NCBI GenBank assembly: GCA_023268155.1
Contig: JALNKM010000003.1
Coordinates: 186,001 to 250,000 of the forward strand
Origin: Candidatus Geocrenenecus huangii
GTDB taxonomy: Archaea > Thermoproteota > Nitrososphaeria_A > Caldarchaeales > Wolframiiraptoraceae
DNA length: 64,000 bases
Direction: 5' to 3'
Shown here: positions 1-64,000 of the stretch, one piece after another
Numbering within the stretch: position 1 is the first letter of the stretch
Layout: every line of letters begins with the position of its first letter
Program-made: the position numbers and the translations under genes
The notes under the pieces: model-generated
Told to the model about the DNA's origin: nothing
Databases searched by the model: none
Seen by the model: the letters and a program-made list of their open reading frames with translations, nothing else

Positions 1-1
1 T

Positions 2-496
2 CTCCTATACGAGGCTTTTAGAAGATTGGGTCTCGAATTGATAGATGTCAAGTTCGAGGGGATCGATACCTCCCCTGATTGGAGAGATAGGATATTCTTC
101 TTGAAGACCGGCGTAAGCGCTGAAGAAGTATTAAGAATGCAGACTGTTCAGAAGGCTGCTGAAAGCCTTTCCAAGAGTGAAGGCGCAGCTGTTGGAGCCG
201 GCATAGCTATTATCCCACCCTTATTCCAGACCCCTCCTTCTCAACCACAAGTAATCTGCCCCAAGTGTGGTAGACAGAACCCTCAAGGTTCGAGATTCTG
301 CAATAATTGTGGTGCTCAACTATTAGAGGCGACAGGAGTAAAATGTTCGAGATGCGGAATGCAGAATATGCCGGGTGCAAAATTCTGTTCAAATTGTGGA
401 AATCCACTAGAATCTTTAACTAAATGTCCAAGATGCAATGCCGACATACCTTCATCTTCTAAGTTCTGCCCTAATTGTGGAACTAAACTAACATGA
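2..496 (+). CDS. SPFH-type protein with three C-terminal zinc ribbons (5' truncated)
   Basis: The reading frame is open from base 2, so the N-terminus lies outside the window; a TTG at 26 is only an internal codon. The first ~50 residues (around YEAFRRLG and FKTGVSAEEVLRMQ-like text) resemble the end of an SPFH/band-7 domain of the kind found in YdjI-like 'virion core' proteins. A proline-rich linker follows, then three tandem zinc ribbons, each CxxCG-x(9)-FCxxCG (the last begins CPRCN). Such proteins are usually membrane-associated or scaffold-forming; the role here is not known. The domain order is clear, and the SPFH call rests on a short fragment. Confidence 0.7.
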   Translation, partial: LLYEAFRRLGLELIDVKFEGIDTSPDWRDRIFFLKTGVSAEEVLRMQTVQKAAESLSKSEGAAVGAGIAIIPPLFQTPPSQPQVICPKCGRQNPQGSRFCNNCGAQLLEATGVKCSRCGMQNMPGAKFCSNCGNPLESLTKCPRCNADIPSSSKFCPNCGTKLT

Positions 497-784
497 ATCC
501 AGAGTCTTCTCTACATTCTAACAGAGGTTTTCATAAATCTTTTCGTAGGAGTGATTCATCTTTGTAGATTGTCCCAACTTTCAGCCATTCCTAGAATTTA
601 TCAGATAGGAAGAAAATATCCTCATAAATCAGTACTATGATTTCCCGAGACGGCATTATCTCGTTGATCGTATTAGTCTACGCTACCGGAAATGCTTGGA
701 AAATATCAGGTAACGAGAGTGGTGACCTCTTATTGTAATAGATTTTGATTTATTAAGTAGTTAGTGAAAATAAATTTCTAGACT

Positions 785-2617
785 ATGCATCATTCGAAGC
801 TTGTCTTGATGGGGAATGAAGCAATAGCTTACGGTGCTCTTACGGCGGGTGTAGCCGTAGCCTCAGGATATCCTGGAACTCCGTCCAGCGAGGTTCTTGA
901 TACTCTCCTAGAACTCATAGCATCCGAAGAGGTTAGTAGACCATATGTTGAGTGGGCAGTGAATGAGAGAGTAGCCTTCGAGATCTGTCTAGGAGCATCA
1001 CTCGCTGGTGCTCGTTCACTTGTAACTATGAAGGGTCCTGGACTGAATGTCGCCTCTGACCCTTTATTGTCTTCAGCTTATTCCGGTGTCGAAGCTGGGA
1101 TGCTTATACTTGTAGCAGATGACCCTGGACCCCATACAACGCAGACCGAGCAGGATAGTAGATGGTATGGTGAATTAGCTAAGCTTCCTGTTATAGAGCC
1201 TTCAGATCCTCAGGAGGCATATGAATACACTATTGTAGGATACGAGCTAAGTGAAGAGATCAAGATGCCGGTCATCATGAGGACGACTACAAGAGTGAAT
1301 CATACTGTAAGTGATGTAGAAGTAAGAGAATTTAAAGACCCAAGTTATACACCATCTTTCTCTAAAAATCCTAAAAGGTACATTCGGGCCGTGATGGCCC
1401 TGAATAGAGAAAGACACGGTGAAGTATTAGAAACATTAGATAGTGTTGAGCCTCTCGCTGAGAAGTTTAGGTTATGCAGGGTTGAAGGCTCAGGAGAAGT
1501 CGGAATAGTTTGCTCAGGTGCAGTATACAATTACGTTTTAGAAGTGCTTGAGAAGAACGGTCTACTCTATAAGTACAAGATATTGAAGCTCGGCTTAATT
1601 CACCCACTGCCTAGGAAGACCGTAGCAGAATTCTTGAAGGAAGTTAGCAATGTAATAGTAGTTGAAGAAATAGACCCGTACCTAGAGATTAAGCTGAAAG
1701 CTTTAGCTCATGATGCAGAGCTGGACGTCAAGATAGCCGGAAGACAAGAACTGTTTCCAAGAGTAGGTGAGCTTACTCTAGATGATGTAGAATCTGTATT
1801 GCTCAGCGAAAAACCTAATTCCCACAAGGTTAATCTACCTAGCCGGCCTCCTCCACTATGCCCTGGATGTCCACATATCGGAACCTACATGGGCTTGAGG
1901 ATGGGGATTTCCAGAGCGGGATACAGATGGGGAGAGATACCGATAATGGGCGATATAGGATGCTATGCGCTCGGTCTGAACCCTCCTTTCGAGGCCATCT
2001 GGACTGAGCATAGCATGGGTGCAAGCATATCTATGGCCATGGGGTTAAAGGTTGCAGGCTATCCGAAACCAGTGGTAGCAGTTATAGGTGATAGCACTTT
2101 CTACCACTCTGGGATAACGTCCCTCATAGAAGCAGTCCACAAGAATGTAGACTTGCTCGTAGTAATAATGGATAACTCTACAGTAGCTATGACTGGACAT
2201 CAACCAACACCAGAATACGAGGAAAGCGTTAGCGGTAGAAGAATGAAGCCTCTGAGTCTAGAAAAAGTGGTTAGAGGGCTTGGAGCTGAAAAAATCGTGG
2301 TAGCTGACCCATACAAATACAAAGATTTCGTAGAGACAGTTAGAGAACTCATAAACCAGCCGGGATTAAAAGTTATAATCTCTAAGAGAGCATGCGCCAT
2401 CCTAGCTAAGAAAACAGGGGTCGGTCAAGTCTGCTGGATAGACCCTGAAAAATGCACTAATTGTTTAGCATGCGTAAAAACTACAGGATGCCCAGCTTTA
2501 ACCCTTCTTGAAAAAAGAGTAGACATTATTGAGAGCGAATGCGTTGGATGTACATTATGTATGCAGGTATGTCCATACAATGCTATACTCGTCAAAAAGA
2601 GGGGAGAGGTAAAGTAA
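785..2617 (+). CDS. iorA: Indolepyruvate ferredoxin oxidoreductase, alpha subunit
   Basis: This is the large subunit of the cytosolic enzyme that oxidatively decarboxylates aryl pyruvates (from Trp, Phe, Tyr) to aryl-CoA, reducing ferredoxin. At 610 aa it is full length for IorA. The N-terminal pyrimidine-binding domain carries GYPGTPSSE; the TPP domain has GDIGCYALG and GDSTFYHSG followed by MDNSTVAMTG. The C-terminal ~50 residues form a two-cluster ferredoxin domain, CxxCxxCx5CP then CVGCTLCMQVCP. The ATG at 785 follows an AT-rich leader with no clear Shine-Dalgarno. The stop overlaps the iorB start by one base, so the two are co-translated. With the oligopeptide transporter further along, it supports amino-acid fermentation. 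Confidence 0.95.
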   Translation: MHHSKLVLMGNEAIAYGALTAGVAVASGYPGTPSSEVLDTLLELIASEEVSRPYVEWAVNERVAFEICLGASLAGARSLVTMKGPGLNVASDPLLSSAYSGVEAGMLILVADDPGPHTTQTEQDSRWYGELAKLPVIEPSDPQEAYEYTIVGYELSEEIKMPVIMRTTTRVNHTVSDVEVREFKDPSYTPSFSKNPKRYIRAVMALNRERHGEVLETLDSVEPLAEKFRLCRVEGSGEVGIVCSGAVYNYVLEVLEKNGLLYKYKILKLGLIHPLPRKTVAEFLKEVSNVIVVEEIDPYLEIKLKALAHDAELDVKIAGRQELFPRVGELTLDDVESVLLSEKPNSHKVNLPSRPPPLCPGCPHIGTYMGLRMGISRAGYRWGEIPIMGDIGCYALGLNPPFEAIWTEHSMGASISMAMGLKVAGYPKPVVAVIGDSTFYHSGITSLIEAVHKNVDLLVVIMDNSTVAMTGHQPTPEYEESVSGRRMKPLSLEKVVRGLGAEKIVVADPYKYKDFVETVRELINQPGLKVIISKRACAILAKKTGVGQVCWIDPEKCTNCLACVKTTGCPALTLLEKRVDIIESECVGCTLCMQVCPYNAILVKKRGEVK

Positions 2618-3198
2618 TGATGAATGAATACTCTATCGTTATAGCTGGAGTAGGCGGACAAGGAGGGTTAACACTTTCGAGGATTATAGCTACTGCTGCC
2701 ACTTTATCAGGTCTAAGCGTGAAGACCGGTGAAACACTTGGAATGGCTCAGAGAGGAGGAAGTGTTCAAAGCTATATAAAGATAGGGAAAAAGGTTAGAA
2801 GCCCATTGATAAGAAAAGATAGTGCAGATGCCTTGATTGGCTTAGAACCGCTAGAAGCCGTTCGTGCACTAAGGTACATTGGTCCACAAACGAAGATCAT
2901 ACTAGATCCTGAGCCTGTTCCAACGATATTCAATCTAGTTGGAAGAGAAGATTATCCAAAGATTGAAGATCTCTTAGGAAAACTCATGGAAAAAACTAGG
3001 CATCTATATATTGTTCAGGCTAGGAGGGAGGCAGAAGCATTGAATTCTAGACCCTCCGCAAACATGATACTGCTAGGTAAGCTTTTCTCAATAAACGCTT
3101 TCCTACCATCCGATAAAATTGAAGAAGCCATAAGATTAGTCCTAAGACGAAAAGCCGATAAAGCCATTGCCGCGTACAAGAGAGGCGCAACTCTTTAA
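2617..3198 (+). CDS. iorB: Indolepyruvate ferredoxin oxidoreductase, beta subunit
   Basis: Small (gamma-domain) subunit of the IorAB aryl-pyruvate oxidoreductase, 193 aa from the ATG at 2617. That start is preferred over upstream in-frame codons because it overlaps the iorA stop (TAATG) and sits behind the purine-rich GGGGAGAGG at 2601. The N-terminus has the GVGGQGG nucleotide-fold motif followed by GMAQRGGSVQS, the hallmark of the 2-oxoacid oxidoreductase gamma domain. Length and motifs are normal for IorB. It lies directly in the iorA operon; 97 bp separate it from the next gene. Confidence 0.94.
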   Translation: MMNEYSIVIAGVGGQGGLTLSRIIATAATLSGLSVKTGETLGMAQRGGSVQSYIKIGKKVRSPLIRKDSADALIGLEPLEAVRALRYIGPQTKIILDPEPVPTIFNLVGREDYPKIEDLLGKLMEKTRHLYIVQARREAEALNSRPSANMILLGKLFSINAFLPSDKIEEAIRLVLRRKADKAIAAYKRGATL

Positions 3199-3295
3199 TT
3201 AGTTCCTCCTATGTTGAACCTGAGGTTATCCAATTTAGACTAGCACTAGCTTTGTAAAATAATCCTTATTAGTTTCATGCTGTATAAAGTCGTCG

Positions 3296-5644
3296 ATGAG
3301 CTCAACAGCAGTTCTACAAGCCCAGAAAGATGAATACGACATTCTTCGAGAATGGATGAAAGCTAGAGAATTCATATATGTCGGAAGAGAAGTTAAGAGG
3401 ATAGATGCTTTAGAGAAGGTTCTAGGTAAGTCTAAGTATGTTGAAGACCATCTTGTAGAGGGTCTAACGTATGCTAGGATAGTGAAGAGCAGCATCCCTC
3501 ACGGCATTATACAATCTATCAAGCCTGGAAGAGCAGTTGATCATCCTGACTTCATAGCTCTAGTAACAAGTGAAGACGTTCCAGGACTAAATCAGGTAGG
3601 ATACTATATCCCTGACCAGCCTGCATTAGCTGAGAGAAAGGTAAGATTCTACGGAGAACCCGTAGCGCTCATCGTCGCATCAAAAACACGTTCCGCTGAA
3701 GAACTGAGAGAATTAGTTGAAGTAGAGATTAAACCATTGGAAGCTGTCTTCGACCCCTTTGAAGCATTAAAAGATAGAGTACTGGTGCACGAAGAGCATG
3801 GTAGCAACATCGTCCTGAGGACTAGGGTAAGGAAAGGAGATGCCGCAAAAGCTCTACAAGAATCAGACTATGTCGTCGAGAATGTTTATAGAGCCGGCCA
3901 CCAAGATCATGCATACCTTGAAACTGAGGGGGCCCTCGCCATACCGATGGATGGCGGGATGACCTTGATCCTTCCATGCCAGTATCCACATCTTGCTCAA
4001 TCAATAATCTCGAGGGTCTTAGGAGTACCTCAGAGCAAGATTCGGATCATACAGCCAGTCGTAGGTGGAGGATTCGGTGGAAAAGACGACATGATCCCAA
4101 TAGTGGGTGCACAGGCAGCTATAGCTGCATACAAAGTTCGTAGACCAGTATTGTTGACATATACTAGAGAGGATAGCTTCACAAGTCATTGTAAACGTGA
4201 CCCGGCATACATAAGGTATAGAAGCGGCGCAAACAAAGATGGAAGACTTACAGTAGTAGATGTTGACATAATATTTGATGCTGGAGCATACGCTAACCGC
4301 GGCCCCTTCACTCTGTGGAGGGCTACTGCTCATTCTACTGGGCCATACGAAGTACCTAATGTTGATGCTAGAGGGACGCTCGTCTACACGAACAAGATCT
4401 ATCAGGGAAGTTTCAGAGGCTTCGGGAACCCCCAGATACAGTTTGCCGCAGAAAGACAGATGGATGAATTAGCTGAAAAGATTGGGTTGGACCCCGTAGA
4501 GTTTAGATTGAAAAACATTCTGAGACCTGGTAGTAGAACTTCAACTAACCAGTTACTAGAAGACAGCGTCGGTGTAGGTGAAGCTTTAGCGAGAGTCGCC
4601 GAGAAATGTGACTGGCGTGAGAAGAGGAGAAATTATGGCAAGATCGTTGATGGAAAAGCAAGGGGGATAGGTGTAGCATGCGCATGGCATGGGATCAGTA
4701 CTAGTAGAGGAGTCCCAGATTGGTGTAATGCATACATAAATGTTGGAAAAGATGGAGGCGTGGTAATATATACTGGGATTGTGGAGATAGGTCAAGGAAG
4801 TCATACTGGATTGATCCAGATAGCTGCAGAGGTTTTGGGGATACCACCCGAGAAGATAAACCTGGTTGGTGGAACAAGTGATGCACCAGATACTGGAGCG
4901 ACACATGGATCTAGAGGGTTAAGCTTCGGGGGCACCGCCATACTTATAGCTGCATCAAAAATTAGAAAGAGTGTACAGAGAGTTGCTTCGAGAATTCTCG
5001 AATGTTCTCCCGAAGATATTGAGATGAAAGATGGGTGGGTGTATAGTAGGAGTAAACCTGAGAAGAAGATTACTTGGGAGGAGGCTGTCAAGAGATGTTA
5101 TGCTGAGGGAGAAGAGATGACCGCTACAGGATACTTTTTCATGCCTAAAGGTAGATTTGATGAAGAAAAAGGACAAGGATTCGCATACATCGTCTTCAGC
5201 TACATGGTTGTCGCAGCTGAAGTCGAGGTGGACGTAGAGACTGGCTTAACGAGGGTGTTGAAAGTTTGGCCCGCTATATGTGCAGGAAAGATAATAAACC
5301 CGAAGCTCGCCACAACCCAGATAAATGGAGCCATCATGCAGGGAATAGGATATACGTTGATGGAGGAGGTAAAGATTGAAGATGGAAGAATACTGAACCC
5401 TAACTTTACAGATTACCTCGTCCCAACAATCGCAGACCTACCAGAGATAGAAGAACCGATATTCGTAGAAGACTACTTCAAGTTTGGTCCATTCGGAGCG
5501 AAAGGATTGGCTGAGATGGCTTTGATACCGATTCCAGCGGCTATAGCTAATGCTATCAAGAATGCAGTCGGAGTTGGACCTTTAGAGATACCGTATACTT
5601 CTGAGAAACTCTTCGAGAATTTGTCTAGAAGGGGGAGGAGATGA
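3296..5644 (+). CDS. Xanthine dehydrogenase-family molybdopterin-binding large subunit
   Basis: Molybdenum-pyranopterin catalytic subunit of the xanthine oxidase/CO dehydrogenase/aldehyde oxidoreductase family, 782 aa, the usual length. Visible family motifs are RFYGEPVA, VGGGFGGKDD, SFRGFGNPQ, EIGQGSHTG and the C-terminal FGAKGLAE, whose glutamate is the expected catalytic base. The VAYRCSFR loop of true CO dehydrogenase is absent (here YQGSFRGFG), so it is a hydroxylase or aldehyde/aryl-CoA-type enzyme of unknown substrate. It is followed, with a 4-bp overlap, by the FAD subunit. No 2Fe-2S small subunit lies next to either gene, which is unusual for the family. Confidence 0.88.
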   Translation: MSSTAVLQAQKDEYDILREWMKAREFIYVGREVKRIDALEKVLGKSKYVEDHLVEGLTYARIVKSSIPHGIIQSIKPGRAVDHPDFIALVTSEDVPGLNQVGYYIPDQPALAERKVRFYGEPVALIVASKTRSAEELRELVEVEIKPLEAVFDPFEALKDRVLVHEEHGSNIVLRTRVRKGDAAKALQESDYVVENVYRAGHQDHAYLETEGALAIPMDGGMTLILPCQYPHLAQSIISRVLGVPQSKIRIIQPVVGGGFGGKDDMIPIVGAQAAIAAYKVRRPVLLTYTREDSFTSHCKRDPAYIRYRSGANKDGRLTVVDVDIIFDAGAYANRGPFTLWRATAHSTGPYEVPNVDARGTLVYTNKIYQGSFRGFGNPQIQFAAERQMDELAEKIGLDPVEFRLKNILRPGSRTSTNQLLEDSVGVGEALARVAEKCDWREKRRNYGKIVDGKARGIGVACAWHGISTSRGVPDWCNAYINVGKDGGVVIYTGIVEIGQGSHTGLIQIAAEVLGIPPEKINLVGGTSDAPDTGATHGSRGLSFGGTAILIAASKIRKSVQRVASRILECSPEDIEMKDGWVYSRSKPEKKITWEEAVKRCYAEGEEMTATGYFFMPKGRFDEEKGQGFAYIVFSYMVVAAEVEVDVETGLTRVLKVWPAICAGKIINPKLATTQINGAIMQGIGYTLMEEVKIEDGRILNPNFTDYLVPTIADLPEIEEPIFVEDYFKFGPFGAKGLAEMALIPIPAAIANAIKNAVGVGPLEIPYTSEKLFENLSRRGRR

Positions 5645-6507
5645 TCCCGAAAGTAGAGTATTACAGGTTTAAAGCTCTCGACGATGCATTAAGGTTTCTG
5701 AGGCAATATCCCGGCTCTAAGATACTGGCTGGAGGAACAGACCTAGTTGTACAGTTGAGATCGGGAAAAACGGCCGCCAGAAAATTAGTCGACATCTCCG
5801 GAATAGATGAATTAAGGTATATTCGAGATGAAGATGGATACATTAGGATAGGCGCTTTAACAACAATAGAAGAATTAAAGAATAGCGAGACCGTTAGAGA
5901 CCATGCTCAACTTTTATGGAAGGCGGCAAACAATTTCGCTGTCTGGCAGATTAGAAATATAGCGACTATCGGAGGCAACATATGTAATGCTTCTCCAGCA
6001 GCTGATACCGTTCCACCATTGATAGTCCTGAATGCAAGACTTAGACTTCAAAACGTCGACCGACAAAGAGAGATCAAGGTGGAGGAATTCTTTAAAGGTC
6101 CGGGAGAAACAGTCATGGAAAAAGATGAAATCTTAACTGAAATAGTGATACCCAAGAAAGATAGTGGCTGGAGATACAGCTTCATCAAGCTTGGAAAAAG
6201 ACATAGCCATATTCTAAGTATCGTAAACGTGGCCGTAGGTCTAAAAACATATAAAGACATGATAGAGGATGTCATTGTAGCTTTGGGAAGCGTGGCCCCC
6301 ACGCCTGTCAGAGCTAGAAGCGTAGAAGATTACTTGAAAAATCACCGTATAACGAGAACAAGATTAGAAGAGGCATCACAACAAGTTGTAAAAGACATTA
6401 AGCCTATCTCTGACATAAGAGCCTCAGCAGAGTATAGAATAGAGATGTCGAAGATATTGGTGAGAAGAGCATTAAACGAATGTCTAAAAAACGTGTTTAC
6501 AACTTAA
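5641..6507 (+). CDS. FAD-binding medium subunit of XDH-family hydroxylase (CoxM-like)
   Basis: Flavin subunit of the molybdenum hydroxylase, 288 aa. The N-terminal PCMH-type FAD fold has AGGTDLVVQL, and the second FAD-binding motif appears as NIATIGGNICNASPAAD, both diagnostic of CoxM/XDH medium subunits. The C-terminal ~100 residues match the CO dehydrogenase flavoprotein C-terminal domain. Its ATG overlaps the large-subunit stop as ATGA, indicating translational coupling. In the usual LMS arrangement a ~160-aa 2Fe-2S subunit would follow, but the next gene is ribosomal protein S11. Electrons from Mo to FAD would need an iron-sulfur subunit encoded elsewhere. Confidence 0.9.
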   Translation: MIPKVEYYRFKALDDALRFLRQYPGSKILAGGTDLVVQLRSGKTAARKLVDISGIDELRYIRDEDGYIRIGALTTIEELKNSETVRDHAQLLWKAANNFAVWQIRNIATIGGNICNASPAADTVPPLIVLNARLRLQNVDRQREIKVEEFFKGPGETVMEKDEILTEIVIPKKDSGWRYSFIKLGKRHSHILSIVNVAVGLKTYKDMIEDVIVALGSVAPTPVRARSVEDYLKNHRITRTRLEEASQQVVKDIKPISDIRASAEYRIEMSKILVRRALNECLKNVFTT

Positions 6508-6571
6508 TGAATTTAGGACATGGACATTAATTAAACAGGAGAAAACGCTATGTATTTAAGTAGGGAATAAC

Positions 6572-7057
6572 ATGACTAGCTCGATGGGTAGCAGTGAAAA
6601 AGAAGTAGAGAAGAATGTAGAAGAGTCGAAGCAAGCTACTGGAGCCGCTATCCCTGCTCCACCCACTAAGAAAACCCTAAAATGGGGTATCGTCCACATA
6701 TACTCCAGCTACAACAACATCTTAGTACATGTCACGGATCTTACGGGTGCTGAAACGATCGCTAAGGCTTCAGGCGGAATGTTTGTAGATGCTGGTAGAC
6801 TCGAACCAACACCATACGCAGCTACTAGAGCAGCATCATATGTTATGGAGATCGCTAAAGCCAAGGGGATAAACGCTGTACACATAAAGGTTCGAGCACC
6901 TGGCGGAGTCAAAGCTAGAACTCCTGGTCCTGGAACCCAAGCCGCTATTAGGGCCATAGCTAGGTCGGGTGTAATGATAGGCAGGATAGAAGACGTAACC
7001 CCGATACCGCATGACTCAGTAAGAAAGAAGGGTGGAAGAAGGGGAAGAAGAGTCTAA
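6572..7057 (+). CDS. rps11: 30S ribosomal protein S11
   Basis: Small-subunit ribosomal protein S11 of the platform, which contacts 16S rRNA near the decoding site. The conserved core begins at about residue 36 ([23 protein letters not shown]) and includes [11 protein letters not shown], the IKVRAPGG block and the C-terminal [17 protein letters not shown]. The ~30-residue Glu/Ala-rich N-terminal extension before the core makes the protein (161 aa) longer than the ~130 aa typical of archaea; the ATG at 6572 could therefore be one of several starts. In most archaea rps11 sits in an S13-S4-S11-rpoD cluster; here it stands alone between a molybdenum hydroxylase and a sugar kinase. Confidence 0.95.
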
Positions 7058-7150
7058 AACAGATCAATCACCTATAAAAAATATCCTGTATTCGAAGTCT
7101 TTAATGAAGCATGCTAAACTTTTTAGGGCTACAACTATCTACTCTTAGTT

Positions 7151-8128
7151 GTGTCGGAGGAGGAGTTCTACATCGGAGTAGATCTAGGGGCCACAAATAT
7201 AAGAGCCGCGTTAGCCGATTCTTCTAGTAGAATTCATAGAAAGATAAGAGAACGAACTATTAGAAATTGTTCAGGGGAGAAGCTGGTTCAGCAAATCTGT
7301 AAACTTATAAGAAAGATTGGGGAAGAAGAATTAGATAAAGTCCGAGCAATAGGGGTAGGCACTATCGGCCCACTAGATTACCGGAGGGGAGTTTTACTTA
7401 ATCCTGCGAACCTTCCTGCAGGGGAAGTCCCTCTAGAAGAGTCGCTGAGAAAAGAATTCATGGTTCCAGTGTATGTTCTAAATGATTGTACTACAGCTGT
7501 ACTAGGCGAGAAGAAATTCGGTTTAGGGAAAAGCTTGGACAACATCTTCTACGTGACATTGAGTTCAGGTATAGGTGGAGGGGCTATAGTTGATGGAAAC
7601 CTACTCGTAGGGAAGGATGGAAATGCTGTTGAAATAGGTCATATGGTTGTGGATGTTGATGGCAGGATGAAGTGTGGATGTGGAGGTAGAGGACACTGGG
7701 AAGCATACTGTTCTGGAAAGAATATTCCATCATTCGTTAAATACCTAGTCGAAACGTACCCACGCGAGTTCTCGAGCGAGAAGATCCGGAGACTAATCGA
7801 AGATAATACTCTAACATCACAGAATCTTTTCCAGCTGGCTAGAGAAGGAGACGAATATGCTTTAAAACTAGTTAAAGAGATAGGGAGAATTAATGCTATA
7901 GGGTTCGCGAATATTAATACAATCTTCGACCCAGAACTGATTACGGTTGGAGGAGCTGTAGCTCTTCATAACCGGGAACTCATCATCGAGCCCATAGTTG
8001 GTTTAATAAGACAATATACGATAAACAGGGTTCCAGCAATAAAGATAACCACTCTCGGTGATGACATTGTACTATATGGTGCGATAGCTCTAGCAATGGA
8101 TCCGCCTAAGATTTTAACTTGGAGATAG
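7151..8128 (+). CDS. ROK-family sugar kinase (probable ATP-dependent glucokinase/hexokinase)
   Basis: Cytosolic hexose kinase of the ROK family, 325 aa, GTG start. The phosphate-binding DLGATNIRAA lies at residues 11-20, GTIGPLD near 70, the catalytic aspartate in LNDCTTA (Asp112), and LSSGIGGGAI around 138-146. The zinc site is EIGH (His164) followed by CGCGGRGHWEAYC at 175-187, with His where many bacterial members have the third Cys. Characterised crenarchaeal relatives phosphorylate glucose and other hexoses; substrate here is inferred. No sugar-pathway genes are adjacent, so it looks like a stand-alone gene. Confidence 0.85.
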   Translation: MSEEEFYIGVDLGATNIRAALADSSSRIHRKIRERTIRNCSGEKLVQQICKLIRKIGEEELDKVRAIGVGTIGPLDYRRGVLLNPANLPAGEVPLEESLRKEFMVPVYVLNDCTTAVLGEKKFGLGKSLDNIFYVTLSSGIGGGAIVDGNLLVGKDGNAVEIGHMVVDVDGRMKCGCGGRGHWEAYCSGKNIPSFVKYLVETYPREFSSEKIRRLIEDNTLTSQNLFQLAREGDEYALKLVKEIGRINAIGFANINTIFDPELITVGGAVALHNRELIIEPIVGLIRQYTINRVPAIKITTLGDDIVLYGAIALAMDPPKILTWR

Positions 8129-8193
8129 CTGAAAACCAGCAATCACAGATTTAGAAATAATAGTTAATTATAGATGTATCGAATGTAATTGGT

Positions 8194-8484
8194 ATGAGTT
8201 TAGCGTATTTTCAGAAACTTATGGCTGAGACTTATCTGGAAAGAGACTTGAAGAGGGGGGCTGATAAGACACTTTTATGGATGATGAGTGAGGCAGGAGA
8301 AGTTGCAGACGCATTCTTGAAGAAAGATCTTGAACAGCTCAAGAATGAGGTATCAGACCTCCTCGCATGGCTTCTAAGTTTTTGTAACGTTGCGGGGATA
8401 GACCTTGAAGATGCATTCCTAGAGAAGTATGGTCGAGGATGCCCACAATGCGGGATGAAGCCATGTACTTGCAACTTCAGGTAA
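8194..8484 (+). CDS. MazG-like nucleotide pyrophosphohydrolase with C-terminal Zn knuckle
   Basis: Small all-helical NTP pyrophosphohydrolase, 96 aa. The MazG-type metal site is visible as ExGE in SEAGEVADAF and the ExxD pair in EVSDLLAWLL, which would coordinate Mg for hydrolysis of (non-canonical) NTPs to NMP and PPi. The last ~20 residues add CPQCG-x(3)-CTC, a small probable zinc-binding tail seen in some archaeal members. It is a single gene between the ROK kinase and the Nre repair protein. A housecleaning role is inferred. Confidence 0.82.
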   Translation: MSLAYFQKLMAETYLERDLKRGADKTLLWMMSEAGEVADAFLKKDLEQLKNEVSDLLAWLLSFCNVAGIDLEDAFLEKYGRGCPQCGMKPCTCNFR

Positions 8485-8571
8485 AGGAGACGAACAGCGT
8501 CTTCATGATAAAGTTTCAAAGATAACGTAGGGATAATCTTAAGAACGAGTATATGTAATATTTCCTAGGGT

Positions 8572-9822
8572 TTGCCGATACTCCTGCATTATTCTAGGAT
8601 GGGGAGAAGTGAGATAAGTCTTGAAAGGAAGATTGATTGCCCAGTATGCCTAGGTGATTTCAAGAATTGCAGGCTCGAGAAGTGCCCTTATCTGAAAGAT
8701 GTCAGAGACTTGTTGCTAAAAATTTCTAAGGTGAAGATTATCCATGGTTCCTCACCTCCTTCCACACTCGTAGGTTCATGGGGCTACCCGAAGGTGAATC
8801 TCGGCCCCCTCCTATCTCCAACCCTAGAATACGTGGGATTGATGGAGAAGTACGAGCACTGGCTGGATATACCTTTAGAGAAGATATTATCAATGCGGTT
8901 AAGTCTAGTTTATGGTAGAAAAACTATAACGGTAGATGATGCTCGTAACCCAGGTAAACTACTCGAGACAATACAAGAAATCGCTCTATCACATGAACCA
9001 GTCGGCGTAGAAATGTTCTTGGAGAAGGAGCCTCGAGTTAGCTTAAACCTTTCTGTGAGAACAAGCCCCGTAGGCCCAACGGCGGTTCTGGATAAGATAC
9101 AGTTATCTGAGAATCCTTCAACTTTATACATTGTTGAGAAGATCGTTTCAGACACGGACCTCAAAGCAGGCGAAGCAATAGAGAGACTCTACCTTAATGG
9201 TGTCCCCGAATACGGTATAACCAGACTTCTTTCTCTCGGCATGATCGGGACAAAAGATCGGAGAAGGATTGTACCGACGGAATGGAGCATTACTGCAGTA
9301 GACGACGTTCTAGGCAAGAAATTCAGAAAACATGTAAAAACATATGAATGGATTACAGACTACCAAGTATACTTCTTTGAAGCCCACTACAATAAAGTGG
9401 TCATGTTGATGATGCCTGGACCATGGAGTTTCGAACTCATAGAGATATGGAGGAGGCTGGGAGGATTCAAGATCTACATCGATTCTGAACTTCCAGGAGA
9501 AAAAGACAGGTATCCAGAAAACGTTGGAGGCGCATACCATGCTATCAGGCTGCCGATCTTGGAGAAACTATATAGAGATAAGAGGCAGGCTTCCGTCCTT
9601 GTCCTTGCAGAAATATACGAAGGCTGGATACCTCTAGGAGTCTGGAGGTTCAGAGAGATATCTAGAAGAGCCTTAAAGTGTCCTCCTAGAAAATTCAGCA
9701 CGTTACGGGAGGCTCTAGATGAAGTAGAGAAAATAATTCTTACGGATAAAAGATATTGGAAGCGTCTATCGAGGATTTTAGAATTTCATGAATTTCAAGA
9801 AGACATTACAGATTTCTTATGA
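8572..9822 (+). CDS. nreA: Nre-family archaeal DNA repair protein
   Basis: Archaeal Nre (DUF650/DUF651) protein of 416 aa, a family linked experimentally in Haloferax to repair of mitomycin-type DNA damage together with PCNA. The N-terminal zinc-binding segment CPVC-x(7)-CRLEKCP is followed by the conserved GSSPPSTLVGSWGYPKVNLGPL block and by DRRRIVPTEWSITAVDD. The very C-terminus, QEDITDFL (409-416), fits the PIP-box pattern Qxx(I/L)xxFx and would dock onto the sliding clamp. The TTG at 8572 is used as start; an ATG at 8599 just before GRSEIS is an equally possible start. Function is from family knowledge. Confidence 0.88.
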   Translation: MPILLHYSRMGRSEISLERKIDCPVCLGDFKNCRLEKCPYLKDVRDLLLKISKVKIIHGSSPPSTLVGSWGYPKVNLGPLLSPTLEYVGLMEKYEHWLDIPLEKILSMRLSLVYGRKTITVDDARNPGKLLETIQEIALSHEPVGVEMFLEKEPRVSLNLSVRTSPVGPTAVLDKIQLSENPSTLYIVEKIVSDTDLKAGEAIERLYLNGVPEYGITRLLSLGMIGTKDRRRIVPTEWSITAVDDVLGKKFRKHVKTYEWITDYQVYFFEAHYNKVVMLMMPGPWSFELIEIWRRLGGFKIYIDSELPGEKDRYPENVGGAYHAIRLPILEKLYRDKRQASVLVLAEIYEGWIPLGVWRFREISRRALKCPPRKFSTLREALDEVEKIILTDKRYWKRLSRILEFHEFQEDITDFL

Positions 9823-9864
9823 TTATATGGCTCAATTTACGCATGTCTTTGTTATATAATAAGA

Positions 9865-9875
9865 GATATAAATAT
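9865..9875 (+). promoter_or_regulatory. TATA box of the SOD gene
   Basis: GATATAAATAT is centred about 26 bp before the SOD ATG at 9896, which is the archaeal TATA-to-start spacing expected for a leaderless transcript. There is no Shine-Dalgarno between it and the ATG, which agrees with leaderless translation. Confidence 0.6.
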
Positions 9876-9895
9876 CAATGCTATAGCTTAATAAC

Positions 9896-10516
9896 ATGCC
9901 TGAAACGTTGCCTAGATTTTATAGTCTTCCAAGCCTACCGTATAGTTATAAGTCGCTTGAACCATATATCTCAGAACAGCAGCTAACCATACATCACCAG
10001 AAACATCACCAAGCATATGTAACCACGGCTAACCAGTTATTGGAGAAACTTGATAAAGCTAGAAAAGAGAATGCAGACATAGATATGAGAGCTACTTTGA
10101 AAGCATTATCATTCAACATCGGTGGCCACATACTCCATTCCCTATACTGGGAGAACATGGCCCCTCCGGGGAAAGGCGGAGGAAAACCAGGCGGGGTTCT
10201 CGCAGATAGAATTGAGAAAGAATTTGGAAGTTTCGAGAGATTTAAGAAAGAACTTAATGAGACCGCTATGAGCGTGGAGGGGTCCGGGTGGGCTGCCCTA
10301 ACATTATGTAGGCAGACAGATAGACTAATACCTATGCAGATAGAGAAACATAACACTAATGTCTACCCAATGTTTAGAATACTGTTCGTCGTAGATGTCT
10401 TCGAGCATGCCTACTACATTGACTACAAGAACAATAGGGGAGAGTATCTAGATAAGTTCTGGAACATCGTAAACTGGGACGAAGTAGATAATCGTCTTCA
10501 AAAAGCATTGAAGTAG
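9896..10516 (+). CDS. sod: Superoxide dismutase (Fe/Mn)
   Basis: Cytosolic Fe/Mn superoxide dismutase, 206 aa, the normal length. The N-terminal hairpin domain has [14 protein letters not shown] and the first metal His in [11 protein letters not shown]; the second His is in [15 protein letters not shown]; the Asp and last His are in [17 protein letters not shown]. All four metal ligands are present. The His-rich helix and GSGWAAL segment are as in crenarchaeal enzymes, but metal preference cannot be read reliably. It has its own promoter. Its presence shows that this otherwise anaerobic-looking organism meets oxygen. Confidence 0.96.
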
Positions 10517-10548
10517 AGCAGATGCCTGGGAAAAAATAAAACAAAATA

Positions 10549-10560
10549 TTTTTTAATAAT
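10549..10560 (+). promoter_or_regulatory. TATA box of the first AOR gene
   Basis: An AT-rich TTTTTTAATAAT-type element is centred about 25 bp before the ATG at 10579, again fitting a leaderless archaeal transcript. No ribosome binding site is seen in the short interval. Confidence 0.5.
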
Positions 10561-10578
10561 TTCAACAGAGCATTTAAT

Positions 10579-12423
10579 ATGTATGGTTATGGAAAAATAG
10601 CTGAGGTAGACTTAACCAATAAGAAAATTTCCATAAAAGATGTTGATGAATATCTAGCATATGAGTTTATTGGTGGAAGAGGATGGACATCTTATCTAAT
10701 CTTCAAAGAACTGGATAAAATAGTAGATGGATTACATCCATCAAATGTCCTCGTAGTCGCGACGGGCCCATTAAACGCCACCTTCTTCCAAGGTGGTGGA
10801 AAAACAGAGTTTGGAGCGCTCAGCCCACAGACAGGCATCTACGGAGATAGCAATGTTGGAGGATATCTGGGTTACCGTCTAAGAAGAGCGGGAATAGACT
10901 GCCTCGTCATTAAAGGAAAAACATCAGAACCATCATACATTTATGTAGAAGATGGTAGAGTTGAAGTAAATGAGTCTCCAGAGTTATGGGGTTTGAACTC
11001 GAGTGAAGTAGATAGAAAACTTAGAGAAAGGTATGGTGAAGAATGTTCTATTGCCAGTATAGGTGTAGCGGGGGAGAAGCAGGTCCTCTTTGCATGTATC
11101 AACGTCGACTGGAATCTCAGAAAGTATAGACATGGTCAAGCTGGAAGAACAGGAATGGGGGCCGTAATGGGTTCCAAGAACTTGAAAGCAATCGTAGTGA
11201 AAGGTTCCGGAGAAGTGAAAGTAGCTGACCCTGAAAGGCTTAGAGACGTAGCTAGGAGATTCCAAAAACAGATCTTGGAAAGCCCAACATACGACGTATT
11301 TAGGAGGCAGGGAACTATGCTGACTATTGAGTGGGCTAACAATGCGGAGGCTCTACCTACATACAACTTCCAGAAATCCAAGTACGAGTATGCAGACATG
11401 ATAAGTGGATATATCCTAGAAAAGGTTAAGGTGAAAGATAGACCATGCTCAAACTGTATAGTTCCGTGCGAGCATGTTGTTCCATTCAACGTTAGAGGGT
11501 TAAAGAATGAGATAGGCGTAGAGTATGAGACGGCGGCCATGATAGGATCTAACACAGGTCTCAAGACCCTAGAAGAGATAGCGTACGCAAACTATCTATG
11601 CGATGACTATGGAGTCGACACCATAACGATGGGCTCTATAATAGCTTTCGTAATGGAATGCTTCCAGAAAGGGATACTTGAAGAGAGGGATATAGGCTTC
11701 AAAGTTCAATGGGGAGATATAGAATGCGTATCCAAACTAATCGAAATTACGGCTAAGAAGGAAGGGTTCGGAGAATTAACAGCTCAAGGAGTTAAAAAAA
11801 TGTCTGAGAAGATAGGTAGAGGTTCCGAAAAATTTGCAATGCATGTTAAGGGACTAGAGATAAGCGCTTACGACCATAGAGCAGCTACAGCTATGGCCCT
11901 AAGCTACGCTACATGCGATATCGGAGCACACCATAATCGTTCATGGGCCATAACCTACGACTTACAGGTAGGCAGACATAGCTATGATGAAGACAAAGTT
12001 GAGAGAGTAATCTACCTCCAACATATTAGACCATTATTCGACATGCTCGGTGCATGTAGACTCCATTGGGTTGAACTAGGAGTAGACCCGAACCTGTATG
12101 CTGAAGCCTACTCTGCAATCACTGGAAGAGAAGTACCACTAAGTGAACTATTGAAGAAGAGTGAAAGGGTATGGAATCTAACTAGAGTAATGGCTATACT
12201 TAGAAAGAAGATAACTATCGAGGACGATATGCTTCCAGCGAGAGATTTCGAAGACCCTGTACCTGAAGGCTCAACGAAGGGTGCGAAGCTTTCAAGAGAA
12301 GAATTTACCAAGATGTTGAAGACATACTACAGGAAGCGTGGATGGGATGACCGTGGATGGCCTGCCAAGGAGAAGCTGATCGAACTTGGATTAGAGGAAG
12401 CTGCTAAAAGATTATATGGATAG
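10579..12423 (+). CDS. aor: Aldehyde:ferredoxin oxidoreductase family protein (tungstoenzyme) 1
   Basis: Tungsten-pterin oxidoreductase, 614 aa, that oxidises aldehydes to acids with ferredoxin. The N-terminal pterin-binding domain carries IGGRGWTSYL (31-40) and YGDSNVGGYLG; GQAGRTGMGAVMGSKNLKA (186-204) is the family's second pterin-binding signature. The single 4Fe-4S cluster ligands are Cys290, Cys293, Cys297 (CSNCIVPC) and Cys493 (LGACRLHW). It diverges from the second AOR at 28 kb, for example in the cysteine neighbourhoods, so it probably has another substrate. It ends 8 bp from convergent glyA. The natural partner is ferredoxin shared with IorAB. Confidence 0.92.
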   Translation: MYGYGKIAEVDLTNKKISIKDVDEYLAYEFIGGRGWTSYLIFKELDKIVDGLHPSNVLVVATGPLNATFFQGGGKTEFGALSPQTGIYGDSNVGGYLGYRLRRAGIDCLVIKGKTSEPSYIYVEDGRVEVNESPELWGLNSSEVDRKLRERYGEECSIASIGVAGEKQVLFACINVDWNLRKYRHGQAGRTGMGAVMGSKNLKAIVVKGSGEVKVADPERLRDVARRFQKQILESPTYDVFRRQGTMLTIEWANNAEALPTYNFQKSKYEYADMISGYILEKVKVKDRPCSNCIVPCEHVVPFNVRGLKNEIGVEYETAAMIGSNTGLKTLEEIAYANYLCDDYGVDTITMGSIIAFVMECFQKGILEERDIGFKVQWGDIECVSKLIEITAKKEGFGELTAQGVKKMSEKIGRGSEKFAMHVKGLEISAYDHRAATAMALSYATCDIGAHHNRSWAITYDLQVGRHSYDEDKVERVIYLQHIRPLFDMLGACRLHWVELGVDPNLYAEAYSAITGREVPLSELLKKSERVWNLTRVMAILRKKITIEDDMLPARDFEDPVPEGSTKGAKLSREEFTKMLKTYYRKRGWDDRGWPAKEKLIELGLEEAAKRLYG

Positions 12424-12431
12424 ATGATATC

Positions 12432-13607
12432 CTAGCAGAACTTCACAGTCTTGAATCTCTCCAGTAATGCCTGTACTTCTCTTTTTATCTTCTTTGGATC
12501 TTCACCCTCCATAGCCCTGTAGACTAGCTTAGCAATCTTCTCCATCTCTCTCTTACCCATCCCTCTCCTGGTAACCTCGTTTGTTCCAAACCTGACCCCT
12601 GCATCGGCTATTATCCCACATTCCTCAAGCCTATCTCTAACCTTAATTTTCGCTTCATCATCCTGAATATCGAGCACGATTTGATGGCTTTCAGTATATC
12701 CTCTATCCCTAGCTTTGATGCTTATCCCGATTGAAGCTAGAGAAGCGGCAAGATACTTAGCATTCTCTACTATCTTCGTTGCGTAGGCCGACCCATACTT
12801 CAGCATTTCTTCAACAGTTACAGCGTATGCTGCCAATCTGTTTAAATGAATATTATCAACAATTTTGTGGTAAAGGTTTCCTGAAAGCTTTTCATATACT
12901 TCTTTGTCGTTTGTGTAGACTACTGCTCCCTGAGGTCCTGGAAATGTTTTATGAGTTGAGGCATAAACTAGGTCTGCCCCCTCTCTTAAGGGGTCTTGGA
13001 AGACGCCGCCAGCAATCAACCCTAATACATGAGAGCCATCATAAGCTAGCACTCCTCCATAACTATGGACTATATCTGAGAATTCTCTAACTGGATGCGG
13101 GAAAATTATCATGCTTCCACCTAAGACTACTAGCTCGGGTTTCTTTTCCTCGATTACCCTTAAACTATCTTCTATTAATGGCGTAAAGTATTCATTCGAG
13201 GAAGGCAGCTCTATCAATTCTGCCCCGACTATGAGCGGTATCCTATCCTTCTCATATCCTGGATATCCACCTTTCTCCGATGGTAGAGTTGCTAGCCTTT
13301 TATCTTTCGCAAAAGTATGAGATACGAGTATGGCGGCAATATGTCCTGAGAGCGGTTCTAGGAGTACATAGTCTGCTTTAAACAGTCTACGAGTTAACTC
13401 TTCAGCGTAATTCCATAATTCATGTACATATCTCGTCCCACCATAGAACTCGGGTCTGAGAGCATATCTTCCAGCGAGATCCGTAGATAAAGCTTTCAAT
13501 GCTCTTGGACTTAAGATGTTCTCACTAGGTATCAAGTTTAAGACTCTACGTCTATATTTTTCGTGAGTTCTAATAATGTTCCATGCGTCCTGTTGTTTCT
13601 TACTCAT
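12432..13607 (-). CDS. glyA: Serine hydroxymethyltransferase
   Basis: PLP enzyme interconverting serine and glycine with transfer of a one-carbon unit to the folate or pterin carrier. The PLP lysine is Lys220 in STHKTFPGPQG; IPSENILSP (26-34), YGGTRYVHELWNYAEE and YDGSHVLGLIAGG are typical SHMT blocks. At 391 aa it is shorter than the usual ~430, mainly by trimming at both ends; nothing essential seems missing. It lies 5 bp downstream of rpl13e on the same strand, so the two form an operon that converges on the AOR gene. Confidence 0.95.
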   Translation of the reverse strand: MSKKQQDAWNIIRTHEKYRRRVLNLIPSENILSPRALKALSTDLAGRYALRPEFYGGTRYVHELWNYAEELTRRLFKADYVLLEPLSGHIAAILVSHTFAKDKRLATLPSEKGGYPGYEKDRIPLIVGAELIELPSSNEYFTPLIEDSLRVIEEKKPELVVLGGSMIIFPHPVREFSDIVHSYGGVLAYDGSHVLGLIAGGVFQDPLREGADLVYASTHKTFPGPQGAVVYTNDKEVYEKLSGNLYHKIVDNIHLNRLAAYAVTVEEMLKYGSAYATKIVENAKYLAASLASIGISIKARDRGYTESHQIVLDIQDDEAKIKVRDRLEECGIIADAGVRFGTNEVTRRGMGKREMEKIAKLVYRAMEGEDPKKIKREVQALLERFKTVKFC

Positions 13608-13612
13608 CTTCG

Positions 13613-13834
13613 CTACTCACCTTTCTTTGATGATCTTAGACTTGATAAGTAGTTTTTAAGTTCTTCTACATTCTCTTCATGTGAGCTTTTTCTTCTTTCA
13701 TCAACGTACAAACCTATCTTTCTTGCTTCCCGGACACTTAGACCTACTTTTCTTAATTCATTTACAGAAAAACCTCTACCGACCCTGATCTTCAATGCAT
13801 CTTCATGCTTCCTCTTGACAATAGGTCGAGACAT
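13613..13834 (-). CDS. rpl13e: 50S ribosomal protein L13e
   Basis: Short archaeal/eukaryotic ribosomal protein of 73 aa. The core [20 protein letters not shown] and [16 protein letters not shown] matches the conserved L13e pattern (GRGF, ARKIGL, RRK, HxENVE). L13e is confined mostly to Thermoproteota, Korarchaeota and Asgard lineages among archaea, so it helps place the organism outside the Euryarchaeota. It is the first gene of a two-gene unit with glyA. Confidence 0.92.
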
Positions 13835-13861
13835 CGCTACATAACAGGATATCTAGACGAC

Positions 13862-13870
13862 TATTTAAAT
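13862..13870 (-). promoter_or_regulatory. TATA box of rpl13e-glyA
   Basis: Read on the minus strand the element is TATTTAAATA, lying about 31 bp upstream of the L13e start. It is the clearest promoter element in the 246-bp intergenic stretch that precedes the divergent coiled-coil gene. Confidence 0.55.
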
Positions 13871-14080
13871 ACATAAACCATAGATGATCTTCAACGTGTC
13901 TGCTCCACAGTTTAAGATTTCCAATTAGGCTCCCCTATGTATTGGAAGACCTACTTAAACAACCATGTAAAGAAGGGAAAAGGTAGCCCCGACCAGTTTC
14001 TCAATCGAGATTTCTAGAAATTGTTTGTGAACGTTCGCGAATTATAAGCTTATCTTAGGCAGAAAAATTGATCTGATGAG

Positions 14081-15481
14081 ATGAAGGCGGTTAGGGAAAT
14101 TCTCTTCAGAATAAGTGCCTTATCCATTATTGTGACGCTTTTAGTCAGTCCGATGTCTTCAGTAATAGCGGAAGAGGAACCACCGATAAAAATTCCCCTT
14201 GGTTTAGAGATGTCAGCATCCCTTAAAGAAATTATCATGCAGCACAAGGAGGCCATACACTTATACATTATGGAGGCGAGGACGCGTAATATGATCGCAT
14301 CTCAGGAACGGCTTCGACTAATAGATGAGTATCATCAACAGCTAAGACAAAGAATCCAGTTGATGAACCAAGAGAGAGACAATCTCCTAGAGAAGCTGCA
14401 GAACGGGACGATATCCCCGCAAGAGTTTTCCTTGGAGATAAGGAGATTAATGGCAGAGTCACGCATATTAGCCATATTCTCCGAGAAGTTGGGTCATAAG
14501 ATTAGCGATATAGGCAAAAACCTGTCACAGGACCTTACTCATGTAGCAGATGAGATAGTCGAAGCGAACATGCTGTTCTCTGACCAGTTAAAAGAAATGC
14601 ATCAACAGATTAGAGAGGAATTAATTATGGGCATGTATACACATGATATCTGGAACGTAACAAATTGTACAAAGCTACAATCGATTTCTAGTGCTCTAAA
14701 CAAAGCATTATCCAGACTAGAAGAAGCTAGGAATAAGCTAATGGAGAAGATCGAAAACCTGAGAAACAATATCTCAGCAATTGATGAGTCCATTCAACAA
14801 TCTTCTCCAAATAGTAGCGATTGTTTAGAACTGTTAAGCAACTTGACTGCGAGACTAGATGGATTACAAAAAGAGATATTCTATCTAAATAAGACGAAGA
14901 GTGAGTCGATGAAGAAGTTAAGCCGGCTACGTGAGGATCTGAATCAATTTACTGGAAGACTAGAAGAACTAGAAAAAAGAATCAATGAGCTCGAGAGCCA
15001 GTATAGAGCATTGAATAGTGAAAAAAGAGAACTAGAAAATAAATTGAATCTTAAGGGGGAAGAAAGTAAAGAGAGGGAGAGGGTAAGAGAAAGACTCCAA
15101 GAACTACTCAGAGAGATGAATAAGTTGAATACGACGAGAAGACAATGTAACGAAATAATGAACGAGATTAGGAATATGATCGAGAAGCATCTCAAAGCGA
15201 TTGAAGAACTAAGAAATGCTACACAACGTTTCCAGGAAGAGATTAGAAAGAAGATAAGAGAACGTGAAGAGTTGCTCAAGATCGTCGAAGAAGTTAGAGA
15301 GAAGTGTGATGCAGAGAACAGAACTGTAGTAAAGATGTATATCAAGAAGTCTTTACTGGAAAGGATGCTTAAGTTCCTAGAGAGCGAACTCAAGAAGATA
15401 GAGCTTAAGATAAAGATATTGTCGAATTGGCTCCGCGAAGTCGATGAAAAAATTGCCGAGTTCTGCCAACAACCCACCTAG
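14081..15481 (+). CDS. Secreted or surface coiled-coil protein
   Basis: Protein of 466 aa with a Sec signal peptide (charged MKAVREILFR then hydrophobic SALSIIVTLLVSP, cleavage near VIA-EE at ~30). Nearly all the rest is charged heptad-rich helix from about 60 to 460, dominated by Glu, Lys, Arg and Leu with no enzymatic motif; a few Cys residues (around 195, 250, 355, 410, 460) may form disulfides. There is no C-terminal membrane segment. The gene is 83 bp upstream of a membrane-anchored winged-helix regulator on the same strand, which may indicate a shared surface function. I recognise no family. Confidence 0.75.
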   Translation: MKAVREILFRISALSIIVTLLVSPMSSVIAEEEPPIKIPLGLEMSASLKEIIMQHKEAIHLYIMEARTRNMIASQERLRLIDEYHQQLRQRIQLMNQERDNLLEKLQNGTISPQEFSLEIRRLMAESRILAIFSEKLGHKISDIGKNLSQDLTHVADEIVEANMLFSDQLKEMHQQIREELIMGMYTHDIWNVTNCTKLQSISSALNKALSRLEEARNKLMEKIENLRNNISAIDESIQQSSPNSSDCLELLSNLTARLDGLQKEIFYLNKTKSESMKKLSRLREDLNQFTGRLEELEKRINELESQYRALNSEKRELENKLNLKGEESKERERVRERLQELLREMNKLNTTRRQCNEIMNEIRNMIEKHLKAIEELRNATQRFQEEIRKKIREREELLKIVEEVREKCDAENRTVVKMYIKKSLLERMLKFLESELKKIELKIKILSNWLREVDEKIAEFCQQPT

Positions 15482-15566
15482 AAAACCCGCCATTTACTTA
15501 AAAATAAATATCTTCAATTCTAACTAGAAAGTATATTAATAAAAACACTATAGGGATGATCCAGTG

Positions 15567-16568
15567 ATGGAATGTAAGAAGAGAGCCTTCCTGCTGATGA
15601 TCAGCCTCCTCTTGCTAACCCCCTTTCTCAATATCATTGTTTCAGCTTATTCAATAGATTTCGAAAATAATAGTTATACAATTAAGCTATCAGAAGACGG
15701 TTCAGCGGTATGGGTCATTGAATCCTCAACTTTTCTAAACTCCGAAGAAGACCTACGAGCTTTTATGAGTTATGTCGAAAATTTTAATTATTACAAGAAG
15801 GGTATACTCGAAAATTTTACGTCGAAAATAGAGAAGATTCTAACTGATGTTTCTAGATACGTTGATAGACCCATGGAAGCCGTAGACTTCGATATATCTG
15901 TAGATGTAATAGATACCCTAGTAGGTAAAGTGGGGAGGTTAACCTACACCTTCAAGTGGATAGGTTTCTCCGAAACGAAAGATGGAAGATTAATCGTCGG
16001 CGACGTCTTCGTTGGAGGGTTCTACTTATATGAAGGTGATTCCCTAACTATATCAATTCCAGAAGATTACTCCTTCGAAGAAGTCTACCCACAACCTGAT
16101 AAAGAATATGAGGGGGCCGCTACATGGTTTGGGAAAAAGCTATTTCCAGATAAGACGCCCCATATCTTGGCTTCCCCATCAACTATGATCGAAGAAACCT
16201 TAACAACTAAAACTGAACCTCCTCAAACCTCTTCAACTACTGGATACACAGTATCTCCACTAAGCGATACCATGTCTTGGCAACCTATCGCAACGTATTC
16301 CTCTATCATATTAGTAATAGTGGTGGGAGTAATAGTAGCCATATTTCTCAGGGGCAGGTCGGAGCGAAAGTTTACCGTGAGGGATGCTGATAGGGTTATA
16401 GAGGTACTTAGACGATTAGGTGGCTCAGCCCTCCAAAAAAAGATCGTTGAAGAAACAGGATTCTCTAAAGCAAAAGTAAGCGAGATCGTATCTGCTTTAG
16501 AGAAGAACAAAGTCATAGAGAAGGTCAGGGTTGGACGTTCACATCTAATAGTCTTAAAGAAGAAATAG
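15567..16568 (+). CDS. Membrane-anchored protein with extracytoplasmic domain and cytoplasmic winged helix
   Basis: About 333 aa. An N-terminal signal segment (LLMISLLLLTPFLNIIVSA) is followed by an extracytoplasmic beta-rich domain of ~190 residues, a Ser/Thr/Pro linker, a transmembrane helix (IILVIVVGVIVAIFL) and a C-terminal MarR-type winged helix with LGGSALQKKIVEETGFSKAKVSEIVSALEKNKVIEKVRVG. This layout matches archaeal membrane-bound DUF7345/DUF7343-type regulators, in which an outside sensor is joined directly to a DNA-binding domain. The ATG at 15567 is chosen because GGGATGATCC precedes it; a GTG at 15564 is in frame. Signal and targets are unknown. Confidence 0.82.
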   Translation: MECKKRAFLLMISLLLLTPFLNIIVSAYSIDFENNSYTIKLSEDGSAVWVIESSTFLNSEEDLRAFMSYVENFNYYKKGILENFTSKIEKILTDVSRYVDRPMEAVDFDISVDVIDTLVGKVGRLTYTFKWIGFSETKDGRLIVGDVFVGGFYLYEGDSLTISIPEDYSFEEVYPQPDKEYEGAATWFGKKLFPDKTPHILASPSTMIEETLTTKTEPPQTSSTTGYTVSPLSDTMSWQPIATYSSIILVIVVGVIVAIFLRGRSERKFTVRDADRVIEVLRRLGGSALQKKIVEETGFSKAKVSEIVSALEKNKVIEKVRVGRSHLIVLKKK

Positions 16569-16682
16569 AGTTAGATCTATGTCTGAATCGTTATTAACAC
16601 GTACTTCCCGCATCTCAGGTGAAAAACGTATTTCCAAGATTCGTGAAAAGTTTAAAGCTTCAACATTAATACTGATGACTGG

Positions 16683-17189
16683 ATGGGAGCTATGCCTAAG
16701 CATCCAAAGTTTCCAAGTTCCGTAAAGTATAAAGCGAGGGTTGGGTATGAAGGTGAATACTATCTTGTCCAGAAGTTCATCTCCGCAGGTAACGGCTTCT
16801 ACGCTGTTAGAACTCCTGGTAGCGGGTCTGGCAAGATGGCTAAGCCTGATATAATCGCTACAGATAATGGAGAGCTTCTAGCTATAGAGGTAAAATCTAC
16901 GAGGAAAAAATATGTCATACTTAACCAAGACCAGGTAGGAAGACTTTTAGAGTTTTGTAGGAGGTTCGTAGTTAAATGCCCGAACTGTGATGAAGAGATC
17001 AAGCCTAAGCCTATTTTAGCAGTTAGGTTTCTGAATAGAGGCTGGAGATTTATCGAGGTGCCTCATGACTGGGATGGAAGTATCATCGTGAGAGCCGATG
17101 AGGCTTCTCCAAGACTTTTACGATCTTCTCTTTCTCATGCTGATGTTGAATGTGGAAGCTCTTCTCTAAAGAAGAAAGCTCCAAGATGA
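16683..17189 (+). CDS. hjc: Holliday junction resolvase Hjc
   Basis: Archaeal structure-specific endonuclease that resolves four-way junctions in recombination. The nuclease core shows GYEGEYYLVQKF, the RTPGSGSGKMAKPDIIA block with the metal-binding Asp, and AIEVKST with the catalytic E-x-K. An inserted CPNCDEEIKPKP pair of cysteines near residue 100 is extra. The protein (168 aa) is longer than the ~140 aa norm because of a Ser-rich tail. That tail is encoded in the 107-bp stretch that also encodes the end of the convergent winged-helix gene. Start may be 16683 or the ATG at 16692. Confidence 0.9.
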   Translation: MGAMPKHPKFPSSVKYKARVGYEGEYYLVQKFISAGNGFYAVRTPGSGSGKMAKPDIIATDNGELLAIEVKSTRKKYVILNQDQVGRLLEFCRRFVVKCPNCDEEIKPKPILAVRFLNRGWRFIEVPHDWDGSIIVRADEASPRLLRSSLSHADVECGSSSLKKKAPR

Positions 17190-17490
17190 ACTGGTTTAGA
17201 TAGTGGCTAAATGTTGGAGCGTTCTTAACCCATTTCCTTTCACTAGGCTTTGATAGGTATCCTAGTTCAGCAAGATTTTGTAGCAAAGTTCCAATCGACC
17301 TTCTCTTCTGGCGGCTTTCAATGATATCTTTTGAAAGTAGGTTGACTACATCCGTTAACGTGAATACTCTATCTTCTATAGAAGCTACCGCACCCAATAC
17401 TTGTATGACTTCTTCTATACCTAGTTTCCTAACTCTCCAAGAAAGCATCTTTAAGACCGGGTTATCCAGCTTACTCATAGTGTTACTCAC
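17083..17490 (-). CDS. Winged-helix-like protein of the SSB/coiled-coil operon
   Basis: Hypothetical protein of 135 aa. The central region, IEDRVFTLTDVVNLLS through RRSIGTLLQNLAELGYLSKPS, has the helix-turn-helix plus wing spacing of a winged-helix domain; a basic, helical tail follows. The start overlaps the stop region of the upstream coiled-coil zinc protein by 8 bp, so it is the last gene of that operon. The final 107 bp lie antisense to the end of hjc. I do not recognise a named family; nucleic-acid binding is an inference from the fold. Confidence 0.72.
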   Translation of the reverse strand: MSNTMSKLDNPVLKMLSWRVRKLGIEEVIQVLGAVASIEDRVFTLTDVVNLLSKDIIESRQKRRSIGTLLQNLAELGYLSKPSERKWVKNAPTFSHYLNQFILELSSLEKSFHIQHQHEKEKIVKVLEKPHRLSR

Positions 17491-19117
17491 CTCTAACTTT
17501 TCTGAGAATTATATCTGGCTGGAGGTCATAGGTTTTACCACATTTACCACATCTGAATCTAAGCTTCATATTCTGAGAAGATAATTCTTCGAGCTCAGCT
17601 TCTGAAGGTAGAGCAATGATGCTTGCTTCCCTGCAGTATATACATGTTATCCTAGCTTTTCTTCCCTCAGATATGCTCTTCAACCCAGACGTTACACCAT
17701 CTTGCGAAACAGCTACTAAATCACTCTGAATCTCAACTTTCTTTTCATGTTCAGGTTTAACGGCTTCTACCCTACTTCTCTCTTCGATACTCCTCCTAAG
17801 AGAAGCAATCTCCTCTTCAAGTGCAATCCTCTTCTCGCTTAGAAGCTTTAATTCCTTTTCCACTCTTTCGAAAACCCATCTCGGAACAAAATCTTTCTTG
17901 AGATACGGCATGACGAGATCTATCAACGTCTTCCGGACCCTATCCAAAAGATATGGTTCTAAAGGTTTCTGAGCTAACGCTTCACCTTTCTTAACTTTAA
18001 CAAGTTTCTGGATATACTGTGATAACTGCTCAAGATCTTCGACTGTTCCCCCTTCCGGGTCTTGAAGTAGTTTCAGTACAGAGTAAGCTGCCACCATCTC
18101 TCCATCAAGTAGATCGATAATTGATTCCTTGTTCTTGATTTCTTTCTCTAACACCTCCACTTTTTCAAGAAGCTCTTTCTGTTTGGTCAGTATCTCTTTA
18201 ATTGATGCCTCAACACCTATGAGCTCTGCCAATTCATTCTTTAATTCTTCGACCTTCTTACCTAATTCTTCAGACTCTCTCTTCTTTTCCTGGAGTAAGA
18301 GGTTTATTTCTCTTAGGTCAAACTTCATGTTCGTCAATTCTTCTATTTCTTTCTTCAAACTATCTACTTCTTCACTATACTTAGAAAGCTCGGATTGTAC
18401 AATATCTCTTTCGATGGATAATTTCTCAATATCATTTTTCAAATTCCTTAATCCATCAACGAGACCGTATTCTTCTCTAAGAAGCTTGTCCAAAGTCTCT
18501 CTTTCCTGGGATATCTTCTCTAGAGATTCTTTGGCTTCTATCAATTCTCTCTTTAATTTCTCTAATTCTTGAGAGAAGTTTTCATATTGAGAAACTTGAG
18601 AAACTATCCTGCTCACATCGTATCCTTGGTCTTTGAGATAACTCAACAATTTCGTGGCACGCTGTAGATCTTCTATCCCTAATCCATTCTTTTTCAACTC
18701 TTCTAGTATATAGACTGTCTTCCTTACTGTTTCAAGCGTCATGTTGTATTGCTCCATGTAAAGTTTTAAGTCTTCTTCTAATTTCTTCCTCTTCTCTAAT
18801 AGCTGCTCGATTGCGTATCTAGTTTTAACTTCTTCCTTAGTTATTTTCTCATAATCTTTTACAAGCATAGAATACGTTTTATGATATTCTTTCTCTAGTT
18901 TTCTCAATCTAAGAGCATGGTTAACATACCGCTGAAGAGTCTTTCTGTCCCATTTTAAACTATCCAGTAGCTCTATTAACTCTTTGACTTTATCTGCAGG
19001 TAGGCCTAACTCAAGTTTCCTAGACTCAGGTACAGCTATAATTACTTCGAATTCATCTCTAGACGTATTATCTTCCCGTCCACTTTTTTCTTTTTGTTCA
19101 GTCAAAATTAGACTCAT
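17483..19117 (-). CDS. Long coiled-coil protein with C-terminal zinc ribbon
   Basis: Protein of 544 aa. The first ~60 residues form a small globular head (VIIAVPESRKLELGLPADKVKELIELLDSL region), then about 380 residues of heptad-rich coiled coil, a proline-containing break near VMPYLKKDFVPRWVF, more coil, and a C-terminal zinc ribbon CIYC...CGKCG (last 50 residues). No Walker A or signature motif is present, so it is not an SMC or Rad50 ATPase. It lies between an OB-fold SSB and a winged-helix gene and converges on hjc, so a DNA-related scaffold is plausible but not shown. A minus-strand CCTATAAAT lies 25-30 bp upstream of its start. Confidence 0.78.
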   Translation of the reverse strand: MSLILTEQKEKSGREDNTSRDEFEVIIAVPESRKLELGLPADKVKELIELLDSLKWDRKTLQRYVNHALRLRKLEKEYHKTYSMLVKDYEKITKEEVKTRYAIEQLLEKRKKLEEDLKLYMEQYNMTLETVRKTVYILEELKKNGLGIEDLQRATKLLSYLKDQGYDVSRIVSQVSQYENFSQELEKLKRELIEAKESLEKISQERETLDKLLREEYGLVDGLRNLKNDIEKLSIERDIVQSELSKYSEEVDSLKKEIEELTNMKFDLREINLLLQEKKRESEELGKKVEELKNELAELIGVEASIKEILTKQKELLEKVEVLEKEIKNKESIIDLLDGEMVAAYSVLKLLQDPEGGTVEDLEQLSQYIQKLVKVKKGEALAQKPLEPYLLDRVRKTLIDLVMPYLKKDFVPRWVFERVEKELKLLSEKRIALEEEIASLRRSIEERSRVEAVKPEHEKKVEIQSDLVAVSQDGVTSGLKSISEGRKARITCIYCREASIIALPSEAELEELSSQNMKLRFRCGKCGKTYDLQPDIILRKVRGE

Positions 19118-19267
19118 ATAAACGTTTGTTCCGTGGGATTTATAGGTTATGCTTGAATTATAGGTTATCTTTTTCAGGGTATTTCGTCAGTATTATCCAG
19201 AACTTAGGTAATCTCACCTAGTACTCTTTCTTAGATCTCTATTTGTGCATTTATGAAGTCGCATGAT

Positions 19268-19693
19268 TTAGCTTCTAGTTCTAGATTTCCTAAATCTAGA
19301 TGTTCTAGGAGATCTAGGACGTCTTTCGCTAAAGCCTACCTGCTTCTCTGACATGTTATTATCTGTATTTACTTCACCCACTTGTATATTAGATGCTTCT
19401 ATTGTGCCGAATCTTCCAAGATTTAACTGCATTCTACCCCTAAAGAGTTTAACGAAACCATTAACAATTCTTACTACGTCTCCTTCGTTTACGCTATCTA
19501 CCTTGTCATCCCACAGTACTAGGTTTATTGCTCCGGTCTCATCAGCTATCAATACTTCACTCAATCTATGTTCTGTCTGGTCATATTGCGATGAAACAAT
19601 CCTTTCAGGCGACTTACTTACTACTTTTGCAACAAGGTTTACACCACGCGAACGTGGCGTAAGTTCTCCTATCTTAACCAAGTTTTCTACCAT
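19268..19693 (-). CDS. ssb: Single-stranded DNA-binding protein (Sulfolobus-type OB fold)
   Basis: Protein of 141 aa with one OB fold (residues ~4-105: KIGELTPRSRGVNLVAKV, VLIADETGAINLVLWDDK, GDVVRIVNGFVKLFRGRMQLNLG) and a disordered Arg/Ser-rich tail. Length and layout match the simple SSB of Sulfolobus, which binds ssDNA during replication and repair, although the tail here is basic rather than acidic. A GAGGAG Shine-Dalgarno precedes the ATG. It is the first gene of a leftward unit continuing, after 150 bp, into the coiled-coil zinc protein. Confidence 0.85.
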   Translation of the reverse strand: MVENLVKIGELTPRSRGVNLVAKVVSKSPERIVSSQYDQTEHRLSEVLIADETGAINLVLWDDKVDSVNEGDVVRIVNGFVKLFRGRMQLNLGRFGTIEASNIQVGEVNTDNNMSEKQVGFSERRPRSPRTSRFRKSRTRS

Positions 19694-19843
19694 TCTTAAC
19701 TCCTCGATTTAAGTGGTTATAGTTGTTTCGGACAGTATTTAAGTATTTTGTTTTTAGCTAACACGACATATCTCCCCAACTGTTTATTTATGGTAAGCAA
19801 TCTCACTTACTTTATGAAGTTTTTGAGAAAAAATTTCCATGTT

Positions 19844-20602
19844 TCAGATTTTTTTAGTATGGTTGTAGAATGCTACAGCGAGATGTAGATATGCCCATAG
19901 ATAGATTAGTTCAAGTGGGTGACCTTCCCATATTCCTCCTACCAATATCTGGTAATAGTATAATAAATCTACTATGCCGATGAGCATTAAGCCTATAGAG
20001 AGAAGGATCCAAGAGCTTTGTATTCTTCCCCCACCGAATATTAATGCACCCATTATAGCTAAGACAATGAATATTGCGTCGAACATCGGATAGATCGTAG
20101 AAATCGCTCCCTCGATGACGTTGCTGCTTGAGAATAGGGCTTCAGGGATCACGAATATAATCGTGACTATTACTACTATCAGCCCCGATATGGAGGATAT
20201 TGAGATTACTTTCTTATTGAATGCATTCTTAAACACTTTCAAGTATGAGACTAAACCAAAGTAGATTAATGGGTAACCTAGAAGATAAAAGATGTCTGCA
20301 ATTGATGGAAACGGTATTTCTATTGAATATACCAGTACGTAGATTGCCCATACTAATTCGCCTACGAACCAAGATAACAATCCAATAAAGAAGGCAAACA
20401 TAGCATAACCTAAAATGCTTCCTAATCCATACTTCCTCGTAGCAAAATAAGCTGAGAAAACTGGTACAAGAGCGTAAACGGGAAAGATCATGTTCGAGGA
20501 AACTCTTATGAATTCTCGATCAAAGTATCCATAAAGATAGATTATGAAGGAAATAAATGCTAGCATAATACAAAAAACGTAGAACTTCTCCAACTTAGAC
20601 AT
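19844..20602 (-). CDS. Polytopic membrane protein, about 7-8 TM helices
   Basis: Hydrophobic protein of 252 aa with seven or eight predicted membrane spans. The conserved-looking stretch FPSIADIFYLLGYPLIYFGL is reminiscent of the membrane sensor modules that precede kinase or GGDEF domains in other prokaryotes, but here no output domain is attached. Function unknown. A minus-strand AATATTTATC at 20631-20640 is a good TATA candidate about 30 bp upstream, and two perfect inverted repeats lie just beyond it. Confidence 0.75.
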   Translation of the reverse strand: MSKLEKFYVFCIMLAFISFIIYLYGYFDREFIRVSSNMIFPVYALVPVFSAYFATRKYGLGSILGYAMFAFFIGLLSWFVGELVWAIYVLVYSIEIPFPSIADIFYLLGYPLIYFGLVSYLKVFKNAFNKKVISISSISGLIVVIVTIIFVIPEALFSSSNVIEGAISTIYPMFDAIFIVLAIMGALIFGGGRIQSSWILLSIGLMLIGIVDLLYYYQILVGGIWEGHPLELIYLWAYLHLAVAFYNHTKKI

Positions 20603-20645
20603 TTCAAGTTTTAGATTATTGAAACCTTAAGATAAATATTGTTTT

Positions 20646-20681
20646 CTCTCTTTCAAAGAGAGTGAAGTTGTAGTTTACAAC
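20646..20681. promoter_or_regulatory. Two adjacent perfect inverted repeats upstream of the membrane protein gene
   Basis: CTCTCTTT-C-AAAGAGAG (8-bp arms, 20646-20662) and GTTGTA-GTT-TACAAC (6-bp arms, 20667-20681) follow each other within 36 bp. They sit immediately upstream of the candidate TATA element of the leftward membrane protein gene and about 90 bp after the LysRS stop. The position suits activator binding sites; neither is followed by a T-run on the minus strand, so a LysRS terminator is less likely. Confidence 0.5.
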
Positions 20682-20771
20682 AACAAATAGTTAAATAGTC
20701 ACTCAGAAGTAGCATTCATCATTTTTGCCATCAAATTATACTTTTTCTGATCGAACGTTAACACAGATGTA

Positions 20772-22409
20772 TTAGACCTCGCTACCTATTACTTTCTCTA
20801 GTATTTCTACAGCTTTCTCTATTCCCATATCCCATATGTATGGTCCAAGTCTTGGACCGTGATCTCTTCCAAGAAATATCTGGTAGAGTTTCTTGAAGAA
20901 TTCAGGTGGATCGATACCTTGTTCTCTAGCTACAGTGAAGATTTTGTTCTGGACTTCGTTAGGTGAACCTGCTCGAGAGAACTCATTAACCAGTTTTATA
21001 ACTGCTTCTCTTTCTTGACTAGTTAAGGCTACAGGTTTCTTCTTGATTTCTCCGAAGTCTCTAGCATAGTTTACGGCTAGCTTGATCTTCTTGATTTCAT
21101 CATCTCCTATCTTGTAACCATATTTCGTAAGCCTGCTAACTATGAATTCTTCTTTCTTATCTTCTGGAGCGACTAATGCTAGGTCAACTATAAGTGAGTA
21201 GGGTATATGAGTTGAAGATTTTGCAGGAGGTTTAAGTAGATTCGAGTAGAGATATAATCCTTTAAGCTTTTCTCTCTCCACAACATTTTCTATCCTTATT
21301 TTATCGAAGTAAACGTCTTCTAGATAATCATATTCGTCCATGAGTTTAGGTATAGTCTCATATGAGATAATCCTCGTACCTACAACTCTTTTAAAGAATA
21401 GGAGGAGGAGACTCTGGGGTGAGCCATATTTATACCACTCTTGTGGCGTGAAGACGTTTCCAGCTGATTTAGATATTTTCCTACCTGACTTATCCAGGAA
21501 TAATTCATATCTAACATGCATCGGAGGCTCGTAGCCTAGGATATTTTTCGAGACCCAATCATTTACTTTAACTGAGTCGGCTATGTCTTTACCATATGCT
21601 TCAAACCTAACGTCTAAAGCCGACCATCTAGCTGCAAACTCCGTCTTCCATGCAAGCTTACCGTCATCTCTCCGAATATCAGCGACACCTTCAAAACCAC
21701 ATCCATTATACCATCTTCCTTTAATCTCCACTCCAGCACATCTATAGTGTACGATTCTCCTCTCAGGATCATAATTGTAGGATTGAGTAGTATAGATTCG
21801 CCCACAATTCTTGCATATAGCGAAGTATGGCAAGACTTTGAGGTATTTTTCCTGACCTGTAAGTTCAGCTATAATGTTGCCTATCTTGTTTGAGTTTAAT
21901 AGTATTTTATGTATAGCTTCTGAAAGCATCCCACTAGCATAGGTTTCTCTACCAGATCTGAATACGTATTCTATCCCCGCAATGTCTAATGCTTCCCGAA
22001 GCATACCGCTCATATGATCTGAGAAGGACTTATGGCATCCGAATGGGTCGAGTATGCTTGAGACAGGCATAAGCAAGTATTCTTCTAATTGCTTCGGGAA
22101 GCCCGCGGGTACTTTTCTTAAACCATCCATATCATCTGTGAAAGCGATTGTTTCAGCTCTATACCCCATTTCCCTCAAAGCCATAACTATTCCATGAGCT
22201 CTTACAGCATCCGCCATACTGCCTATATGAGGTATGCCTGAGGCGCCTAGACCGCTCTCCGTCCTGATCAAGTTTAAGCGTCTTCCTAGAGCTTTTTCCC
22301 GTTCAATCAACTCGTATGCTATCTTGTCCATCCATGTTCCATGCCCTATGACTGTGGCCCCCGTATTTTCTTTTAGGCTTCTCTTAACTATCTTCCCTCC
22401 TTCAACCAT
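20772..22409 (-). CDS. lysS: Lysyl-tRNA synthetase, class I
   Basis: Class I-type LysRS, 545 aa, charging tRNA-Lys. The ATP-binding HIGH motif appears as GIPHIGSMAD (about 59-68) and the KMSKS motif as KISKSAGN; CKNCG and the later C-x(n)-C pairs form the zinc domain, and the C-terminal ~150 residues are the all-helical anticodon-binding cage. The length is normal. Class I LysRS is typical of many archaea and some bacteria, whereas others use class II. It is followed at 22449 by a methyltransferase gene transcribed in the same direction, 39 bp upstream. Confidence 0.96.
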   Translation of the reverse strand: MVEGGKIVKRSLKENTGATVIGHGTWMDKIAYELIEREKALGRRLNLIRTESGLGASGIPHIGSMADAVRAHGIVMALREMGYRAETIAFTDDMDGLRKVPAGFPKQLEEYLLMPVSSILDPFGCHKSFSDHMSGMLREALDIAGIEYVFRSGRETYASGMLSEAIHKILLNSNKIGNIIAELTGQEKYLKVLPYFAICKNCGRIYTTQSYNYDPERRIVHYRCAGVEIKGRWYNGCGFEGVADIRRDDGKLAWKTEFAARWSALDVRFEAYGKDIADSVKVNDWVSKNILGYEPPMHVRYELFLDKSGRKISKSAGNVFTPQEWYKYGSPQSLLLLFFKRVVGTRIISYETIPKLMDEYDYLEDVYFDKIRIENVVEREKLKGLYLYSNLLKPPAKSSTHIPYSLIVDLALVAPEDKKEEFIVSRLTKYGYKIGDDEIKKIKLAVNYARDFGEIKKKPVALTSQEREAVIKLVNEFSRAGSPNEVQNKIFTVAREQGIDPPEFFKKLYQIFLGRDHGPRLGPYIWDMGIEKAVEILEKVIGSEV

Positions 22410-22448
22410 TTTATGCCTAGAATAATAGCATCTTACTCATTCTTATCC

Positions 22449-23354
22449 TTACTCAATCTTCTTTCCATAGACACATCTGGACTCCGGATCGTATCTTACT
22501 TGGAACCCCGCTCTCCTCATTCTTTCCATCACACCTCTCCATATCTTCTTTCCAGAATGTATGCCTGGCTGCCCAACATAATGAACTATTCTCCCATTCT
22601 TTTTCAATGCTTCTGCAAGCTTGAAGTAGAATTCTAAGCTATATAGTTCTCCAGATAAAGATATTCGCGGAGGGTCATGTATTATTACGTCAAAATATTC
22701 TGAGTATTCTTCCACTCCCTGAAACACGTTTCCAAGATAGATCTCTATCTTTTCATCTTCTAGCCCACTTGACCAGGGATTAAAAGATGCTATCTTTAAC
22801 ACGTTTTCATCAACTTCAAACGTTTTTACACTGCAGGCTCCCCGCTTGATCGCCTCTATCGCCGTGTATCCTAGCCCCATACAGGTATCGAGGATCCTAG
22901 AACATCTAAGACTCCCAAGTAAGGATAGCTTCATCTCCGTATCTACATCTGGGGTGATGTCCTTAATTCTATGCATATGAATTCCGTCAATCTCTAATGT
23001 TGGGGGATGACCCCACTTAACCAGTACTAGTTTGTAGAAATGCTCGCCTGCGATACTTAATGGCATAATTTCACCCTTCTCAACATAGTAGATGTCTCTT
23101 TCCCTATTCATAATTCCTTCCAGCTTGCTCCATTCAATGAACTCGTTTCTCAAGTGTACACCTTCACTAGTAATGTTACAGACTTCTTTGGAGAGACCTA
23201 GGTCGAGAGAAAACTCGATATTACTGTTTCCCAATCTCCTAGCCTTAAAGATCTGTGAAACAAGGTGGCTGCATAATAATGGTCTATTAGCCCAGCTAAA
23301 TTTTACTGGTCTCCAGTAACCCATCACTACATAGAAGATATTTAGCCTACCCAT
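22449..23354 (-). CDS. Archaeal SAM-dependent methyltransferase (COG2521 type)
   Basis: Rossmann-fold methyltransferase of 301 aa. Residues ~1-135 form an archaea-specific N-terminal domain ending in HMHRIKDITPDVDTE; then motif I is ILDTCMGLGYTAIEA, the acidic loop is TFEVDENVL and motif IV is IIHDPPR, typical of the predicted archaeal methyltransferase group COG2521. The DPPR motif hints at a nucleobase or protein amide substrate, but the target is unknown. It is probably co-transcribed with lysS downstream and is divergent from dtdA. Confidence 0.82.
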   Translation of the reverse strand: MGRLNIFYVVMGYWRPVKFSWANRPLLCSHLVSQIFKARRLGNSNIEFSLDLGLSKEVCNITSEGVHLRNEFIEWSKLEGIMNRERDIYYVEKGEIMPLSIAGEHFYKLVLVKWGHPPTLEIDGIHMHRIKDITPDVDTEMKLSLLGSLRCSRILDTCMGLGYTAIEAIKRGACSVKTFEVDENVLKIASFNPWSSGLEDEKIEIYLGNVFQGVEEYSEYFDVIIHDPPRISLSGELYSLEFYFKLAEALKKNGRIVHYVGQPGIHSGKKIWRGVMERMRRAGFQVRYDPESRCVYGKKIE

Positions 23355-23459
23355 TATGTTTTACCATCTCATGGAAACATAGATAAATAATGAGTTAACC
23401 TTCTCTGTTTCCGGTTAAACATTATCTATTTATTTTCTTCTATGATGATCTTAGAATGA

Positions 23460-24257
23460 ATGAGAAGAGCTATTGTAATATCGAGAGCTGACCCTGTATC
23501 GATGGGTATCGCTGAGATCTTGATAGAATCATTCAATTTCAGTATTAGAGAAGGAATCTATAGGAAAGGCGAAGTTGAGCTACATTTCATAGATGAAAAG
23601 CATATCTACGCTGAGATGATTGGGGAGAGGTTAGGAGTAGATCTGGTAGTCTTTCCTTCATCTCATAAGTCTGAAAAGGGTATCCGGGCATTCTTAACAC
23701 ATGCAGTAGGGAACTGGAGAGATGAAGCATCTTATGGTGGAAGACCTAGGAAGCTATCTAAGACTAGTGCATTGATGCTCAGAAAATCTCTTCAAACACT
23801 TTTAGAAGAAGTTGGTAGTCTTCGCATAGATGGATGGGATGTTAGACTAGAGGTCACACATCATGGCCCATTCACTGAAGTCCCTACGATCTTCGTGGAA
23901 GTAGGTGGAGATGAAAATTCTACCCCAGGTGAAAAAGAGCTGGAAGTTGTAGCCACAGCTTCTTTAAAAGCTGCTGAGACAGAGATAAGAAAAGATGAAG
24001 AAGTAGCCATAGGATTCGGGGGAGGACATTACGCTCCAACATTTACGAAGCTTGTAGCCAACGGATCATACAATATAGGTCATATGTGCCCTAAGTATGC
24101 TCTACCTATAGATAGAGAAGTAGTAAGAGAAGCTATAGAAAAAATTGTAGAAAAAACCACTCAAGCATTAATAGATTGGAAAGGTATACCTTCAGATTAT
24201 AGGAGGACTCTTGTAAACATACTTGAATCTTACGGTTTAGAGATTGTAAAAACCTAG
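23460..24257 (+). CDS. dtdA: D-aminoacyl-tRNA deacylase (DtdA/GEK1 type)
   Basis: Zinc-dependent proofreading hydrolase that removes D-amino acids from tRNA, the archaeal/plant type. Its 265 aa carry the family blocks FPSSHKSEKGIRAFLTHAVGNW, LEVTHHGPFTEVPTIFVEVGGDE, GFGGGHYAPTFTKL and NIGHMCPKYAL, with the histidines expected to bind zinc. The ATG at 23460 lies about 30 bp after a TATTTATTTT element. Together with LysRS and the methyltransferase it makes a translation-quality neighbourhood, transcribed divergently from them. Confidence 0.93.
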   Translation: MRRAIVISRADPVSMGIAEILIESFNFSIREGIYRKGEVELHFIDEKHIYAEMIGERLGVDLVVFPSSHKSEKGIRAFLTHAVGNWRDEASYGGRPRKLSKTSALMLRKSLQTLLEEVGSLRIDGWDVRLEVTHHGPFTEVPTIFVEVGGDENSTPGEKELEVVATASLKAAETEIRKDEEVAIGFGGGHYAPTFTKLVANGSYNIGHMCPKYALPIDREVVREAIEKIVEKTTQALIDWKGIPSDYRRTLVNILESYGLEIVKT

Positions 24258-24326
24258 GGTCCACGGTACTTGAACCCGTTATACAGCAATGTTCTTAAAT
24301 AAAACTTATAACATAGATACATTGGA

Positions 24327-24701
24327 ATGCAACTCCCCTCGGAAATAGAAGCGAAATACGTACTTCCAGCTCTTAGAGCACTGATAGCTAAAAAGCTCGT
24401 CTTAGAGAAGGGGTATACTCAAGAGAAAGCAGCTAAAATTGTTGGCGTAACGCAGGCAGCTATCAGTAATTATATTAGAGGCGTTAGAGGAGCTAGAACC
24501 TACTGGGAGAATAATCCCGCTATTCTCAAACATGTAGATAAAATTGTGGAGTTGATAGCAGGCAGAGGTGACCCTAAAGATATAACTAGAGAATTCAATC
24601 AATTATTGATGGAGTTGAGAAGAAAAGGCATTCTCTGCCAACTACATAAGGGTATCGAACCATTCATAGACACTAGCGAATGCAAGGTTTGCTTCGAGTA
24701 A
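24327..24701 (+). CDS. Small HTH transcriptional regulator (COG2522 type)
   Basis: DNA-binding protein of 124 aa. An HTH covers about 22-55, with YTQEKAAKIVGVTQAAISNYIRG as the recognition core. The C-terminus carries CQLHKGIEPFIDTSECKVC, a Cys pattern found in this archaeal XRE-like family and also in the N-terminal half of ThiR-type regulators such as the one at 34.6 kb. A MoaD-like gene begins 17 bp later, so the two are likely co-transcribed. The target is unknown. Confidence 0.8.
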   Translation: MQLPSEIEAKYVLPALRALIAKKLVLEKGYTQEKAAKIVGVTQAAISNYIRGVRGARTYWENNPAILKHVDKIVELIAGRGDPKDITREFNQLLMELRRKGILCQLHKGIEPFIDTSECKVCFE

Positions 24702-24718
24702 GCAGGTGATACAAGATA

Positions 24719-25006
24719 GTGAAGGTAGTCGTTAAAGCTTATGCAACTATACGAGAAGCCATCGATGAGTATGGAAGAATAATGATCGAGCTTTCAGATC
24801 ATGCAACCGTGAAAGATCTCCTCGATACGTTATCAAGAAGGTTTGGTGAGAGGTTTAATAGGGAAGTGTTAGAGACTGATGGGACGCTTAAGAAGACGGT
24901 GAAAGTATTTGTAAACGGGAGAGACATAGAGTTCATAAATGGGTTATCCACGGAGCTTGATGAGGGGGATGAAGTAGTGTTAATTCCACCTGTAGCGGGT
25001 GGATGA
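24719..25006 (+). CDS. MoaD/ubiquitin-like sulfur-carrier protein
   Basis: Beta-grasp protein of 95 aa ending in PPVAGG, the di-glycine needed for activation by an E1-like enzyme. MoaD proteins donate sulfur for the molybdopterin dithiolene; archaeal relatives (SAMPs) are also conjugated to proteins. The ELDEGDEVVLIPPVAGG tail is characteristic. The GTG at 24719 is supported by a good Shine-Dalgarno, AGGTGAT, 8 bp upstream. The probable E1 partner is the MoeB-like protein at 27183. Confidence 0.87.
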   Translation: MKVVVKAYATIREAIDEYGRIMIELSDHATVKDLLDTLSRRFGERFNREVLETDGTLKKTVKVFVNGRDIEFINGLSTELDEGDEVVLIPPVAGG

Positions 25007-25034
25007 TTCCCAGCGTAGAAAGAGCTAGATCTTT

Positions 25035-26243
25035 TTAGAATCCTTTCATCGCTAATTCTATTACTTTTTCTACGGTTTTTTCAATATGTTTAGGAAGCTC
25101 CATCATCGAGATATCCAGGAATCCACGTATCAAGATTGATTCTGCTTCTTCTCTTCTCAAACCTCTAGCTCTTAGATAAAATAATTGTTCCTCTGCTATC
25201 TTCCCAATCGCAGCTTCATGTGTAAGCTCTGACTCCATGTTTCTAGAGACGAGGACTGGTATTGCCGAGACCTCAGCTTCGTTGGATAACATTAAAGCTC
25301 TACAGCTAATATGCCCTTTAACTTTTGGAGCTTCAGAAATTATCGCCCCCCTATTCATCAGTTTAGTTCTCCCAGAAGCGACAGCGTTCGTAACTAGCTC
25401 GATACCGGATCCAGCATCTTTAACATTCACTTCGCCGCCCAGGTCCATATTTGATTCTCCCACTACATATAAGATGTTATTCATCGAAAGTCTTGCGTTC
25501 TTCCCTTCGACGATTGCATGTGGATAAGATTGTAGAGAGCCGACTTCCCCGATAACTACATAGTTGTATAAGAGCTTTGCTCCATTCTCAAGTATTATTC
25601 CAGTCCTAGGTCTTACATGAAGTCCTCTACCCCACCTATGTATCATTGTGTAGTTTAGTTTAGCATTGTTTTTGACATATATTTCGGTCACTCCTATGTG
25701 GAGACCATTAGCAATCTTTGAATAATTTGTGCATCCAGTTATCACATTTGCCTCAGATCCTTCTTCTGCAACTATTATGTTATGAATACTCTGGACGAGG
25801 CTGGGGGAATACATGAAAAAGCAAGCTTGTATCGGTAGATGTATCTTCCTACCTTCTAGTATTCTTAGAAAGTATCCGCTTTTCTCGTTCTTCGCAACGA
25901 ATGCGGTATACTTATCCTCATAGGGGGACTTAAGCTTCCAGTAAATATCTCTAACCCATTCATACTTTTCTAAGGCTTCTGTTAAACTCATTAATTCTAT
26001 ATCTTCTTCAAACTTTTTCTGAATAGTCTTAAAGACTACATCGTGATCGATCTGTAAATACGTATTCAACTGGTCTCTTCTAGATAGGTCCACGCCAACA
26101 TTGTAGCTTTCCCTCACTATAGTTTCATCAAGATTTGATTGGCCGAAACTCTCCATGCCATATTGTGATATGTCTACGTCTGGACCGTAAGCTGCAGGTT
26201 TATTCAAAGCTTTCTCTATCTCCTCCTTGTCAAGGAACATCAT
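25035..26243 (-). CDS. sufB: SufB/SufD-family Fe-S cluster scaffold
   Basis: Scaffold protein of the SUF or minimal SMS Fe-S assembly system, 402 aa. The central right-handed beta-helix appears as repeated short strands (NVITGCTNYSKIANGLHIGVTEIYVKNNAKLNYTM onward, in parts), and the C-terminus has the conserved SNEAEVSAIPVL and LTHEAAIGKIAEEQLFYLRARGL blocks, with Glu/His candidates for cluster binding. Only one SufB/D-type gene is present, as in the two-gene archaeal arrangement. It lies 104 bp downstream of sufC on the same strand. Confidence 0.9.
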   Translation of the reverse strand: MMFLDKEEIEKALNKPAAYGPDVDISQYGMESFGQSNLDETIVRESYNVGVDLSRRDQLNTYLQIDHDVVFKTIQKKFEEDIELMSLTEALEKYEWVRDIYWKLKSPYEDKYTAFVAKNEKSGYFLRILEGRKIHLPIQACFFMYSPSLVQSIHNIIVAEEGSEANVITGCTNYSKIANGLHIGVTEIYVKNNAKLNYTMIHRWGRGLHVRPRTGIILENGAKLLYNYVVIGEVGSLQSYPHAIVEGKNARLSMNNILYVVGESNMDLGGEVNVKDAGSGIELVTNAVASGRTKLMNRGAIISEAPKVKGHISCRALMLSNEAEVSAIPVLVSRNMESELTHEAAIGKIAEEQLFYLRARGLRREEAESILIRGFLDISMMELPKHIEKTVEKVIELAMKGF

Positions 26244-26347
26244 GTAGATCCTTCCCGGACAATGATCCCGTTAGTCAATATGTAAACCTTCCTTTCCCGA
26301 ATCTTCGAGATATCATGGAAGTCCAAGCGTGAAGCTTGCCGTAAAGG

Positions 26348-27091
26348 TTATGGTCTAAAAGATATACATCTTTCACACCATCCATAACCCTTCTTCATAA
26401 TCTGCTCAAACATCTGTTCCGGGTCTCCCTCACATACTATCGTTCCATTGATCATAACATGCGATTTCGTAGGCTTGAGATACTTCAATATATGTCCATG
26501 GTGAGTAATTATCAATGCGGATTTATTAATTAGGGCTTCAGAGAGTGCACGTCCTATAATCTCTAGGTTTTCTACATCTACGCCTGAGTCTGGCTCATCG
26601 AGTATTATGAATTCTGGGTCTGCCGCAAGTACTTGTAGTATTTCGGTTTTCTTTATCTCTCCTCCCGAAAACCCTACATTTAAAGATCGGGATAATATAT
26701 CGTTCGGTATCTTTAATTTCTCTAGGTATTCGACCATCTTAGGATTCTTTGCTTTATTGTTAGCTATTACGTTGAGTAGTTCTTTTAATCTAACTCCATG
26801 GATCTTTGGCGGATTCTGGAATGCAACACCTATACCGAGGTTTATCCGTTCTTCTATAGGTTTGTCCGTAATATCTATTCCTTTAAAGAAGATCTTTCCA
26901 CTTATAATCTTGTATGATGGATGACCTATGATCGTCATTACTAGAGAAGATTTACCTGAACCGTTTGGCCCGAACAATACATGTATCTCTCTTTCACCGA
27001 TTTCAAGGTTAACATCTCTTAGTACGTGTCTACCATCGACAACAGCATTCACTCCCTTTACCGTGAATATCATAATATCCATAATCAACAA
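26348..27091 (-). CDS. sufC: SufC Fe-S assembly ATPase
   Basis: Soluble ABC-type ATPase that powers the SufB/D scaffold, 247 aa. Walker A is GPNGSGKSS, the signature is NVGFSGGEIKKTEIL (SufC-specific GGE-KK), Walker B is EFIILDEPDSGVD and the switch His is in ITHHGHIL. Several ATGs lie near the 5' end (27091, 27082, 27073); the longest is given. sufC comes first and the scaffold second in this leftward pair; SufS, SufE and SufU are not nearby, so the sulfur source must be encoded elsewhere. Confidence 0.94.
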   Translation of the reverse strand: MLIMDIMIFTVKGVNAVVDGRHVLRDVNLEIGEREIHVLFGPNGSGKSSLVMTIIGHPSYKIISGKIFFKGIDITDKPIEERINLGIGVAFQNPPKIHGVRLKELLNVIANNKAKNPKMVEYLEKLKIPNDILSRSLNVGFSGGEIKKTEILQVLAADPEFIILDEPDSGVDVENLEIIGRALSEALINKSALIITHHGHILKYLKPTKSHVMINGTIVCEGDPEQMFEQIMKKGYGWCERCISFRP

Positions 27092-27182
27092 TATCTTTTT
27101 GACTAATTAAGATAACCGGGTAAGATGTAGATTATTAATAAATTCTTAAATCCTGTCTAGTAATCAGCTTGAGATAGCAGGT

Positions 27183-27941
27183 ATGCAGTCCCTTAGCATG
27201 AGAGAGCTAGAAAGATATGATAGGCAGATAAGGATTATGGATTTAGGAGTTGACGGTCAGCTTAAGCTTAAAGATTCTAGAGTACTAGTTGTAGGAGTAG
27301 GGGGGCTGGGTGGAGTTGCTGCAATGTATTTAGCTGCAACTGGAGTTGGATTTATAAGAATAGTTGATAGCGGTGTACTAGAATTGAATAACTTAAACCG
27401 CCAAATACCATATTCTGAAAAAGATATTGGGAGACTAAAAGTTGAGGCTGCTGCTGAAAGACTGACTTCTCTTAACTCAGATATTGTCATCGAACCTATA
27501 CCACAGATGATTACATCCGAGAACATAGATGCGTTACTGAAAGATGTAGACTTAGTTGTAGATGGATTGGATAATTTCGAGGCAAGATTACTAGTTAACG
27601 ATAAATGTGTCGAGCTCGGAATACCTTTTATCCATGGAGCAGTGTATTCTTTTGAAGGTAGATTAATGACTATCATACCCGGCAAGACTCCATGCCTAAG
27701 ATGCTTGGTACCCTCTCCCCCACTAAGCCACGACATCATACCCGTAATAGGACCTGTACCTGGAGTAATCGGATGCCTTGAAGCACTTGAAGCAGTGAAG
27801 ATAATCACAGAGATGGGAAAACCATTCACTGATAAAATACTAGTTTTTGATGGTTTAAGCCTCGAGTTTACATCAATACCTATTTCCAGGTCGCCTAACT
27901 GCCCTATATGTTCCAAATATTATTTAAGACAATTGGAATAA
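27183..27941 (+). CDS. moeB: MoeB/ThiF/UbaA-type E1-like adenylyltransferase
   Basis: E1-like enzyme of 252 aa that adenylates the C-terminal glycine of MoaD-like proteins. The ATP-binding Rossmann motif is VLVVGVGGLGGVAAMYLA; the Arg/Asn in NLNRQIPY and the Asp in DLVVDGLDNFEAR are conserved. Zinc is held by CLRC and the C-terminal CPIC. The length fits MoeB without a rhodanese domain. It pairs naturally with the MoaD-like protein at 24719 and sits at the edge of the AOR/MoeA block, so pterin cofactor synthesis is the likely role; tRNA thiolation or protein modification is also possible. Confidence 0.88.
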   Translation: MQSLSMRELERYDRQIRIMDLGVDGQLKLKDSRVLVVGVGGLGGVAAMYLAATGVGFIRIVDSGVLELNNLNRQIPYSEKDIGRLKVEAAAERLTSLNSDIVIEPIPQMITSENIDALLKDVDLVVDGLDNFEARLLVNDKCVELGIPFIHGAVYSFEGRLMTIIPGKTPCLRCLVPSPPLSHDIIPVIGPVPGVIGCLEALEAVKIITEMGKPFTDKILVFDGLSLEFTSIPISRSPNCPICSKYYLRQLE

Positions 27942-27956
27942 ATAAAAATGGAGGTT

Positions 27957-29789
27957 CTAGATTATCCCTAGTTCTCTTAGGCGTTGTTGAGGCACGGTTC
28001 CATCCATGTTCCATCCATGTTTCTTGTAGTATTCATCTAGTAGCTTGTTAAATGTTGCATCATCTATTACGTGGCCTTTTGAGGGCCCAGTGGGGGATGG
28101 TGTAGTCATGAACCTTCTCGGAAGAGTATCATCTTTACGTGATAATCCATGAAGTTGATTGAAATATCTCTCCTGAGTCCAGACCCGCTCACCTATGTTC
28201 AGCACATCCTCAGCTGTTATATCCCATCCAGTATACGCTGAGAACAGTGCTGCATAATCTTCAGGTCCGAGAGCGAATGTACTGAACTTGCACATATCGA
28301 GGCTATCTGTAAATGCGAATAGCCTTTCCAGTAGATGTACGAGTTCCACCTTATTTTCTACCGCTAGAGGATCCGTCTTATAGGGTATTCCAAGGATCTC
28401 TGATGCAGGGGTATAAGCTCTTAGATGGCATGCTCCTCTATTAGATACAGCGTATCCAAGCGCGAATCCTTTCAATCCTCTAGGATCATAGGCTGGGATG
28501 CTCATTCCTTTCACAGACATGGATAAGTCCGGGTCCCCGAATATCTTGGCTGCCTTAGCTCCCCCTTCAGCCAAAGTATTTCCTAGGTCTCCCTCTCTAT
28601 ATGCTAGTTTCTTGGTAAGTTCGACGAACTTATCGACATCGCCCCATTTTATTTCCTCCTTTATCAATCTTCTTTCAGAGGCTTCCGCAGCTACTGCTAG
28701 AGTGTTTCCAAGCTCTATAGTATCCAATCCATACAGGTTTGCTAGGTAGTTTAGGTAGGATACTGCTTCTATGTGACCTACACCTATCATTGCTCCAAGA
28801 GCCCATATCGTTTCATATTCTGGCCCTTCAGACTTGTGCTTGAATTTCCCATCTAATACTTGTGAATCCCTCTTACAGGCCACTGGACATGCATGACATG
28901 TAGGCGTATCTCTGAGTATAGTTCCTCTAAGATTCTCTCCAGAGATATAGTACGCGAACTCAAACATCGTATCTTTAGCATTTCTCGTAGGCCATGCACC
29001 GATCTCGTTAACTACATTGACTAATACAGATGTCCCGTATACTGAGAGCCCACCTTTCTTAGGTCCGGTGACAGGGCTCTCCATAATCTTCTTTAGAGCT
29101 TGTTGTCTAGCTTTCTCAAATTCATCTGGTCTAGAGGGTTGAGGCATATCTTTCTCCTCTCCAATTATTGCTATACATTTAACTTTCTTCGATCCCATAA
29201 CGGCCCCCATTCCTGCTCTTCCTGAAGCTCTGGCAGCTGATTGTTTACCATAATGCATGATGTTTGCGAATAATATCTTGTTCTCTCCAGCGGGTCCTAT
29301 TCCATAGAATTGTACACCTTCCCCATGCTTCTCACGTAACATGTGGTATGCTTCTTCCGTAGTTTTACCCCACAAGTTTGATGCATCCTCGATAGATACT
29401 GTTTTATTCTTTACAAGAAGATAGACGGGCTTATCGCTTGCGCCTGCTAGGACTACGCCATCGAATCCAGCCCATTTCAATGTTGCTCCAGCCCATCCGC
29501 CTGCATGACTATCTCCGAAAATGCTGGTTAAAGGTGATCTAGATACTGCGCATATTCTGCCGCTCATCGGTGTTAATGTTCCTGTTAAAGGTCCAACCAT
29601 TATCGCTAATACATTCTCAGGTGAAAGTGGGTTCTTGCCAACGGAATTTTTTAAGACTATTCTACCTCCGAGCCCTCTTCCACCGATGAATTTCCTTGCT
29701 TCTTCTTCATCTATCTCGTGATACTCAATCTTCTTCCCTGTTAAATCTACCCACGCAATCCTATTTGCATATCCTCCAGCCTTAACCAT
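27957..29789 (-). CDS. aor: Aldehyde:ferredoxin oxidoreductase family protein (tungstoenzyme) 2
   Basis: Tungsten-pterin oxidoreductase of 610 aa. Pterin-binding segments are GGRGLGGRIV (36-44), FGDSHAGGWAGATLKWAG and SGRAGMGAVMGSKKVK (189-204). The 4Fe-4S ligands are Cys298, Cys301, Cys305 (CHACPVAC) and Cys500 (TDSLDMCKF), as in classical AOR. GAWPTRN at 264-270 is also classical. It is transcribed after two MoeA genes that insert Mo or W into the pterin, so the unit makes and uses its own cofactor. The likely reaction is oxidation of aldehydes derived from amino acids, coupled to ferredoxin. Confidence 0.94.
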   Translation of the reverse strand: MVKAGGYANRIAWVDLTGKKIEYHEIDEEEARKFIGGRGLGGRIVLKNSVGKNPLSPENVLAIMVGPLTGTLTPMSGRICAVSRSPLTSIFGDSHAGGWAGATLKWAGFDGVVLAGASDKPVYLLVKNKTVSIEDASNLWGKTTEEAYHMLREKHGEGVQFYGIGPAGENKILFANIMHYGKQSAARASGRAGMGAVMGSKKVKCIAIIGEEKDMPQPSRPDEFEKARQQALKKIMESPVTGPKKGGLSVYGTSVLVNVVNEIGAWPTRNAKDTMFEFAYYISGENLRGTILRDTPTCHACPVACKRDSQVLDGKFKHKSEGPEYETIWALGAMIGVGHIEAVSYLNYLANLYGLDTIELGNTLAVAAEASERRLIKEEIKWGDVDKFVELTKKLAYREGDLGNTLAEGGAKAAKIFGDPDLSMSVKGMSIPAYDPRGLKGFALGYAVSNRGACHLRAYTPASEILGIPYKTDPLAVENKVELVHLLERLFAFTDSLDMCKFSTFALGPEDYAALFSAYTGWDITAEDVLNIGERVWTQERYFNQLHGLSRKDDTLPRRFMTTPSPTGPSKGHVIDDATFNKLLDEYYKKHGWNMDGTVPQQRLRELGII

Positions 29790-29856
29790 TTTCGTAAAGA
29801 ATAAATATAGAGATAGAATATATTGTTTATGTAATCATAATGTGCCAGGTATTACC

Positions 29857-31812
29857 TTAACCGAATATCTTCTGCCCCGTCTCCTTACATGGCTTATAGT
29901 ATGGAATTCTTTTAATCTTTTCATGGAGGGACTGGCTTCTCAGCGTCTCTAGAAATTTCTTTACGCTTTCTTTCTCCAACCTATCTTTCCTGACTACGAA
30001 GTCGAAGTACTCTTCTGTGAGGGGGATGAAGTCCAGTCCATAGATTTCTGCGACATATCCAACTGCTACTCCAACATCTGCTCTTCCCTGTGCTACTGCA
30101 GCCGCCACCGCAGTATGCGTCTTCACTTCATAAGAATAACCTCTTATTTTCTTCTCAGGTTCTTTTATCTCGAGTTCTTTCAACATAATGTCTATAAAGG
30201 TTCTAACACCAGATCCCTTAACTCTATTAACAAAGATTACATCATCTCTCAAAAGGTCTACTAGGTTCTTGATATTCTTCGGGTTATCTTTCCGTATAAC
30301 GAGACCTATTGTTCTAACGTATCCTCGATAGATCTCTACTTCTTTCTCTAGATCCATCTTCCGAGGCATGTGGACATTGTATTGACGTGTCTCAGGATCT
30401 AGGAGATGAGTCCCGGCGATGTCTGCTTCACCCCTCTTTACTGCTCTCCATCCTAAGAATGAGCCTACGTTAACTTGCTTGGCATCCCATAATCTCGCTT
30501 CATCCAGTAGGATGTTGAGGGCGGGACAGTTACTTCCAACTATGGATAGACTCGATATTATTAATGGCTGAAATAGTCTTACTTCGACTTCTTCATACTC
30601 AGATAGATACTGTTTTTCTTCATCGACCTCTATGAATCCATCAGCTATAGATAATGCTGTAGCCGCACCTGAATCCACAGTCAGCGGATAAGCTATTAAA
30701 CCATCTGTCGAGGTTAATAGTTGGACTGGGATGAGATGCTTCTTGCCTTTACCCGTCTCGATTCTCATAGGCATCCTCGCTTTGACGGTGTTTTCTTCCT
30801 GTGAAGCTTCAGCACCCATCATCTTCATGAGGATCGGTCTAGCCAGAGCCATAAACACCATCATAGCTGAGAGTGGAAATCCAGGCAAACCGATTAACAG
30901 CTTTCCATCTCCGGTAGCGCCGATAACGGTTGGTTTGCCTGGTCTGATCTTTAATCCATGAATTAGTACTCCCCCCAATTCTTCAAATACTCTGTAGACT
31001 ATGTCTCCGAATCCAGCCGACGTACTTCCAGACGTTATTATGACGTCATATTTCTCTAGTACTTCTTCGATAGACTTCTTGATAATTGCATAGTTGTCGG
31101 GTAGGATGCCGTGGAAATCAACCCTCACACCAAGATCCTTGAGCATCGCTGAGATAGCATGGCTATTAACGTCATAGATTTTCCCTCCACTGAGTTTCTC
31201 CAAAACTGGGGTCAACTCGCTACCTGTTGAGAATAAAGCTATACTAGGCATGGCGTAAACTTTAACTTCACTGCATCCTACAGCTGCAAGAGCACCTAAT
31301 TCTCTTGGACCTATCCTTCTCCCCTTTCTCAGGATCAAGTCTCCGAGAGAAGCATCTGAACCTGTCTGAGCAATATTTTCTCCTGGAGATACAGACTTAT
31401 AGATGAGCACTAAGTCGCCCTCTACCTTCGTATACTCTACCATTACGACGGCGTTTGCTCCACGAGGTAAAGGCGCACCGGTGGATATCTCCACACATGT
31501 CCCACCCGACACCTCTATGTTTGGAACCTCTCCAACTTCTACTTTACCTACTAGGTTTAGTTTAACAGGGTTTGCTTCATCAGCATTATAAGTGTCTTCG
31601 GCTAAGACCGCATACCCGTCGACCGTGCTTCTATCAAATGGTGGAGAATCAACATGTGCGTAAACATCTTCTGCGAGTATCCTTCCATAAGCATTACTAA
31701 GTGGAACCTCTTCAACGCCTAGAGGCTTGATTCCTCCTAGTTTTTCATCGATTATTCTAAGCGCTTCCTCAAGTGATACAAGTTTATGGAACACTAGCGC
31801 CATCTTATCCAT
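29857..31812 (-). CDS. moeA: MoeA fused to a periplasmic-binding-protein-like domain
   Basis: Molybdopterin molybdenumtransferase of 651 aa with two parts. Residues ~1-410 are MoeA, with DRSTVDGYAV, ISTGAPLPRGANAVVMVE, the TSGSTSAGFGD catalytic loop and IRPGKPTVIG. Residues ~420-650 are a substrate-binding-protein-like domain (SIVGSNCPALNILLDEA, DIAGTHLLDPETRQYN, VNRVKGSGVRTFIDIML), a combination known from archaea and some bacteria. The C-terminal part probably senses or binds the oxyanion or a cofactor intermediate, which is an inference. It lies in tandem with a stand-alone MoeA and upstream of an AOR gene. Confidence 0.92.
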   Translation of the reverse strand: MDKMALVFHKLVSLEEALRIIDEKLGGIKPLGVEEVPLSNAYGRILAEDVYAHVDSPPFDRSTVDGYAVLAEDTYNADEANPVKLNLVGKVEVGEVPNIEVSGGTCVEISTGAPLPRGANAVVMVEYTKVEGDLVLIYKSVSPGENIAQTGSDASLGDLILRKGRRIGPRELGALAAVGCSEVKVYAMPSIALFSTGSELTPVLEKLSGGKIYDVNSHAISAMLKDLGVRVDFHGILPDNYAIIKKSIEEVLEKYDVIITSGSTSAGFGDIVYRVFEELGGVLIHGLKIRPGKPTVIGATGDGKLLIGLPGFPLSAMMVFMALARPILMKMMGAEASQEENTVKARMPMRIETGKGKKHLIPVQLLTSTDGLIAYPLTVDSGAATALSIADGFIEVDEEKQYLSEYEEVEVRLFQPLIISSLSIVGSNCPALNILLDEARLWDAKQVNVGSFLGWRAVKRGEADIAGTHLLDPETRQYNVHMPRKMDLEKEVEIYRGYVRTIGLVIRKDNPKNIKNLVDLLRDDVIFVNRVKGSGVRTFIDIMLKELEIKEPEKKIRGYSYEVKTHTAVAAAVAQGRADVGVAVGYVAEIYGLDFIPLTEEYFDFVVRKDRLEKESVKKFLETLRSQSLHEKIKRIPYYKPCKETGQKIFG

Positions 31813-31861
31813 GACAAAAATTCATAGAAGAAAGTAATATGCTTATACCTGAAAGACTATA

Positions 31862-33136
31862 TCATGCCATGAGGCTCTCAGCAACTGGGTCGAATAGTTC
31901 TACTTCTACTTCGTCTCCCTCCTCATATCCTTCCATGTTTTCCGGTATCACTAGTATCCCGTTAGCTTCAGTTAATGTAGAGATTAAGCCGGACCCCGTC
32001 AATCTTAACGGTTCAACGAGATATACGTCTTCATGTTTCGATACCTTTACTCTAAGATAGCTTCTCATACCTGTAAGTGATGCCACCCTTCTCGTAAGTC
32101 TCCCGATTATTTTAGGGGCTGGTTCATCAACAGTCCTCTGCAATACGTTGATAGTAGGTTTGACAAATAGGTTGAAGCCTATTAGAGCTGCTACTGGAAA
32201 GCCTGAAAGCATGAATACAGGTTTTCCTTCAACTAGCCCGAAGCCTGTAGGTTTACCGGGTCTCATAGCTATCCCATGAACTAATACTTCTCCAAGCCTG
32301 CTGACGGCGGCAGGTACTAAGTCTCTTTTACCTATACTTGTTCCACCTGTAGTTATTAATGCATCGCAAATCTTTAATCCATTTTTTATCTTCTCTAGTA
32401 TCAGCTTCATTTCATCTTCGACGATCCCCAGGTCTACAGGTTCTCCTCCACATGAATATACCAGTGCTTTAATCAAGGCCTTTGTGCTATTCACTATCTT
32501 CGAAATCTTGAGTTCTGAGCCGAGCTCAACTAGCTCGCTACCTGTAGAGAGTATTCCTATCTTGGGCTTCGAGAAAACTTTTACATGGGTAATGTTGAAA
32601 GATGCTAGAGCGCCGATATGCCAAGGCTTAATCTTCGTACCTTTTCTCACTACTAATTTTCCAGCCTGGAAGTCTTCTCCTCTCCTAGATATGTTCTGGA
32701 AAGGATGAACCTGTTTGTACACTTCTAACAATCCAGGTTCAACTTCTTTTGCATCTTCAGCCATTACAACAGCATTGGCGTTAAGAGGCAACGGTGCGCC
32801 AGTCATAACTTCTACCGCTTCGCCTCTATTAATCTCGAGTTTACCTACCTCGTCTCCAGGCATCAACGACCCTACTATCTTGAACTGGATAGGATTTGAT
32901 GGAGACGCACTGAAAGTATCTTCAGCGATTAATGCGTAGCCGTCCACGGCACTTCTGTCAAATGACGGTATATCAAATCGTGCATAGATATTTTCTCCAC
33001 AGATTCTACCGAGCGACTCCGTTAACGGGACATCTACAACATCTTTCTCCTCCAGCTTCTCCAATATCCCTCTCAATATTTGGAGAGCCTTATCGACACT
33101 AGTTAATGTCTTAAATCCTTCCATCTCCTTCCTCAT
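31862..33136 (-). CDS. moeA: Molybdopterin molybdenumtransferase MoeA
   Basis: Stand-alone MoeA of 424 aa that inserts molybdate or tungstate into adenylylated molybdopterin. Motifs are DRSAVDGYALIAED, VMTGAPLPLNANAVVMAED, TTGGTSIGKRD and MRPGKPTGFGLVEGK, with the C-terminal domain IV (PLRLTGSGLISTLTEANGI). It precedes the MoeA-PBP fusion by 49 bp in the same direction. Two paralogues side by side are common in tungsten-using archaea and may separate Mo from W or two insertion steps. GAGGG just before the ATG is the ribosome binding site. Confidence 0.93.
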   Translation of the reverse strand: MRKEMEGFKTLTSVDKALQILRGILEKLEEKDVVDVPLTESLGRICGENIYARFDIPSFDRSAVDGYALIAEDTFSASPSNPIQFKIVGSLMPGDEVGKLEINRGEAVEVMTGAPLPLNANAVVMAEDAKEVEPGLLEVYKQVHPFQNISRRGEDFQAGKLVVRKGTKIKPWHIGALASFNITHVKVFSKPKIGILSTGSELVELGSELKISKIVNSTKALIKALVYSCGGEPVDLGIVEDEMKLILEKIKNGLKICDALITTGGTSIGKRDLVPAAVSRLGEVLVHGIAMRPGKPTGFGLVEGKPVFMLSGFPVAALIGFNLFVKPTINVLQRTVDEPAPKIIGRLTRRVASLTGMRSYLRVKVSKHEDVYLVEPLRLTGSGLISTLTEANGILVIPENMEGYEEGDEVEVELFDPVAESLMA

Positions 33137-33259
33137 TTCTTCCCTCTAAGCTAGACTTTGAATACCACATGTTAAATCTTTTCACTATAAACGATTAACT
33201 CATCCTGATAAAGCATAATATTGATAATGTAGTTCTTCATATATGTTGGGGAGAGATAG

Positions 33260-33784
33260 TTGAGAAGAATTAATCTTATAGTTACGACGTTCAGAGGTCA
33301 GGAGATAGTCGCGGTCTCGGAGCTAAAAGATCTCTTACGATACCTAGGGGATGTGGAGCCAGAAGTCGAGATGACCAAGATCTCAGGTCTTATAACAGCT
33401 TCAACAAGCTTAGACCCATTCTACGTTATAGAGAAAGCTAGAGAAATAATATCAAATGAGCCTTGGAGGATTAGTACCCTACTAAGATTCATCCCTATAG
33501 AGGAGGTTACCTCTACCAGGATTGAAGATATAAAGGAAGTAGCCGCACGACTATCCGCGAAGATACCTGAAGAGTCATCATTCAGAATAACTGTTGAGAA
33601 GAGACATACATCTCTTTCGAGTCAGGACATCATAAAAGCTGTAGCGGAGAAAATCAACAGAAGAGTAAACCTCAAGAACCCAGATTACATTGTCTTGATA
33701 GAGATCTTGGGAGGAGTGACTGGGATATCTGTGATTAGGCCCGACCAGATAGTGAGCTCGATGAAGCAGGGAAGACAAGAATAA
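33260..33784 (+). CDS. THUMP-domain RNA-binding protein (Tan1-like)
   Basis: Protein of 174 aa made of a small N-terminal ferredoxin-like region and a THUMP domain (residues ~65-165: FIPIEEVTSTRIEDIKEVAARL, SFRITVEKRHTSLSSQDIIKAV, NPDYIVLIEILGGVTGISVI). The stand-alone THUMP layout resembles eukaryotic Tan1/THUMPD1, which presents tRNA to the ac4C acetyltransferase; no methyltransferase or deaminase domain is attached. The start is TTG behind GGGGAGAG. It is transcribed divergently from the moeA pair. Confidence 0.82.
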   Translation: MRRINLIVTTFRGQEIVAVSELKDLLRYLGDVEPEVEMTKISGLITASTSLDPFYVIEKAREIISNEPWRISTLLRFIPIEEVTSTRIEDIKEVAARLSAKIPEESSFRITVEKRHTSLSSQDIIKAVAEKINRRVNLKNPDYIVLIEILGGVTGISVIRPDQIVSSMKQGRQE

Positions 33785-33805
33785 GCTAGCTAAACACTAT
33801 ACTCT

Positions 33806-33945
33806 AGTGGCCAGAATGGAGCCTAACCATCATCAACTCATGTGGGTGAAGAATGCGGTTCAACCATCTTCAGTGATACCGCAATAACTTCTCAGACAAC
33901 TTTCCTGTATTACTCACATTAAGGTTCTCTTTCTGAATGGCCACT
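33806..33945. repeat. Inverted repeat enclosing smaller hairpins (possible structured RNA or site)
   Basis: AGTGGCCA (33806-33813) and TGGCCACT (33938-33945) are perfect 8-bp inverted arms in the 271-bp gap between the THUMP gene and the protease gene. Inside them are TGCGGT/ACCGCA (33854-33859 with 33878-33883) and an overlapping TGAAGA/TCTTCA pair that would compete with it. No reading frame of note is present. A non-coding RNA is possible but is not supported by any recognised family motif. Confidence 0.3.
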
Positions 33946-34025
33946 CATAACCAGCAGATATTCGACGATGCTTGAAAAAGAAGATTCTAAGCAATTCAAC
34001 TTAGAAATTTTTAGCTGGGATACTT

Positions 34026-34034
34026 CTATATATC
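34026..34034 (+). promoter_or_regulatory. TATA box of the metzincin-like gene
   Basis: CTATATATC is centred about 26 bp before the ATG at 34056, the spacing expected for a leaderless archaeal transcript. This supports 34056 over the adjacent in-frame TTG at 34053. Confidence 0.55.
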
Positions 34035-34055
34035 TGGGTCGCCAAATGTATCTTG

Positions 34056-34547
34056 ATGATAGAAGAATTTAGAAGAAGGCTCTCGGAAGCGAAAACGTTT
34101 GGAGAAATATTCGAACTGGTAAAGAAGGCGGTGAAGAAGACTATCGGGCTTCACAGAGCTGGTCTAGAACTAGTCTTAATGGATCTACCGAATAATATAG
34201 GAGCGGCGCATGAGGTTGGAAGCAACATGATAATAATGAATGAAACTCTACTAGAAGCATTCCTGCAGGTGGCCAGAAACAAGGTTGAAGTAAACTCGTA
34301 TGTCTTCGTCATTCTCCTTCATGAATACCTACACAGTCTAGGATATATCGATGAAGAAGAAGTACGATATATCGTTAAGAGAATAGTTGCGGACGTAATA
34401 GGCGAAGACCATGTAACGTATCACCTCGCGACAAATTCATTATTCGACCTATATCCTGAGCTACAGATGATAGGGCCTGGAGGAATAGGTAGAGATACGA
34501 AGATTGTTAGAGACTTCGATAGGGAGAGCACACATTACATAGGATAG
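34056..34547 (+). CDS. Small metzincin-like metalloprotease
   Basis: Protein of 163 aa with a zinc-protease motif HEYLHSLGYID at residues 89-99, which is HExxHxxGxxD: the metzincin signature with Asp as third ligand, as in snapalysin. A methionine about 45 residues later (ELQMIGPGG) could form the Met-turn. There is no signal peptide or membrane segment, so it would act in the cytoplasm. It lacks the cysteine set of archaemetzincin and has no attached domain, so it is an unusually small candidate. No substrate can be named. It stands alone between the Tan1-like gene and convergent thiR. Confidence 0.75.
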   Translation: MIEEFRRRLSEAKTFGEIFELVKKAVKKTIGLHRAGLELVLMDLPNNIGAAHEVGSNMIIMNETLLEAFLQVARNKVEVNSYVFVILLHEYLHSLGYIDEEEVRYIVKRIVADVIGEDHVTYHLATNSLFDLYPELQMIGPGGIGRDTKIVRDFDRESTHYIG

Positions 34548-34575
34548 ACTAGTTTATCGAGTTCTACCAGAACCC

Positions 34576-35535
34576 TTAAAGTTTTCTGTTTGCTTTTTTC
34601 TCAACATATTTCCTAGCTATTTTCAATGCCTTTTCTACTACTTTTATCGAATCTTCTGCGAAAACATAAGTGATGGGTTCCAGCCCATATCCTCCTCTAT
34701 CGAATACTACGTCTAGGAAGGGATCTTTCTCGAACTCTTCAGATATGGATTCGATAACTAGGTCTTCCATATTCCTGCCCTCGACGACTTTCTTGCTCGT
34801 CTCCGAATATCTGAGCCCTAGGGAGCCTACTGCTTCTTGGACGAATTCATCAAACTTTAGATTGATAGCCGAATTCACGTTAGGAGCGTTCTTCTTGGCA
34901 GCCAACAATACTCTTGCTAAATGTTTAGAGCCTCCGAATTCAGGCCTACTGACCGCCTTAGGCCTATCACGGATTACTACTATCCTTCCAGGAATACCTG
35001 CGACGTCTTCTAATGTCTTAGCATTCTTGATAGATTCAACTATGTTTACGGCTACCTGAGGCATTACGTTTACGAAGTATCTAGCTTCTTCGATCATACT
35101 GACGGCTTTCTCTAATTTAGCCAGTAACTGAGCTCTATCAACATCATTAATATCCAGCTTCTTATGTAAACAGATCTCGCATGTAGAAAGCTGTGGGTAC
35201 ATCCTCCTATGATAGTCGCAGAAGACCCCTCTAGATAATGAGTCCATCCAAAACGCGTAGAGGGTTAGAGTAGCTCTGATTGGATCGTGAGGGAGATCTT
35301 TAGTAATCAGCTTAACTAGAGAACCGATCTCTTCTATTGTTAAACCCATATCTAGAAGAGACTTAACATATGTATTCTTGGGTTTTGAAAGCATCTGGCT
35401 TACAGCAGATTGAGAAAGACTTAGAAAAAATGAAATCCTTAATTGACTATAACCTCTCGAGTAAAGTTCGTAAACAACCAATCCTCTGACAGCAGGCAGG
35501 AAGCTCTTAGCCATCATCTCGCATGGAGGCATCAC
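34576..35535 (-). CDS. thiR: ThiR-type transcriptional regulator (HTH + ThiN domain)
   Basis: Regulator of 319 aa. Residues ~1-115 contain an HTH (YSQLRISFFLSLSQSAVSQML) and a Cys cluster C-x(n)-CEIC like that of the small regulator at 24.3 kb. Residues ~135-315 are a ThiN/thiamine-phosphate synthase-like ligand domain (PGRIVVIRDRPKA, PEFGGSKHLARVLLAAKK, FDRGGYGLEPITYVFAED). Characterised archaeal ThiR represses thiamine biosynthesis genes on binding thiamine phosphates. The start is GTG at 35535 or the adjoining ATG at 35532, behind GGTGATTT. No thi genes are in the window. It is divergent from the ribosomal protein run. Confidence 0.88.
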   Translation of the reverse strand: MMPPCEMMAKSFLPAVRGLVVYELYSRGYSQLRISFFLSLSQSAVSQMLSKPKNTYVKSLLDMGLTIEEIGSLVKLITKDLPHDPIRATLTLYAFWMDSLSRGVFCDYHRRMYPQLSTCEICLHKKLDINDVDRAQLLAKLEKAVSMIEEARYFVNVMPQVAVNIVESIKNAKTLEDVAGIPGRIVVIRDRPKAVSRPEFGGSKHLARVLLAAKKNAPNVNSAINLKFDEFVQEAVGSLGLRYSETSKKVVEGRNMEDLVIESISEEFEKDPFLDVVFDRGGYGLEPITYVFAEDSIKVVEKALKIARKYVEKKANRKL

Positions 35536-35710
35536 CCAAAATCACCACCAATCAATACAGCTCTCTAATATCTAAAATTATTCATCTACACAACATCATT
35601 ACATGGGAGCCAAATCATCTAGTAGAGTATAGGCTGAGTCTACACACCCGCATACATACTCCAATCTCCTTCAACGTTACTAGCAATTAATTGATGATTC
35701 AAGGGTTATA

Positions 35711-35734
35711 GGGTTAAATACCGGGTACCTGGTA
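35711..35734 (+). promoter_or_regulatory. Promoter with overlapping palindrome upstream of rps14
   Basis: A TATA-like GGGTTAAATA (35711-35720) runs into the near-palindrome TACCGGGTACCTGGTA (35719-35734, 14 of 16 positions symmetric, perfect GGTACC centre). The palindrome falls between the TATA box and the expected transcript start at about 35741, where a bound repressor would block initiation. It may therefore control the S14-led ribosomal operon or be a ThiR-proximal site. Confidence 0.45.
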
Positions 35735-35768
35735 AAGGTTAGGTAGTGTAGAGGAGGTTCTCTTCGAG

Positions 35769-35930
35769 GTGAAGCATAAGCCGCCCAAAGAAAGAAAGTT
35801 TGGTAAAGGCGTAGTAAAATGTAGACGATGTGGAACGACAGTGGGGGTTATACGCAAGTATAAACTCTATCTCTGCAGGAGATGTTTAAATGAAGTAGCA
35901 CCAAGTCTAGGATTCAAAGTTTACGAGTAA
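35769..35930 (+). CDS. rps14: 30S ribosomal protein S14 (zinc type)
   Basis: A 53-aa gene with a GTG start. It reads MKHKPPKERKFG, then a zinc-binding CRRCG and CRRC pair separated by a basic stretch, and ends GFKVYE, which is the archaeal S14 pattern. No other in-frame ATG, GTG or TTG lies between the start and the preceding stop at 35733. GAGGAGG at 35751 is the ribosome binding site. S14 is normally followed closely by S8; here 188 bp separate them. The usual upstream neighbours (L14, L24, S4e, L5) are absent, so the ribosomal cluster is broken exactly before S14. Confidence 0.92.
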   Translation: MKHKPPKERKFGKGVVKCRRCGTTVGVIRKYKLYLCRRCLNEVAPSLGFKVYE

Positions 35931-36118
35931 ATATATCTCTTGACGACACCCTATCTAGATATCTCGAAAAAAGCATGGGCGAGAAATTTCTTTAGACTCT
36001 TTATAGGTTTAGATGCTATACAAGTCAAGGTGAAATTTAACTTATCCTACGCTTAAAGTTCTCAGCAGCGAATAATTAATTAAATAGTATTGTTATTTGC
36101 TGGTTTAGGATTGACGAG

Positions 36119-36505
36119 ATGAGTAGGGACTTGGTTTCAGGGCTTTTCACAACGTTGCAGAATAATGAAGCTGTAAGGAATAGAGAGTGTATCTACCCTG
36201 CTAGTAAGCTTATAGCGAACATTCTTAGAGTCCTTCAAAGACATGGCTATGTAGGAGCATTCGAGTATATTGAAGATGGTAGAGGTGGAAAATTTAGAAT
36301 ACAGCTACTAGGAAGGATTAATCGTTCAGCCCCAGTTAAACCTAGGTTTAGTGTAAAGAAGGATGAATACGACGAATGGGAGAAAAAGTTTCTTCCAAGT
36401 CGGGATATCGGCATACTAATCGTATCAACAAATAAAGGAGTATTCTCCCATATTGAGGCTAAGAAGATGAGTATAGGTGGAAAACTATTAGGATATGTCT
36501 ACTGA
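36119..36505 (+). CDS. rps8: 30S ribosomal protein S8
   Basis: S8 binds helix 21 of 16S rRNA and organises the central domain. The 128-aa product shows [20 protein letters not shown] at the start and the C-terminal [31 protein letters not shown], both archaeal S8 hallmarks, at standard length. AATTAATTAAAT about 40 bp upstream could serve as its own promoter, since the gap to rps14 is wide. It begins the tightly packed part of the operon (16 bp to rpl6). Confidence 0.96.
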   Translation: [128 protein letters not shown]

Positions 36506-36520
36506 AGGTGATGTGGAGAG

Positions 36521-37066
36521 ATGTCTCAAGTAGTTGAAGAAGTAGAAATCCCGGAAGGAGTACAGGTAGAGATCAATAGTCCAGCAACAATAAGAGTGAG
36601 AGGGAGGCTTGGAGAATTGGTCAATGACCTCTCTCACACCGGAGCCAAGTTCAAGCTGGATGGGAAGAAAATCATTATTAAGTTTATGGGAAAAAGAAGA
36701 AGGGCCAAGTCCATGATTGGAACAATCACCTCCTTATTAGAGAACATGTTCAAAGGCGTTACCCAAGGATACACTTATAAGCTCAAGATAGTCTCCACCC
36801 ATTTCCCTATAAACGTTAAGGTTCAGAAAGACGTCGTGATTATAGAAAACTTCATTGGAGAAAGATATCAGAGGAAAGCGAGGATAGTCGGTGAAGGAAC
36901 AAAGGTTAAGGTTCAAGGGGAAGACATAATCATAACTGGAATAGATAAACAAGCAGTAGGACAGACCGCAGCCAACATAGAGGCAGCAACGAAGATTAAG
37001 AGAAAAGACTTAAGAAAATTCCTTGATGGTATTTATCTATTTGAAAGGAAGGTTGGTATGGAATGA
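36521..37066 (+). CDS. rpl6: 50S ribosomal protein L6
   Basis: L6 lies near the GTPase-associated centre. At 181 aa it has the two-fold repeat of the family, with VEINSPATIRVRGRLGELVNDLS in the first half and VKVQGEDIIITGIDKQAVGQTAANIE in the second. An AAGGTGATG ribosome binding site overlaps the end of rps8. The stop overlaps the rpl32e start as ATGA. Confidence 0.97.
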   Translation: MSQVVEEVEIPEGVQVEINSPATIRVRGRLGELVNDLSHTGAKFKLDGKKIIIKFMGKRRRAKSMIGTITSLLENMFKGVTQGYTYKLKIVSTHFPINVKVQKDVVIIENFIGERYQRKARIVGEGTKVKVQGEDIIITGIDKQAVGQTAANIEAATKIKRKDLRKFLDGIYLFERKVGME

Positions 37067-37536
37067 GCCCTGTAAGGATTCCTAGGAAGATAAAAGAAAT
37101 GAAGAATAAACGTCCAGAGTTTGCCCGTCAAGAGAGTTGGAGATATGCTCGATTAAAACCTAACTGGAGGAGACCTAGAGGCAAGGATAGTAAGATGAGA
37201 CTCCAGAAAAGTGGAGCCCCTCAACTTGTAAAAGTAGGATATAGAACTCCTAGAAAATACAGGAACATCCATCCAAGCGGATATATGGAGGTCCTCGTCC
37301 ATAGAGTTGGAGACCTTGAAGGTCTAGACCCTGGAAGACATGCTGTAAGAATTGCGGGCTCAGTAGGTAGACTAAAGAAGTTCAAGATAATGGAGGAGGC
37401 TGAGAAGAAGGGGTTGAAGGTATTGAATCCGATAACTATAACAGTGCCCGAAGCGGAGAAGCCTGAGATAATACCACCTGAAGAAGTTAAGGAAGAAGGC
37501 GGAGAAAGTGGAGAGGTGGAAGGGAATGCCGGCTAA
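37063..37536 (+). CDS. rpl32e: 50S ribosomal protein L32e
   Basis: Archaeal/eukaryotic ribosomal protein, 157 aa. The core is PEFARQESWRYARLKPNWRRPRGKDSKMR followed (in parts) by VGYRTPRKYRNIHPSGYMEVLV, typical of L32e. A ~35-residue Glu-rich C-terminal tail (VPEAEKPEIIPPEEVKEEGG region) extends beyond the usual domain. It overlaps rpl6 by 4 bp and rpl19e by 11 bp. Confidence 0.96.
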   Translation: MSPVRIPRKIKEMKNKRPEFARQESWRYARLKPNWRRPRGKDSKMRLQKSGAPQLVKVGYRTPRKYRNIHPSGYMEVLVHRVGDLEGLDPGRHAVRIAGSVGRLKKFKIMEEAEKKGLKVLNPITITVPEAEKPEIIPPEEVKEEGGESGEVEGNAG

Positions 37537-37981
37537 GCTAGATCTTCAAAAAAGAATCGCTGCTAAATTGATGAAATGTGGTGAGACAAGGGTTAGATTT
37601 GATCCTGAGAGACTGGATGACGTCGCCGAGGCAATAACTAGAGAAGATATAAAGAAATTAATTGAGGATGGGGCAATCTACAAAGTCCAGGCGATAGGTG
37701 TAAGCAGGGTAAGAGCGAGAAAAAGAGAAGAGAAAGAAAGAGTCAGAGGTCATGGAAGCAGAAAAGGTGGAAGATATAGTAGAGTTACGAGAAAAGAAAG
37801 ATGGATGTTGAAGGTCAGAGTTCAGAGGAAGAAGCTGAAGCAGCTGAGAGAGAAGAAGCTTATCGACGCTTCAACTTATAGGAGAGTCTACAGGATGGTT
37901 AAGGCCGGAGCATTCAAGTCTGTATCTGACCTGATAAGCTACTTGGAGGCAAACAGGCTGATCAGGAGGCCGCTCATATGA
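37526..37981 (+). CDS. rpl19e: 50S ribosomal protein L19e
   Basis: Archaeal/eukaryotic L19e, 151 aa from the ATG at 37526. That start is preferred over 37508 because MPAKLDLQKRIAAKLMKCG is the conserved family N-terminus and GGTGGAAGGG lies just upstream. The basic GHGSRKGGRYSRVTRKERWM segment and the C-terminal helical KLIDASTYRRVYRMVKAGAFKS are diagnostic. The start overlaps the end of rpl32e by 11 bp and the stop overlaps rpl18. Confidence 0.96.
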   Translation: MPAKLDLQKRIAAKLMKCGETRVRFDPERLDDVAEAITREDIKKLIEDGAIYKVQAIGVSRVRARKREEKERVRGHGSRKGGRYSRVTRKERWMLKVRVQRKKLKQLREKKLIDASTYRRVYRMVKAGAFKSVSDLISYLEANRLIRRPLI

Positions 37982-38568
37982 GCCAGATGAAGATCTTGAA
38001 GAGGAGACCTCCGCGGAGAAGGAGAGGAGGACTTACAAACTATAGAATACGTCTAAAACTTGTCAAATCTGGTCTTCCTAGACTGGTTGTTAGGAAGAGC
38101 AGCAGGTATATAACAGTACAAGTAGTTGATTCTAGAGCAGGTGGAGATAGAACGATTCTAACAGTTAGTTCTAGACATCTCTCACGTTATGGTTGGAGAG
38201 CTAGTACCAAAAATCTTCCAGCCGCATATCTTACAGGATTTCTAGCAGGCATTGTAGCTAAGAAGAAAGGTATCCAGAAAGCAATAGTCGATATAGGTCT
38301 ATATACGCCTGTATCTGGTTCGAGGCTCTTCGCATCTATTAAAGGATTTAGAGATGCTGGGGTAGAGGTTCCTGTAAGCGAAGAAAAACTACCTAGCGAA
38401 GATAGAGTAAAAGGTGGCCACATTCAGGAGTACTATCAGATGATTAAGGAACAGAATGTTGAGACACAGCAATTTTCAAAATCTCCTATGGAAATCTATA
38501 ATAGGTTAAGTGAACATTTCGAAGAAGTTAGACAAAGGATAGTAGAAGAGTGGGAGAAACATGAGTAG
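37978..38568 (+). CDS. rpl18: 50S ribosomal protein L18
   Basis: 5S rRNA-binding protein, 196 aa. The N-terminal basic segment [32 protein letters not shown] and the [17 protein letters not shown] and [28 protein letters not shown] blocks match archaeal L18, which is longer than the bacterial form. Overlaps on both sides (4 bp with rpl19e, 8 bp with rps5) indicate coupled translation. Confidence 0.96.
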
Positions 38569-39184
38569 TCCAAGTGAGTGGGTTCCCAAGACAAGGCTTG
38601 GGAGAATGGTGGCCCAGGGACAGATAACATCAATAGATGAGGTGTTTGCTAATCATTGGAAGATAACAGAACCTGAAATTGTTGATGCGCTACTGCCTGG
38701 TCTAGAGCAAGAAGTCATAGATATAAAGCTTGTACAGAAGCAGACAGACGCAGGTGAAAGAAGCAGATTTAAAGCGATTGTGGTTATAGGTAATAGGGAT
38801 GGCTACGTTGGGCTGGGAACAGGGAAATCAGTCCACGTAGTCTCAGCGATCGAGAAAGCGATAAAGAATGCCAAGATGAATATTATCCCAGTCGTTAGGG
38901 GATGTGGAAGCTGGGAATGCTCCTGTGGTACCGAGCATAGTCTACCAACCAAGGTTGAGGGAAAATGGGGAAGCGTAAGAATACAGCTTTTACCAGGTCC
39001 TAGAGGTCTAGGACTTGTAGCAGGAGAAACAGCCAGAATAGTTTTAGAACTAGCAGGCGTGAAAGATGTCTGGACTAGAACGTTTGGAGAGACTAGGACG
39101 ACACTATCTTTCGCAGGAGCGGCATTTATGGCCTTAAAGAATACTAACAAGATAGTCTTACCAACTATATGGAGGGAAACATAG
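38561..39184 (+). CDS. rps5: 30S ribosomal protein S5
   Basis: S5 contributes to translational fidelity at the mRNA entrance. At 207 aa it shows the RNA-binding S5 domain ([25 protein letters not shown]) and the C-terminal [29 protein letters not shown] with [29 protein letters not shown] is the archaeal Cys-containing insert. A 162-bp gap containing two short hairpins follows before rpl30. Confidence 0.97.
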
Positions 39185-39219
39185 AAAAACCCTAAAACAG
39201 ATCTTCTCCCACGACCAGA

Positions 39220-39282
39220 CGATATCACAATATCGGAGTATCCTCTTTATACATATACACTGATATTTAGGCGTAGTTACGC
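39220..39282. promoter_or_regulatory. Two small hairpins between rps5 and rpl30
   Basis: CGATAT-CACA-ATATCG (39220-39235) and GCGTA-GT-TACGC (39271-39282, followed by TTCTTT) lie in the only sizeable gap between rps5 and secY. An AT-rich GAAATTTATTAGAAA further on (about 39291) could be a promoter for rpl30. A transcript boundary inside the operon is possible; the hairpins are short. Confidence 0.3.
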
Positions 39283-39346
39283 TTCTTTAATGAAATTTAT
39301 TAGAAACTTAATCTGTTTAGCAGTAGAAGCTCTGGGATGATAAACC

Positions 39347-39835
39347 ATGACTGTGAACGGTAATGCGGGATGCTACCTCGTTATCAGGATTAAGGGGGGG
39401 ATAAAAGCCAGCCAAGAAGAACTCGACACTCTTAGAATGCTTAACCTACCTAGAGCAAATTATGCAGTATTCATTCCGAAAGACTCTAGCTTTGAGGGGA
39501 TGCTGAAGAAGATTGCACATTATGTTACTTGGGGGGAGCCGACACCAGCAACTGTGAAAAGACTTTTGAAAAGAGCTGAGTTCAATGGAAGAATTAAACT
39601 AGGAGATGAAAACATCTCTAGGCTGGGTTACAGTAGCTTAGAAGAACTAGCTGAGAAAATATTTAGAGGAGAAGTAACATTAAGCAAGTTGAGGAATAAA
39701 GGTCTTAAACCTTATCTTAGACTACACCCACCTAAGAGGGGATTCAAGAAGACCATTAAGAAACCATTCTCCGCAGAAGGAGAATACGGATACCGTGGAG
39801 AAAATATTAATGAACTCGCAGTTAGGATGTCTTAA
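39347..39835 (+). CDS. rpl30: 50S ribosomal protein L30
   Basis: Archaeal-type L30, 162 aa, about 2.5 times the bacterial length. The N-terminal L30 fold is CYLVIRIKGGIKASQEELDTLRMLNL; the archaeal/eukaryotic L7-type C-terminal part holds YVTWGEPTPATVKRLLKRAEFNG and LRLHPPKRGFKKTIKKPFSAEGEYGYRG. It is separated from rps5 by 162 bp and from rpl15 by 62 bp. Confidence 0.96.
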   Translation: MTVNGNAGCYLVIRIKGGIKASQEELDTLRMLNLPRANYAVFIPKDSSFEGMLKKIAHYVTWGEPTPATVKRLLKRAEFNGRIKLGDENISRLGYSSLEELAEKIFRGEVTLSKLRNKGLKPYLRLHPPKRGFKKTIKKPFSAEGEYGYRGENINELAVRMS

Positions 39836-39897
39836 GGATGGTTTAAAGTATTTGAAATTCTTATTAATTGCTGAGAATGTCTACAGGGTGAGAATAG

Positions 39898-40341
39898 TTG
39901 CCGACGAGGTTCAGGAAAGTTAGGAAGAAGAGAGGTAGCAGGACTCACGGCTGGGGCCAGATAGGTCAGCATAGAAAGACTGGATCGAAAGGTGGACGCG
40001 GAGAAGCTGGAAAACATAAACACAAGTGGACATGGGTACTTAGATATGACAGAGATCGCTTCGGGAAACATGGATTCTATAGACCGAATAGAAAAGAGGT
40101 CAGGTCTATAAACCTTCTTCAATTGGCGACAGTCGTCGAAAATTTGGAAGAAGATATGTTGAAGACTTTAGATAACAGGATTGTTGTAGACTTACATTCA
40201 TTGGGCGTTAAGAAATTAATTGGGGGTGGAAGAGTAAGCAAACCACTGCTTGTAATCGTAGAGGCTTGGACCAAGACAGCTGAAGAAAAAATCAAAGAAG
40301 CTGGAGGACAGATAGTTAAACCGAAAGAGGTAAAGGTGTAA
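39898..40341 (+). CDS. rpl15: 50S ribosomal protein L15
   Basis: Archaeal L15 (eukaryotic L27a type), 147 aa. The Gly/Arg-rich start KRGSRTHGWGQIGQHRKTGSKGGRGEAG and the later NLLQLATVVENLEE and DLHSLGVKKLIGGGRVSKPL blocks are diagnostic. The start is TTG at 39898, behind an AGGGTGAG ribosome binding site. Only 4 bp separate its stop from secY. Confidence 0.96.
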   Translation: MPTRFRKVRKKRGSRTHGWGQIGQHRKTGSKGGRGEAGKHKHKWTWVLRYDRDRFGKHGFYRPNRKEVRSINLLQLATVVENLEEDMLKTLDNRIVVDLHSLGVKKLIGGGRVSKPLLVIVEAWTKTAEEKIKEAGGQIVKPKEVKV

Positions 40342-40345
40342 AAGA

Positions 40346-41779
40346 TTGCCGAGTGCAAAGGAAATAGTTAAAGAGGTTGGAAGATACTTCCCCGAAATTA
40401 TGAAACCTACTAGAAAACTTAGCTTAGGAGAAAGGTTTCTCTGGACCGGGCTAGTGCTCGTAATATATGTATTGATGAGTCACACGTTTCTCTATGGTGT
40501 ACCACAGGCTGCCAAACTCTCACAGCAAAACCCAATCATCCTTAACATAATATTCGCGCAACGTATGGGAACCCTAACAACCTTAGGTATAGGTCCAATC
40601 GTTACATCAGGTTTAATACTACAGCTACTAGTAGGTGCACAGATAATAAAACTTGATTTATCTAAATCCGATGATAGAGCAGTATTCACAGCGGCGAGCA
40701 AGATATTTGCAGTGGTTGTAACAGTGTTTGAGGCGGCTGTATTTACTTTTTCTGGAATGCTTGGACAAATGGATTTCAATACATACATACTTGTGTTTCT
40801 ACAGCTTGTCGCAGCCACAACTTTGATAGTATTGATGGATGAGCTTGTACAGAAGGGATGGGGTCTAGGAAGCGGTGTAAGCTTATTTATAGCTGTTGGA
40901 GTAGCTGAAAACATCATCGTAAGCTTATTCTCACCAATAATACTCCCCGACGGATACTATCAAGGAATAATTCTAGCATTAATTCAAGCAGCTCTCTCAG
41001 GGAGGCCTATCTCGCCTCTACTAGTTAGAGGACAGTTCCCAGATGTTCTAGGATTAGCTAGTACGTTTCTATTATTATTCTTCATAATATACTTGGAAGC
41101 TGTCAGAGTCGAAGTCCCAATACAGTATGCAAGATACTCAGGTTTCGCAGCAAAATATCCAATCAAGTTCCTATATGTTTCAAACATACCCGTTATCTTC
41201 GCATCAACAGTGTTTACGAATATCTACTATCTTTCGGGTATAGTTTGGAGTAGATTCAACCCAGATAATAGTAATCCATTCTTAAACTTAATCGGCATGT
41301 TTAACTCCACACGTTATCTTGAAGATAGAATTTTAACGCCGGTAGGTGGCTTAGCATACTATGTTACTTCACCTTACAATATCTATGGAGTATTGCATGA
41401 TCCCGTCAAGGCACTAATATATGCTTTGATAATGATCGGCTTCTGCCTACTCTTCGCTAAGTTCTGGGTAGACATTGGCGGGTTGTCCCCAACACAAGTT
41501 GCAGATCAGCTTGTTAAGGCAGGTATGCAAGTTCCAGGGTTTAGACGTGCACCAACCGTTATTGCCAAGATAATCGAGAAATACATCTCTACTGTGACTA
41601 TTCTCGGAGCTCTAGTAGTTGGATCAGTAGCAGTCTTCGGAGACTTCTTCAATGTATTTGGTGGAGGCATAGGTATCCTCCTGATGACTGGAATCCTATA
41701 CCAATACTATCAGATACTAGTGAGGGAAAGATTGACGGAGATGTATCCGGCCATAGGAAAACTACTTGGGGAAGAATAA
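40346..41779 (+). CDS. secY: Preprotein translocase subunit SecY
   Basis: Central channel protein of the Sec translocon, 477 aa with ten transmembrane helices. LGIGPIVTSGLILQLLVGAQII is the conserved TM2 region and the plug lies before it; GLGSGVSLFIAVGV, EVPIQYARYSGF (in parts) and the C-terminal LLMTGILYQYYQILVRERLTEMYPAIGKLLG are archaeal SecY blocks. The start is TTG. The gene ends the ribosomal stretch; adk, which follows secY in many archaea, is not present, and the next gene is the EMC3-like membrane protein. Confidence 0.97.
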   Translation: MPSAKEIVKEVGRYFPEIMKPTRKLSLGERFLWTGLVLVIYVLMSHTFLYGVPQAAKLSQQNPIILNIIFAQRMGTLTTLGIGPIVTSGLILQLLVGAQIIKLDLSKSDDRAVFTAASKIFAVVVTVFEAAVFTFSGMLGQMDFNTYILVFLQLVAATTLIVLMDELVQKGWGLGSGVSLFIAVGVAENIIVSLFSPIILPDGYYQGIILALIQAALSGRPISPLLVRGQFPDVLGLASTFLLLFFIIYLEAVRVEVPIQYARYSGFAAKYPIKFLYVSNIPVIFASTVFTNIYYLSGIVWSRFNPDNSNPFLNLIGMFNSTRYLEDRILTPVGGLAYYVTSPYNIYGVLHDPVKALIYALIMIGFCLLFAKFWVDIGGLSPTQVADQLVKAGMQVPGFRRAPTVIAKIIEKYISTVTILGALVVGSVAVFGDFFNVFGGGIGILLMTGILYQYYQILVRERLTEMYPAIGKLLGEE

Positions 41780-41867
41780 CCACGAAAGTACTGACAATTT
41801 CTCTCCTACAGTATTGAATGTGAATATTATTTATTAAGCAGAATGATGTCTTTGTAGAAAGGAGAAG

Positions 41868-42353
41868 ATGAATTCTCTTATTGAGATCTTCGCATTAGCT
41901 ATTTTAGTAAGCATGGCCACAAATCTTATTCGAAGAAAATTTATCAGTAAAGAAGATGCTCTGAAGATGGCTGAATCCCAACTATATAAGAAGAGTCTGC
42001 TGGAAGCAAAAAAGAGAGGAGATGAAAAACAAATCCAGAGACTAATGAAGAAGCAAGAATACTATCAAAAGATAGATGCAGAGATAGCTAAGAAGAACAT
42101 CATAACCCTCTTCGCAACTCTAGCCGTATTCTACCTAGCATACATTCTCTTAGCACAAATCTATGGAAACGGTATTGTAGCTAACCTTCCAGCCGACTTG
42201 ATAATCCCCTTAATCTCATCAGGAAACCAATTAACAGTTGCAGGATGGTTTATCATTTCTCTAATAGCAGTGGGATTACCTATATCGAAGATACTCGGTG
42301 TAGGGGGGCCACCTCAATTATCTAAAGAGGCTGAGAAGAAAATTAAAGAATGA
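41868..42353 (+). CDS. DUF106/EMC3-type membrane insertase (Oxa1 superfamily)
   Basis: Integral membrane protein of 161 aa with three predicted spans (about 3-20, 79-98 and 126-146) and a long charged cytosolic coiled hairpin between TM1 and TM2 (KRGDEKQIQRLMKKQEYYQKIDAEIAKK). This is the archaeal DUF106 family, related to EMC3, TMCO1, GET1 and bacterial YidC, thought to insert short or tail-anchored membrane proteins. Its position between secY and rpl34e is conserved in archaea, which supports the call. Confidence 0.9.
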   Translation: MNSLIEIFALAILVSMATNLIRRKFISKEDALKMAESQLYKKSLLEAKKRGDEKQIQRLMKKQEYYQKIDAEIAKKNIITLFATLAVFYLAYILLAQIYGNGIVANLPADLIIPLISSGNQLTVAGWFIISLIAVGLPISKILGVGGPPQLSKEAEKKIKE

Positions 42354-42432
42354 GGCCTAACTAGACCCTTATCAGCATAGAGTTAGATTGAATAAAATAA
42401 AATAGTAGATTGAAAAAGTATGTTCTTAGAGT

Positions 42433-42702
42433 ATGAGGCGGAGTCTGAGAACTAGGTCGAGAAAGAAGAAACATGTACGGACTCCTGGCGGGAGGACTGT
42501 GACTCATTTTGAAGATGAGAAGAGAGGCTTTCATCATTGTGCAAAATGTGGAGCTACAATCCACGGCATACCTAGAGAAAGAGACTACAAGCTCTCCCAT
42601 AGTGAAAGAACAGTAGAGAGATATTTTGGAGGAACGCTTTGCCAAAATTGTCTAGAACAATTAATTAAAGATAAAGTATATCTTGAATGGGTGAAAACCT
42701 AG
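42433..42702 (+). CDS. rpl34e: 50S ribosomal protein L34e
   Basis: Archaeal/eukaryotic L34e of 89 aa. It starts MRRSLRTRSRKKKHVRTPGGRT, followed by HHCAKCGATIHGIPR and LCQNCLEQL, giving the paired CxxC zinc motif of the family. It is the last rightward gene before the inverted cmk, with an AT-rich promoter-like stretch (AATAAAATAAAATAG) at about 42393. Confidence 0.96.
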   Translation: MRRSLRTRSRKKKHVRTPGGRTVTHFEDEKRGFHHCAKCGATIHGIPRERDYKLSHSERTVERYFGGTLCQNCLEQLIKDKVYLEWVKT

Positions 42703-42710
42703 AAGACAAA

Positions 42711-43298
42711 TTACTCATACGGAGAGGTGACCTTAAAGTACTCTTTTATAGCTTGGGCAACTATTCTATATACCCCTGTTATGCTCAGGTTACTTGTATC
42801 TAGTACTAGATGGAATGGAGTATAATCTTTCCCAATCTCAACACCATACAATCTCCTATATATTTCCGCGCTATCTTCATCCCTCTTCTTCAATATCTCT
42901 CTAGCTATCTCTGGCCTAACCTTGCTTCTTTTTACTAATCTCTTTACTCTAACGTCTTCAGACGCTTTCAACCATATATTGAATCCATGAGGGTATAGCC
43001 AGGGAATTATCCAGCTATCTATAACCACGTTCCCTTTTTCAGCATATTCTAGTAGTTTCTGGTCTACGAGTTTATCGAAGTCGGGATTCTTCATTCTCTC
43101 TTCTAGAAATTTTAATCCTTCATCTGTTTCCCACCAAGCTTTTCCGGCAGGTTTATAGCCTTTCTCTCTAGCGAGCAACTTTAATCCGTCTCCTCCCGAG
43201 AGATACTTTAGCAGGAAAAACCTTGCAAGCTTCTTCCCCAGAGTGCTTTTACCTGTTGCAGCGAATCCGCTTATACAGATGACTATCTTCTTCCCCAT
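42711..43298 (-). CDS. cmk: Cytidylate kinase, archaeal type
   Basis: CMP/dCMP kinase of 195 aa. The P-loop GFAATGKSTLGKKLA is at 11-25, SGGDGLKLLAREKGY is the typical nucleoside-binding region, and the lid has VKRLVKRSKVRPEIAREILKKRDEDSAE. In most archaea cmk lies on the same strand between rpl34e and rpl14e. Here it occupies exactly that place but is reversed, so it must be transcribed from its own promoter, against the ribosomal run. Confidence 0.93.
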   Translation of the reverse strand: MGKKIVICISGFAATGKSTLGKKLARFFLLKYLSGGDGLKLLAREKGYKPAGKAWWETDEGLKFLEERMKNPDFDKLVDQKLLEYAEKGNVVIDSWIIPWLYPHGFNIWLKASEDVRVKRLVKRSKVRPEIAREILKKRDEDSAEIYRRLYGVEIGKDYTPFHLVLDTSNLSITGVYRIVAQAIKEYFKVTSPYE

Positions 43299-43491
43299 AT
43301 ATGTTAAAATTAACCACGAATATATTAGTATTCAAATAATCACCACAATTTCAACATGGCTTCAAATACTAAATACTGCATATCCCTGCAGTGAGTTAAA
43401 GTCTAAGAGTATTTTAATAAGTTAACCTATATAGCTTTCATTAAATTCGAGTTGAAATAGTAGTAATGTTCTTCATAGTTAGGGGGATTAG

Positions 43492-43794
43492 ATGAAGGAG
43501 GAGATTGGTAGAATAGCAGTAAAGACAGCAGGTAGAGAAGCTTCTAGAAAATGTGTTATAGTCTCTATCGTCGATAAAAACTTTGTTCTCGTCACTGGAC
43601 CGAAGACTCTGACAGGAGTGAGAAGGAGGAAGGTAAACATATCCCACTTAGCTTTTACACCTTACAAGCTAGAGATAGAAGAGAATGCATCTGATGACGT
43701 AGTATTGAAGAAAATTGAGGAAGCAGGGCTTCTAGACTACATGCGTCAACACGTTAGAATCCATCCGAAGGCTCTACCTCTATCTACTACATAG
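43492..43794 (+). CDS. rpl14e: 50S ribosomal protein L14e
   Basis: KOW-fold ribosomal protein of 100 aa found in archaea and eukaryotes. IGRIAVKTAGREASRKCVIVSIVDKNFVLVTGP and GVRRRKVNISHLAFTPYKLEI match the family closely. AGGGGGATTAG precedes the ATG at 43492. It follows the reversed cmk and precedes cbf5, keeping the order known from other archaea. Confidence 0.95.
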   Translation: MKEEIGRIAVKTAGREASRKCVIVSIVDKNFVLVTGPKTLTGVRRRKVNISHLAFTPYKLEIEENASDDVVLKKIEEAGLLDYMRQHVRIHPKALPLSTT

Positions 43795-43920
43795 CGATAA
43801 AGTAGGATCAGTTAATGAAGTCCTAGTTATAGGAATCTGCGAAAAGGCCAGGAACATCGATCTCTATATCTGTTGGCATAATTAATATTATTCTTGGGCT
43901 AATATTATCACCGGAGCAGG

Positions 43921-44937
43921 ATGAGTAAAAAGCTTAATCCTCCGTGGATGATTGAATCTAAGATTCTTGTAAGAGTCGAGGCTGAGACTAATCCATCCTT
44001 TGGTGAAGACCCATATAATAGACCTCTTAATAGGTATATAAAGCTTGGGGTCGTAAATCTCGATAAACCTAGAGGGCCAACAAGCCATGATACTGCTAGT
44101 AAAGTCAAGTCTCTAATAGGTGTGGAGAGGGCAGGGCATGGTGGAACGCTCGATCCAGCTGTTTCAGGTGTTCTACCAATCTTACTTGATGAGGCTACGA
44201 AATGTTCTAACGTAGTCATGAGCGGAGGAAAGGAATATGTATGCGTTATGAAGCTTCATGGCGACGTATCTGACGAGGAACTTGAAGATGCTTTCAGAAC
44301 TTTCACAGGAGACATATATCAGCTTCCTCCAGTAAGGTCTAGTGTAGCAAGGTCTGTGAGAGTTAGAACAATCTACAGCATAGACCTCCTTGAGCGAGAT
44401 GGGAGATATGTTTTGATGAAGGTGGCATGCTCGGGTGGAACTTATATTAGGAAACTATGCTATGACATCGGCCTATATCTTGGTGTGGGTGCTCACATGC
44501 AAGAGCTGAGGAGGACAAGGGCTGGACCATTCACTGAAGAAACAGCTATAACAATGTTGGACCTCTATGAGGCAGTAGAGAGATGGAAGAAAAATAACGA
44601 TGAATCTATGTTGAGAAGGATTGTTAGACCTGTCGAAGAGACTGTGAAACATGTACCTAAATTGTATCTTATGGATTCTGCTGTCGGAGCAGTATGTAAT
44701 GGAGCTAACCTAGCGGTATCTGGGGTCTCCAAACTTGAAGATAATGTTAGAAGAGGTAAGATGGTTGCGATGATGACGCTTAAAGGCGAACTCGTAGCAC
44801 TTGGAATAAGTAGAATGAGCTCTGAAGAGATTATCGAGGCAGAAGAAGGTATAGCTGTAGACACTGAGAGGGTGATAATGAGCGTAAGCCTATATCCTCG
44901 TATATGGAAGCATAAAAAACATGAACCAGATAGGTAG
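43921..44937 (+). CDS. cbf5: tRNA/rRNA pseudouridine synthase Cbf5 (TruB family)
   Basis: Catalytic subunit of archaeal H/ACA ribonucleoproteins; it converts guided uridines in rRNA to pseudouridine and also makes psi55 in tRNA. The catalytic aspartate is Asp78 in GHGGTLDPAVSGVLPI; YQLPPVRSSVARSVRVR and GTYIRKLCYDIG are TruB blocks. The last ~85 residues form a PUA domain (LYLMDSAVGAVCNGANLAVSGV). At 338 aa it is the standard archaeal length. It ends the ribosomal neighbourhood. Confidence 0.97.
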   Translation: MSKKLNPPWMIESKILVRVEAETNPSFGEDPYNRPLNRYIKLGVVNLDKPRGPTSHDTASKVKSLIGVERAGHGGTLDPAVSGVLPILLDEATKCSNVVMSGGKEYVCVMKLHGDVSDEELEDAFRTFTGDIYQLPPVRSSVARSVRVRTIYSIDLLERDGRYVLMKVACSGGTYIRKLCYDIGLYLGVGAHMQELRRTRAGPFTEETAITMLDLYEAVERWKKNNDESMLRRIVRPVEETVKHVPKLYLMDSAVGAVCNGANLAVSGVSKLEDNVRRGKMVAMMTLKGELVALGISRMSSEEIIEAEEGIAVDTERVIMSVSLYPRIWKHKKHEPDR

Positions 44938-44951
44938 AATACACCTAACTG

Positions 44952-45380
44952 TCAACGGGTTCTCTTATCTATGTATCTTCTCAATACCTTTGGAAAAAGT
45001 TCGTCCTCTTCTTTCCTATAATGGTCGCTTAACACTCTCCTAATCTCTTTAAATAAGTCTGCATCTTGATAACATTCTTCTAATGTTCTACTAAGCCTAT
45101 CAAATAAGTCAAAGATCCTTCTATGTTCCTTGAAGACTTCTATCAAGTCCTTACTACCTTCTTTACCAAACATGTCTAAAGCTTTTCTTAAAATCGTAGC
45201 TTCTTCATCGACGATATGTTGGCTGATGTTCTTTTTTAGTTCATCTAGTATCTCAGAAGCTCTGTGAAGATCACTGCTGAGAAGATGATTGTGGATTCTA
45301 GAGAGCTTAGCCATTGAAATAGCATGCTCGTCTATTAAAATAGTGATTAGCTGTGGGAGGTCTAGTTGTCGAGGCTTCAT
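44952..45380 (-). CDS. Hemerythrin-like (HHE) protein
   Basis: Four-helix bundle protein of 142 aa for a di-iron site. Candidate ligands are His19 (DEHAISM), the His-x3-Glu of QHIVDEEA, the His of FKEHRRIF and the His-x4-Glu of DHYRKEEDELFP, which together give the hemerythrin pattern. Such proteins bind oxygen or sense or repair redox damage. It sits alone, converging on cbf5, and is one of two features (with SOD) that point to oxygen exposure. Confidence 0.83.
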   Translation of the reverse strand: MKPRQLDLPQLITILIDEHAISMAKLSRIHNHLLSSDLHRASEILDELKKNISQHIVDEEATILRKALDMFGKEGSKDLIEVFKEHRRIFDLFDRLSRTLEECYQDADLFKEIRRVLSDHYRKEEDELFPKVLRRYIDKRTR

Positions 45381-45468
45381 AGATAACTCTCAGAGATCAC
45401 GTTATATCAGTTTATCTAATCCACCATTTTGCTTGTACAGTTTAATGCTTCCTAGAGTGATTAACTCG

Positions 45469-46716
45469 TTAAGAGATTTGTGAGAGCAGTGTTAATACTT
45501 CTGCATCTTTTCTTATATTTTCTATCTTGCAGTACTCGTTCGGTTTATGAGCCATCCTATCCAACGTTGACCAGACTACTGCAGGTATGTTCTTTGCTCT
45601 AAGAAAAGCTGCACAAGTTCCTCCGCCTATCCCTATTATTCTCGGATCAATGTTCCTAGCTATTTTTAATGCATTCGTCAACTTCTTAACTATTGGGGCG
45701 TCCAGGGGGGTTGGGGGCGGAGACTCCCACCTTAAGTTTTCCTCAACCTCTATCTTAACATTATAGACTAGCTCAAAGCTTCTGCACACCTTATTAACTG
45801 CCTCCAAGACGTCCTTAAGATCGTATCTTGGAAGAACTCTGCAATCAAAGTAGAATACATCTTTTCCTGGAACAGTGTTCACATTATCTACGTTCGGTTC
45901 TTTCTTTGTTGGCTCGAAAGTAGATGTCGGTGGAATGAATATCTGATCCACCTCATGGAATCTTTCGTTAAGTATCTGGTCTAATGTTGAGATAAGTCGT
46001 GCTCCAATCCTATGGGCGTTTACTCCTTCATGTGGAAATGCTGCGTGAGCTTGCACTCCATGTACGGTGAATTTTAACCATAGAAGATGTTTCTCAGCTA
46101 CTTCTATTTCCGAGCCATCTGGAGCTCCGTAGTCTAGAACCAAGGCTTCATCATTCTCTTTAAACATACCCTTCTCAACCAGATATTGTAACCCATATTT
46201 ACTGCCAGCTTCCTCATCCGAGGCGAAAACCAAGCCTAGATTGTATTTAGGTGTTAAATCGAGTTCTCTGATAATCCTCACTGTTAGAAGTATTGAAGCT
46301 ATTGCTTGTCCATTATCTTCTGTTCCCCTACCATAAATTTTTCCATCCTTTATAACTGGTTTAAATGGATCTGTCTCCCAAAGTTTTTTATCACCTTCAG
46401 GGACGGTGTCTATATGAGCTACAAGCCATAAAGTCCTACTCTTGTCTTCCCCATCGATTACCGCTTGTATGTTTGGTCTTACACCCTCCTTAACTCTATA
46501 ATCTGGAACATCGATCCTCGAAACCTTGCTTAGACCATATGTAGATAAAATATCCATCATCTTCTCAGCTCTCTTAGCTTCACCTGACCCGCCTCCTGAA
46601 GGATTAACAGCGGGGATCTCTAGGATCTCCATAAAAGATCTTAAAACATCATCTAGATTTTTGTTAGCCACGACTTTTATCTTTTCCACTAAATCCTTCA
46701 TACATGGCCTCTTCAT
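45469..46716 (-). CDS. M20-family metallohydrolase (ArgE/DapE/carboxypeptidase type)
   Basis: Zinc amidohydrolase of 415 aa. First metal ligand His lies in LVAHIDTVPEGD, the bridging Asp in GRGTEDNGQA, the general-base Glu in ASDEEAGSKYG and the last His near MAHKPNEYC; the dimerisation domain (KFTVHGVQAHAAFPHEGVNAH) is present. The family hydrolyses acyl- or carbamoyl-amino acids and dipeptides. It begins 52 bp downstream of oppF in the same direction, so it is the last gene of the racemase-opp unit. A carbamoyl-amino acid or peptide substrate is possible but not readable from the sequence. Confidence 0.88.
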   Translation of the reverse strand: MKRPCMKDLVEKIKVVANKNLDDVLRSFMEILEIPAVNPSGGGSGEAKRAEKMMDILSTYGLSKVSRIDVPDYRVKEGVRPNIQAVIDGEDKSRTLWLVAHIDTVPEGDKKLWETDPFKPVIKDGKIYGRGTEDNGQAIASILLTVRIIRELDLTPKYNLGLVFASDEEAGSKYGLQYLVEKGMFKENDEALVLDYGAPDGSEIEVAEKHLLWLKFTVHGVQAHAAFPHEGVNAHRIGARLISTLDQILNERFHEVDQIFIPPTSTFEPTKKEPNVDNVNTVPGKDVFYFDCRVLPRYDLKDVLEAVNKVCRSFELVYNVKIEVEENLRWESPPPTPLDAPIVKKLTNALKIARNIDPRIIGIGGGTCAAFLRAKNIPAVVWSTLDRMAHKPNEYCKIENIRKDAEVLTLLSQIS

Positions 46717-46768
46717 ATAGATGGATTAAAACCTTTACGTCATGTAGGGAAGTTGAAAAGACCCCTGT

Positions 46769-47740
46769 TTATTTCTTAACGTGGAGCCAGCAATATGTTC
46801 TATGTTTCTCCCCGAATTGGATCTCTGGTGGTTCTTCTTCTCTACAAACATCCATGACGTGCGGGCATCTAGTATGGAATCTACATGCTTTTGGAGGATT
46901 CGTCGGACTTGGAGGTTCACCTCTTAAGATTACTTTCTCTCTAACATCTTTAGCGAAGGGGTCCGGTACAGAAGTTAAGAGTGTCTGAGTATAGGGGTGT
47001 AGAGGTTCTTTGAAGATTTTCTCTGTTGGAGCTTCCTCCATTATCTTTCCCAAGTATATTACCAGTACTCTATCGCTAATGTATCTAACTATTGAGAGGT
47101 CGTGAGTTATAAGAAGATATGAAAGATTCATTTTTTCTTTGAGTTCAGCGAGCAGGTTTAAGATCTGCGCTTGAATACTAACGTCTAGAGCGCTTGTAGG
47201 TTCATCTAAGATTACGAGCTTAGGGTTAAGAGAGATAGCTCTAGCTATTGCAACTCTCTGCGCTTGACCTCCACTAAGCTCATGCGGAAACTTCTCTAAG
47301 AAGGATTGGTCGAGTCCTACCATCTCAAGCAGTTTTGATACATACTCGTAGAGTTCTTTCCTGGATAGCTTCATATGATTCTTCACGGGCTCTGAGATTA
47401 TATCATGAACATTCATTCTAGGGTCTAGGGATAAGAAGGGGTTCTGGAAGACTGCCTGCACGCTTCTTCTATAATCTCTATACTCCTTACCTCTTGCTTC
47501 GGTAATATTGTACCCATCAAATAGTATCTCTCCAGAAGTGGGTCTTTCAAGTAGGAGTAGACATTTAGCTATGGTTGTCTTACCTGAGCCTGACTCACCC
47601 ACGAGGCTTACTACTTCACTTTGACCGACACTGAAAGTAATCCCATCGACTGCTTTAACATGTCCGACTATCTTTCCAAATAAGCCAGACCTTATCGGGA
47701 AATACTTTCTTAAATTATTGATCTCAACTAGTCTACTCAT
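46769..47740 (-). CDS. oppF: Oligopeptide/dipeptide ABC transporter ATPase OppF
   Basis: One of two membrane-associated ATPases driving peptide import. From the ATG at 47740 it has 323 aa. Walker A is GESGSGKTT, the signature LSGGQAQRVAIARA and Walker B LVILDEPTSALD. The C-terminal oligopeptide-transporter extension, with the Cys pattern PPKACRFHTRCPHVMDVC (4Fe-4S or structural), is present. The start is chosen because it overlaps the oppD stop as ATGA and lies behind GGAGGAG; an in-frame ATG at 47767 lies inside oppD. Confidence 0.93.
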   Translation of the reverse strand: MSRLVEINNLRKYFPIRSGLFGKIVGHVKAVDGITFSVGQSEVVSLVGESGSGKTTIAKCLLLLERPTSGEILFDGYNITEARGKEYRDYRRSVQAVFQNPFLSLDPRMNVHDIISEPVKNHMKLSRKELYEYVSKLLEMVGLDQSFLEKFPHELSGGQAQRVAIARAISLNPKLVILDEPTSALDVSIQAQILNLLAELKEKMNLSYLLITHDLSIVRYISDRVLVIYLGKIMEEAPTEKIFKEPLHPYTQTLLTSVPDPFAKDVREKVILRGEPPSPTNPPKACRFHTRCPHVMDVCREEEPPEIQFGEKHRTYCWLHVKK

Positions 47741-48711
47741 TGTTTCTCCTCCATGTATAGATGACATGCAACCTTATGGTTCCTTGAATACTCTTTGATG
47801 GGGGGCTTAACAACTCTACATACATCCATAACTTCGCTGCATCTGTCTGAGAATATGCATCCTTTTAATGGATTCGCTAGATCCGGTATCGTTCCGGGAA
47901 TATGTTTTAGCTTGGAGTACTTGATATGTGTTCGAGGAATACATTCCATTAATCCTCTTGTGTATGGATGTAGCGGATTATTGATTAGTTCGCTTGAGTT
48001 TGCTTCTTCTATTAATTCTCCTCCATACATCACTATTATCCTATCAGCTATCTCCGAGGCCACACCCAGGTTATGAGTTATGAAAAGCATGGATAGTCCA
48101 AGCTTCCTCTTAAGACTTAGCAGCAGATCTATTATCTGGGCCTGAAGCGTTACATCAAGCATAGTTGTGGGTTCATCGGCGATCAACATTCTTGGATTAG
48201 TCGATAACGCTATGGCTATTACAACTCTTTGAAGCATCCCACCGCTTAATTCGTGGGGATATGAATTATATATCCTCGTGGGGTCCGGGAGCTCAACCAT
48301 CCTAAACATCTCCAAGGCTTTCTCTTTAATCTTCTCACGTTCCTTTATCTGGAGGTGAGTTTTTATTACGTCGGAGATTACTTCTCCAACCTTAAACAAC
48401 GGGTTGAGTGTGGCCGCAGGGTCTTGAAAAACTATCATTATGTTATTAACCTTCTTATTTCTTGTCTCAGCCTCGAGCAAATTCTTCCCCATGAAGATAA
48501 TTCTACCGCTACGTATGATAGCGTTTTCGGGGAGGGCGCCCGCTATTGCTAACCCGACTGTAGATTTACCCGAGCCAGATTCCCCAACTAGGCAGACTAC
48601 TTCACCCTCATATATTTCGAAGGATACATTTCTTACAGCTTTTAGGGATCCTCCTAAGACGATGTAATCTATTGACAGATCTTCAACCCTGAGTATTGAG
48701 TGGTTTTTCAT
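47737..48711 (-). CDS. oppD: Oligopeptide/dipeptide ABC transporter ATPase OppD
   Basis: Partner ATPase, 324 aa. Walker A GESGSGKST, signature LSGGMLQRVVIAIA, Walker B MLIADEPTTMLD and the C-terminal NPLKGCIFSDRCSEVMDVC extension mark it as OppD/DppD. It overlaps oppC by 4 bp upstream and oppF by 4 bp downstream, so the five opp genes are translationally coupled. Confidence 0.93.
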   Translation of the reverse strand: MKNHSILRVEDLSIDYIVLGGSLKAVRNVSFEIYEGEVVCLVGESGSGKSTVGLAIAGALPENAIIRSGRIIFMGKNLLEAETRNKKVNNIMIVFQDPAATLNPLFKVGEVISDVIKTHLQIKEREKIKEKALEMFRMVELPDPTRIYNSYPHELSGGMLQRVVIAIALSTNPRMLIADEPTTMLDVTLQAQIIDLLLSLKRKLGLSMLFITHNLGVASEIADRIIVMYGGELIEEANSSELINNPLHPYTRGLMECIPRTHIKYSKLKHIPGTIPDLANPLKGCIFSDRCSEVMDVCRVVKPPIKEYSRNHKVACHLYMEEKQ

Positions 48712-49598
48712 TGTTTTATCCCCAGCCTCATCAATATTGTTCTCCTAATTCTAGGGTCTGCCGATTCTCTCAGAGCATCTGAAAACAGGTTGAAGCCTAC
48801 AACCGTTATAAGTATCGCTAGGCCTGGGAAGAAAGCTATCCACCAAGCATAGTTTATCGATTGCCAACCTTCGCTTACGAGTAGACCCCATTCAGGTGTA
48901 GGTGGCTTAACGCCTACACCTATGAAGCTTAGGCCAGCTGCTTCAAGTATAGCTGAGCCCGTATCTAATGCTGCCTGTACAAGGGTTGGGGTAAGAGCGT
49001 TTGGGATTACGTGCTTGGTCATTATCTTGAAACTTGAAAGTCCAGCTATCTTCGCAGAATCGATATAAGGCATGTTCTTCACAGTATTTGTCTGGACGTA
49101 TACCAGTCTAGCATACCATGGCCACCATGAGATAGCGAGCGCTATGATTAGGTTTAGAAGTCCTCTGCCGAGAGTCGCTGCGAAAACTATTGCTAGCAAT
49201 AGTGGTGGAAAAGCAAGAAACATATCGGTAATCCTCATGAGTATTGTCCCGATCCTGCCCCCATGGTATCCTGCAGCTACCCCGACCGGTATACCTATAA
49301 TTAAAGATAACCCTATTACTCCAGCAGCGATGACTAGCGAGAAACTTGAGCCTAGGAGAACTCTACTGAGCATGTCTCTTCCTAATGCGTCAGTCCCAAA
49401 TGGATGTTCGAGGCTTGGCGGTAGAAACCTTTTTTCTACATTATATGTGAGCCCCCAAGCATCTTCGGAATAAGGAACGATCAATGGCGCTGTCAGCCCG
49501 ACTACTACAAAACATACTACTATGATTAAGCTAGCTAGTGACGTCGGCTTCTTGATTATTAGGTTCAGTATTATGATTTGTTCTTTGAATCTTTTCAT
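48708..49598 (-). CDS. oppC: Oligopeptide/dipeptide ABC transporter permease OppC
   Basis: Inner-membrane permease of 296 aa with an N-terminal OppC-type helix and five further spans. HPFGTDALGRDMLSRVLLGSS is the OppC N-terminal domain motif and the coupling (EAA) loop is around AALDTGSAILEAAGLSFIGVGVKPPTPEWG. It overlaps oppB and oppD by 4 bp each. Confidence 0.94.
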   Translation of the reverse strand: MKRFKEQIIILNLIIKKPTSLASLIIVVCFVVVGLTAPLIVPYSEDAWGLTYNVEKRFLPPSLEHPFGTDALGRDMLSRVLLGSSFSLVIAAGVIGLSLIIGIPVGVAAGYHGGRIGTILMRITDMFLAFPPLLLAIVFAATLGRGLLNLIIALAISWWPWYARLVYVQTNTVKNMPYIDSAKIAGLSSFKIMTKHVIPNALTPTLVQAALDTGSAILEAAGLSFIGVGVKPPTPEWGLLVSEGWQSINYAWWIAFFPGLAILITVVGFNLFSDALRESADPRIRRTILMRLGIKQ

Positions 49599-50617
49599 AG
49601 CTTCACCCTAGGGTCTAATGCTGAATGAATTACGTCTACTAATGTGTTAATTACGCAGTAGAATATGGCGACTATTAGCACGCATCCTATTACCGCTGGA
49701 TAATCGAAACTGAGTAAAGCCATTGCAGCATAGAATCCGATTCCAGGCCATACGAATACTAGCTCAACCATGAAGGCCCCGATAATCGTGTATCCGAATG
49801 ATAGACCTATCGAAGCGATGACAGGGGCAAGCGTGTTCTTCAAAGAGTATTTGAACAGTATGATTCTTTGAGGGAGCCCCCACGCTGTTAGGCTTCTTAC
49901 ATGCTGCTCGGTCAAAACTTCCATCATCATAGCTCTAGTCATCCTTGCACTCAGACAGAATGGATAAGAGGCCAAAACCATTGCTGGAAGAATTATGTGT
50001 TTCAGAGAATCTATGAAGACCATGTAGTTTCCCTGAATCAAGCTATCAATGAGATAGAACCCTGTAATCTGTCTGAAGCCGGTCACTATTACGACCCATT
50101 CATCCACCCTTTTCGCTGAGGGTAGCATACCGAGCCAAGTACCGAAAACTAATTGAATTATCAATGCAAGCCAGAATACAGGTATAGATGCTCCTACAAC
50201 CGTTATTATCTTAACCAAGTCGTCGATCCAAGTATATTTCTTTATTGCTGCAAACACTCCCAGGGGAACTCCAATAATAAGTGCAAACGCAAACGCTATA
50301 ATTATTAATTCTAATGTAGCGGTTAAGCTCGACATGACATCTACTAAGACCGGGGACCTAGTCCTCCATGAGACTCCCCAGTTGCCTTGGAAGAAGTCTT
50401 GTAGATAGAGGATAAACTGTATATAGATTGGCTTATCTAGATGTAGTTGTTTCCTCGCTTTGTCTATCTGCTCAATGGTTGCGTGTGGTCCAGCCCAGAG
50501 GAGTTCAGGTCTAGCTGGAACAATTCTAGTAATAATAAACGTTATGAATAATACTCCTAACACTACCAGTATGAGGAGTATTAATCTCTTCACAAGGTAT
50601 TCTTTACTTACTGGCAT
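49595..50617 (-). CDS. oppB: Oligopeptide/dipeptide ABC transporter permease OppB
   Basis: Permease of 340 aa, six spans. The N-terminal helix ILLILVVLGVLFITFII and the ARPELLWAGPHATIEQIDKARKQLHLDKPIYIQF-type region (in parts) are OppB-like, and the EAA loop is SARMTRAMMMEVLTEQHVRSLTAWGLPQ followed by YSLKNTLAPVIASIG. It lies 48 bp downstream of the binding-protein gene. Confidence 0.94.
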   Translation of the reverse strand: MPVSKEYLVKRLILLILVVLGVLFITFIITRIVPARPELLWAGPHATIEQIDKARKQLHLDKPIYIQFILYLQDFFQGNWGVSWRTRSPVLVDVMSSLTATLELIIIAFAFALIIGVPLGVFAAIKKYTWIDDLVKIITVVGASIPVFWLALIIQLVFGTWLGMLPSAKRVDEWVVIVTGFRQITGFYLIDSLIQGNYMVFIDSLKHIILPAMVLASYPFCLSARMTRAMMMEVLTEQHVRSLTAWGLPQRIILFKYSLKNTLAPVIASIGLSFGYTIIGAFMVELVFVWPGIGFYAAMALLSFDYPAVIGCVLIVAIFYCVINTLVDVIHSALDPRVKL

Positions 50618-50665
50618 CTACTCCCTCCTCAAAAAATAGAGGGTTTGTAAATTGATGTACACCGC

Positions 50666-52315
50666 CTATTTCTCGACGCTTAATACCTGTGCGAAGATCA
50701 CCGTTGGATACCCTGGGTTAACAGCATTATCTAGATTTCTTATATATGCTCTACCTACTCTGACATCGATCATATCCCATAGTGGGATCGCTGGGACATC
50801 TTCATAGAGCATCTTCTGAGCCTGGTAGTAGAGTCGCAGGGCTTCTTCTTCATTTATACCTTCTAAGGCTATCGCTTCTTCTATTGTTTTCTCGAACTCT
50901 GGATTCTCGTAGTAGCATAGATTAAAAGATTTAGAATCACTGTGGAACATATTGTAGAGGAAGTCGAATGGAGTGATATACGTGGGCCACCAATAGAAGA
51001 TGAATAAGTCTTGTGCTTTCTCAGGGTCTTCCCAACCTGACTGGGCTAAAGCCCATTGCTCCTCCCAGCTCATAGGCCTGACATCCACTTTTATGCCTAT
51101 CTTACTTAGGCTTGCAGCTATCAGTTCTGAGGTCCTCTGCTCATACACGTCTCCAGCCGTGTAGACTAGCACTAACGTTTTATCTAATCCACTTGGGTAA
51201 CCTGCTTCAGCCAGTAGTTTTCTAGCTTCGTCGAGGTCGTATTTGTATTTGAAGTCATCAAAGTGTCCAAACATTCCCGTTGGGACAGGGCCGCTTGCAA
51301 CATTCGCTAATCCGGCTCTCGCTACTTTAACGATGTCTTCATAGGGTATAGCATGCGCTATAGCTCTCCTAACTAAAACATTATCTAGGGGGCTTTTCTT
51401 GGTATTGATTAGTAGGAGTAGGTTCTGGAAGCTCGGTTTAACGGTTACATGTAGGTTCGGGTCGGCTTTCAAACGGTCAATATCTTCCAGCGGCACATAC
51501 TCTGCAATATCTATATCTCCCGAGACTACAAGTCTTTCTTGTGTTACGGCATCTTTAACTATCTTTACAATAAATACGTCTGGAGCATTCCTGGAAGCCA
51601 TCTCGTAGGATGGAAGCTTCCAGCCCCACCAATCTTCAAACTTCTCAAGTATAACCTCGTTCTCGGGATCCCACTTAACGAGTTTGTAGGGTCCGCTTCC
51701 TGCATCATTACCTTGGTTAAACCATTCAGGCGTATTCGGCGTCTTCGGGCTAAAGATCCATGCACCATATGATGAGGCTGCAATACTATCGAGCGGTGCA
51801 GGATACTTCAACGTGAACATAACGGTATAATCGTTTACGACTTCTATTTTCTCTACAGGGTCCCATATGAAGGCAGCTCCTTGGCCCAGCGTTATTGTCC
51901 TATTCAGCGCTGATTTTACAGCTTCAGCTGTAAACGGTGTCCCATCATGGAATACAACGCCTTTCCTAAGATAGAATGTCCAGATGAGACCATCCTGAGA
52001 AAACTCCCATTTCTCTGCTAAGGCCGGTATAAACTTATTCTCCAATGGATTGTACCATAGAAGAGGCTCATAAACCAAACAAAGCCATAGTATAGAGTTT
52101 GAGAACTCTGTGCTGGGATCCGCTGTAGTCATTTCTGAAAGTGAAGCATAAACAACTACTTTCTTTGTCGGGGTTGGAGTAGTAGATACTGTCGTCGTAG
52201 TCGGTGTTACAGTAGGCGGTGCGGGCGCCATAATGAAGTAGAGACCTACAACGATGACCGCTAATATAATTACTACAATTAATACTATGATCTTCGAGAT
52301 TGCTTTTCTATTCAT
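50666..52315 (-). CDS. oppA: Oligopeptide/dipeptide ABC transporter substrate-binding protein OppA
   Basis: Family 5 extracellular solute-binding protein, about 549 aa from the ATG at 52315, which is preferred over 52330 because GGGTGG lies 5 bp before it. The N-terminal hydrophobic helix IIVLIVVIILAVIVVGLYFI anchors it and a Thr/Pro linker follows, as in archaeal lipid- or helix-anchored binding proteins. FSQDGLIWTFYLRKGVVFHDGTPFTAEAV is the SBP5 signature region. It recognises peptides or related amides; the ligand cannot be deduced from the sequence. Confidence 0.93.
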   Translation of the reverse strand: MNRKAISKIIVLIVVIILAVIVVGLYFIMAPAPPTVTPTTTTVSTTPTPTKKVVVYASLSEMTTADPSTEFSNSILWLCLVYEPLLWYNPLENKFIPALAEKWEFSQDGLIWTFYLRKGVVFHDGTPFTAEAVKSALNRTITLGQGAAFIWDPVEKIEVVNDYTVMFTLKYPAPLDSIAASSYGAWIFSPKTPNTPEWFNQGNDAGSGPYKLVKWDPENEVILEKFEDWWGWKLPSYEMASRNAPDVFIVKIVKDAVTQERLVVSGDIDIAEYVPLEDIDRLKADPNLHVTVKPSFQNLLLLINTKKSPLDNVLVRRAIAHAIPYEDIVKVARAGLANVASGPVPTGMFGHFDDFKYKYDLDEARKLLAEAGYPSGLDKTLVLVYTAGDVYEQRTSELIAASLSKIGIKVDVRPMSWEEQWALAQSGWEDPEKAQDLFIFYWWPTYITPFDFLYNMFHSDSKSFNLCYYENPEFEKTIEEAIALEGINEEEALRLYYQAQKMLYEDVPAIPLWDMIDVRVGRAYIRNLDNAVNPGYPTVIFAQVLSVEK

Positions 52316-52379
52316 GTTACCACCCGACATTAAATCATCGGTCCTAGACGCTTATTAACTTTTCAAGCAAACTTATCAT

Positions 52380-53072
52380 TTAGTCAATTCTGTATAGATA
52401 TCTCTTGCTGTGCTTTAAGCCGATTGAGGCTAGGGCTTCAGCTATCTTGAATGTTGTAATTGCTGGGTCGATTACTGGAACCTTGAGTTCCTCCGACATC
52501 CATTCAGCTAAACCTATCATTCCACTGCATCCCAATACTATCACTTCTGCAAGATGTTCTTCAACAGCTTTCTTGCCTTCTTCCAGAATCATCCTCCTAG
52601 TTCTTTCTTCGTCGGTCCTCAATTCTAGAACATGGAGGGGTATCCCCGAAGCATATGCTAGTCTATCTCTCACACCAAGTTTTAATGCTTTAATATCATA
52701 GGAAGCTTTAGATTTCTCTCCTGTGGATATTACTGCAAACCTATATCCTAGGTGAAGAGCGGTAAGCATTGATGTCTCGCCTACACCGAGAACAAGTATG
52801 GAAGCTTTCTCTCTAGCGGCCTCCAAGCCTGGATCGTCGAAACAATTAATCACTGCTGCATCGTATCCTTTACCCTCAGCTTCCAGAACCTTCTCGACGA
52901 CACGTGGAGCTGCCAAAACTACATCTGAATCCGACTCGATCGATCTAGGGCCATCATCTAAGTTTCCGACAGATAGCTCCGTATCTTTGAATGCTATTTT
53001 CTTTAGAGTCTTTTCTGTAATCCGATTCCATATACTTATTGAAACGGGGTTAAGAACAAATATGCGGACCAA
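52380..53072 (-). CDS. Asp/Glu/hydantoin racemase family protein 1
   Basis: Cofactor-independent two-cysteine racemase of 230 aa. The catalytic pair is Cys77 in AVINCFDDPG and Cys182 in VIVLGCSGM, and ETSMLTALHLG is conserved as in hydantoin racemases. Substrates in the family include hydantoins, aspartate, glutamate and allantoin. It is the first gene of the leftward unit, 65 bp before oppA, and is divergent from a DUF917 gene. A second paralogue is at 54239; the two are only distantly alike. Confidence 0.88.
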   Translation of the reverse strand: MVRIFVLNPVSISIWNRITEKTLKKIAFKDTELSVGNLDDGPRSIESDSDVVLAAPRVVEKVLEAEGKGYDAAVINCFDDPGLEAAREKASILVLGVGETSMLTALHLGYRFAVISTGEKSKASYDIKALKLGVRDRLAYASGIPLHVLELRTDEERTRRMILEEGKKAVEEHLAEVIVLGCSGMIGLAEWMSEELKVPVIDPAITTFKIAEALASIGLKHSKRYLYRID

Positions 53073-53141
53073 CTTAGCTCAACAGAATAGTAGGGTAAGA
53101 TTTATTTAAGAGATCTCACATCTAGGTTGAAGGTGCGATAA
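53073..53141. promoter_or_regulatory. Bidirectional promoter region of the racemase-opp and DUF917 units
   Basis: Only 69 bp separate two divergent catabolic units. GATTTATTTAAGAG (53099-53112) contains a TATA-like core suited to the rightward DUF917 gene (about 33 bp upstream of its ATG) and, on the other strand, AAATAAATC could serve the leftward racemase. Shared control of both arms is likely. Confidence 0.5.
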
Positions 53142-54242
53142 ATGTTTGAAGTTAGTAATATTGAACAGATTAGAGACTTTGTTAGAGGTGCAACGATTCT
53201 AGGAACCGGAGGCGGCGGAGACCCTGACGAGGGATTAAGATTGCTGGAGAAAGTTTTTCTAGAGGGTAAGAAGATAAAGCTTGTCAATTTATCTGAGATT
53301 GATAAAGAATCAGTCATCGTTGTTCCATACTATGTTGGGACAATAGCTCCAGATGCAAAAACAAGAAAACCGATAAAAATTCAGGAACCGATAAAAATAG
53401 CTTTCAGAGAAATGGAGCGCATACTCGGTAGAAAGATCTCAGCTGTATTAGCCTCCGAATTAGGGGGATTTAATGCTTCTCTAGCATTATATATGGGTGC
53501 ATACATGGATTTACCAGTAGTCGATGGAGACCTACTTGGTAGAGCCGCTCCGGAACTTCATCAATGCACGGTACATATATTCGGTATCCCCATGTATCCT
53601 TCTGTAATAGTCTCTGAGACCGGGAACAAAGTCGTCGTATATGAGTATAGCGATATAGATGATTATGAGGCTATCGCTAGATATCTCTCCGTCTTGTCGG
53701 GAAGATTCGCCGCAGTCGTGGACACCCCTCTAAGAATAGAAGATGCTGAGAAAGCAGTCGTCAAGAATACTTTGAGCATGTGCATCAAGGTTGGAGAAGC
53801 AGTTAGAATTGCTAGGGGCAGAAGAATAGACCCAGTAGAGGAAGTTAGAAAAATACTTGGTGGATGGAGAATATTTGAAGGCATAGTTGAATCATATCAG
53901 TATAGGGATGAGAAGGGATTTCTGAGAGGAGAAGCAATCGTCAAAGGTGCTGGCAAGTATAGTGGGATGAAGCTTAGGACATGGATAATGAATGAGCATC
54001 TAATGGCTTGGATAGATGGTAAACCAGTAGTCATGGCCCCCGACCTCATAATGTTTCTCAATGATGAAGGTGAAGGAATAACGAATTCCGAATTAAAGGA
54101 AGGCATGAAGGTAAACGTTATAGCTTCTAAGGCACCAGATATGTGGAGAACAGAGAATGGATTAAAATATTTTAGCCCAAGGAGGTTTGGATTCGACATC
54201 GATTATATACCTATTGAAGAACTAGTGGGGAAGACTAAATGA
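53142..54242 (+). CDS. DUF917 / S-methyl-thiohydantoin desulfurase-type protein
   Basis: Protein of 366 aa of the DUF917 family (now described as S-Me-THD domains), which is commonly encoded beside hydantoinase/oxoprolinase and nucleobase-transport genes. The N-terminal glycine-rich ILGTGGGGDPDEGLRLL is the family signature; VVDGDLLGRAAPELHQCTVHIFGIPMYP and the C-terminal MAPDLIMFLNDEGEGITNSEL are also conserved. Reported members act on modified hydantoin rings. It overlaps racemase 2 by 4 bp, supporting a ring-opening or ring-processing role in the same pathway. Confidence 0.86.
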   Translation: MFEVSNIEQIRDFVRGATILGTGGGGDPDEGLRLLEKVFLEGKKIKLVNLSEIDKESVIVVPYYVGTIAPDAKTRKPIKIQEPIKIAFREMERILGRKISAVLASELGGFNASLALYMGAYMDLPVVDGDLLGRAAPELHQCTVHIFGIPMYPSVIVSETGNKVVVYEYSDIDDYEAIARYLSVLSGRFAAVVDTPLRIEDAEKAVVKNTLSMCIKVGEAVRIARGRRIDPVEEVRKILGGWRIFEGIVESYQYRDEKGFLRGEAIVKGAGKYSGMKLRTWIMNEHLMAWIDGKPVVMAPDLIMFLNDEGEGITNSELKEGMKVNVIASKAPDMWRTENGLKYFSPRRFGFDIDYIPIEELVGKTK

Positions 54243-54901
54243 AGATACTCGTTATAAACCCTATAGGTGATGATAGCTGGGATGAAAGTGATAGGAGATT
54301 CTTTCAGAATATTGCTTCCTCTACAACGAAGATTGATGTTGTAAGCCTGGGTAGCGGTCCTCCAAGCGTTGAAACTATACGAGACTATGAGGCCGTGAGG
54401 CCTATAGTAATAGACTTAGCATTAAAGATGTACAGAGAATACGATGGGCTAATCGTTAATTGTTTCCTAGACCCAGGAGTCCAAGAATTGAAAAATCTAA
54501 TCAATAGGCCTGTCGTAGGTCCTGGAGAATCTTCTCTAGCTTTCGGGAGTATTTTCGGAGGAAGGTTAGGCATAGTGAGTATCGAGAGCGAGGCTCTCAA
54601 ACTGATAGAGGAAAAATGCAGTATCCTGGGATACGGTGAGAGAATCGTTTCGATTAGAGGTATCAAGACTCATGTTGTCGACTTGGCGAGGGACTGGGAT
54701 AGGGTGAAGATGGAGTTGGTAGAAGAATCTAGGAGGGCCGTCAGAGATGGTGCAGAAGTGATTATTCTCGGATGCACAGGTTTGGCGGGTTTAAGTAAAT
54801 GGGTCTCCGAAGCCGTCAGTAAGCCCGTAATCGATCCTGCTGCAGCAGCTCTCAAGATGATCGAGAGCATCGTATCGCTAGGGTTGAGAAGGATGGAGTG
54901 A
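54239..54901 (+). CDS. Asp/Glu/hydantoin racemase family protein 2
   Basis: Second two-cysteine racemase, 220 aa. The catalytic cysteines are Cys75 in IVNCFLDPG and Cys179 in VIILGCTGLAGL, and GESSLAFGSIFGG resembles the substrate loop of racemase 1. It is coupled to the DUF917 gene by a 4-bp overlap and is 4 bp from the next gene. Having a racemase in each divergent arm suggests that the imported compound occurs as both isomers or that two successive intermediates are racemised. Confidence 0.87.
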   Translation: MKILVINPIGDDSWDESDRRFFQNIASSTTKIDVVSLGSGPPSVETIRDYEAVRPIVIDLALKMYREYDGLIVNCFLDPGVQELKNLINRPVVGPGESSLAFGSIFGGRLGIVSIESEALKLIEEKCSILGYGERIVSIRGIKTHVVDLARDWDRVKMELVEESRRAVRDGAEVIILGCTGLAGLSKWVSEAVSKPVIDPAAAALKMIESIVSLGLRRME

Positions 54902-54905
54902 AGAC

Positions 54906-55949
54906 ATGGGTGGAAGCCAGTTATCGATAGAGTTGATGTCCGCTGCATTCAAGCTTGTGAAAGATGTGCTTAAGGTTGATAGGAACGAGAATGTAGTAAT
55001 AACGATCGATACCACGGGTGATTGGAGGGTTGCCGAAGCCGTCGCTGAGGCTACATACATACTCGGCGGAAAACCTCTAGTTTTATGGTATCCTTCTCCA
55101 CCAGCTGTAGGTAAAGCTGCAGACCCGTATCTCCCTCTACTCCCTCTAACCGAGTGTGTGAAGAATTCTGATGTATGGATCGAGTTTAACAAGAGCTGGC
55201 TACTATACTCGACCGTCTATGAGGAAGCGATGAAGATTAACAGAACTAGGTACATTTGCTTGGTTGGTATGAACGTCGATATGATGGTTAGAACAATAGG
55301 TAGAGTTAACATACCTGTGGTATATGAGTTTCAGAGAAGATTAGCAGACCTAACAAGCAGGGGGAGGAGAGTAAAGATAACATCACCTGCAGGGATGGAT
55401 GTAGAGTTCGAGAATGATCCAGCTAGACCAGTACTCGTTGAAGGCGAAGTCTCAGGTCCGGGAGAATACATGTTATTCGGTCAAGTCGACTGGGCTCCGT
55501 ACGAGGAATCGATAAGCGGCAGGATCGTATTTGATGGATCCATGTGGCCCCCGCATGAATTGGGGTTATTGAAAGAGCCCATCATACTAGATGTGGAAAA
55601 AGGTAGAATTGTAAAGGTTTCAGGAGGAGCAGAAGCTAGGATATTCGAAAGATGGATAAAGAACTTTAATGATGAGAAGATGTACTGTATAGCTCATCTA
55701 TCTTACGGGTGTAATCCTGGTGCAAAACTTACTGGAAACATCCTTGAAGATGAAAGAGTATGGGGAGTTGTAGAATGGGGCATTGGAAGCCAGTCCTCAA
55801 CATTTAAGGGCAAGCTAGGGTTAGCGAGTTCTCACACAGATGGGATCTGCTTAAACCCCACGGTAACCATAGATGGAGAGAAAATAATACAAGATGGAGA
55901 ATACGTGCATCCATCTTTAAGGGAACTTGCATCTAGAATCAGACTCTAA
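54906..55949 (+). CDS. NicX-like (2,5-dihydroxypyridine dioxygenase / M29-related) metalloprotein
   Basis: Protein of 347 aa related to aminopeptidase T (M29) and to NicX, the Fe(II) dioxygenase that opens 2,5-dihydroxypyridine. A metal triad of the NicX kind can be read as His264 (IAHLSYGCNPGA) and His310-x-Asp312 (SSHTDGICLNPTV), each in the expected context. The N-terminal domain (ITIDTTGDWRVAEAVAEA) is the M29-like fold. Databases often label such proteins leucyl aminopeptidase; the HxD motif and operon favour a ring-cleavage or amidohydrolase role. It is the last gene of the rightward unit. Confidence 0.75.
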   Translation: MGGSQLSIELMSAAFKLVKDVLKVDRNENVVITIDTTGDWRVAEAVAEATYILGGKPLVLWYPSPPAVGKAADPYLPLLPLTECVKNSDVWIEFNKSWLLYSTVYEEAMKINRTRYICLVGMNVDMMVRTIGRVNIPVVYEFQRRLADLTSRGRRVKITSPAGMDVEFENDPARPVLVEGEVSGPGEYMLFGQVDWAPYEESISGRIVFDGSMWPPHELGLLKEPIILDVEKGRIVKVSGGAEARIFERWIKNFNDEKMYCIAHLSYGCNPGAKLTGNILEDERVWGVVEWGIGSQSSTFKGKLGLASSHTDGICLNPTVTIDGEKIIQDGEYVHPSLRELASRIRL

Positions 55950-56049
55950 AACTCTTTTATCTCAACGTAACGGTATAGAACCTAAAGTAAATCACATGCA
56001 GGTAAAATAATAATCCAGCTGGGGGAAATTCAAGGTAAACTTAAATGAA

Positions 56050-56059
56050 TCTTTAAAAC
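56050..56059 (+). promoter_or_regulatory. TATA box of the tRNA-Ser gene
   Basis: TCTTTAAAAC is centred about 26 bp before the first base of the tRNA, which is the normal archaeal spacing. Confidence 0.6.
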
Positions 56060-56080
56060 AGTATGAAGACGGTAGAGTAA

Positions 56081-56177
56081 GCGGCGGTACCCTAGCCAGG
56101 TAAGGGGCAGGCCTGGAGAACAGACTAGCCAGCCTGTGGCCCGCGTGGCCTCGAGGGTTCAAATCCCTCCCGCCGCG
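56081..56177 (+). tRNA. tRNA-Ser (anticodon GGA) with a 12-nt intron
   Basis: All arms can be folded by eye. The acceptor stem GCGGCGG/CCGCCGC is perfect, the discriminator is G (serine, not leucine). The D stem CCCT/AGGG closes a 9-nt loop, the T arm is GAGGG-TTCAAAT-CCCTC, and a long variable arm GGCC-CGCGT-GGCC makes it type II. The anticodon stem is CAGGC (56108-56112) with GCCTG (56132-56136). The interval between them is 19 nt, and removing 12 nt leaves the 7-nt loop CTGGAGA with anticodon GGA at 56115-56117. CCA is not encoded. GGA reads UCU/UCC. Confidence 0.93.
56119..56130 (+). other. tRNA intron at position 37/38 with BHB-type splice structure
   Basis: The intron AACAGACTAGCC lies at the canonical site after base 37. 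In the precursor the 5' loop bases CTGG pair with the intron's CTAG (one G-U) to make the 4-bp central helix. AGA and CCA then form the two bulges, so cleavage two bases into each bulge (AG|A and CC|A) gives exactly this intron. The intron side is closed by a loop rather than a second helix, so it is a minimal form. Confidence 0.82.
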
Positions 56178-56434
56178 TAACATAAAACTTCAAGTTCTTC
56201 AACTTAAGTTCCATGAAAATCCTATTGCATTCTTTCTCAATATTCTTCATCGTCTAAATCCATATTCCATAACTACTTCCATAGTACATGTTAGCTTTTA
56301 GATAGTTTAACGAAAATATAATTAGGTAACTCATAAAAAAACACTGTAGGATTCGCTTGCGAAGATCAATTTAATTATTATTTCTCAACAATACTTGCCG
56401 CTGAGAATTATCTTAAGGATCACGTATATGTTTA

Positions 56435-56977
56435 ATGAGTGTTAAGACCTGTTCTCTAGGTATTCTTCTAGATATTCTCCTTGTTTGTAAATATTTCATC
56501 TTGATAGATCAATTTTATGTAGAGTTCTATATTGAGTTCTACTTGATGGCTTATCTCCAAGATTTGTATGAAGTTGGGTATGACTTAGATTATCTAATCA
56601 AGAAAATGGTGGCTTCTGGTAGAGGGATGATTGAGACTGTAGTAGTAGTTTCCAGAGATTTATCTGTACTAGCGTTAGAAGTGGGACATAGTGTATCTTT
56701 AGATGAACTTACATCTGCAGGTGCAATTATTATAAGTGCTTTCTCAAATATTCTTAGAGAAGTAAGTCTGTGTAGATCGGAGAAGATTAGAATAGAGTTA
56801 AAAGATAAAAGATACCTAATCATACAATCTTACATAGACTATTTTCTAATCTGCATGATTGAGCCCAATTCAAGGTTAGGGTTTATAGATCTAGTTCTAG
56901 AGTACTATAAACCCTTGTTATACGAAGTTCTCTATCCTTCACATAATGAAATATCAGAAATAGATAGTTTCACATAA
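56435..56977 (+). CDS. Divergent Roadblock/LC7-like protein
   Basis: Protein of 180 aa. Residues ~65-165 (IETVVVVSRDLSVLALEVG, SAGAIIISAFSNILREV, IRIELKDKRYLIIQSYIDYFLICMIEP, SRLGFIDLVLEYY) follow the strand-helix order of the Roadblock/LC7 (MglB-like) fold seen more clearly at 63.4 kb. The first ~37 residues are unusually hydrophobic and aromatic, and an internal ATG at 56546 (MAYLQDLYEV) may be the true start. Such proteins act as GTPase-interacting modules; no Ras-like GTPase is in the window. Decayed paralogous sequence follows just downstream. Confidence 0.6.
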   Translation: MSVKTCSLGILLDILLVCKYFILIDQFYVEFYIEFYLMAYLQDLYEVGYDLDYLIKKMVASGRGMIETVVVVSRDLSVLALEVGHSVSLDELTSAGAIIISAFSNILREVSLCRSEKIRIELKDKRYLIIQSYIDYFLICMIEPNSRLGFIDLVLEYYKPLLYEVLYPSHNEISEIDSFT

Positions 56978-56994
56978 ATGATTATTGAGAATAA

Positions 56995-57135
56995 ATAGGT
57001 GTTCATGCAAACTTTAGATTAGGATTTATAAAGTCTGTTATAGATTATTACCTTTATGATGATATTTCTGATAAGATAATAATTATAGACAAGTATAAGA
57101 AATATGACGAATCAGGTAGACTCTGGTTATTTTGA
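56995..57135 (+). pseudogene. Decayed duplicate of the 3' end of the Roadblock-like gene
   Basis: In the frame beginning at 56995 there is an open stretch without an ordinary start codon. It encodes RLGFIKSVIDYYLYDDISDK and about 20 more residues before a TGA at 57133. This parallels RLGFIDLVLEYYKPLLYEV at the end of the gene at 56435. Only the C-terminal part is represented, so it looks like a partial tandem duplication or the relic of a second paralogue. Confidence 0.5.
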
Positions 57136-57139
57136 TTTA

Positions 57140-58429
57140 CTAGGTGATAGATGTTTCACATAGTAGTAGTGGGTAGACCTGCTCTTCTATCTTAGTTGGG
57201 TTTACTCGGCATAGCGTGATTTCACCTATTATAGAGGGTAATTCAAATCCAGAAGTGTCAGAATATGATTTACCCGAAATTTCAGTTACCGCTCTAATTA
57301 ATTCAATTCGGTATGTTATAGAACCACCAAGTTTAGTAATGTCGTCGCCAGCATCATCTTCTACAGTTATTTGGAGAACGTCAAAATATGTTTCGCCAGG
57401 AAGAATTCTACTAATCTTCTTAGTAGGTGTGAATTCTCGTCCAAGATTAAGCCCAGAGAGACTTACATCTATTCTTATCTCTACATCTCTTAATGGCTCA
57501 GACTGGTTTCCAAGAGAGATCGCGTATGGTATATCTACTGTTTCTAAATCATTTTTCATCACTACTACCGTGTAGTTGGATATTGTTGGTCTCAGTCTAA
57601 GAGGTATCTGTTCTGGCTGTGAGACTTCAAGAGATGCGTCTAGCCTCACGACCATGTCGTCGAGTACTTCTATAGGCTGTGTTCTGTAGAATGACACTAA
57701 CTGGCCAGTCATGTAATCATACACTGCTATGGATATAGTGTAGTTTCCAGGTGCTACCATAAACGTTATCAGAGCATCTCTATCTAAGGATGTTTGAGGT
57801 ATAAGTTCGTGGGTTCCAAAAGCTTGACATGTCTGGGTAATATTCTCAGATACACAACCGTATTCTCCAACGATCTCCACTTTAACTTTGTATTTGTAGC
57901 CTACAGTCATGTTTTTCACTAAGATAGCGAGTGTGTAAGGAAGGTTCCTTGGTCCTATGATATTCTTTGATACGAAGCTGTTTCCTCTTAATGTTATGAA
58001 CTTAACTCGGACAGTATCATCAATACCTGGATTAAATGATAATCTTAAATCTTCGGGAGTAATCACTCTTCTCTGACCAGGAATGATAACCCAGTCTCCA
58101 TTTTCTCCTTCTCTTACTAATAACCCATATCTATAGCTTTCTATATATATCGTGGGGATTGATACTGAAAGTATTCCTGGGTTGAATACTACTACACATA
58201 CATATAGATCAGACGTCCCCCATCCTCCACAGATTGTCGTGTAAACTTCCAGTCTTTCGTTAAGCCTCTCCAACTCATATTGAAGTCTCCTATTTGCTTC
58301 TTGCATAAATAGTGTTTGTAGACTCTGCATATAGAGGAAGAGTGGGATAATTATTGCAAATACTATTGTTAATGCTATCGCTGTTCCAATTATCGCAGAT
58401 ATAGCCTTCTTATTCCTCTTCATTCTCAT
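57140..58429 (-). CDS. Secreted protein with type IV pilin-like (class III) N-terminus
   Basis: Protein of 429 aa. The N-terminus RMKRNKKAIS-AIIGTAIALTIVFAIIIPLFLYM has the charged stretch, short cleavage motif and hydrophobic helix of archaeal type IV pilin-like proteins, followed by a coiled helix and extracellular beta-rich domains of ~350 residues with several N-glycosylation sequons (for example NYT, NIT). No C-terminal anchor is seen. It is the last of four leftward genes and overlaps the Thr-rich gene by 4 bp. It is probably a pilus-associated or cell-surface adhesin; no named family recognised. Confidence 0.75.
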   Translation of the reverse strand: MRMKRNKKAISAIIGTAIALTIVFAIIIPLFLYMQSLQTLFMQEANRRLQYELERLNERLEVYTTICGGWGTSDLYVCVVVFNPGILSVSIPTIYIESYRYGLLVREGENGDWVIIPGQRRVITPEDLRLSFNPGIDDTVRVKFITLRGNSFVSKNIIGPRNLPYTLAILVKNMTVGYKYKVKVEIVGEYGCVSENITQTCQAFGTHELIPQTSLDRDALITFMVAPGNYTISIAVYDYMTGQLVSFYRTQPIEVLDDMVVRLDASLEVSQPEQIPLRLRPTISNYTVVVMKNDLETVDIPYAISLGNQSEPLRDVEIRIDVSLSGLNLGREFTPTKKISRILPGETYFDVLQITVEDDAGDDITKLGGSITYRIELIRAVTEISGKSYSDTSGFELPSIIGEITLCRVNPTKIEEQVYPLLLCETSIT

Positions 58430-59043
58430 CCACCTGATTCACATACTGTTGAAGTGTGGGTTATAGTTCTAGTTGTCGTAGTAGTTGCTGAAATAGTCGT
58501 TACAATGGTTTGCGTACCCGTTACTGGAATGGTTACAACTCTATATTCTGTCGTTGTAGCTGTGACTGGTTGATTAACTGTTTGAGTGCTGGTAGAAGTT
58601 GTTGTAGTAGTTCCACCTGTTATAGTTGTCGTAGTCCACCGTGTGGTAAGAGAAGTTGTTGTTCTTGTCGTCCATATAACGCTAGTAGTTCTTACATATC
58701 TTACAGTTCTTAATGTTGTAGTAGTTGTCGTCGTAATAATTCTAGTTGTCGTGGATGTGCCTGTGGTTACTGTGGTAGTTGTTGTTAAGGTTTGAGTTAT
58801 CGGCGTTGTTACCTCAACGATAGTTGTAACTGTGACCATACTTGTCACAGTTCCTGAACTTGTAGTAGTAGTAGATGTTACCGTTTCAGTTATAGTCGTA
58901 GTGACGGTGGTCGTAGTGGTAGCTGTTTCAGTCCTTCCCGAGTATGATTGAGGCAGCAGGCTAGTCAACCCGATCAATAAGGTCGACACCAAGATTAACA
59001 CTATGATGTAACTCTCAAACTTTCCGGATTGTCCGTTAACCAC
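58426..59043 (-). CDS. Thr-rich surface stalk protein with N-terminal helix
   Basis: About 205 aa from the GTG at 59043, which is chosen because a strong GGAGGAGGTGG ribosome binding site precedes it; longer in-frame starts run into the upstream gene. A short head VNGQSGKFE leads to a hydrophobic helix YIIVLILVSTLLIGLTSLL. Then ~160 residues are almost entirely Thr with Val, Ser and Ile in TTTTTVTT-like runs, ending ITHTSTVCESGG. Such sequence is extended and probably heavily O-glycosylated. It overlaps neighbours on both sides. Confidence 0.72.
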   Translation of the reverse strand: MVNGQSGKFESYIIVLILVSTLLIGLTSLLPQSYSGRTETATTTTTVTTTITETVTSTTTTSSGTVTSMVTVTTIVEVTTPITQTLTTTTTVTTGTSTTTRIITTTTTTTLRTVRYVRTTSVIWTTRTTTSLTTRWTTTTITGGTTTTTSTSTQTVNQPVTATTTEYRVVTIPVTGTQTIVTTISATTTTTRTITHTSTVCESGG

Positions 59044-60784
59044 TCTTCCACCTCCTCCCGACAACATATATGAATGGAAGGAATACACCTAGTGAAAATA
59101 AGCTCTGTTTTATATCTGAGGATTGGATAATGGGTGAGCCTAATGGACATGTCTGCATCATAGTGGTTGTCGTTGTGCTAGTTGTAACGGTTTTGGTGGA
59201 GTACACCGTTGATGTAGTTGATTTAGTGATTGTAGTTACGGTCGTATAAGATGTTGCGGTACTGGTTAAAGTTTGTGTAGTAATCGTCGTTGGTCTCGTT
59301 GTGGTAACCGTTGTCGTTATCGTTCTGGTTGATGCAGGTATTGTGATCGTCGAAGTCCTACTAACCGTCGAAACAGTTGTAACTATCGAAGTACTTGTCC
59401 TAGTAGTTGTAACAGTAGCGGTGGCAGTATAACTCGTTCTCGTAACTGTTCGAGTGGTGGTTATAGTTGTAGTTATTGTGGTTCTAGGCACAGTAGTAGT
59501 CTGGGTAGCGTAAAACAAAGTAGTACTTGTGACGGTTCTAGTTGAAGTTGCTGTCTGAGTATTGGTTATAGTCGTTTCTGGAACTGTTGCAGTCGAGAGA
59601 GATGTCGAGGTCGTTGTCGCAGTCTTTGTTACTGTCGATGTCTCCGTTACAGTCACTATTGGAGATACATCAACTACCTGCACCTCAATACTGTAAACAT
59701 CACTCATCAATGGATTTCTATCAAACTCTAATCCATAGTCTAGATATAATTCTCGGAAGCCGCCCAGCCGGACTTCACGGTCGATAACTTCGCTCTTCGC
59801 TATCAACACACCATTACAATCATGTACCTTGACCTCGATCTTATAGTGTCCATCATCGTTATAGTTTATCGTGAGGAATGCTCCAGTTAATCTAAAAGTA
59901 TAAGGGCTCCAGATTAGCATAATCTTATCGACATAAGCTGTGACATCATTCTTAAAGGTCCAGTGATTTTGAATTAGAGTCCAGTTAGGCGTCCTTACAT
60001 CGAAGTATATTTCTACTGGGTACTCTAGGCTAGAGCTTGATGATAACTCTATAAGTTCTTCTCCACTAGATACTGTTGGAACAATTCTCTCTCCTTCAGC
60101 AATATCCCCATCTCGATCTTCTAGCACAGTATGTAAAAGAACCTCATCTAGGATAGAAGCTCTTGGAAGCTTTATCTTCAATACATTCGAAATAGTTCCT
60201 CCTTCTTCAACAGGATCTACATAATCTATCCAAACCCATTTCTCATTTATGGGAATAGGACATATGTTCCCAGGAGCTATCGTAAGTTCTTCAGCTTTAA
60301 ATGATGCGACGCGAAAGAGTATTACGTCAGATGTCGGATTAATTAACTCTGGATTTGATGGATCATAAAGATCAGCCGGCATATAATGTACCTGTAATAC
60401 AACTAAGTCGTCACGGCTGCATCCCGGGCAATCAAAAAAGATCTTAGATACTTCTCTCACATCTATCCTTTCAATCTCTCTTATTCCGTAAACTTGGAAA
60501 GAATCCCAAGCAATTTCTCCATTACGTAAAGTGATTAGTCTAAATATTACGACTGGTTCTTTACCAGTATTTCTAATATAAGCTTCTCCCCCTGGATAGA
60601 TAACGTAGTCTGCAGAAATCATCGAGCGGAGCACGAGAGCTTCAGCATTAAGTTCTTCAAGAGCTTTAACTCTGTATATACTAGCATATGCTGAAAGAAT
60701 GCTCCACACAAATAACCCTATACCTAACACCATAGCTACAGCTATCGTTATTACGAGAGTGTTGCTCTGACCAGTTTTCCTCAT
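59036..60784 (-). CDS. Pilin-like surface protein with Thr-rich stalk and C-terminal membrane segment
   Basis: Protein of 582 aa. N-terminus MRKTGQSNTLVITIAVAMVLGIGLFVWSIL is a helix like that of class III pilin-type proteins. Residues ~50-400 are beta-rich globular domains with CPGC at about 119-122 and CPIPINEKWVWIDYVDP; ~400-545 is a Thr/Val/Ser stalk. The end has a hydrophobic segment (SLFSLGVFLPFIYVV) and basic GRRWKSG, resembling an anchor or sorting tail though no PGF-type motif is present. Its globular part is clearly paralogous to the gene at 60800 (shared IDYVDP, Cys-x2-Cys and LYD motifs). Confidence 0.75.
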   Translation of the reverse strand: MRKTGQSNTLVITIAVAMVLGIGLFVWSILSAYASIYRVKALEELNAEALVLRSMISADYVIYPGGEAYIRNTGKEPVVIFRLITLRNGEIAWDSFQVYGIREIERIDVREVSKIFFDCPGCSRDDLVVLQVHYMPADLYDPSNPELINPTSDVILFRVASFKAEELTIAPGNICPIPINEKWVWIDYVDPVEEGGTISNVLKIKLPRASILDEVLLHTVLEDRDGDIAEGERIVPTVSSGEELIELSSSSSLEYPVEIYFDVRTPNWTLIQNHWTFKNDVTAYVDKIMLIWSPYTFRLTGAFLTINYNDDGHYKIEVKVHDCNGVLIAKSEVIDREVRLGGFRELYLDYGLEFDRNPLMSDVYSIEVQVVDVSPIVTVTETSTVTKTATTTSTSLSTATVPETTITNTQTATSTRTVTSTTLFYATQTTTVPRTTITTTITTTRTVTRTSYTATATVTTTRTSTSIVTTVSTVSRTSTITIPASTRTITTTVTTTRPTTITTQTLTSTATSYTTVTTITKSTTSTVYSTKTVTTSTTTTTMMQTCPLGSPIIQSSDIKQSLFSLGVFLPFIYVVGRRWKSG

Positions 60785-60799
60785 ACACTCGACCCCCCA

Positions 60800-61984
60800 T
60801 TACCTCTTTTCCTCTATCTTTGTCTCGATATAGTATATCTGGTCTAATCTTACAGAATTTGAAACAGGGATAAACCTTATCTCAAAGTCATTAATTCTCT
60901 CAACCTCGACTGTGATGGTTGAATCCTGTAGTACATCTTTATAGCAATCTCTCAAGATAACGCGCACATTGTAATTCCCCTTTTCTCCAAGCCCGAGTTC
61001 GAGCATAATTCCCTCAAGTGTTCTATCTATCCTAGACCATTGTAGATATATGCCGCTAACATGTAATTTTAAACTATTTAATGTTTCATTTGGCAATCCA
61101 TCTAGAAACCATTCTCTTTGAATTACATCCCAACTTGAACCTACTATTATCCTAAGCGGGGTTTGGAGACCGCCGAAAGTTCCAGAAATACGTTCAAGAC
61201 GTATTGATGGTACATCAAGGCTTGCAGTCCCCGAGCCAGATCTACCCGTTTCATCTTCCATGACAATAACTGTGAAAGGCATATCCTCAATTTGATTAGA
61301 TGCGAGTGAAGGTCTAATATAGACGGCCGGTTCTAGTGTACTGATACGTCCAAAGATAGCTCCTGTAGCTGGATCAACGTAATCGACCATTATCCAGTTA
61401 CTAGTAGGTAATGGACACTTCAAAACTTCTACAGCACCGATTGGTTTAATCATCCTGAATTCGACGTAAAGCATATTACTTACAGATAGTAGGGGATTCT
61501 CAACATCATATAAGCTTGATGAAATATACCACACTCTGTAAGTTAGGTTTTCACCCTTGTGACAGGAAGGACATGTTGGCGCATCTAAGATTTTTTTCTC
61601 ACCATTTATTAGCTTAGTTAGGTTACCGAATCCATAGGGAGTTTTTGGAAGCGAATCATAAAACCTATCATTTGAAATAAGTAGTTCGATCCTCGTAATA
61701 GTAAGGTCTATTGCTTGTTTAGCAATATTTCTAACATGAATCTTCGCATATTCTTCCCCATTCTCTTCTCCATATTGTACTGATTCAATGAGGAGTATTC
61801 CTCTAAGTAGCTGTATGTTTCTATCCGTCTCTTTCGTCAAATCATAAGTAGTATTAGCAAATATTCCAGCAGAATATAACATAAGAAAGATCCCTAAAGC
61901 TATAACCATGGAAGAAATAACCGCAACCTCAATAACCGTTAAACCCTTCTTACTATTACGTAGTGAAACTATGAGCTTACACAT
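60800..61984 (-). CDS. Type IV pilin-like protein with class III signal peptide
   Basis: Protein of 394 aa, first gene of the leftward surface unit. The signal is SKKG-LTVIEVAVISSMVIALGIFLMLYSAG: basic residues, Gly before the cleavage site and Glu at +5, the classic prepilin pattern for PibD/FlaK-type peptidase. The mature part is beta-rich, with CPSC at about 137-140, CPLPTSNWIMVDYVDP and NYNVRVILRDCYKDVL. These parallel the next gene, so the two arose by duplication. TATA-like AT-rich sequence lies just upstream (about 62001-62026). Confidence 0.8.
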   Translation of the reverse strand: MCKLIVSLRNSKKGLTVIEVAVISSMVIALGIFLMLYSAGIFANTTYDLTKETDRNIQLLRGILLIESVQYGEENGEEYAKIHVRNIAKQAIDLTITRIELLISNDRFYDSLPKTPYGFGNLTKLINGEKKILDAPTCPSCHKGENLTYRVWYISSSLYDVENPLLSVSNMLYVEFRMIKPIGAVEVLKCPLPTSNWIMVDYVDPATGAIFGRISTLEPAVYIRPSLASNQIEDMPFTVIVMEDETGRSGSGTASLDVPSIRLERISGTFGGLQTPLRIIVGSSWDVIQREWFLDGLPNETLNSLKLHVSGIYLQWSRIDRTLEGIMLELGLGEKGNYNVRVILRDCYKDVLQDSTITVEVERINDFEIRFIPVSNSVRLDQIYYIETKIEEKR

Positions 61985-62315
61985 TACCGAAGTCTAAAAT
62001 ATATAAAGATTATACATAATATATAAGGGTTTCATTGATCACTTTAAAACTTCTTGGTCAATAATACGTCAGGATTTTTAGAAGTTTCGTGGTTAGTTTG
62101 TTTTTAGACATTTAAAGACATCAACTTGGACGACATGATTGGCATAACATTCCTCTAAACTATAAGTTTCTCCAAGATGCTTAGAAGCTTTGAAAGGGAA
62201 CTAGCCGATGGGGTAGCTTATCGACTATAAGTATTTGGTTTTGAGAATTGCCCCATATAATTAGAGTAATTATACTGCTAAAAGATGTAGTCAGGTTTTA
62301 TTATCATCTACTTTA
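61985..62315. other. Intergenic region upstream of the pilin-like operon
   Basis: The first 45 bp hold two minus-strand TATA candidates for the pilin-like operon, CTTTATAT (62001-62008) and CTTATATATTAT (62016-62027). Nothing else recognisable is present: no reading frame, no hairpin with a T-run and no RNA motif that I can see. Confidence 0.5.
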
Positions 62316-62975
62316 CTACCGACCTCTATCTGGCCATAGTAGCCATACAATCATGAATCCTTGAGCAATACTGTCTAGCACCATTTCTACTCCATGTCCA
62401 AGTCTAAGCTCGATCGGCCAAGCTACGTTGACTAGCTGTGGGACTACAGCACCAATAATTGCTAGTAGTGCTCCTAGATATAGGCCAAGCCTCCATCTAC
62501 TCAGCCTGATCAACGCTATTAGTGGAGTAAAAGTCAATGCATATATTAGTCCACGTGCCAACTCGACGGGTACTATTACTTCTGGACTAGGAATAACGAG
62601 GCCCAGCCCGAGCTCGGGGTTATCATAGAAGGGGCCAGTTATTGGAGAGAATATGAAGCCGAAGAAATAATATATCGGGACGAAGAGCACGGATGCAAGA
62701 GCGAATCGCCAAGGCCAATGGAGGCTGCTACGCTTCGAGAAATATCTCTTAACTTCGCTGAATAGGTCCTTACTGGCTTTTCCCGGTTTAAAGAGAACTC
62801 CAACAGCTATCGCTATTATCAGATTGACGATTAGTTGTTCCATGAGAAGAAATAGTTGGAATGATGTCGGATACGTAGTGAATAGTGCGACGTCAGGAAC
62901 TCCTATCAGATACGAGAACATGTACAATGTTAGGAACAGTATAATTATTCTCTGAGCAAGTGGAATTTCAAGCAT
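62316..62975 (-). CDS. Polytopic membrane protein, about 6 TM helices
   Basis: Hydrophobic protein of 219 aa with some six spans and a short basic cytosolic loop (KPGKASKDLFSEVKRYFSKRSS). YYFFGFIFSPITGPFYDNPELGLGLVIP and the C-terminal AWPIELRLGHGVEMVLDSIAQGFMIVWLLWPDR are the most distinctive stretches; I recognise no family. It lies between the pilin-like unit and a Roadblock protein on the same strand. A role with the surface structure is possible from position only. Confidence 0.65.
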   Translation of the reverse strand: MLEIPLAQRIIILFLTLYMFSYLIGVPDVALFTTYPTSFQLFLLMEQLIVNLIIAIAVGVLFKPGKASKDLFSEVKRYFSKRSSLHWPWRFALASVLFVPIYYFFGFIFSPITGPFYDNPELGLGLVIPSPEVIVPVELARGLIYALTFTPLIALIRLSRWRLGLYLGALLAIIGAVVPQLVNVAWPIELRLGHGVEMVLDSIAQGFMIVWLLWPDRGR

Positions 62976-63020
62976 TTCTTCTTAATATTTTCTTCTTAAT
63001 ATCTTAGCGTATCTTAGCGG
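62975..63020. repeat. Back-to-back short tandem duplications at the 5' end of the membrane protein gene
   Basis: TTTCTTCTTAATAT occurs twice without a gap (62975-62988, 62989-63002), and ATCTTAGCG(T/G) twice (63001-63010, 63011-63020). On the minus strand the first repeat duplicates the leader ATATTAAGAAGAAA directly before the ATG, so the translation initiation region itself has been copied. Confidence 0.7.
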
Positions 63021-63384
63021 TCGTAATTAAGCCCACCGCCAGACCAAATGAAGAAGTAACCATCGTAGATAGGAAATACAAGAAACCGATAAGAAATACC
63101 CTCCATAATATTTCTAAACCAAACTTCGATACAACTACACAGATTACTCATTGCGGCCCATTCATATAAACGTTTCAATCAGATTATTGATGACTCTCCA
63201 GCAATTTGCTAAGGTGCTCTCAGCCATCATCTCTGTATCTGCTACAGAACTTTAACATCCCTCTTAAGCTCCTAGAACAACAACCTAGTCTTCCCTTTCT
63301 TCACTACTGATAGGGAACCTCTAATCTATAGAGTACGTTACCATGTTATCAAGTGATTTTCAAAGACCTTGATTAATCTTCTTA
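63021..63384. other. Intergenic region with no supported gene
   Basis: A frame on the plus strand is open from 63008 to 63169 and reads KPTARPNEEVTIVDRKYKKP in part, but it has no ATG, GTG or TTG start and no match that I recognise, so it is at best a relic. The rest is AT-rich without promoter, hairpin or RNA motif that I can defend. Confidence 0.4.
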
Positions 63385-63753
63385 CTAGTCTAATACGTCT
63401 TTTAGTTTTTCTACCGTATCTTTCACATCTATGATCAATAAGCCTATCTTTGCTTTAGGGCTCATCAATATTATTAGAGATGCTTTCTTTCCTGGGTATA
63501 GTATTGCTCCACCCTTGTCTGTTAATAGTATGAGGAAGTTCAGTTTACCCAATGCAACTTGATCTGAGACTCTTTCAACAATACTCTGGAGAGCTGAGAA
63601 CGCGGCTGAAGCACGTTCTTCATCGACACCGCTCGGTAAGCTACTTTCTATAACTAATCCTTCAGTACTTATTATTGCTGCACCAGAAACGTCTGGATTA
63701 CCTCTGATTAATTCACTTATTACGCTTCTTATCTTCTCAGCACGAGTAGACAT
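63385..63753 (-). CDS. Roadblock/LC7-domain protein (MglB-like)
   Basis: Protein of 122 aa consisting of one Roadblock/LC7 domain. SELIRGNPDVSGAAIISTEGLVIESSLPSGVDEERASAAFSAL, LGKLNFLILLTDKGGAILYPGKKASLIILMSP and AKIGLLIIDVKDTVEKLKDVL (read in parts) give the standard strand and helix order. Such proteins form homodimers that regulate Ras-like MglA GTPases in polarity, motility and signalling. AAGGTGATT before the ATG is the ribosome binding site. With the more divergent relative at 56.4 kb it brackets the surface-protein unit. Confidence 0.9.
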   Translation of the reverse strand: MSTRAEKIRSVISELIRGNPDVSGAAIISTEGLVIESSLPSGVDEERASAAFSALQSIVERVSDQVALGKLNFLILLTDKGGAILYPGKKASLIILMSPKAKIGLLIIDVKDTVEKLKDVLD

Positions 63754-63890
63754 TCTTTAATCACCTTGATAACACATTTAGTTATTTCTTCTCTATATAT
63801 ATTTGTTTCTTTTGAAGCGATTAAACCTTCTTCGAACTTGTCCTACGAATTACTTAGTATTCTTAATTATGTCGATTAATGCCCATTTTA

Positions 63891-64000
63891 TTATTTCTTT
63901 GTGGATATATTACTTAGATATGGCCAATATCCTCCATCATTGTTAACAATCAGACACGTTACTATTTCTTGTAGGGTAGCATACTCCTTCTCCAAGGACA
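63891..64000 (-). CDS. C-terminal end of an unidentified protein (truncated by window edge)
   Basis: On the minus strand a frame is open from the window edge to a TAA at 63891 and reads EYATLQEIVTCLIVNNDGG and then YWPYLSNISTKK. The composition looks coding and there is room upstream of the Roadblock gene's promoter. Thirty-five residues are too few to name a family. Confidence 0.4.
   Translation of the reverse strand, partial: SLEKEYATLQEIVTCLIVNNDGGYWPYLSNISTKK

Follow-up and report, generated by a model that had tools for sequence, protein, structure and literature searches.

The four adjacent genes G1 to G4 of a hot-spring archaeon probably form an accessory operon that supplies minor or tip pilins to a type IV pilus of the Caldarchaeales. 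They lie in a 64,000-nucleotide stretch of DNA (hereafter the window, whose numbering we use; positions 186001-250000 of contig C15 of genome G000, a 1.7-Mb assembly of 21 contigs). The operon is located at a complete type IV pilus locus that comprises a secretion ATPase, a TadC membrane protein and a further pilin. Three of its products, G1, G2 and G4, are multidomain type IV pilins with added beta-sandwich domains, and the remaining product, G3, is a short membrane-anchored Thr-rich stalk that is not pilin-like. Membership of the unit in a type IV pilus system is well supported, and we observe its gene order, pilin homology, motor genes, peptidase, co-occurrence with TadC and matched stalk lengths; filament assembly, tip position, an adhesive role and physical contact between the stalks of G2 and G3 are what we infer.

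All four minus-strand open reading frames were confirmed at the coordinates at which a first-pass annotation had placed four coupled leftward genes (Table 1). They are real genes and are translationally coupled. G1 and G2 are separated by 15 nt, G2 and G3 overlap by 8 nt, and the overlap of G3 with G4 is ATGA. The G3 frame is listed from 59088, and its likely start is a GTG at 59043 within the end of G2, preceded by the motif GGAGGAGGTGG. Promoter and terminator scans of bacterial type gave matches no more frequent than chance; by eye only, a TATA-like CTTTATATATTTT can be read immediately upstream of G1. Between the Roadblock gene and G1 lies a gene for a 219-aa hydrophobic membrane protein (62316-62975) with no positional counterpart in two sister genomes. 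Just past the end of the operon is a tRNA-Ser gene (anticodon aga, 56081-56177), overlapped by a 63-aa frame (55992-56183) that is probably spurious.

Table 1. Features of the G1-G4 region, in window coordinates
Feature	Position	Strand	Description
G1	60800..61984	-	Multidomain type IV pilin, 394 aa; class III cleavage site KKG|LTVIE
G1 pilin part	61445..61942	-	Mature N-terminal helix 17-61 and beta domain to ~180; matches 8fk7
G1 added C-terminal beta-sandwich region	60809..61396	-	Residues 197-392, mostly pLDDT 88-96; Caldarchaeales only among genomes searched
G2	59036..60784	-	G1 paralogue, 582 aa; Thr stalk and hydrophobic segment at C-terminus
G2 Thr/Ser-rich stalk	59114..59680	-	Residues 369-557, 189 aa
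G2 C-terminal hydrophobic segment	59057..59101	-	LFSLGVFLPFIYVVG, then basic tail RRWKSG
G3	58426..59043	-	~205 aa; hydrophobic N-terminus (anchor or Sec signal) followed by Thr-rich stalk
G3 Thr/Ser-rich stalk	58429..58974	-	182 aa; length matched to G2 stalk
G4	57140..58429	-	Multidomain type IV pilin (429 aa) with N-terminal match to UpsB; class III site KKA|ISAIIG
Roadblock/LC7 protein	63385..63753	-	Family found between ATPase and G1 in sister genomes
Roadblock-like family ORF	56435..56977	+	Convergent with G4; position kept in both sister genomes

Class III prepilin-like N-termini had been proposed for the unit, and this holds for three of the four proteins. G1 and G4 carry the strict motif followed by a hydrophobic helix. 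The G2 motif is a near match here (MRKTG|QS) and is strict in several orthologues, and the Gly or Ala preceding the predicted cleavage site is conserved in the pilin families. G3 has only a hydrophobic N-terminal segment, and the class III motif was found neither here nor in most of its orthologues, which rules it out as a pilin. The further proposal of paralogous beta-rich heads with shared motifs stands for G1 and G2, which are paralogous (tblastn E=1.3e-16, 27% identity) and share CPxC, DYVDP and LYD, but not for G4, which lacks these motifs. Searches of G1 and G2 against Pfam, PHROGs and NCBIfam gave no meaningful match.

Structure prediction, which the first-pass annotation had suggested for the heads, separates a pilin domain in G1 from the added beta-sandwich. 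The AlphaFold model of G1 (pLDDT 85.5, pTM 0.56) consists of a helix (residues 17-61), a beta domain (64-179) and a confident second beta region (197-392). Foldseek pairs it with the Pyrobaculum calidifontis pilus subunit 8fk7 at a probability of 1.00 (167 columns, TM 0.67 by target, rmsd 4.3), and the G1 profile also matches the 8fk7 chain by sequence (E=2.9e-05). The Foldseek matches with better E-values than 8fk7 are long multi-domain proteins with low TM-scores. Fold matches to integrins, complement and transglutaminases likewise have low TM-scores and were set aside as generic Ig-like. The G4 model (pLDDT 81.5, pTM 0.51) has an N-terminal helix of 51 residues (7-57) and several beta-sandwich regions, and its 50 listed fold matches are generic and include no pilus structure. 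We assign G4 as a pilin because it combines a class III site and helix with an N-terminus that matches UpsB (E=7.9e-06, at 26 bits against a curated cut-off of 70; the match to UpsA reaches 17 bits against a cut-off of 130).

The first-pass annotation had stated that no archaellum or pilus motor genes are nearby, an apparent lack that arises from where the window was cut. A search of the genome for a secretion ATPase found a T2SSE match (C15:251376-251864) within a 602-aa frame on the same strand (C15:250725-252533), which begins 0.7 kb past the window edge. Reading outward from the window, a 199-aa protein precedes the ATPase. Beyond it, on the opposite strand, are a Roadblock-like membrane protein (198 aa), a Roadblock protein (120 aa), an Arf-like small GTPase and a T2SSF/TadC membrane protein (599 aa; C15:254614-256413). 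Next to TadC, a member of the small pilin family that adjoins TadC in relatives begins at C15:256671 and runs off the contig end (C15:256671-256877). The ATPase, TadC, the cut pilin gene and the Roadblock/Arf-like GTPase module thus all lie at most 7 kb past the window edge, and a motorless, stand-alone system is ruled out. A prepilin peptidase, whose absence had been named as telling against the unit being a pilin system, is encoded on contig C16 (A24 family, PF01478 above cut-off, C16:29621-29944). Archaellins and their adjoining ATPase are on contig C12, away from the G1-G4 locus, which has none; this rules out an archaellum. The earlier description of a secreted fibre or adhesin at the surface, and not a standard archaellum, is right in direction: three of the four genes encode type IV pilins, and the archaellum genes lie elsewhere. 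Its picture of a separate system without a motor is not supported.

Judged by named relatives of its TadC, the organism belongs to the Caldarchaeales (Aigarchaeota), near Geocrenenecus: the nearest are those of KUA_Bin06 (93% identity) and Geocrenenecus arthurdayi (91%), and more distant ones occur in Wolframiiraptor, Terraquivivens, Calditenuis and Caldarchaeum. Several features of these loci are recorded here in their own right. Beside TadC, the 120-aa Roadblock gene overlaps the start of the Arf-like small GTPase gene in an MglB/MglA-like layout (L038:15902-17414, equivalent to C15:252901-254413), and a Roadblock and Arf-like GTPase layout is kept beside the pilus TadC in many family members. 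The pilus ATPases of Geocrenenecus arthurdayi and two Wolframiiraptor genomes contain an intein of ~480 residues (L082:1242-4499, L062:5553-8831, L080:2129-5416), recognized as an Intein_splicing match with, in one case, a LAGLIDADG match; the ATPase of the present genome has no intein. In many Calditenuaceae pilus loci a TackOD1-domain protein, possibly a double zinc ribbon, adjoins G1 or TadC (L044:12495-14117 and relatives), and none was found at the pilus locus of the present genome.

We surveyed homologues of the unit in 398 genomes of the phylum. Full-length matches to G1 and G2 were found only in Caldarchaeales; outside the order, matches are confined to the first ~50-150 residues and to short pilins (frames of 144-194 aa, and one of 293 aa; best E 3e-10). 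A first scan of the genome contigs with the G2 head gave no match. The order G1-G2-(G3)-G4 recurs in about 17-20 Caldarchaeales loci, and the unit is therefore far above chance. Among the 29 Caldarchaeales genomes at least 90% complete, G1 occurs in 15 of the 23 that have this TadC and in none of the 6 that do not (p=0.006, kinship ignored). The association is weaker over all 44 genomes, incomplete ones included (p=0.08); in two incomplete genomes (G037 and G042) G1 is present and TadC undetected. Two of the five genomes of the genus are without the G1-G4 unit, one of them also without the motor: in G002, TadC, the ATPase, the small pilin and G1-G4 are all missing together. Many genomes also have a two-gene version, the short pair, at this motor or close to it, in which a pilin of ~160 aa precedes a G4-like pilin of ~390 aa; in some cases it adjoins the four-gene unit. 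A rough FastTree places the G4 proteins of the four-gene unit and the G4-like proteins of the short pair in separate groups; G2 is grouped, and so is G1, save for one short pilin (L049) that falls among the G1 sequences. An origin of the four-gene unit by extension and duplication of the short pair would fit this tree, which is no proof of it.

The two Thr/Val stalks of ~150 residues that had been noted in the unit are indeed Thr-rich tracts, but are longer, at 189 and 182 residues. As also noted, one of them ends in a C-terminal membrane segment: G2 closes with a hydrophobic segment and basic tail, whereas G3 has its hydrophobic segment at the N-terminus and none at the C-terminus. The hydrophobic ending is common to the 14 G2 proteins that have a stalk, and in most of them a basic tail is present as well. 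Across loci the stalk ranges over 157-232 residues in G2 and 153-204 in G3, with Thr and Ser together making up about 53-62% of both, and no clear period that would indicate beta-strands emerged from hydrophobic autocorrelation. The lengths of the two stalks are closely correlated (r=0.94 over the 14 loci with both, all from one order). This persists in independent contrasts (r=0.945, falling to 0.75 without the largest contrast; rank correlation 0.65, p=0.017), with the G3 stalk 13 +/- 6 residues shorter than that of G2. G3 stalk length is uncorrelated with the lengths of the G2 head, G1 or G4. The stalks are also present or absent together: at three loci (G006:C106, G012 and G021) G2 is ~380 aa long, has no stalk and is accompanied by no G3, and G006 also carries another copy of the unit, one that has both stalks. 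At one locus (L044 of genome G022, L044:9274-11124) G2 and G3 are read as a single 616-aa frame with one long Thr tract, which could reflect either a genuine fusion or repetitive DNA that collapsed during assembly.

If both proteins are anchored in the membrane, the G2 stalk runs down to it and the G3 stalk up from it; matched lengths would then be expected from side-by-side pairing of the stalks or from a shared wall thickness. The lengths could instead be kept alike at the DNA level, by gene conversion or slippage between neighbouring Thr-rich tracts rather than by protein pairing, as the two tracts are adjacent and of low complexity. We regard this as improbable: the two stalks are no more alike in DNA within a genome (identity 0.668) than between genomes (0.663), and either stalk can be aligned with its orthologues along its length. 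Gene conversion between the stalks is thus unsupported.

In the accessory-pilin reading that we favour, a PibD/FlaK-type peptidase would cut G1, G2 and G4 after the Gly or Ala of their class III signals, and the neighbouring ATPase and TadC would extract these three and join them to the small pilin whose gene follows TadC. The added beta-sandwich domains would point outward as binding or adhesive heads. G2 would be kept tied to the membrane by its ~190-residue Thr/Val stalk ending in the hydrophobic C-terminal segment, and G3 would provide a second stalk of nearly equal length, held by an N-terminal anchor. The two stalks may run side by side through the space under the S-layer, where the pair would form a tether or collar of fixed height at the point at which the pilus exits. 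A C-terminal membrane anchor is unusual for a filament subunit, and G2 might never enter the filament. A more specific version, which we put forward tentatively and hold to be unlikely, is that G2 is a leashed pilin: its N-terminus would be pulled by the motor while its C-terminus is held at the membrane through the stalk, with the matched G3 alongside, and the pair would set the height of the head above the S-layer. If this is true, leashed G2 together with G3 would constitute a ruler-limited type IV pilus or a pilus collar, of which we found no description in archaea.

Two other accounts keep the class III signals and give up the filament. The unit could be a static pilin-like surface assembly of the kind proposed for the Sulfolobus bindosome, in which the class III pathway delivers binding proteins to the surface and no filament is made. 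The hydrophobic segments at both ends of G2 and the large beta-rich heads would suit such an assembly, which has an archaeal precedent in the bindosome, whose locus carries an added secreted protein of ~500 aa (PMC4858521). In the bindosome, BasEF puts together solute-binding proteins that bear class III signals. The locus described here, however, encodes the complete motor of a type IV pilus along with a small pilin, and no solute-binding family was found for the unit in Pfam or NCBIfam; the fold matches of the beta-sandwiches are generic, Ig/FnIII-like, and name no ligand. We consider a static assembly unlikely. A still less probable account, and one we doubt strongly, casts G2 and G3 as SlaB-like pillars fixing how wide the space beneath the S-layer is, with pilin-like N-termini serving only for targeting. 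Sulfolobus SlaB has beta-sandwich domains, a membrane anchor and a glycosylated linker rich in Ser and Thr, and is described as a distance ruler (PMC6911244), a role that matched stalk lengths would also suit. However, an S-layer anchor should not be dispensable, and the unit is accessory, being missing from two of the five genomes of the genus; moreover, the heads of G2 are pilin paralogues. We retain the reading of G1-G4 as an accessory pilin operon.

The Caldarchaeales are known mostly through metagenomes, and the one paper we found that mentions their pili lists them only as single annotated genes (PMC10547907). The locus supplies a defined type IV pilus with multidomain pilins specific to the order. 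It also yields a sharp and testable observation, that two separate Thr-rich proteins have stalks that are gained, lost and resized together. If the stalks pair, this would show how a component of an archaeal pilus is kept at a defined height across the S-layer.

For type IV pili of Thermoproteota, Makarova et al. 2016 (PMC4858521) describe clade 4 ATPases and minor pilins or adhesins, large ones included, as well as S-layer-like proteins that end in a membrane segment. They also describe Roadblock proteins at pilus loci of the phylum. The Caldarchaeales locus resembles these systems in its ATPase, TadC and pilins of several sizes, in its large secreted minor pilins or adhesins, in conserved cysteines and in the Roadblock proteins frequent in such loci. 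What sets it apart is that its large pilins have been duplicated into a pair bearing an added domain specific to the order, and that a second, separate protein has a Thr stalk whose length matches that of the G2 stalk. The subunit of the flagellar-like type IV pilus of Pyrobaculum calidifontis, 8fk7, resembles G1 over the first ~100 residues by sequence and ~170 by fold, but is a single-domain protein of 144 residues, whereas G1 and G2 have ~200 residues more and G2 a stalk and anchor besides. The UV-induced pili of Sulfolobus likewise have pilin genes at an ATPase/TadC locus, and the N-terminus of G4 matches UpsB and, weakly, UpsA. These matches are, however, far under the curated cut-offs, and the Ups models span 126-136 positions, with no extra domains or stalks. 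Sulfolobus SlaB is alike by description only, in its membrane anchor, Ser/Thr-rich linker, beta-sandwich heads and proposed ruler-like role (PMC6911244), but is no pilin, and its description includes a coiled coil and a partner, SlaA. The families may already be listed among the arCOGs. What is known is the archaeal type IV pilus as such, and what is new is the form that its accessory pilins and pair of stalks take here.
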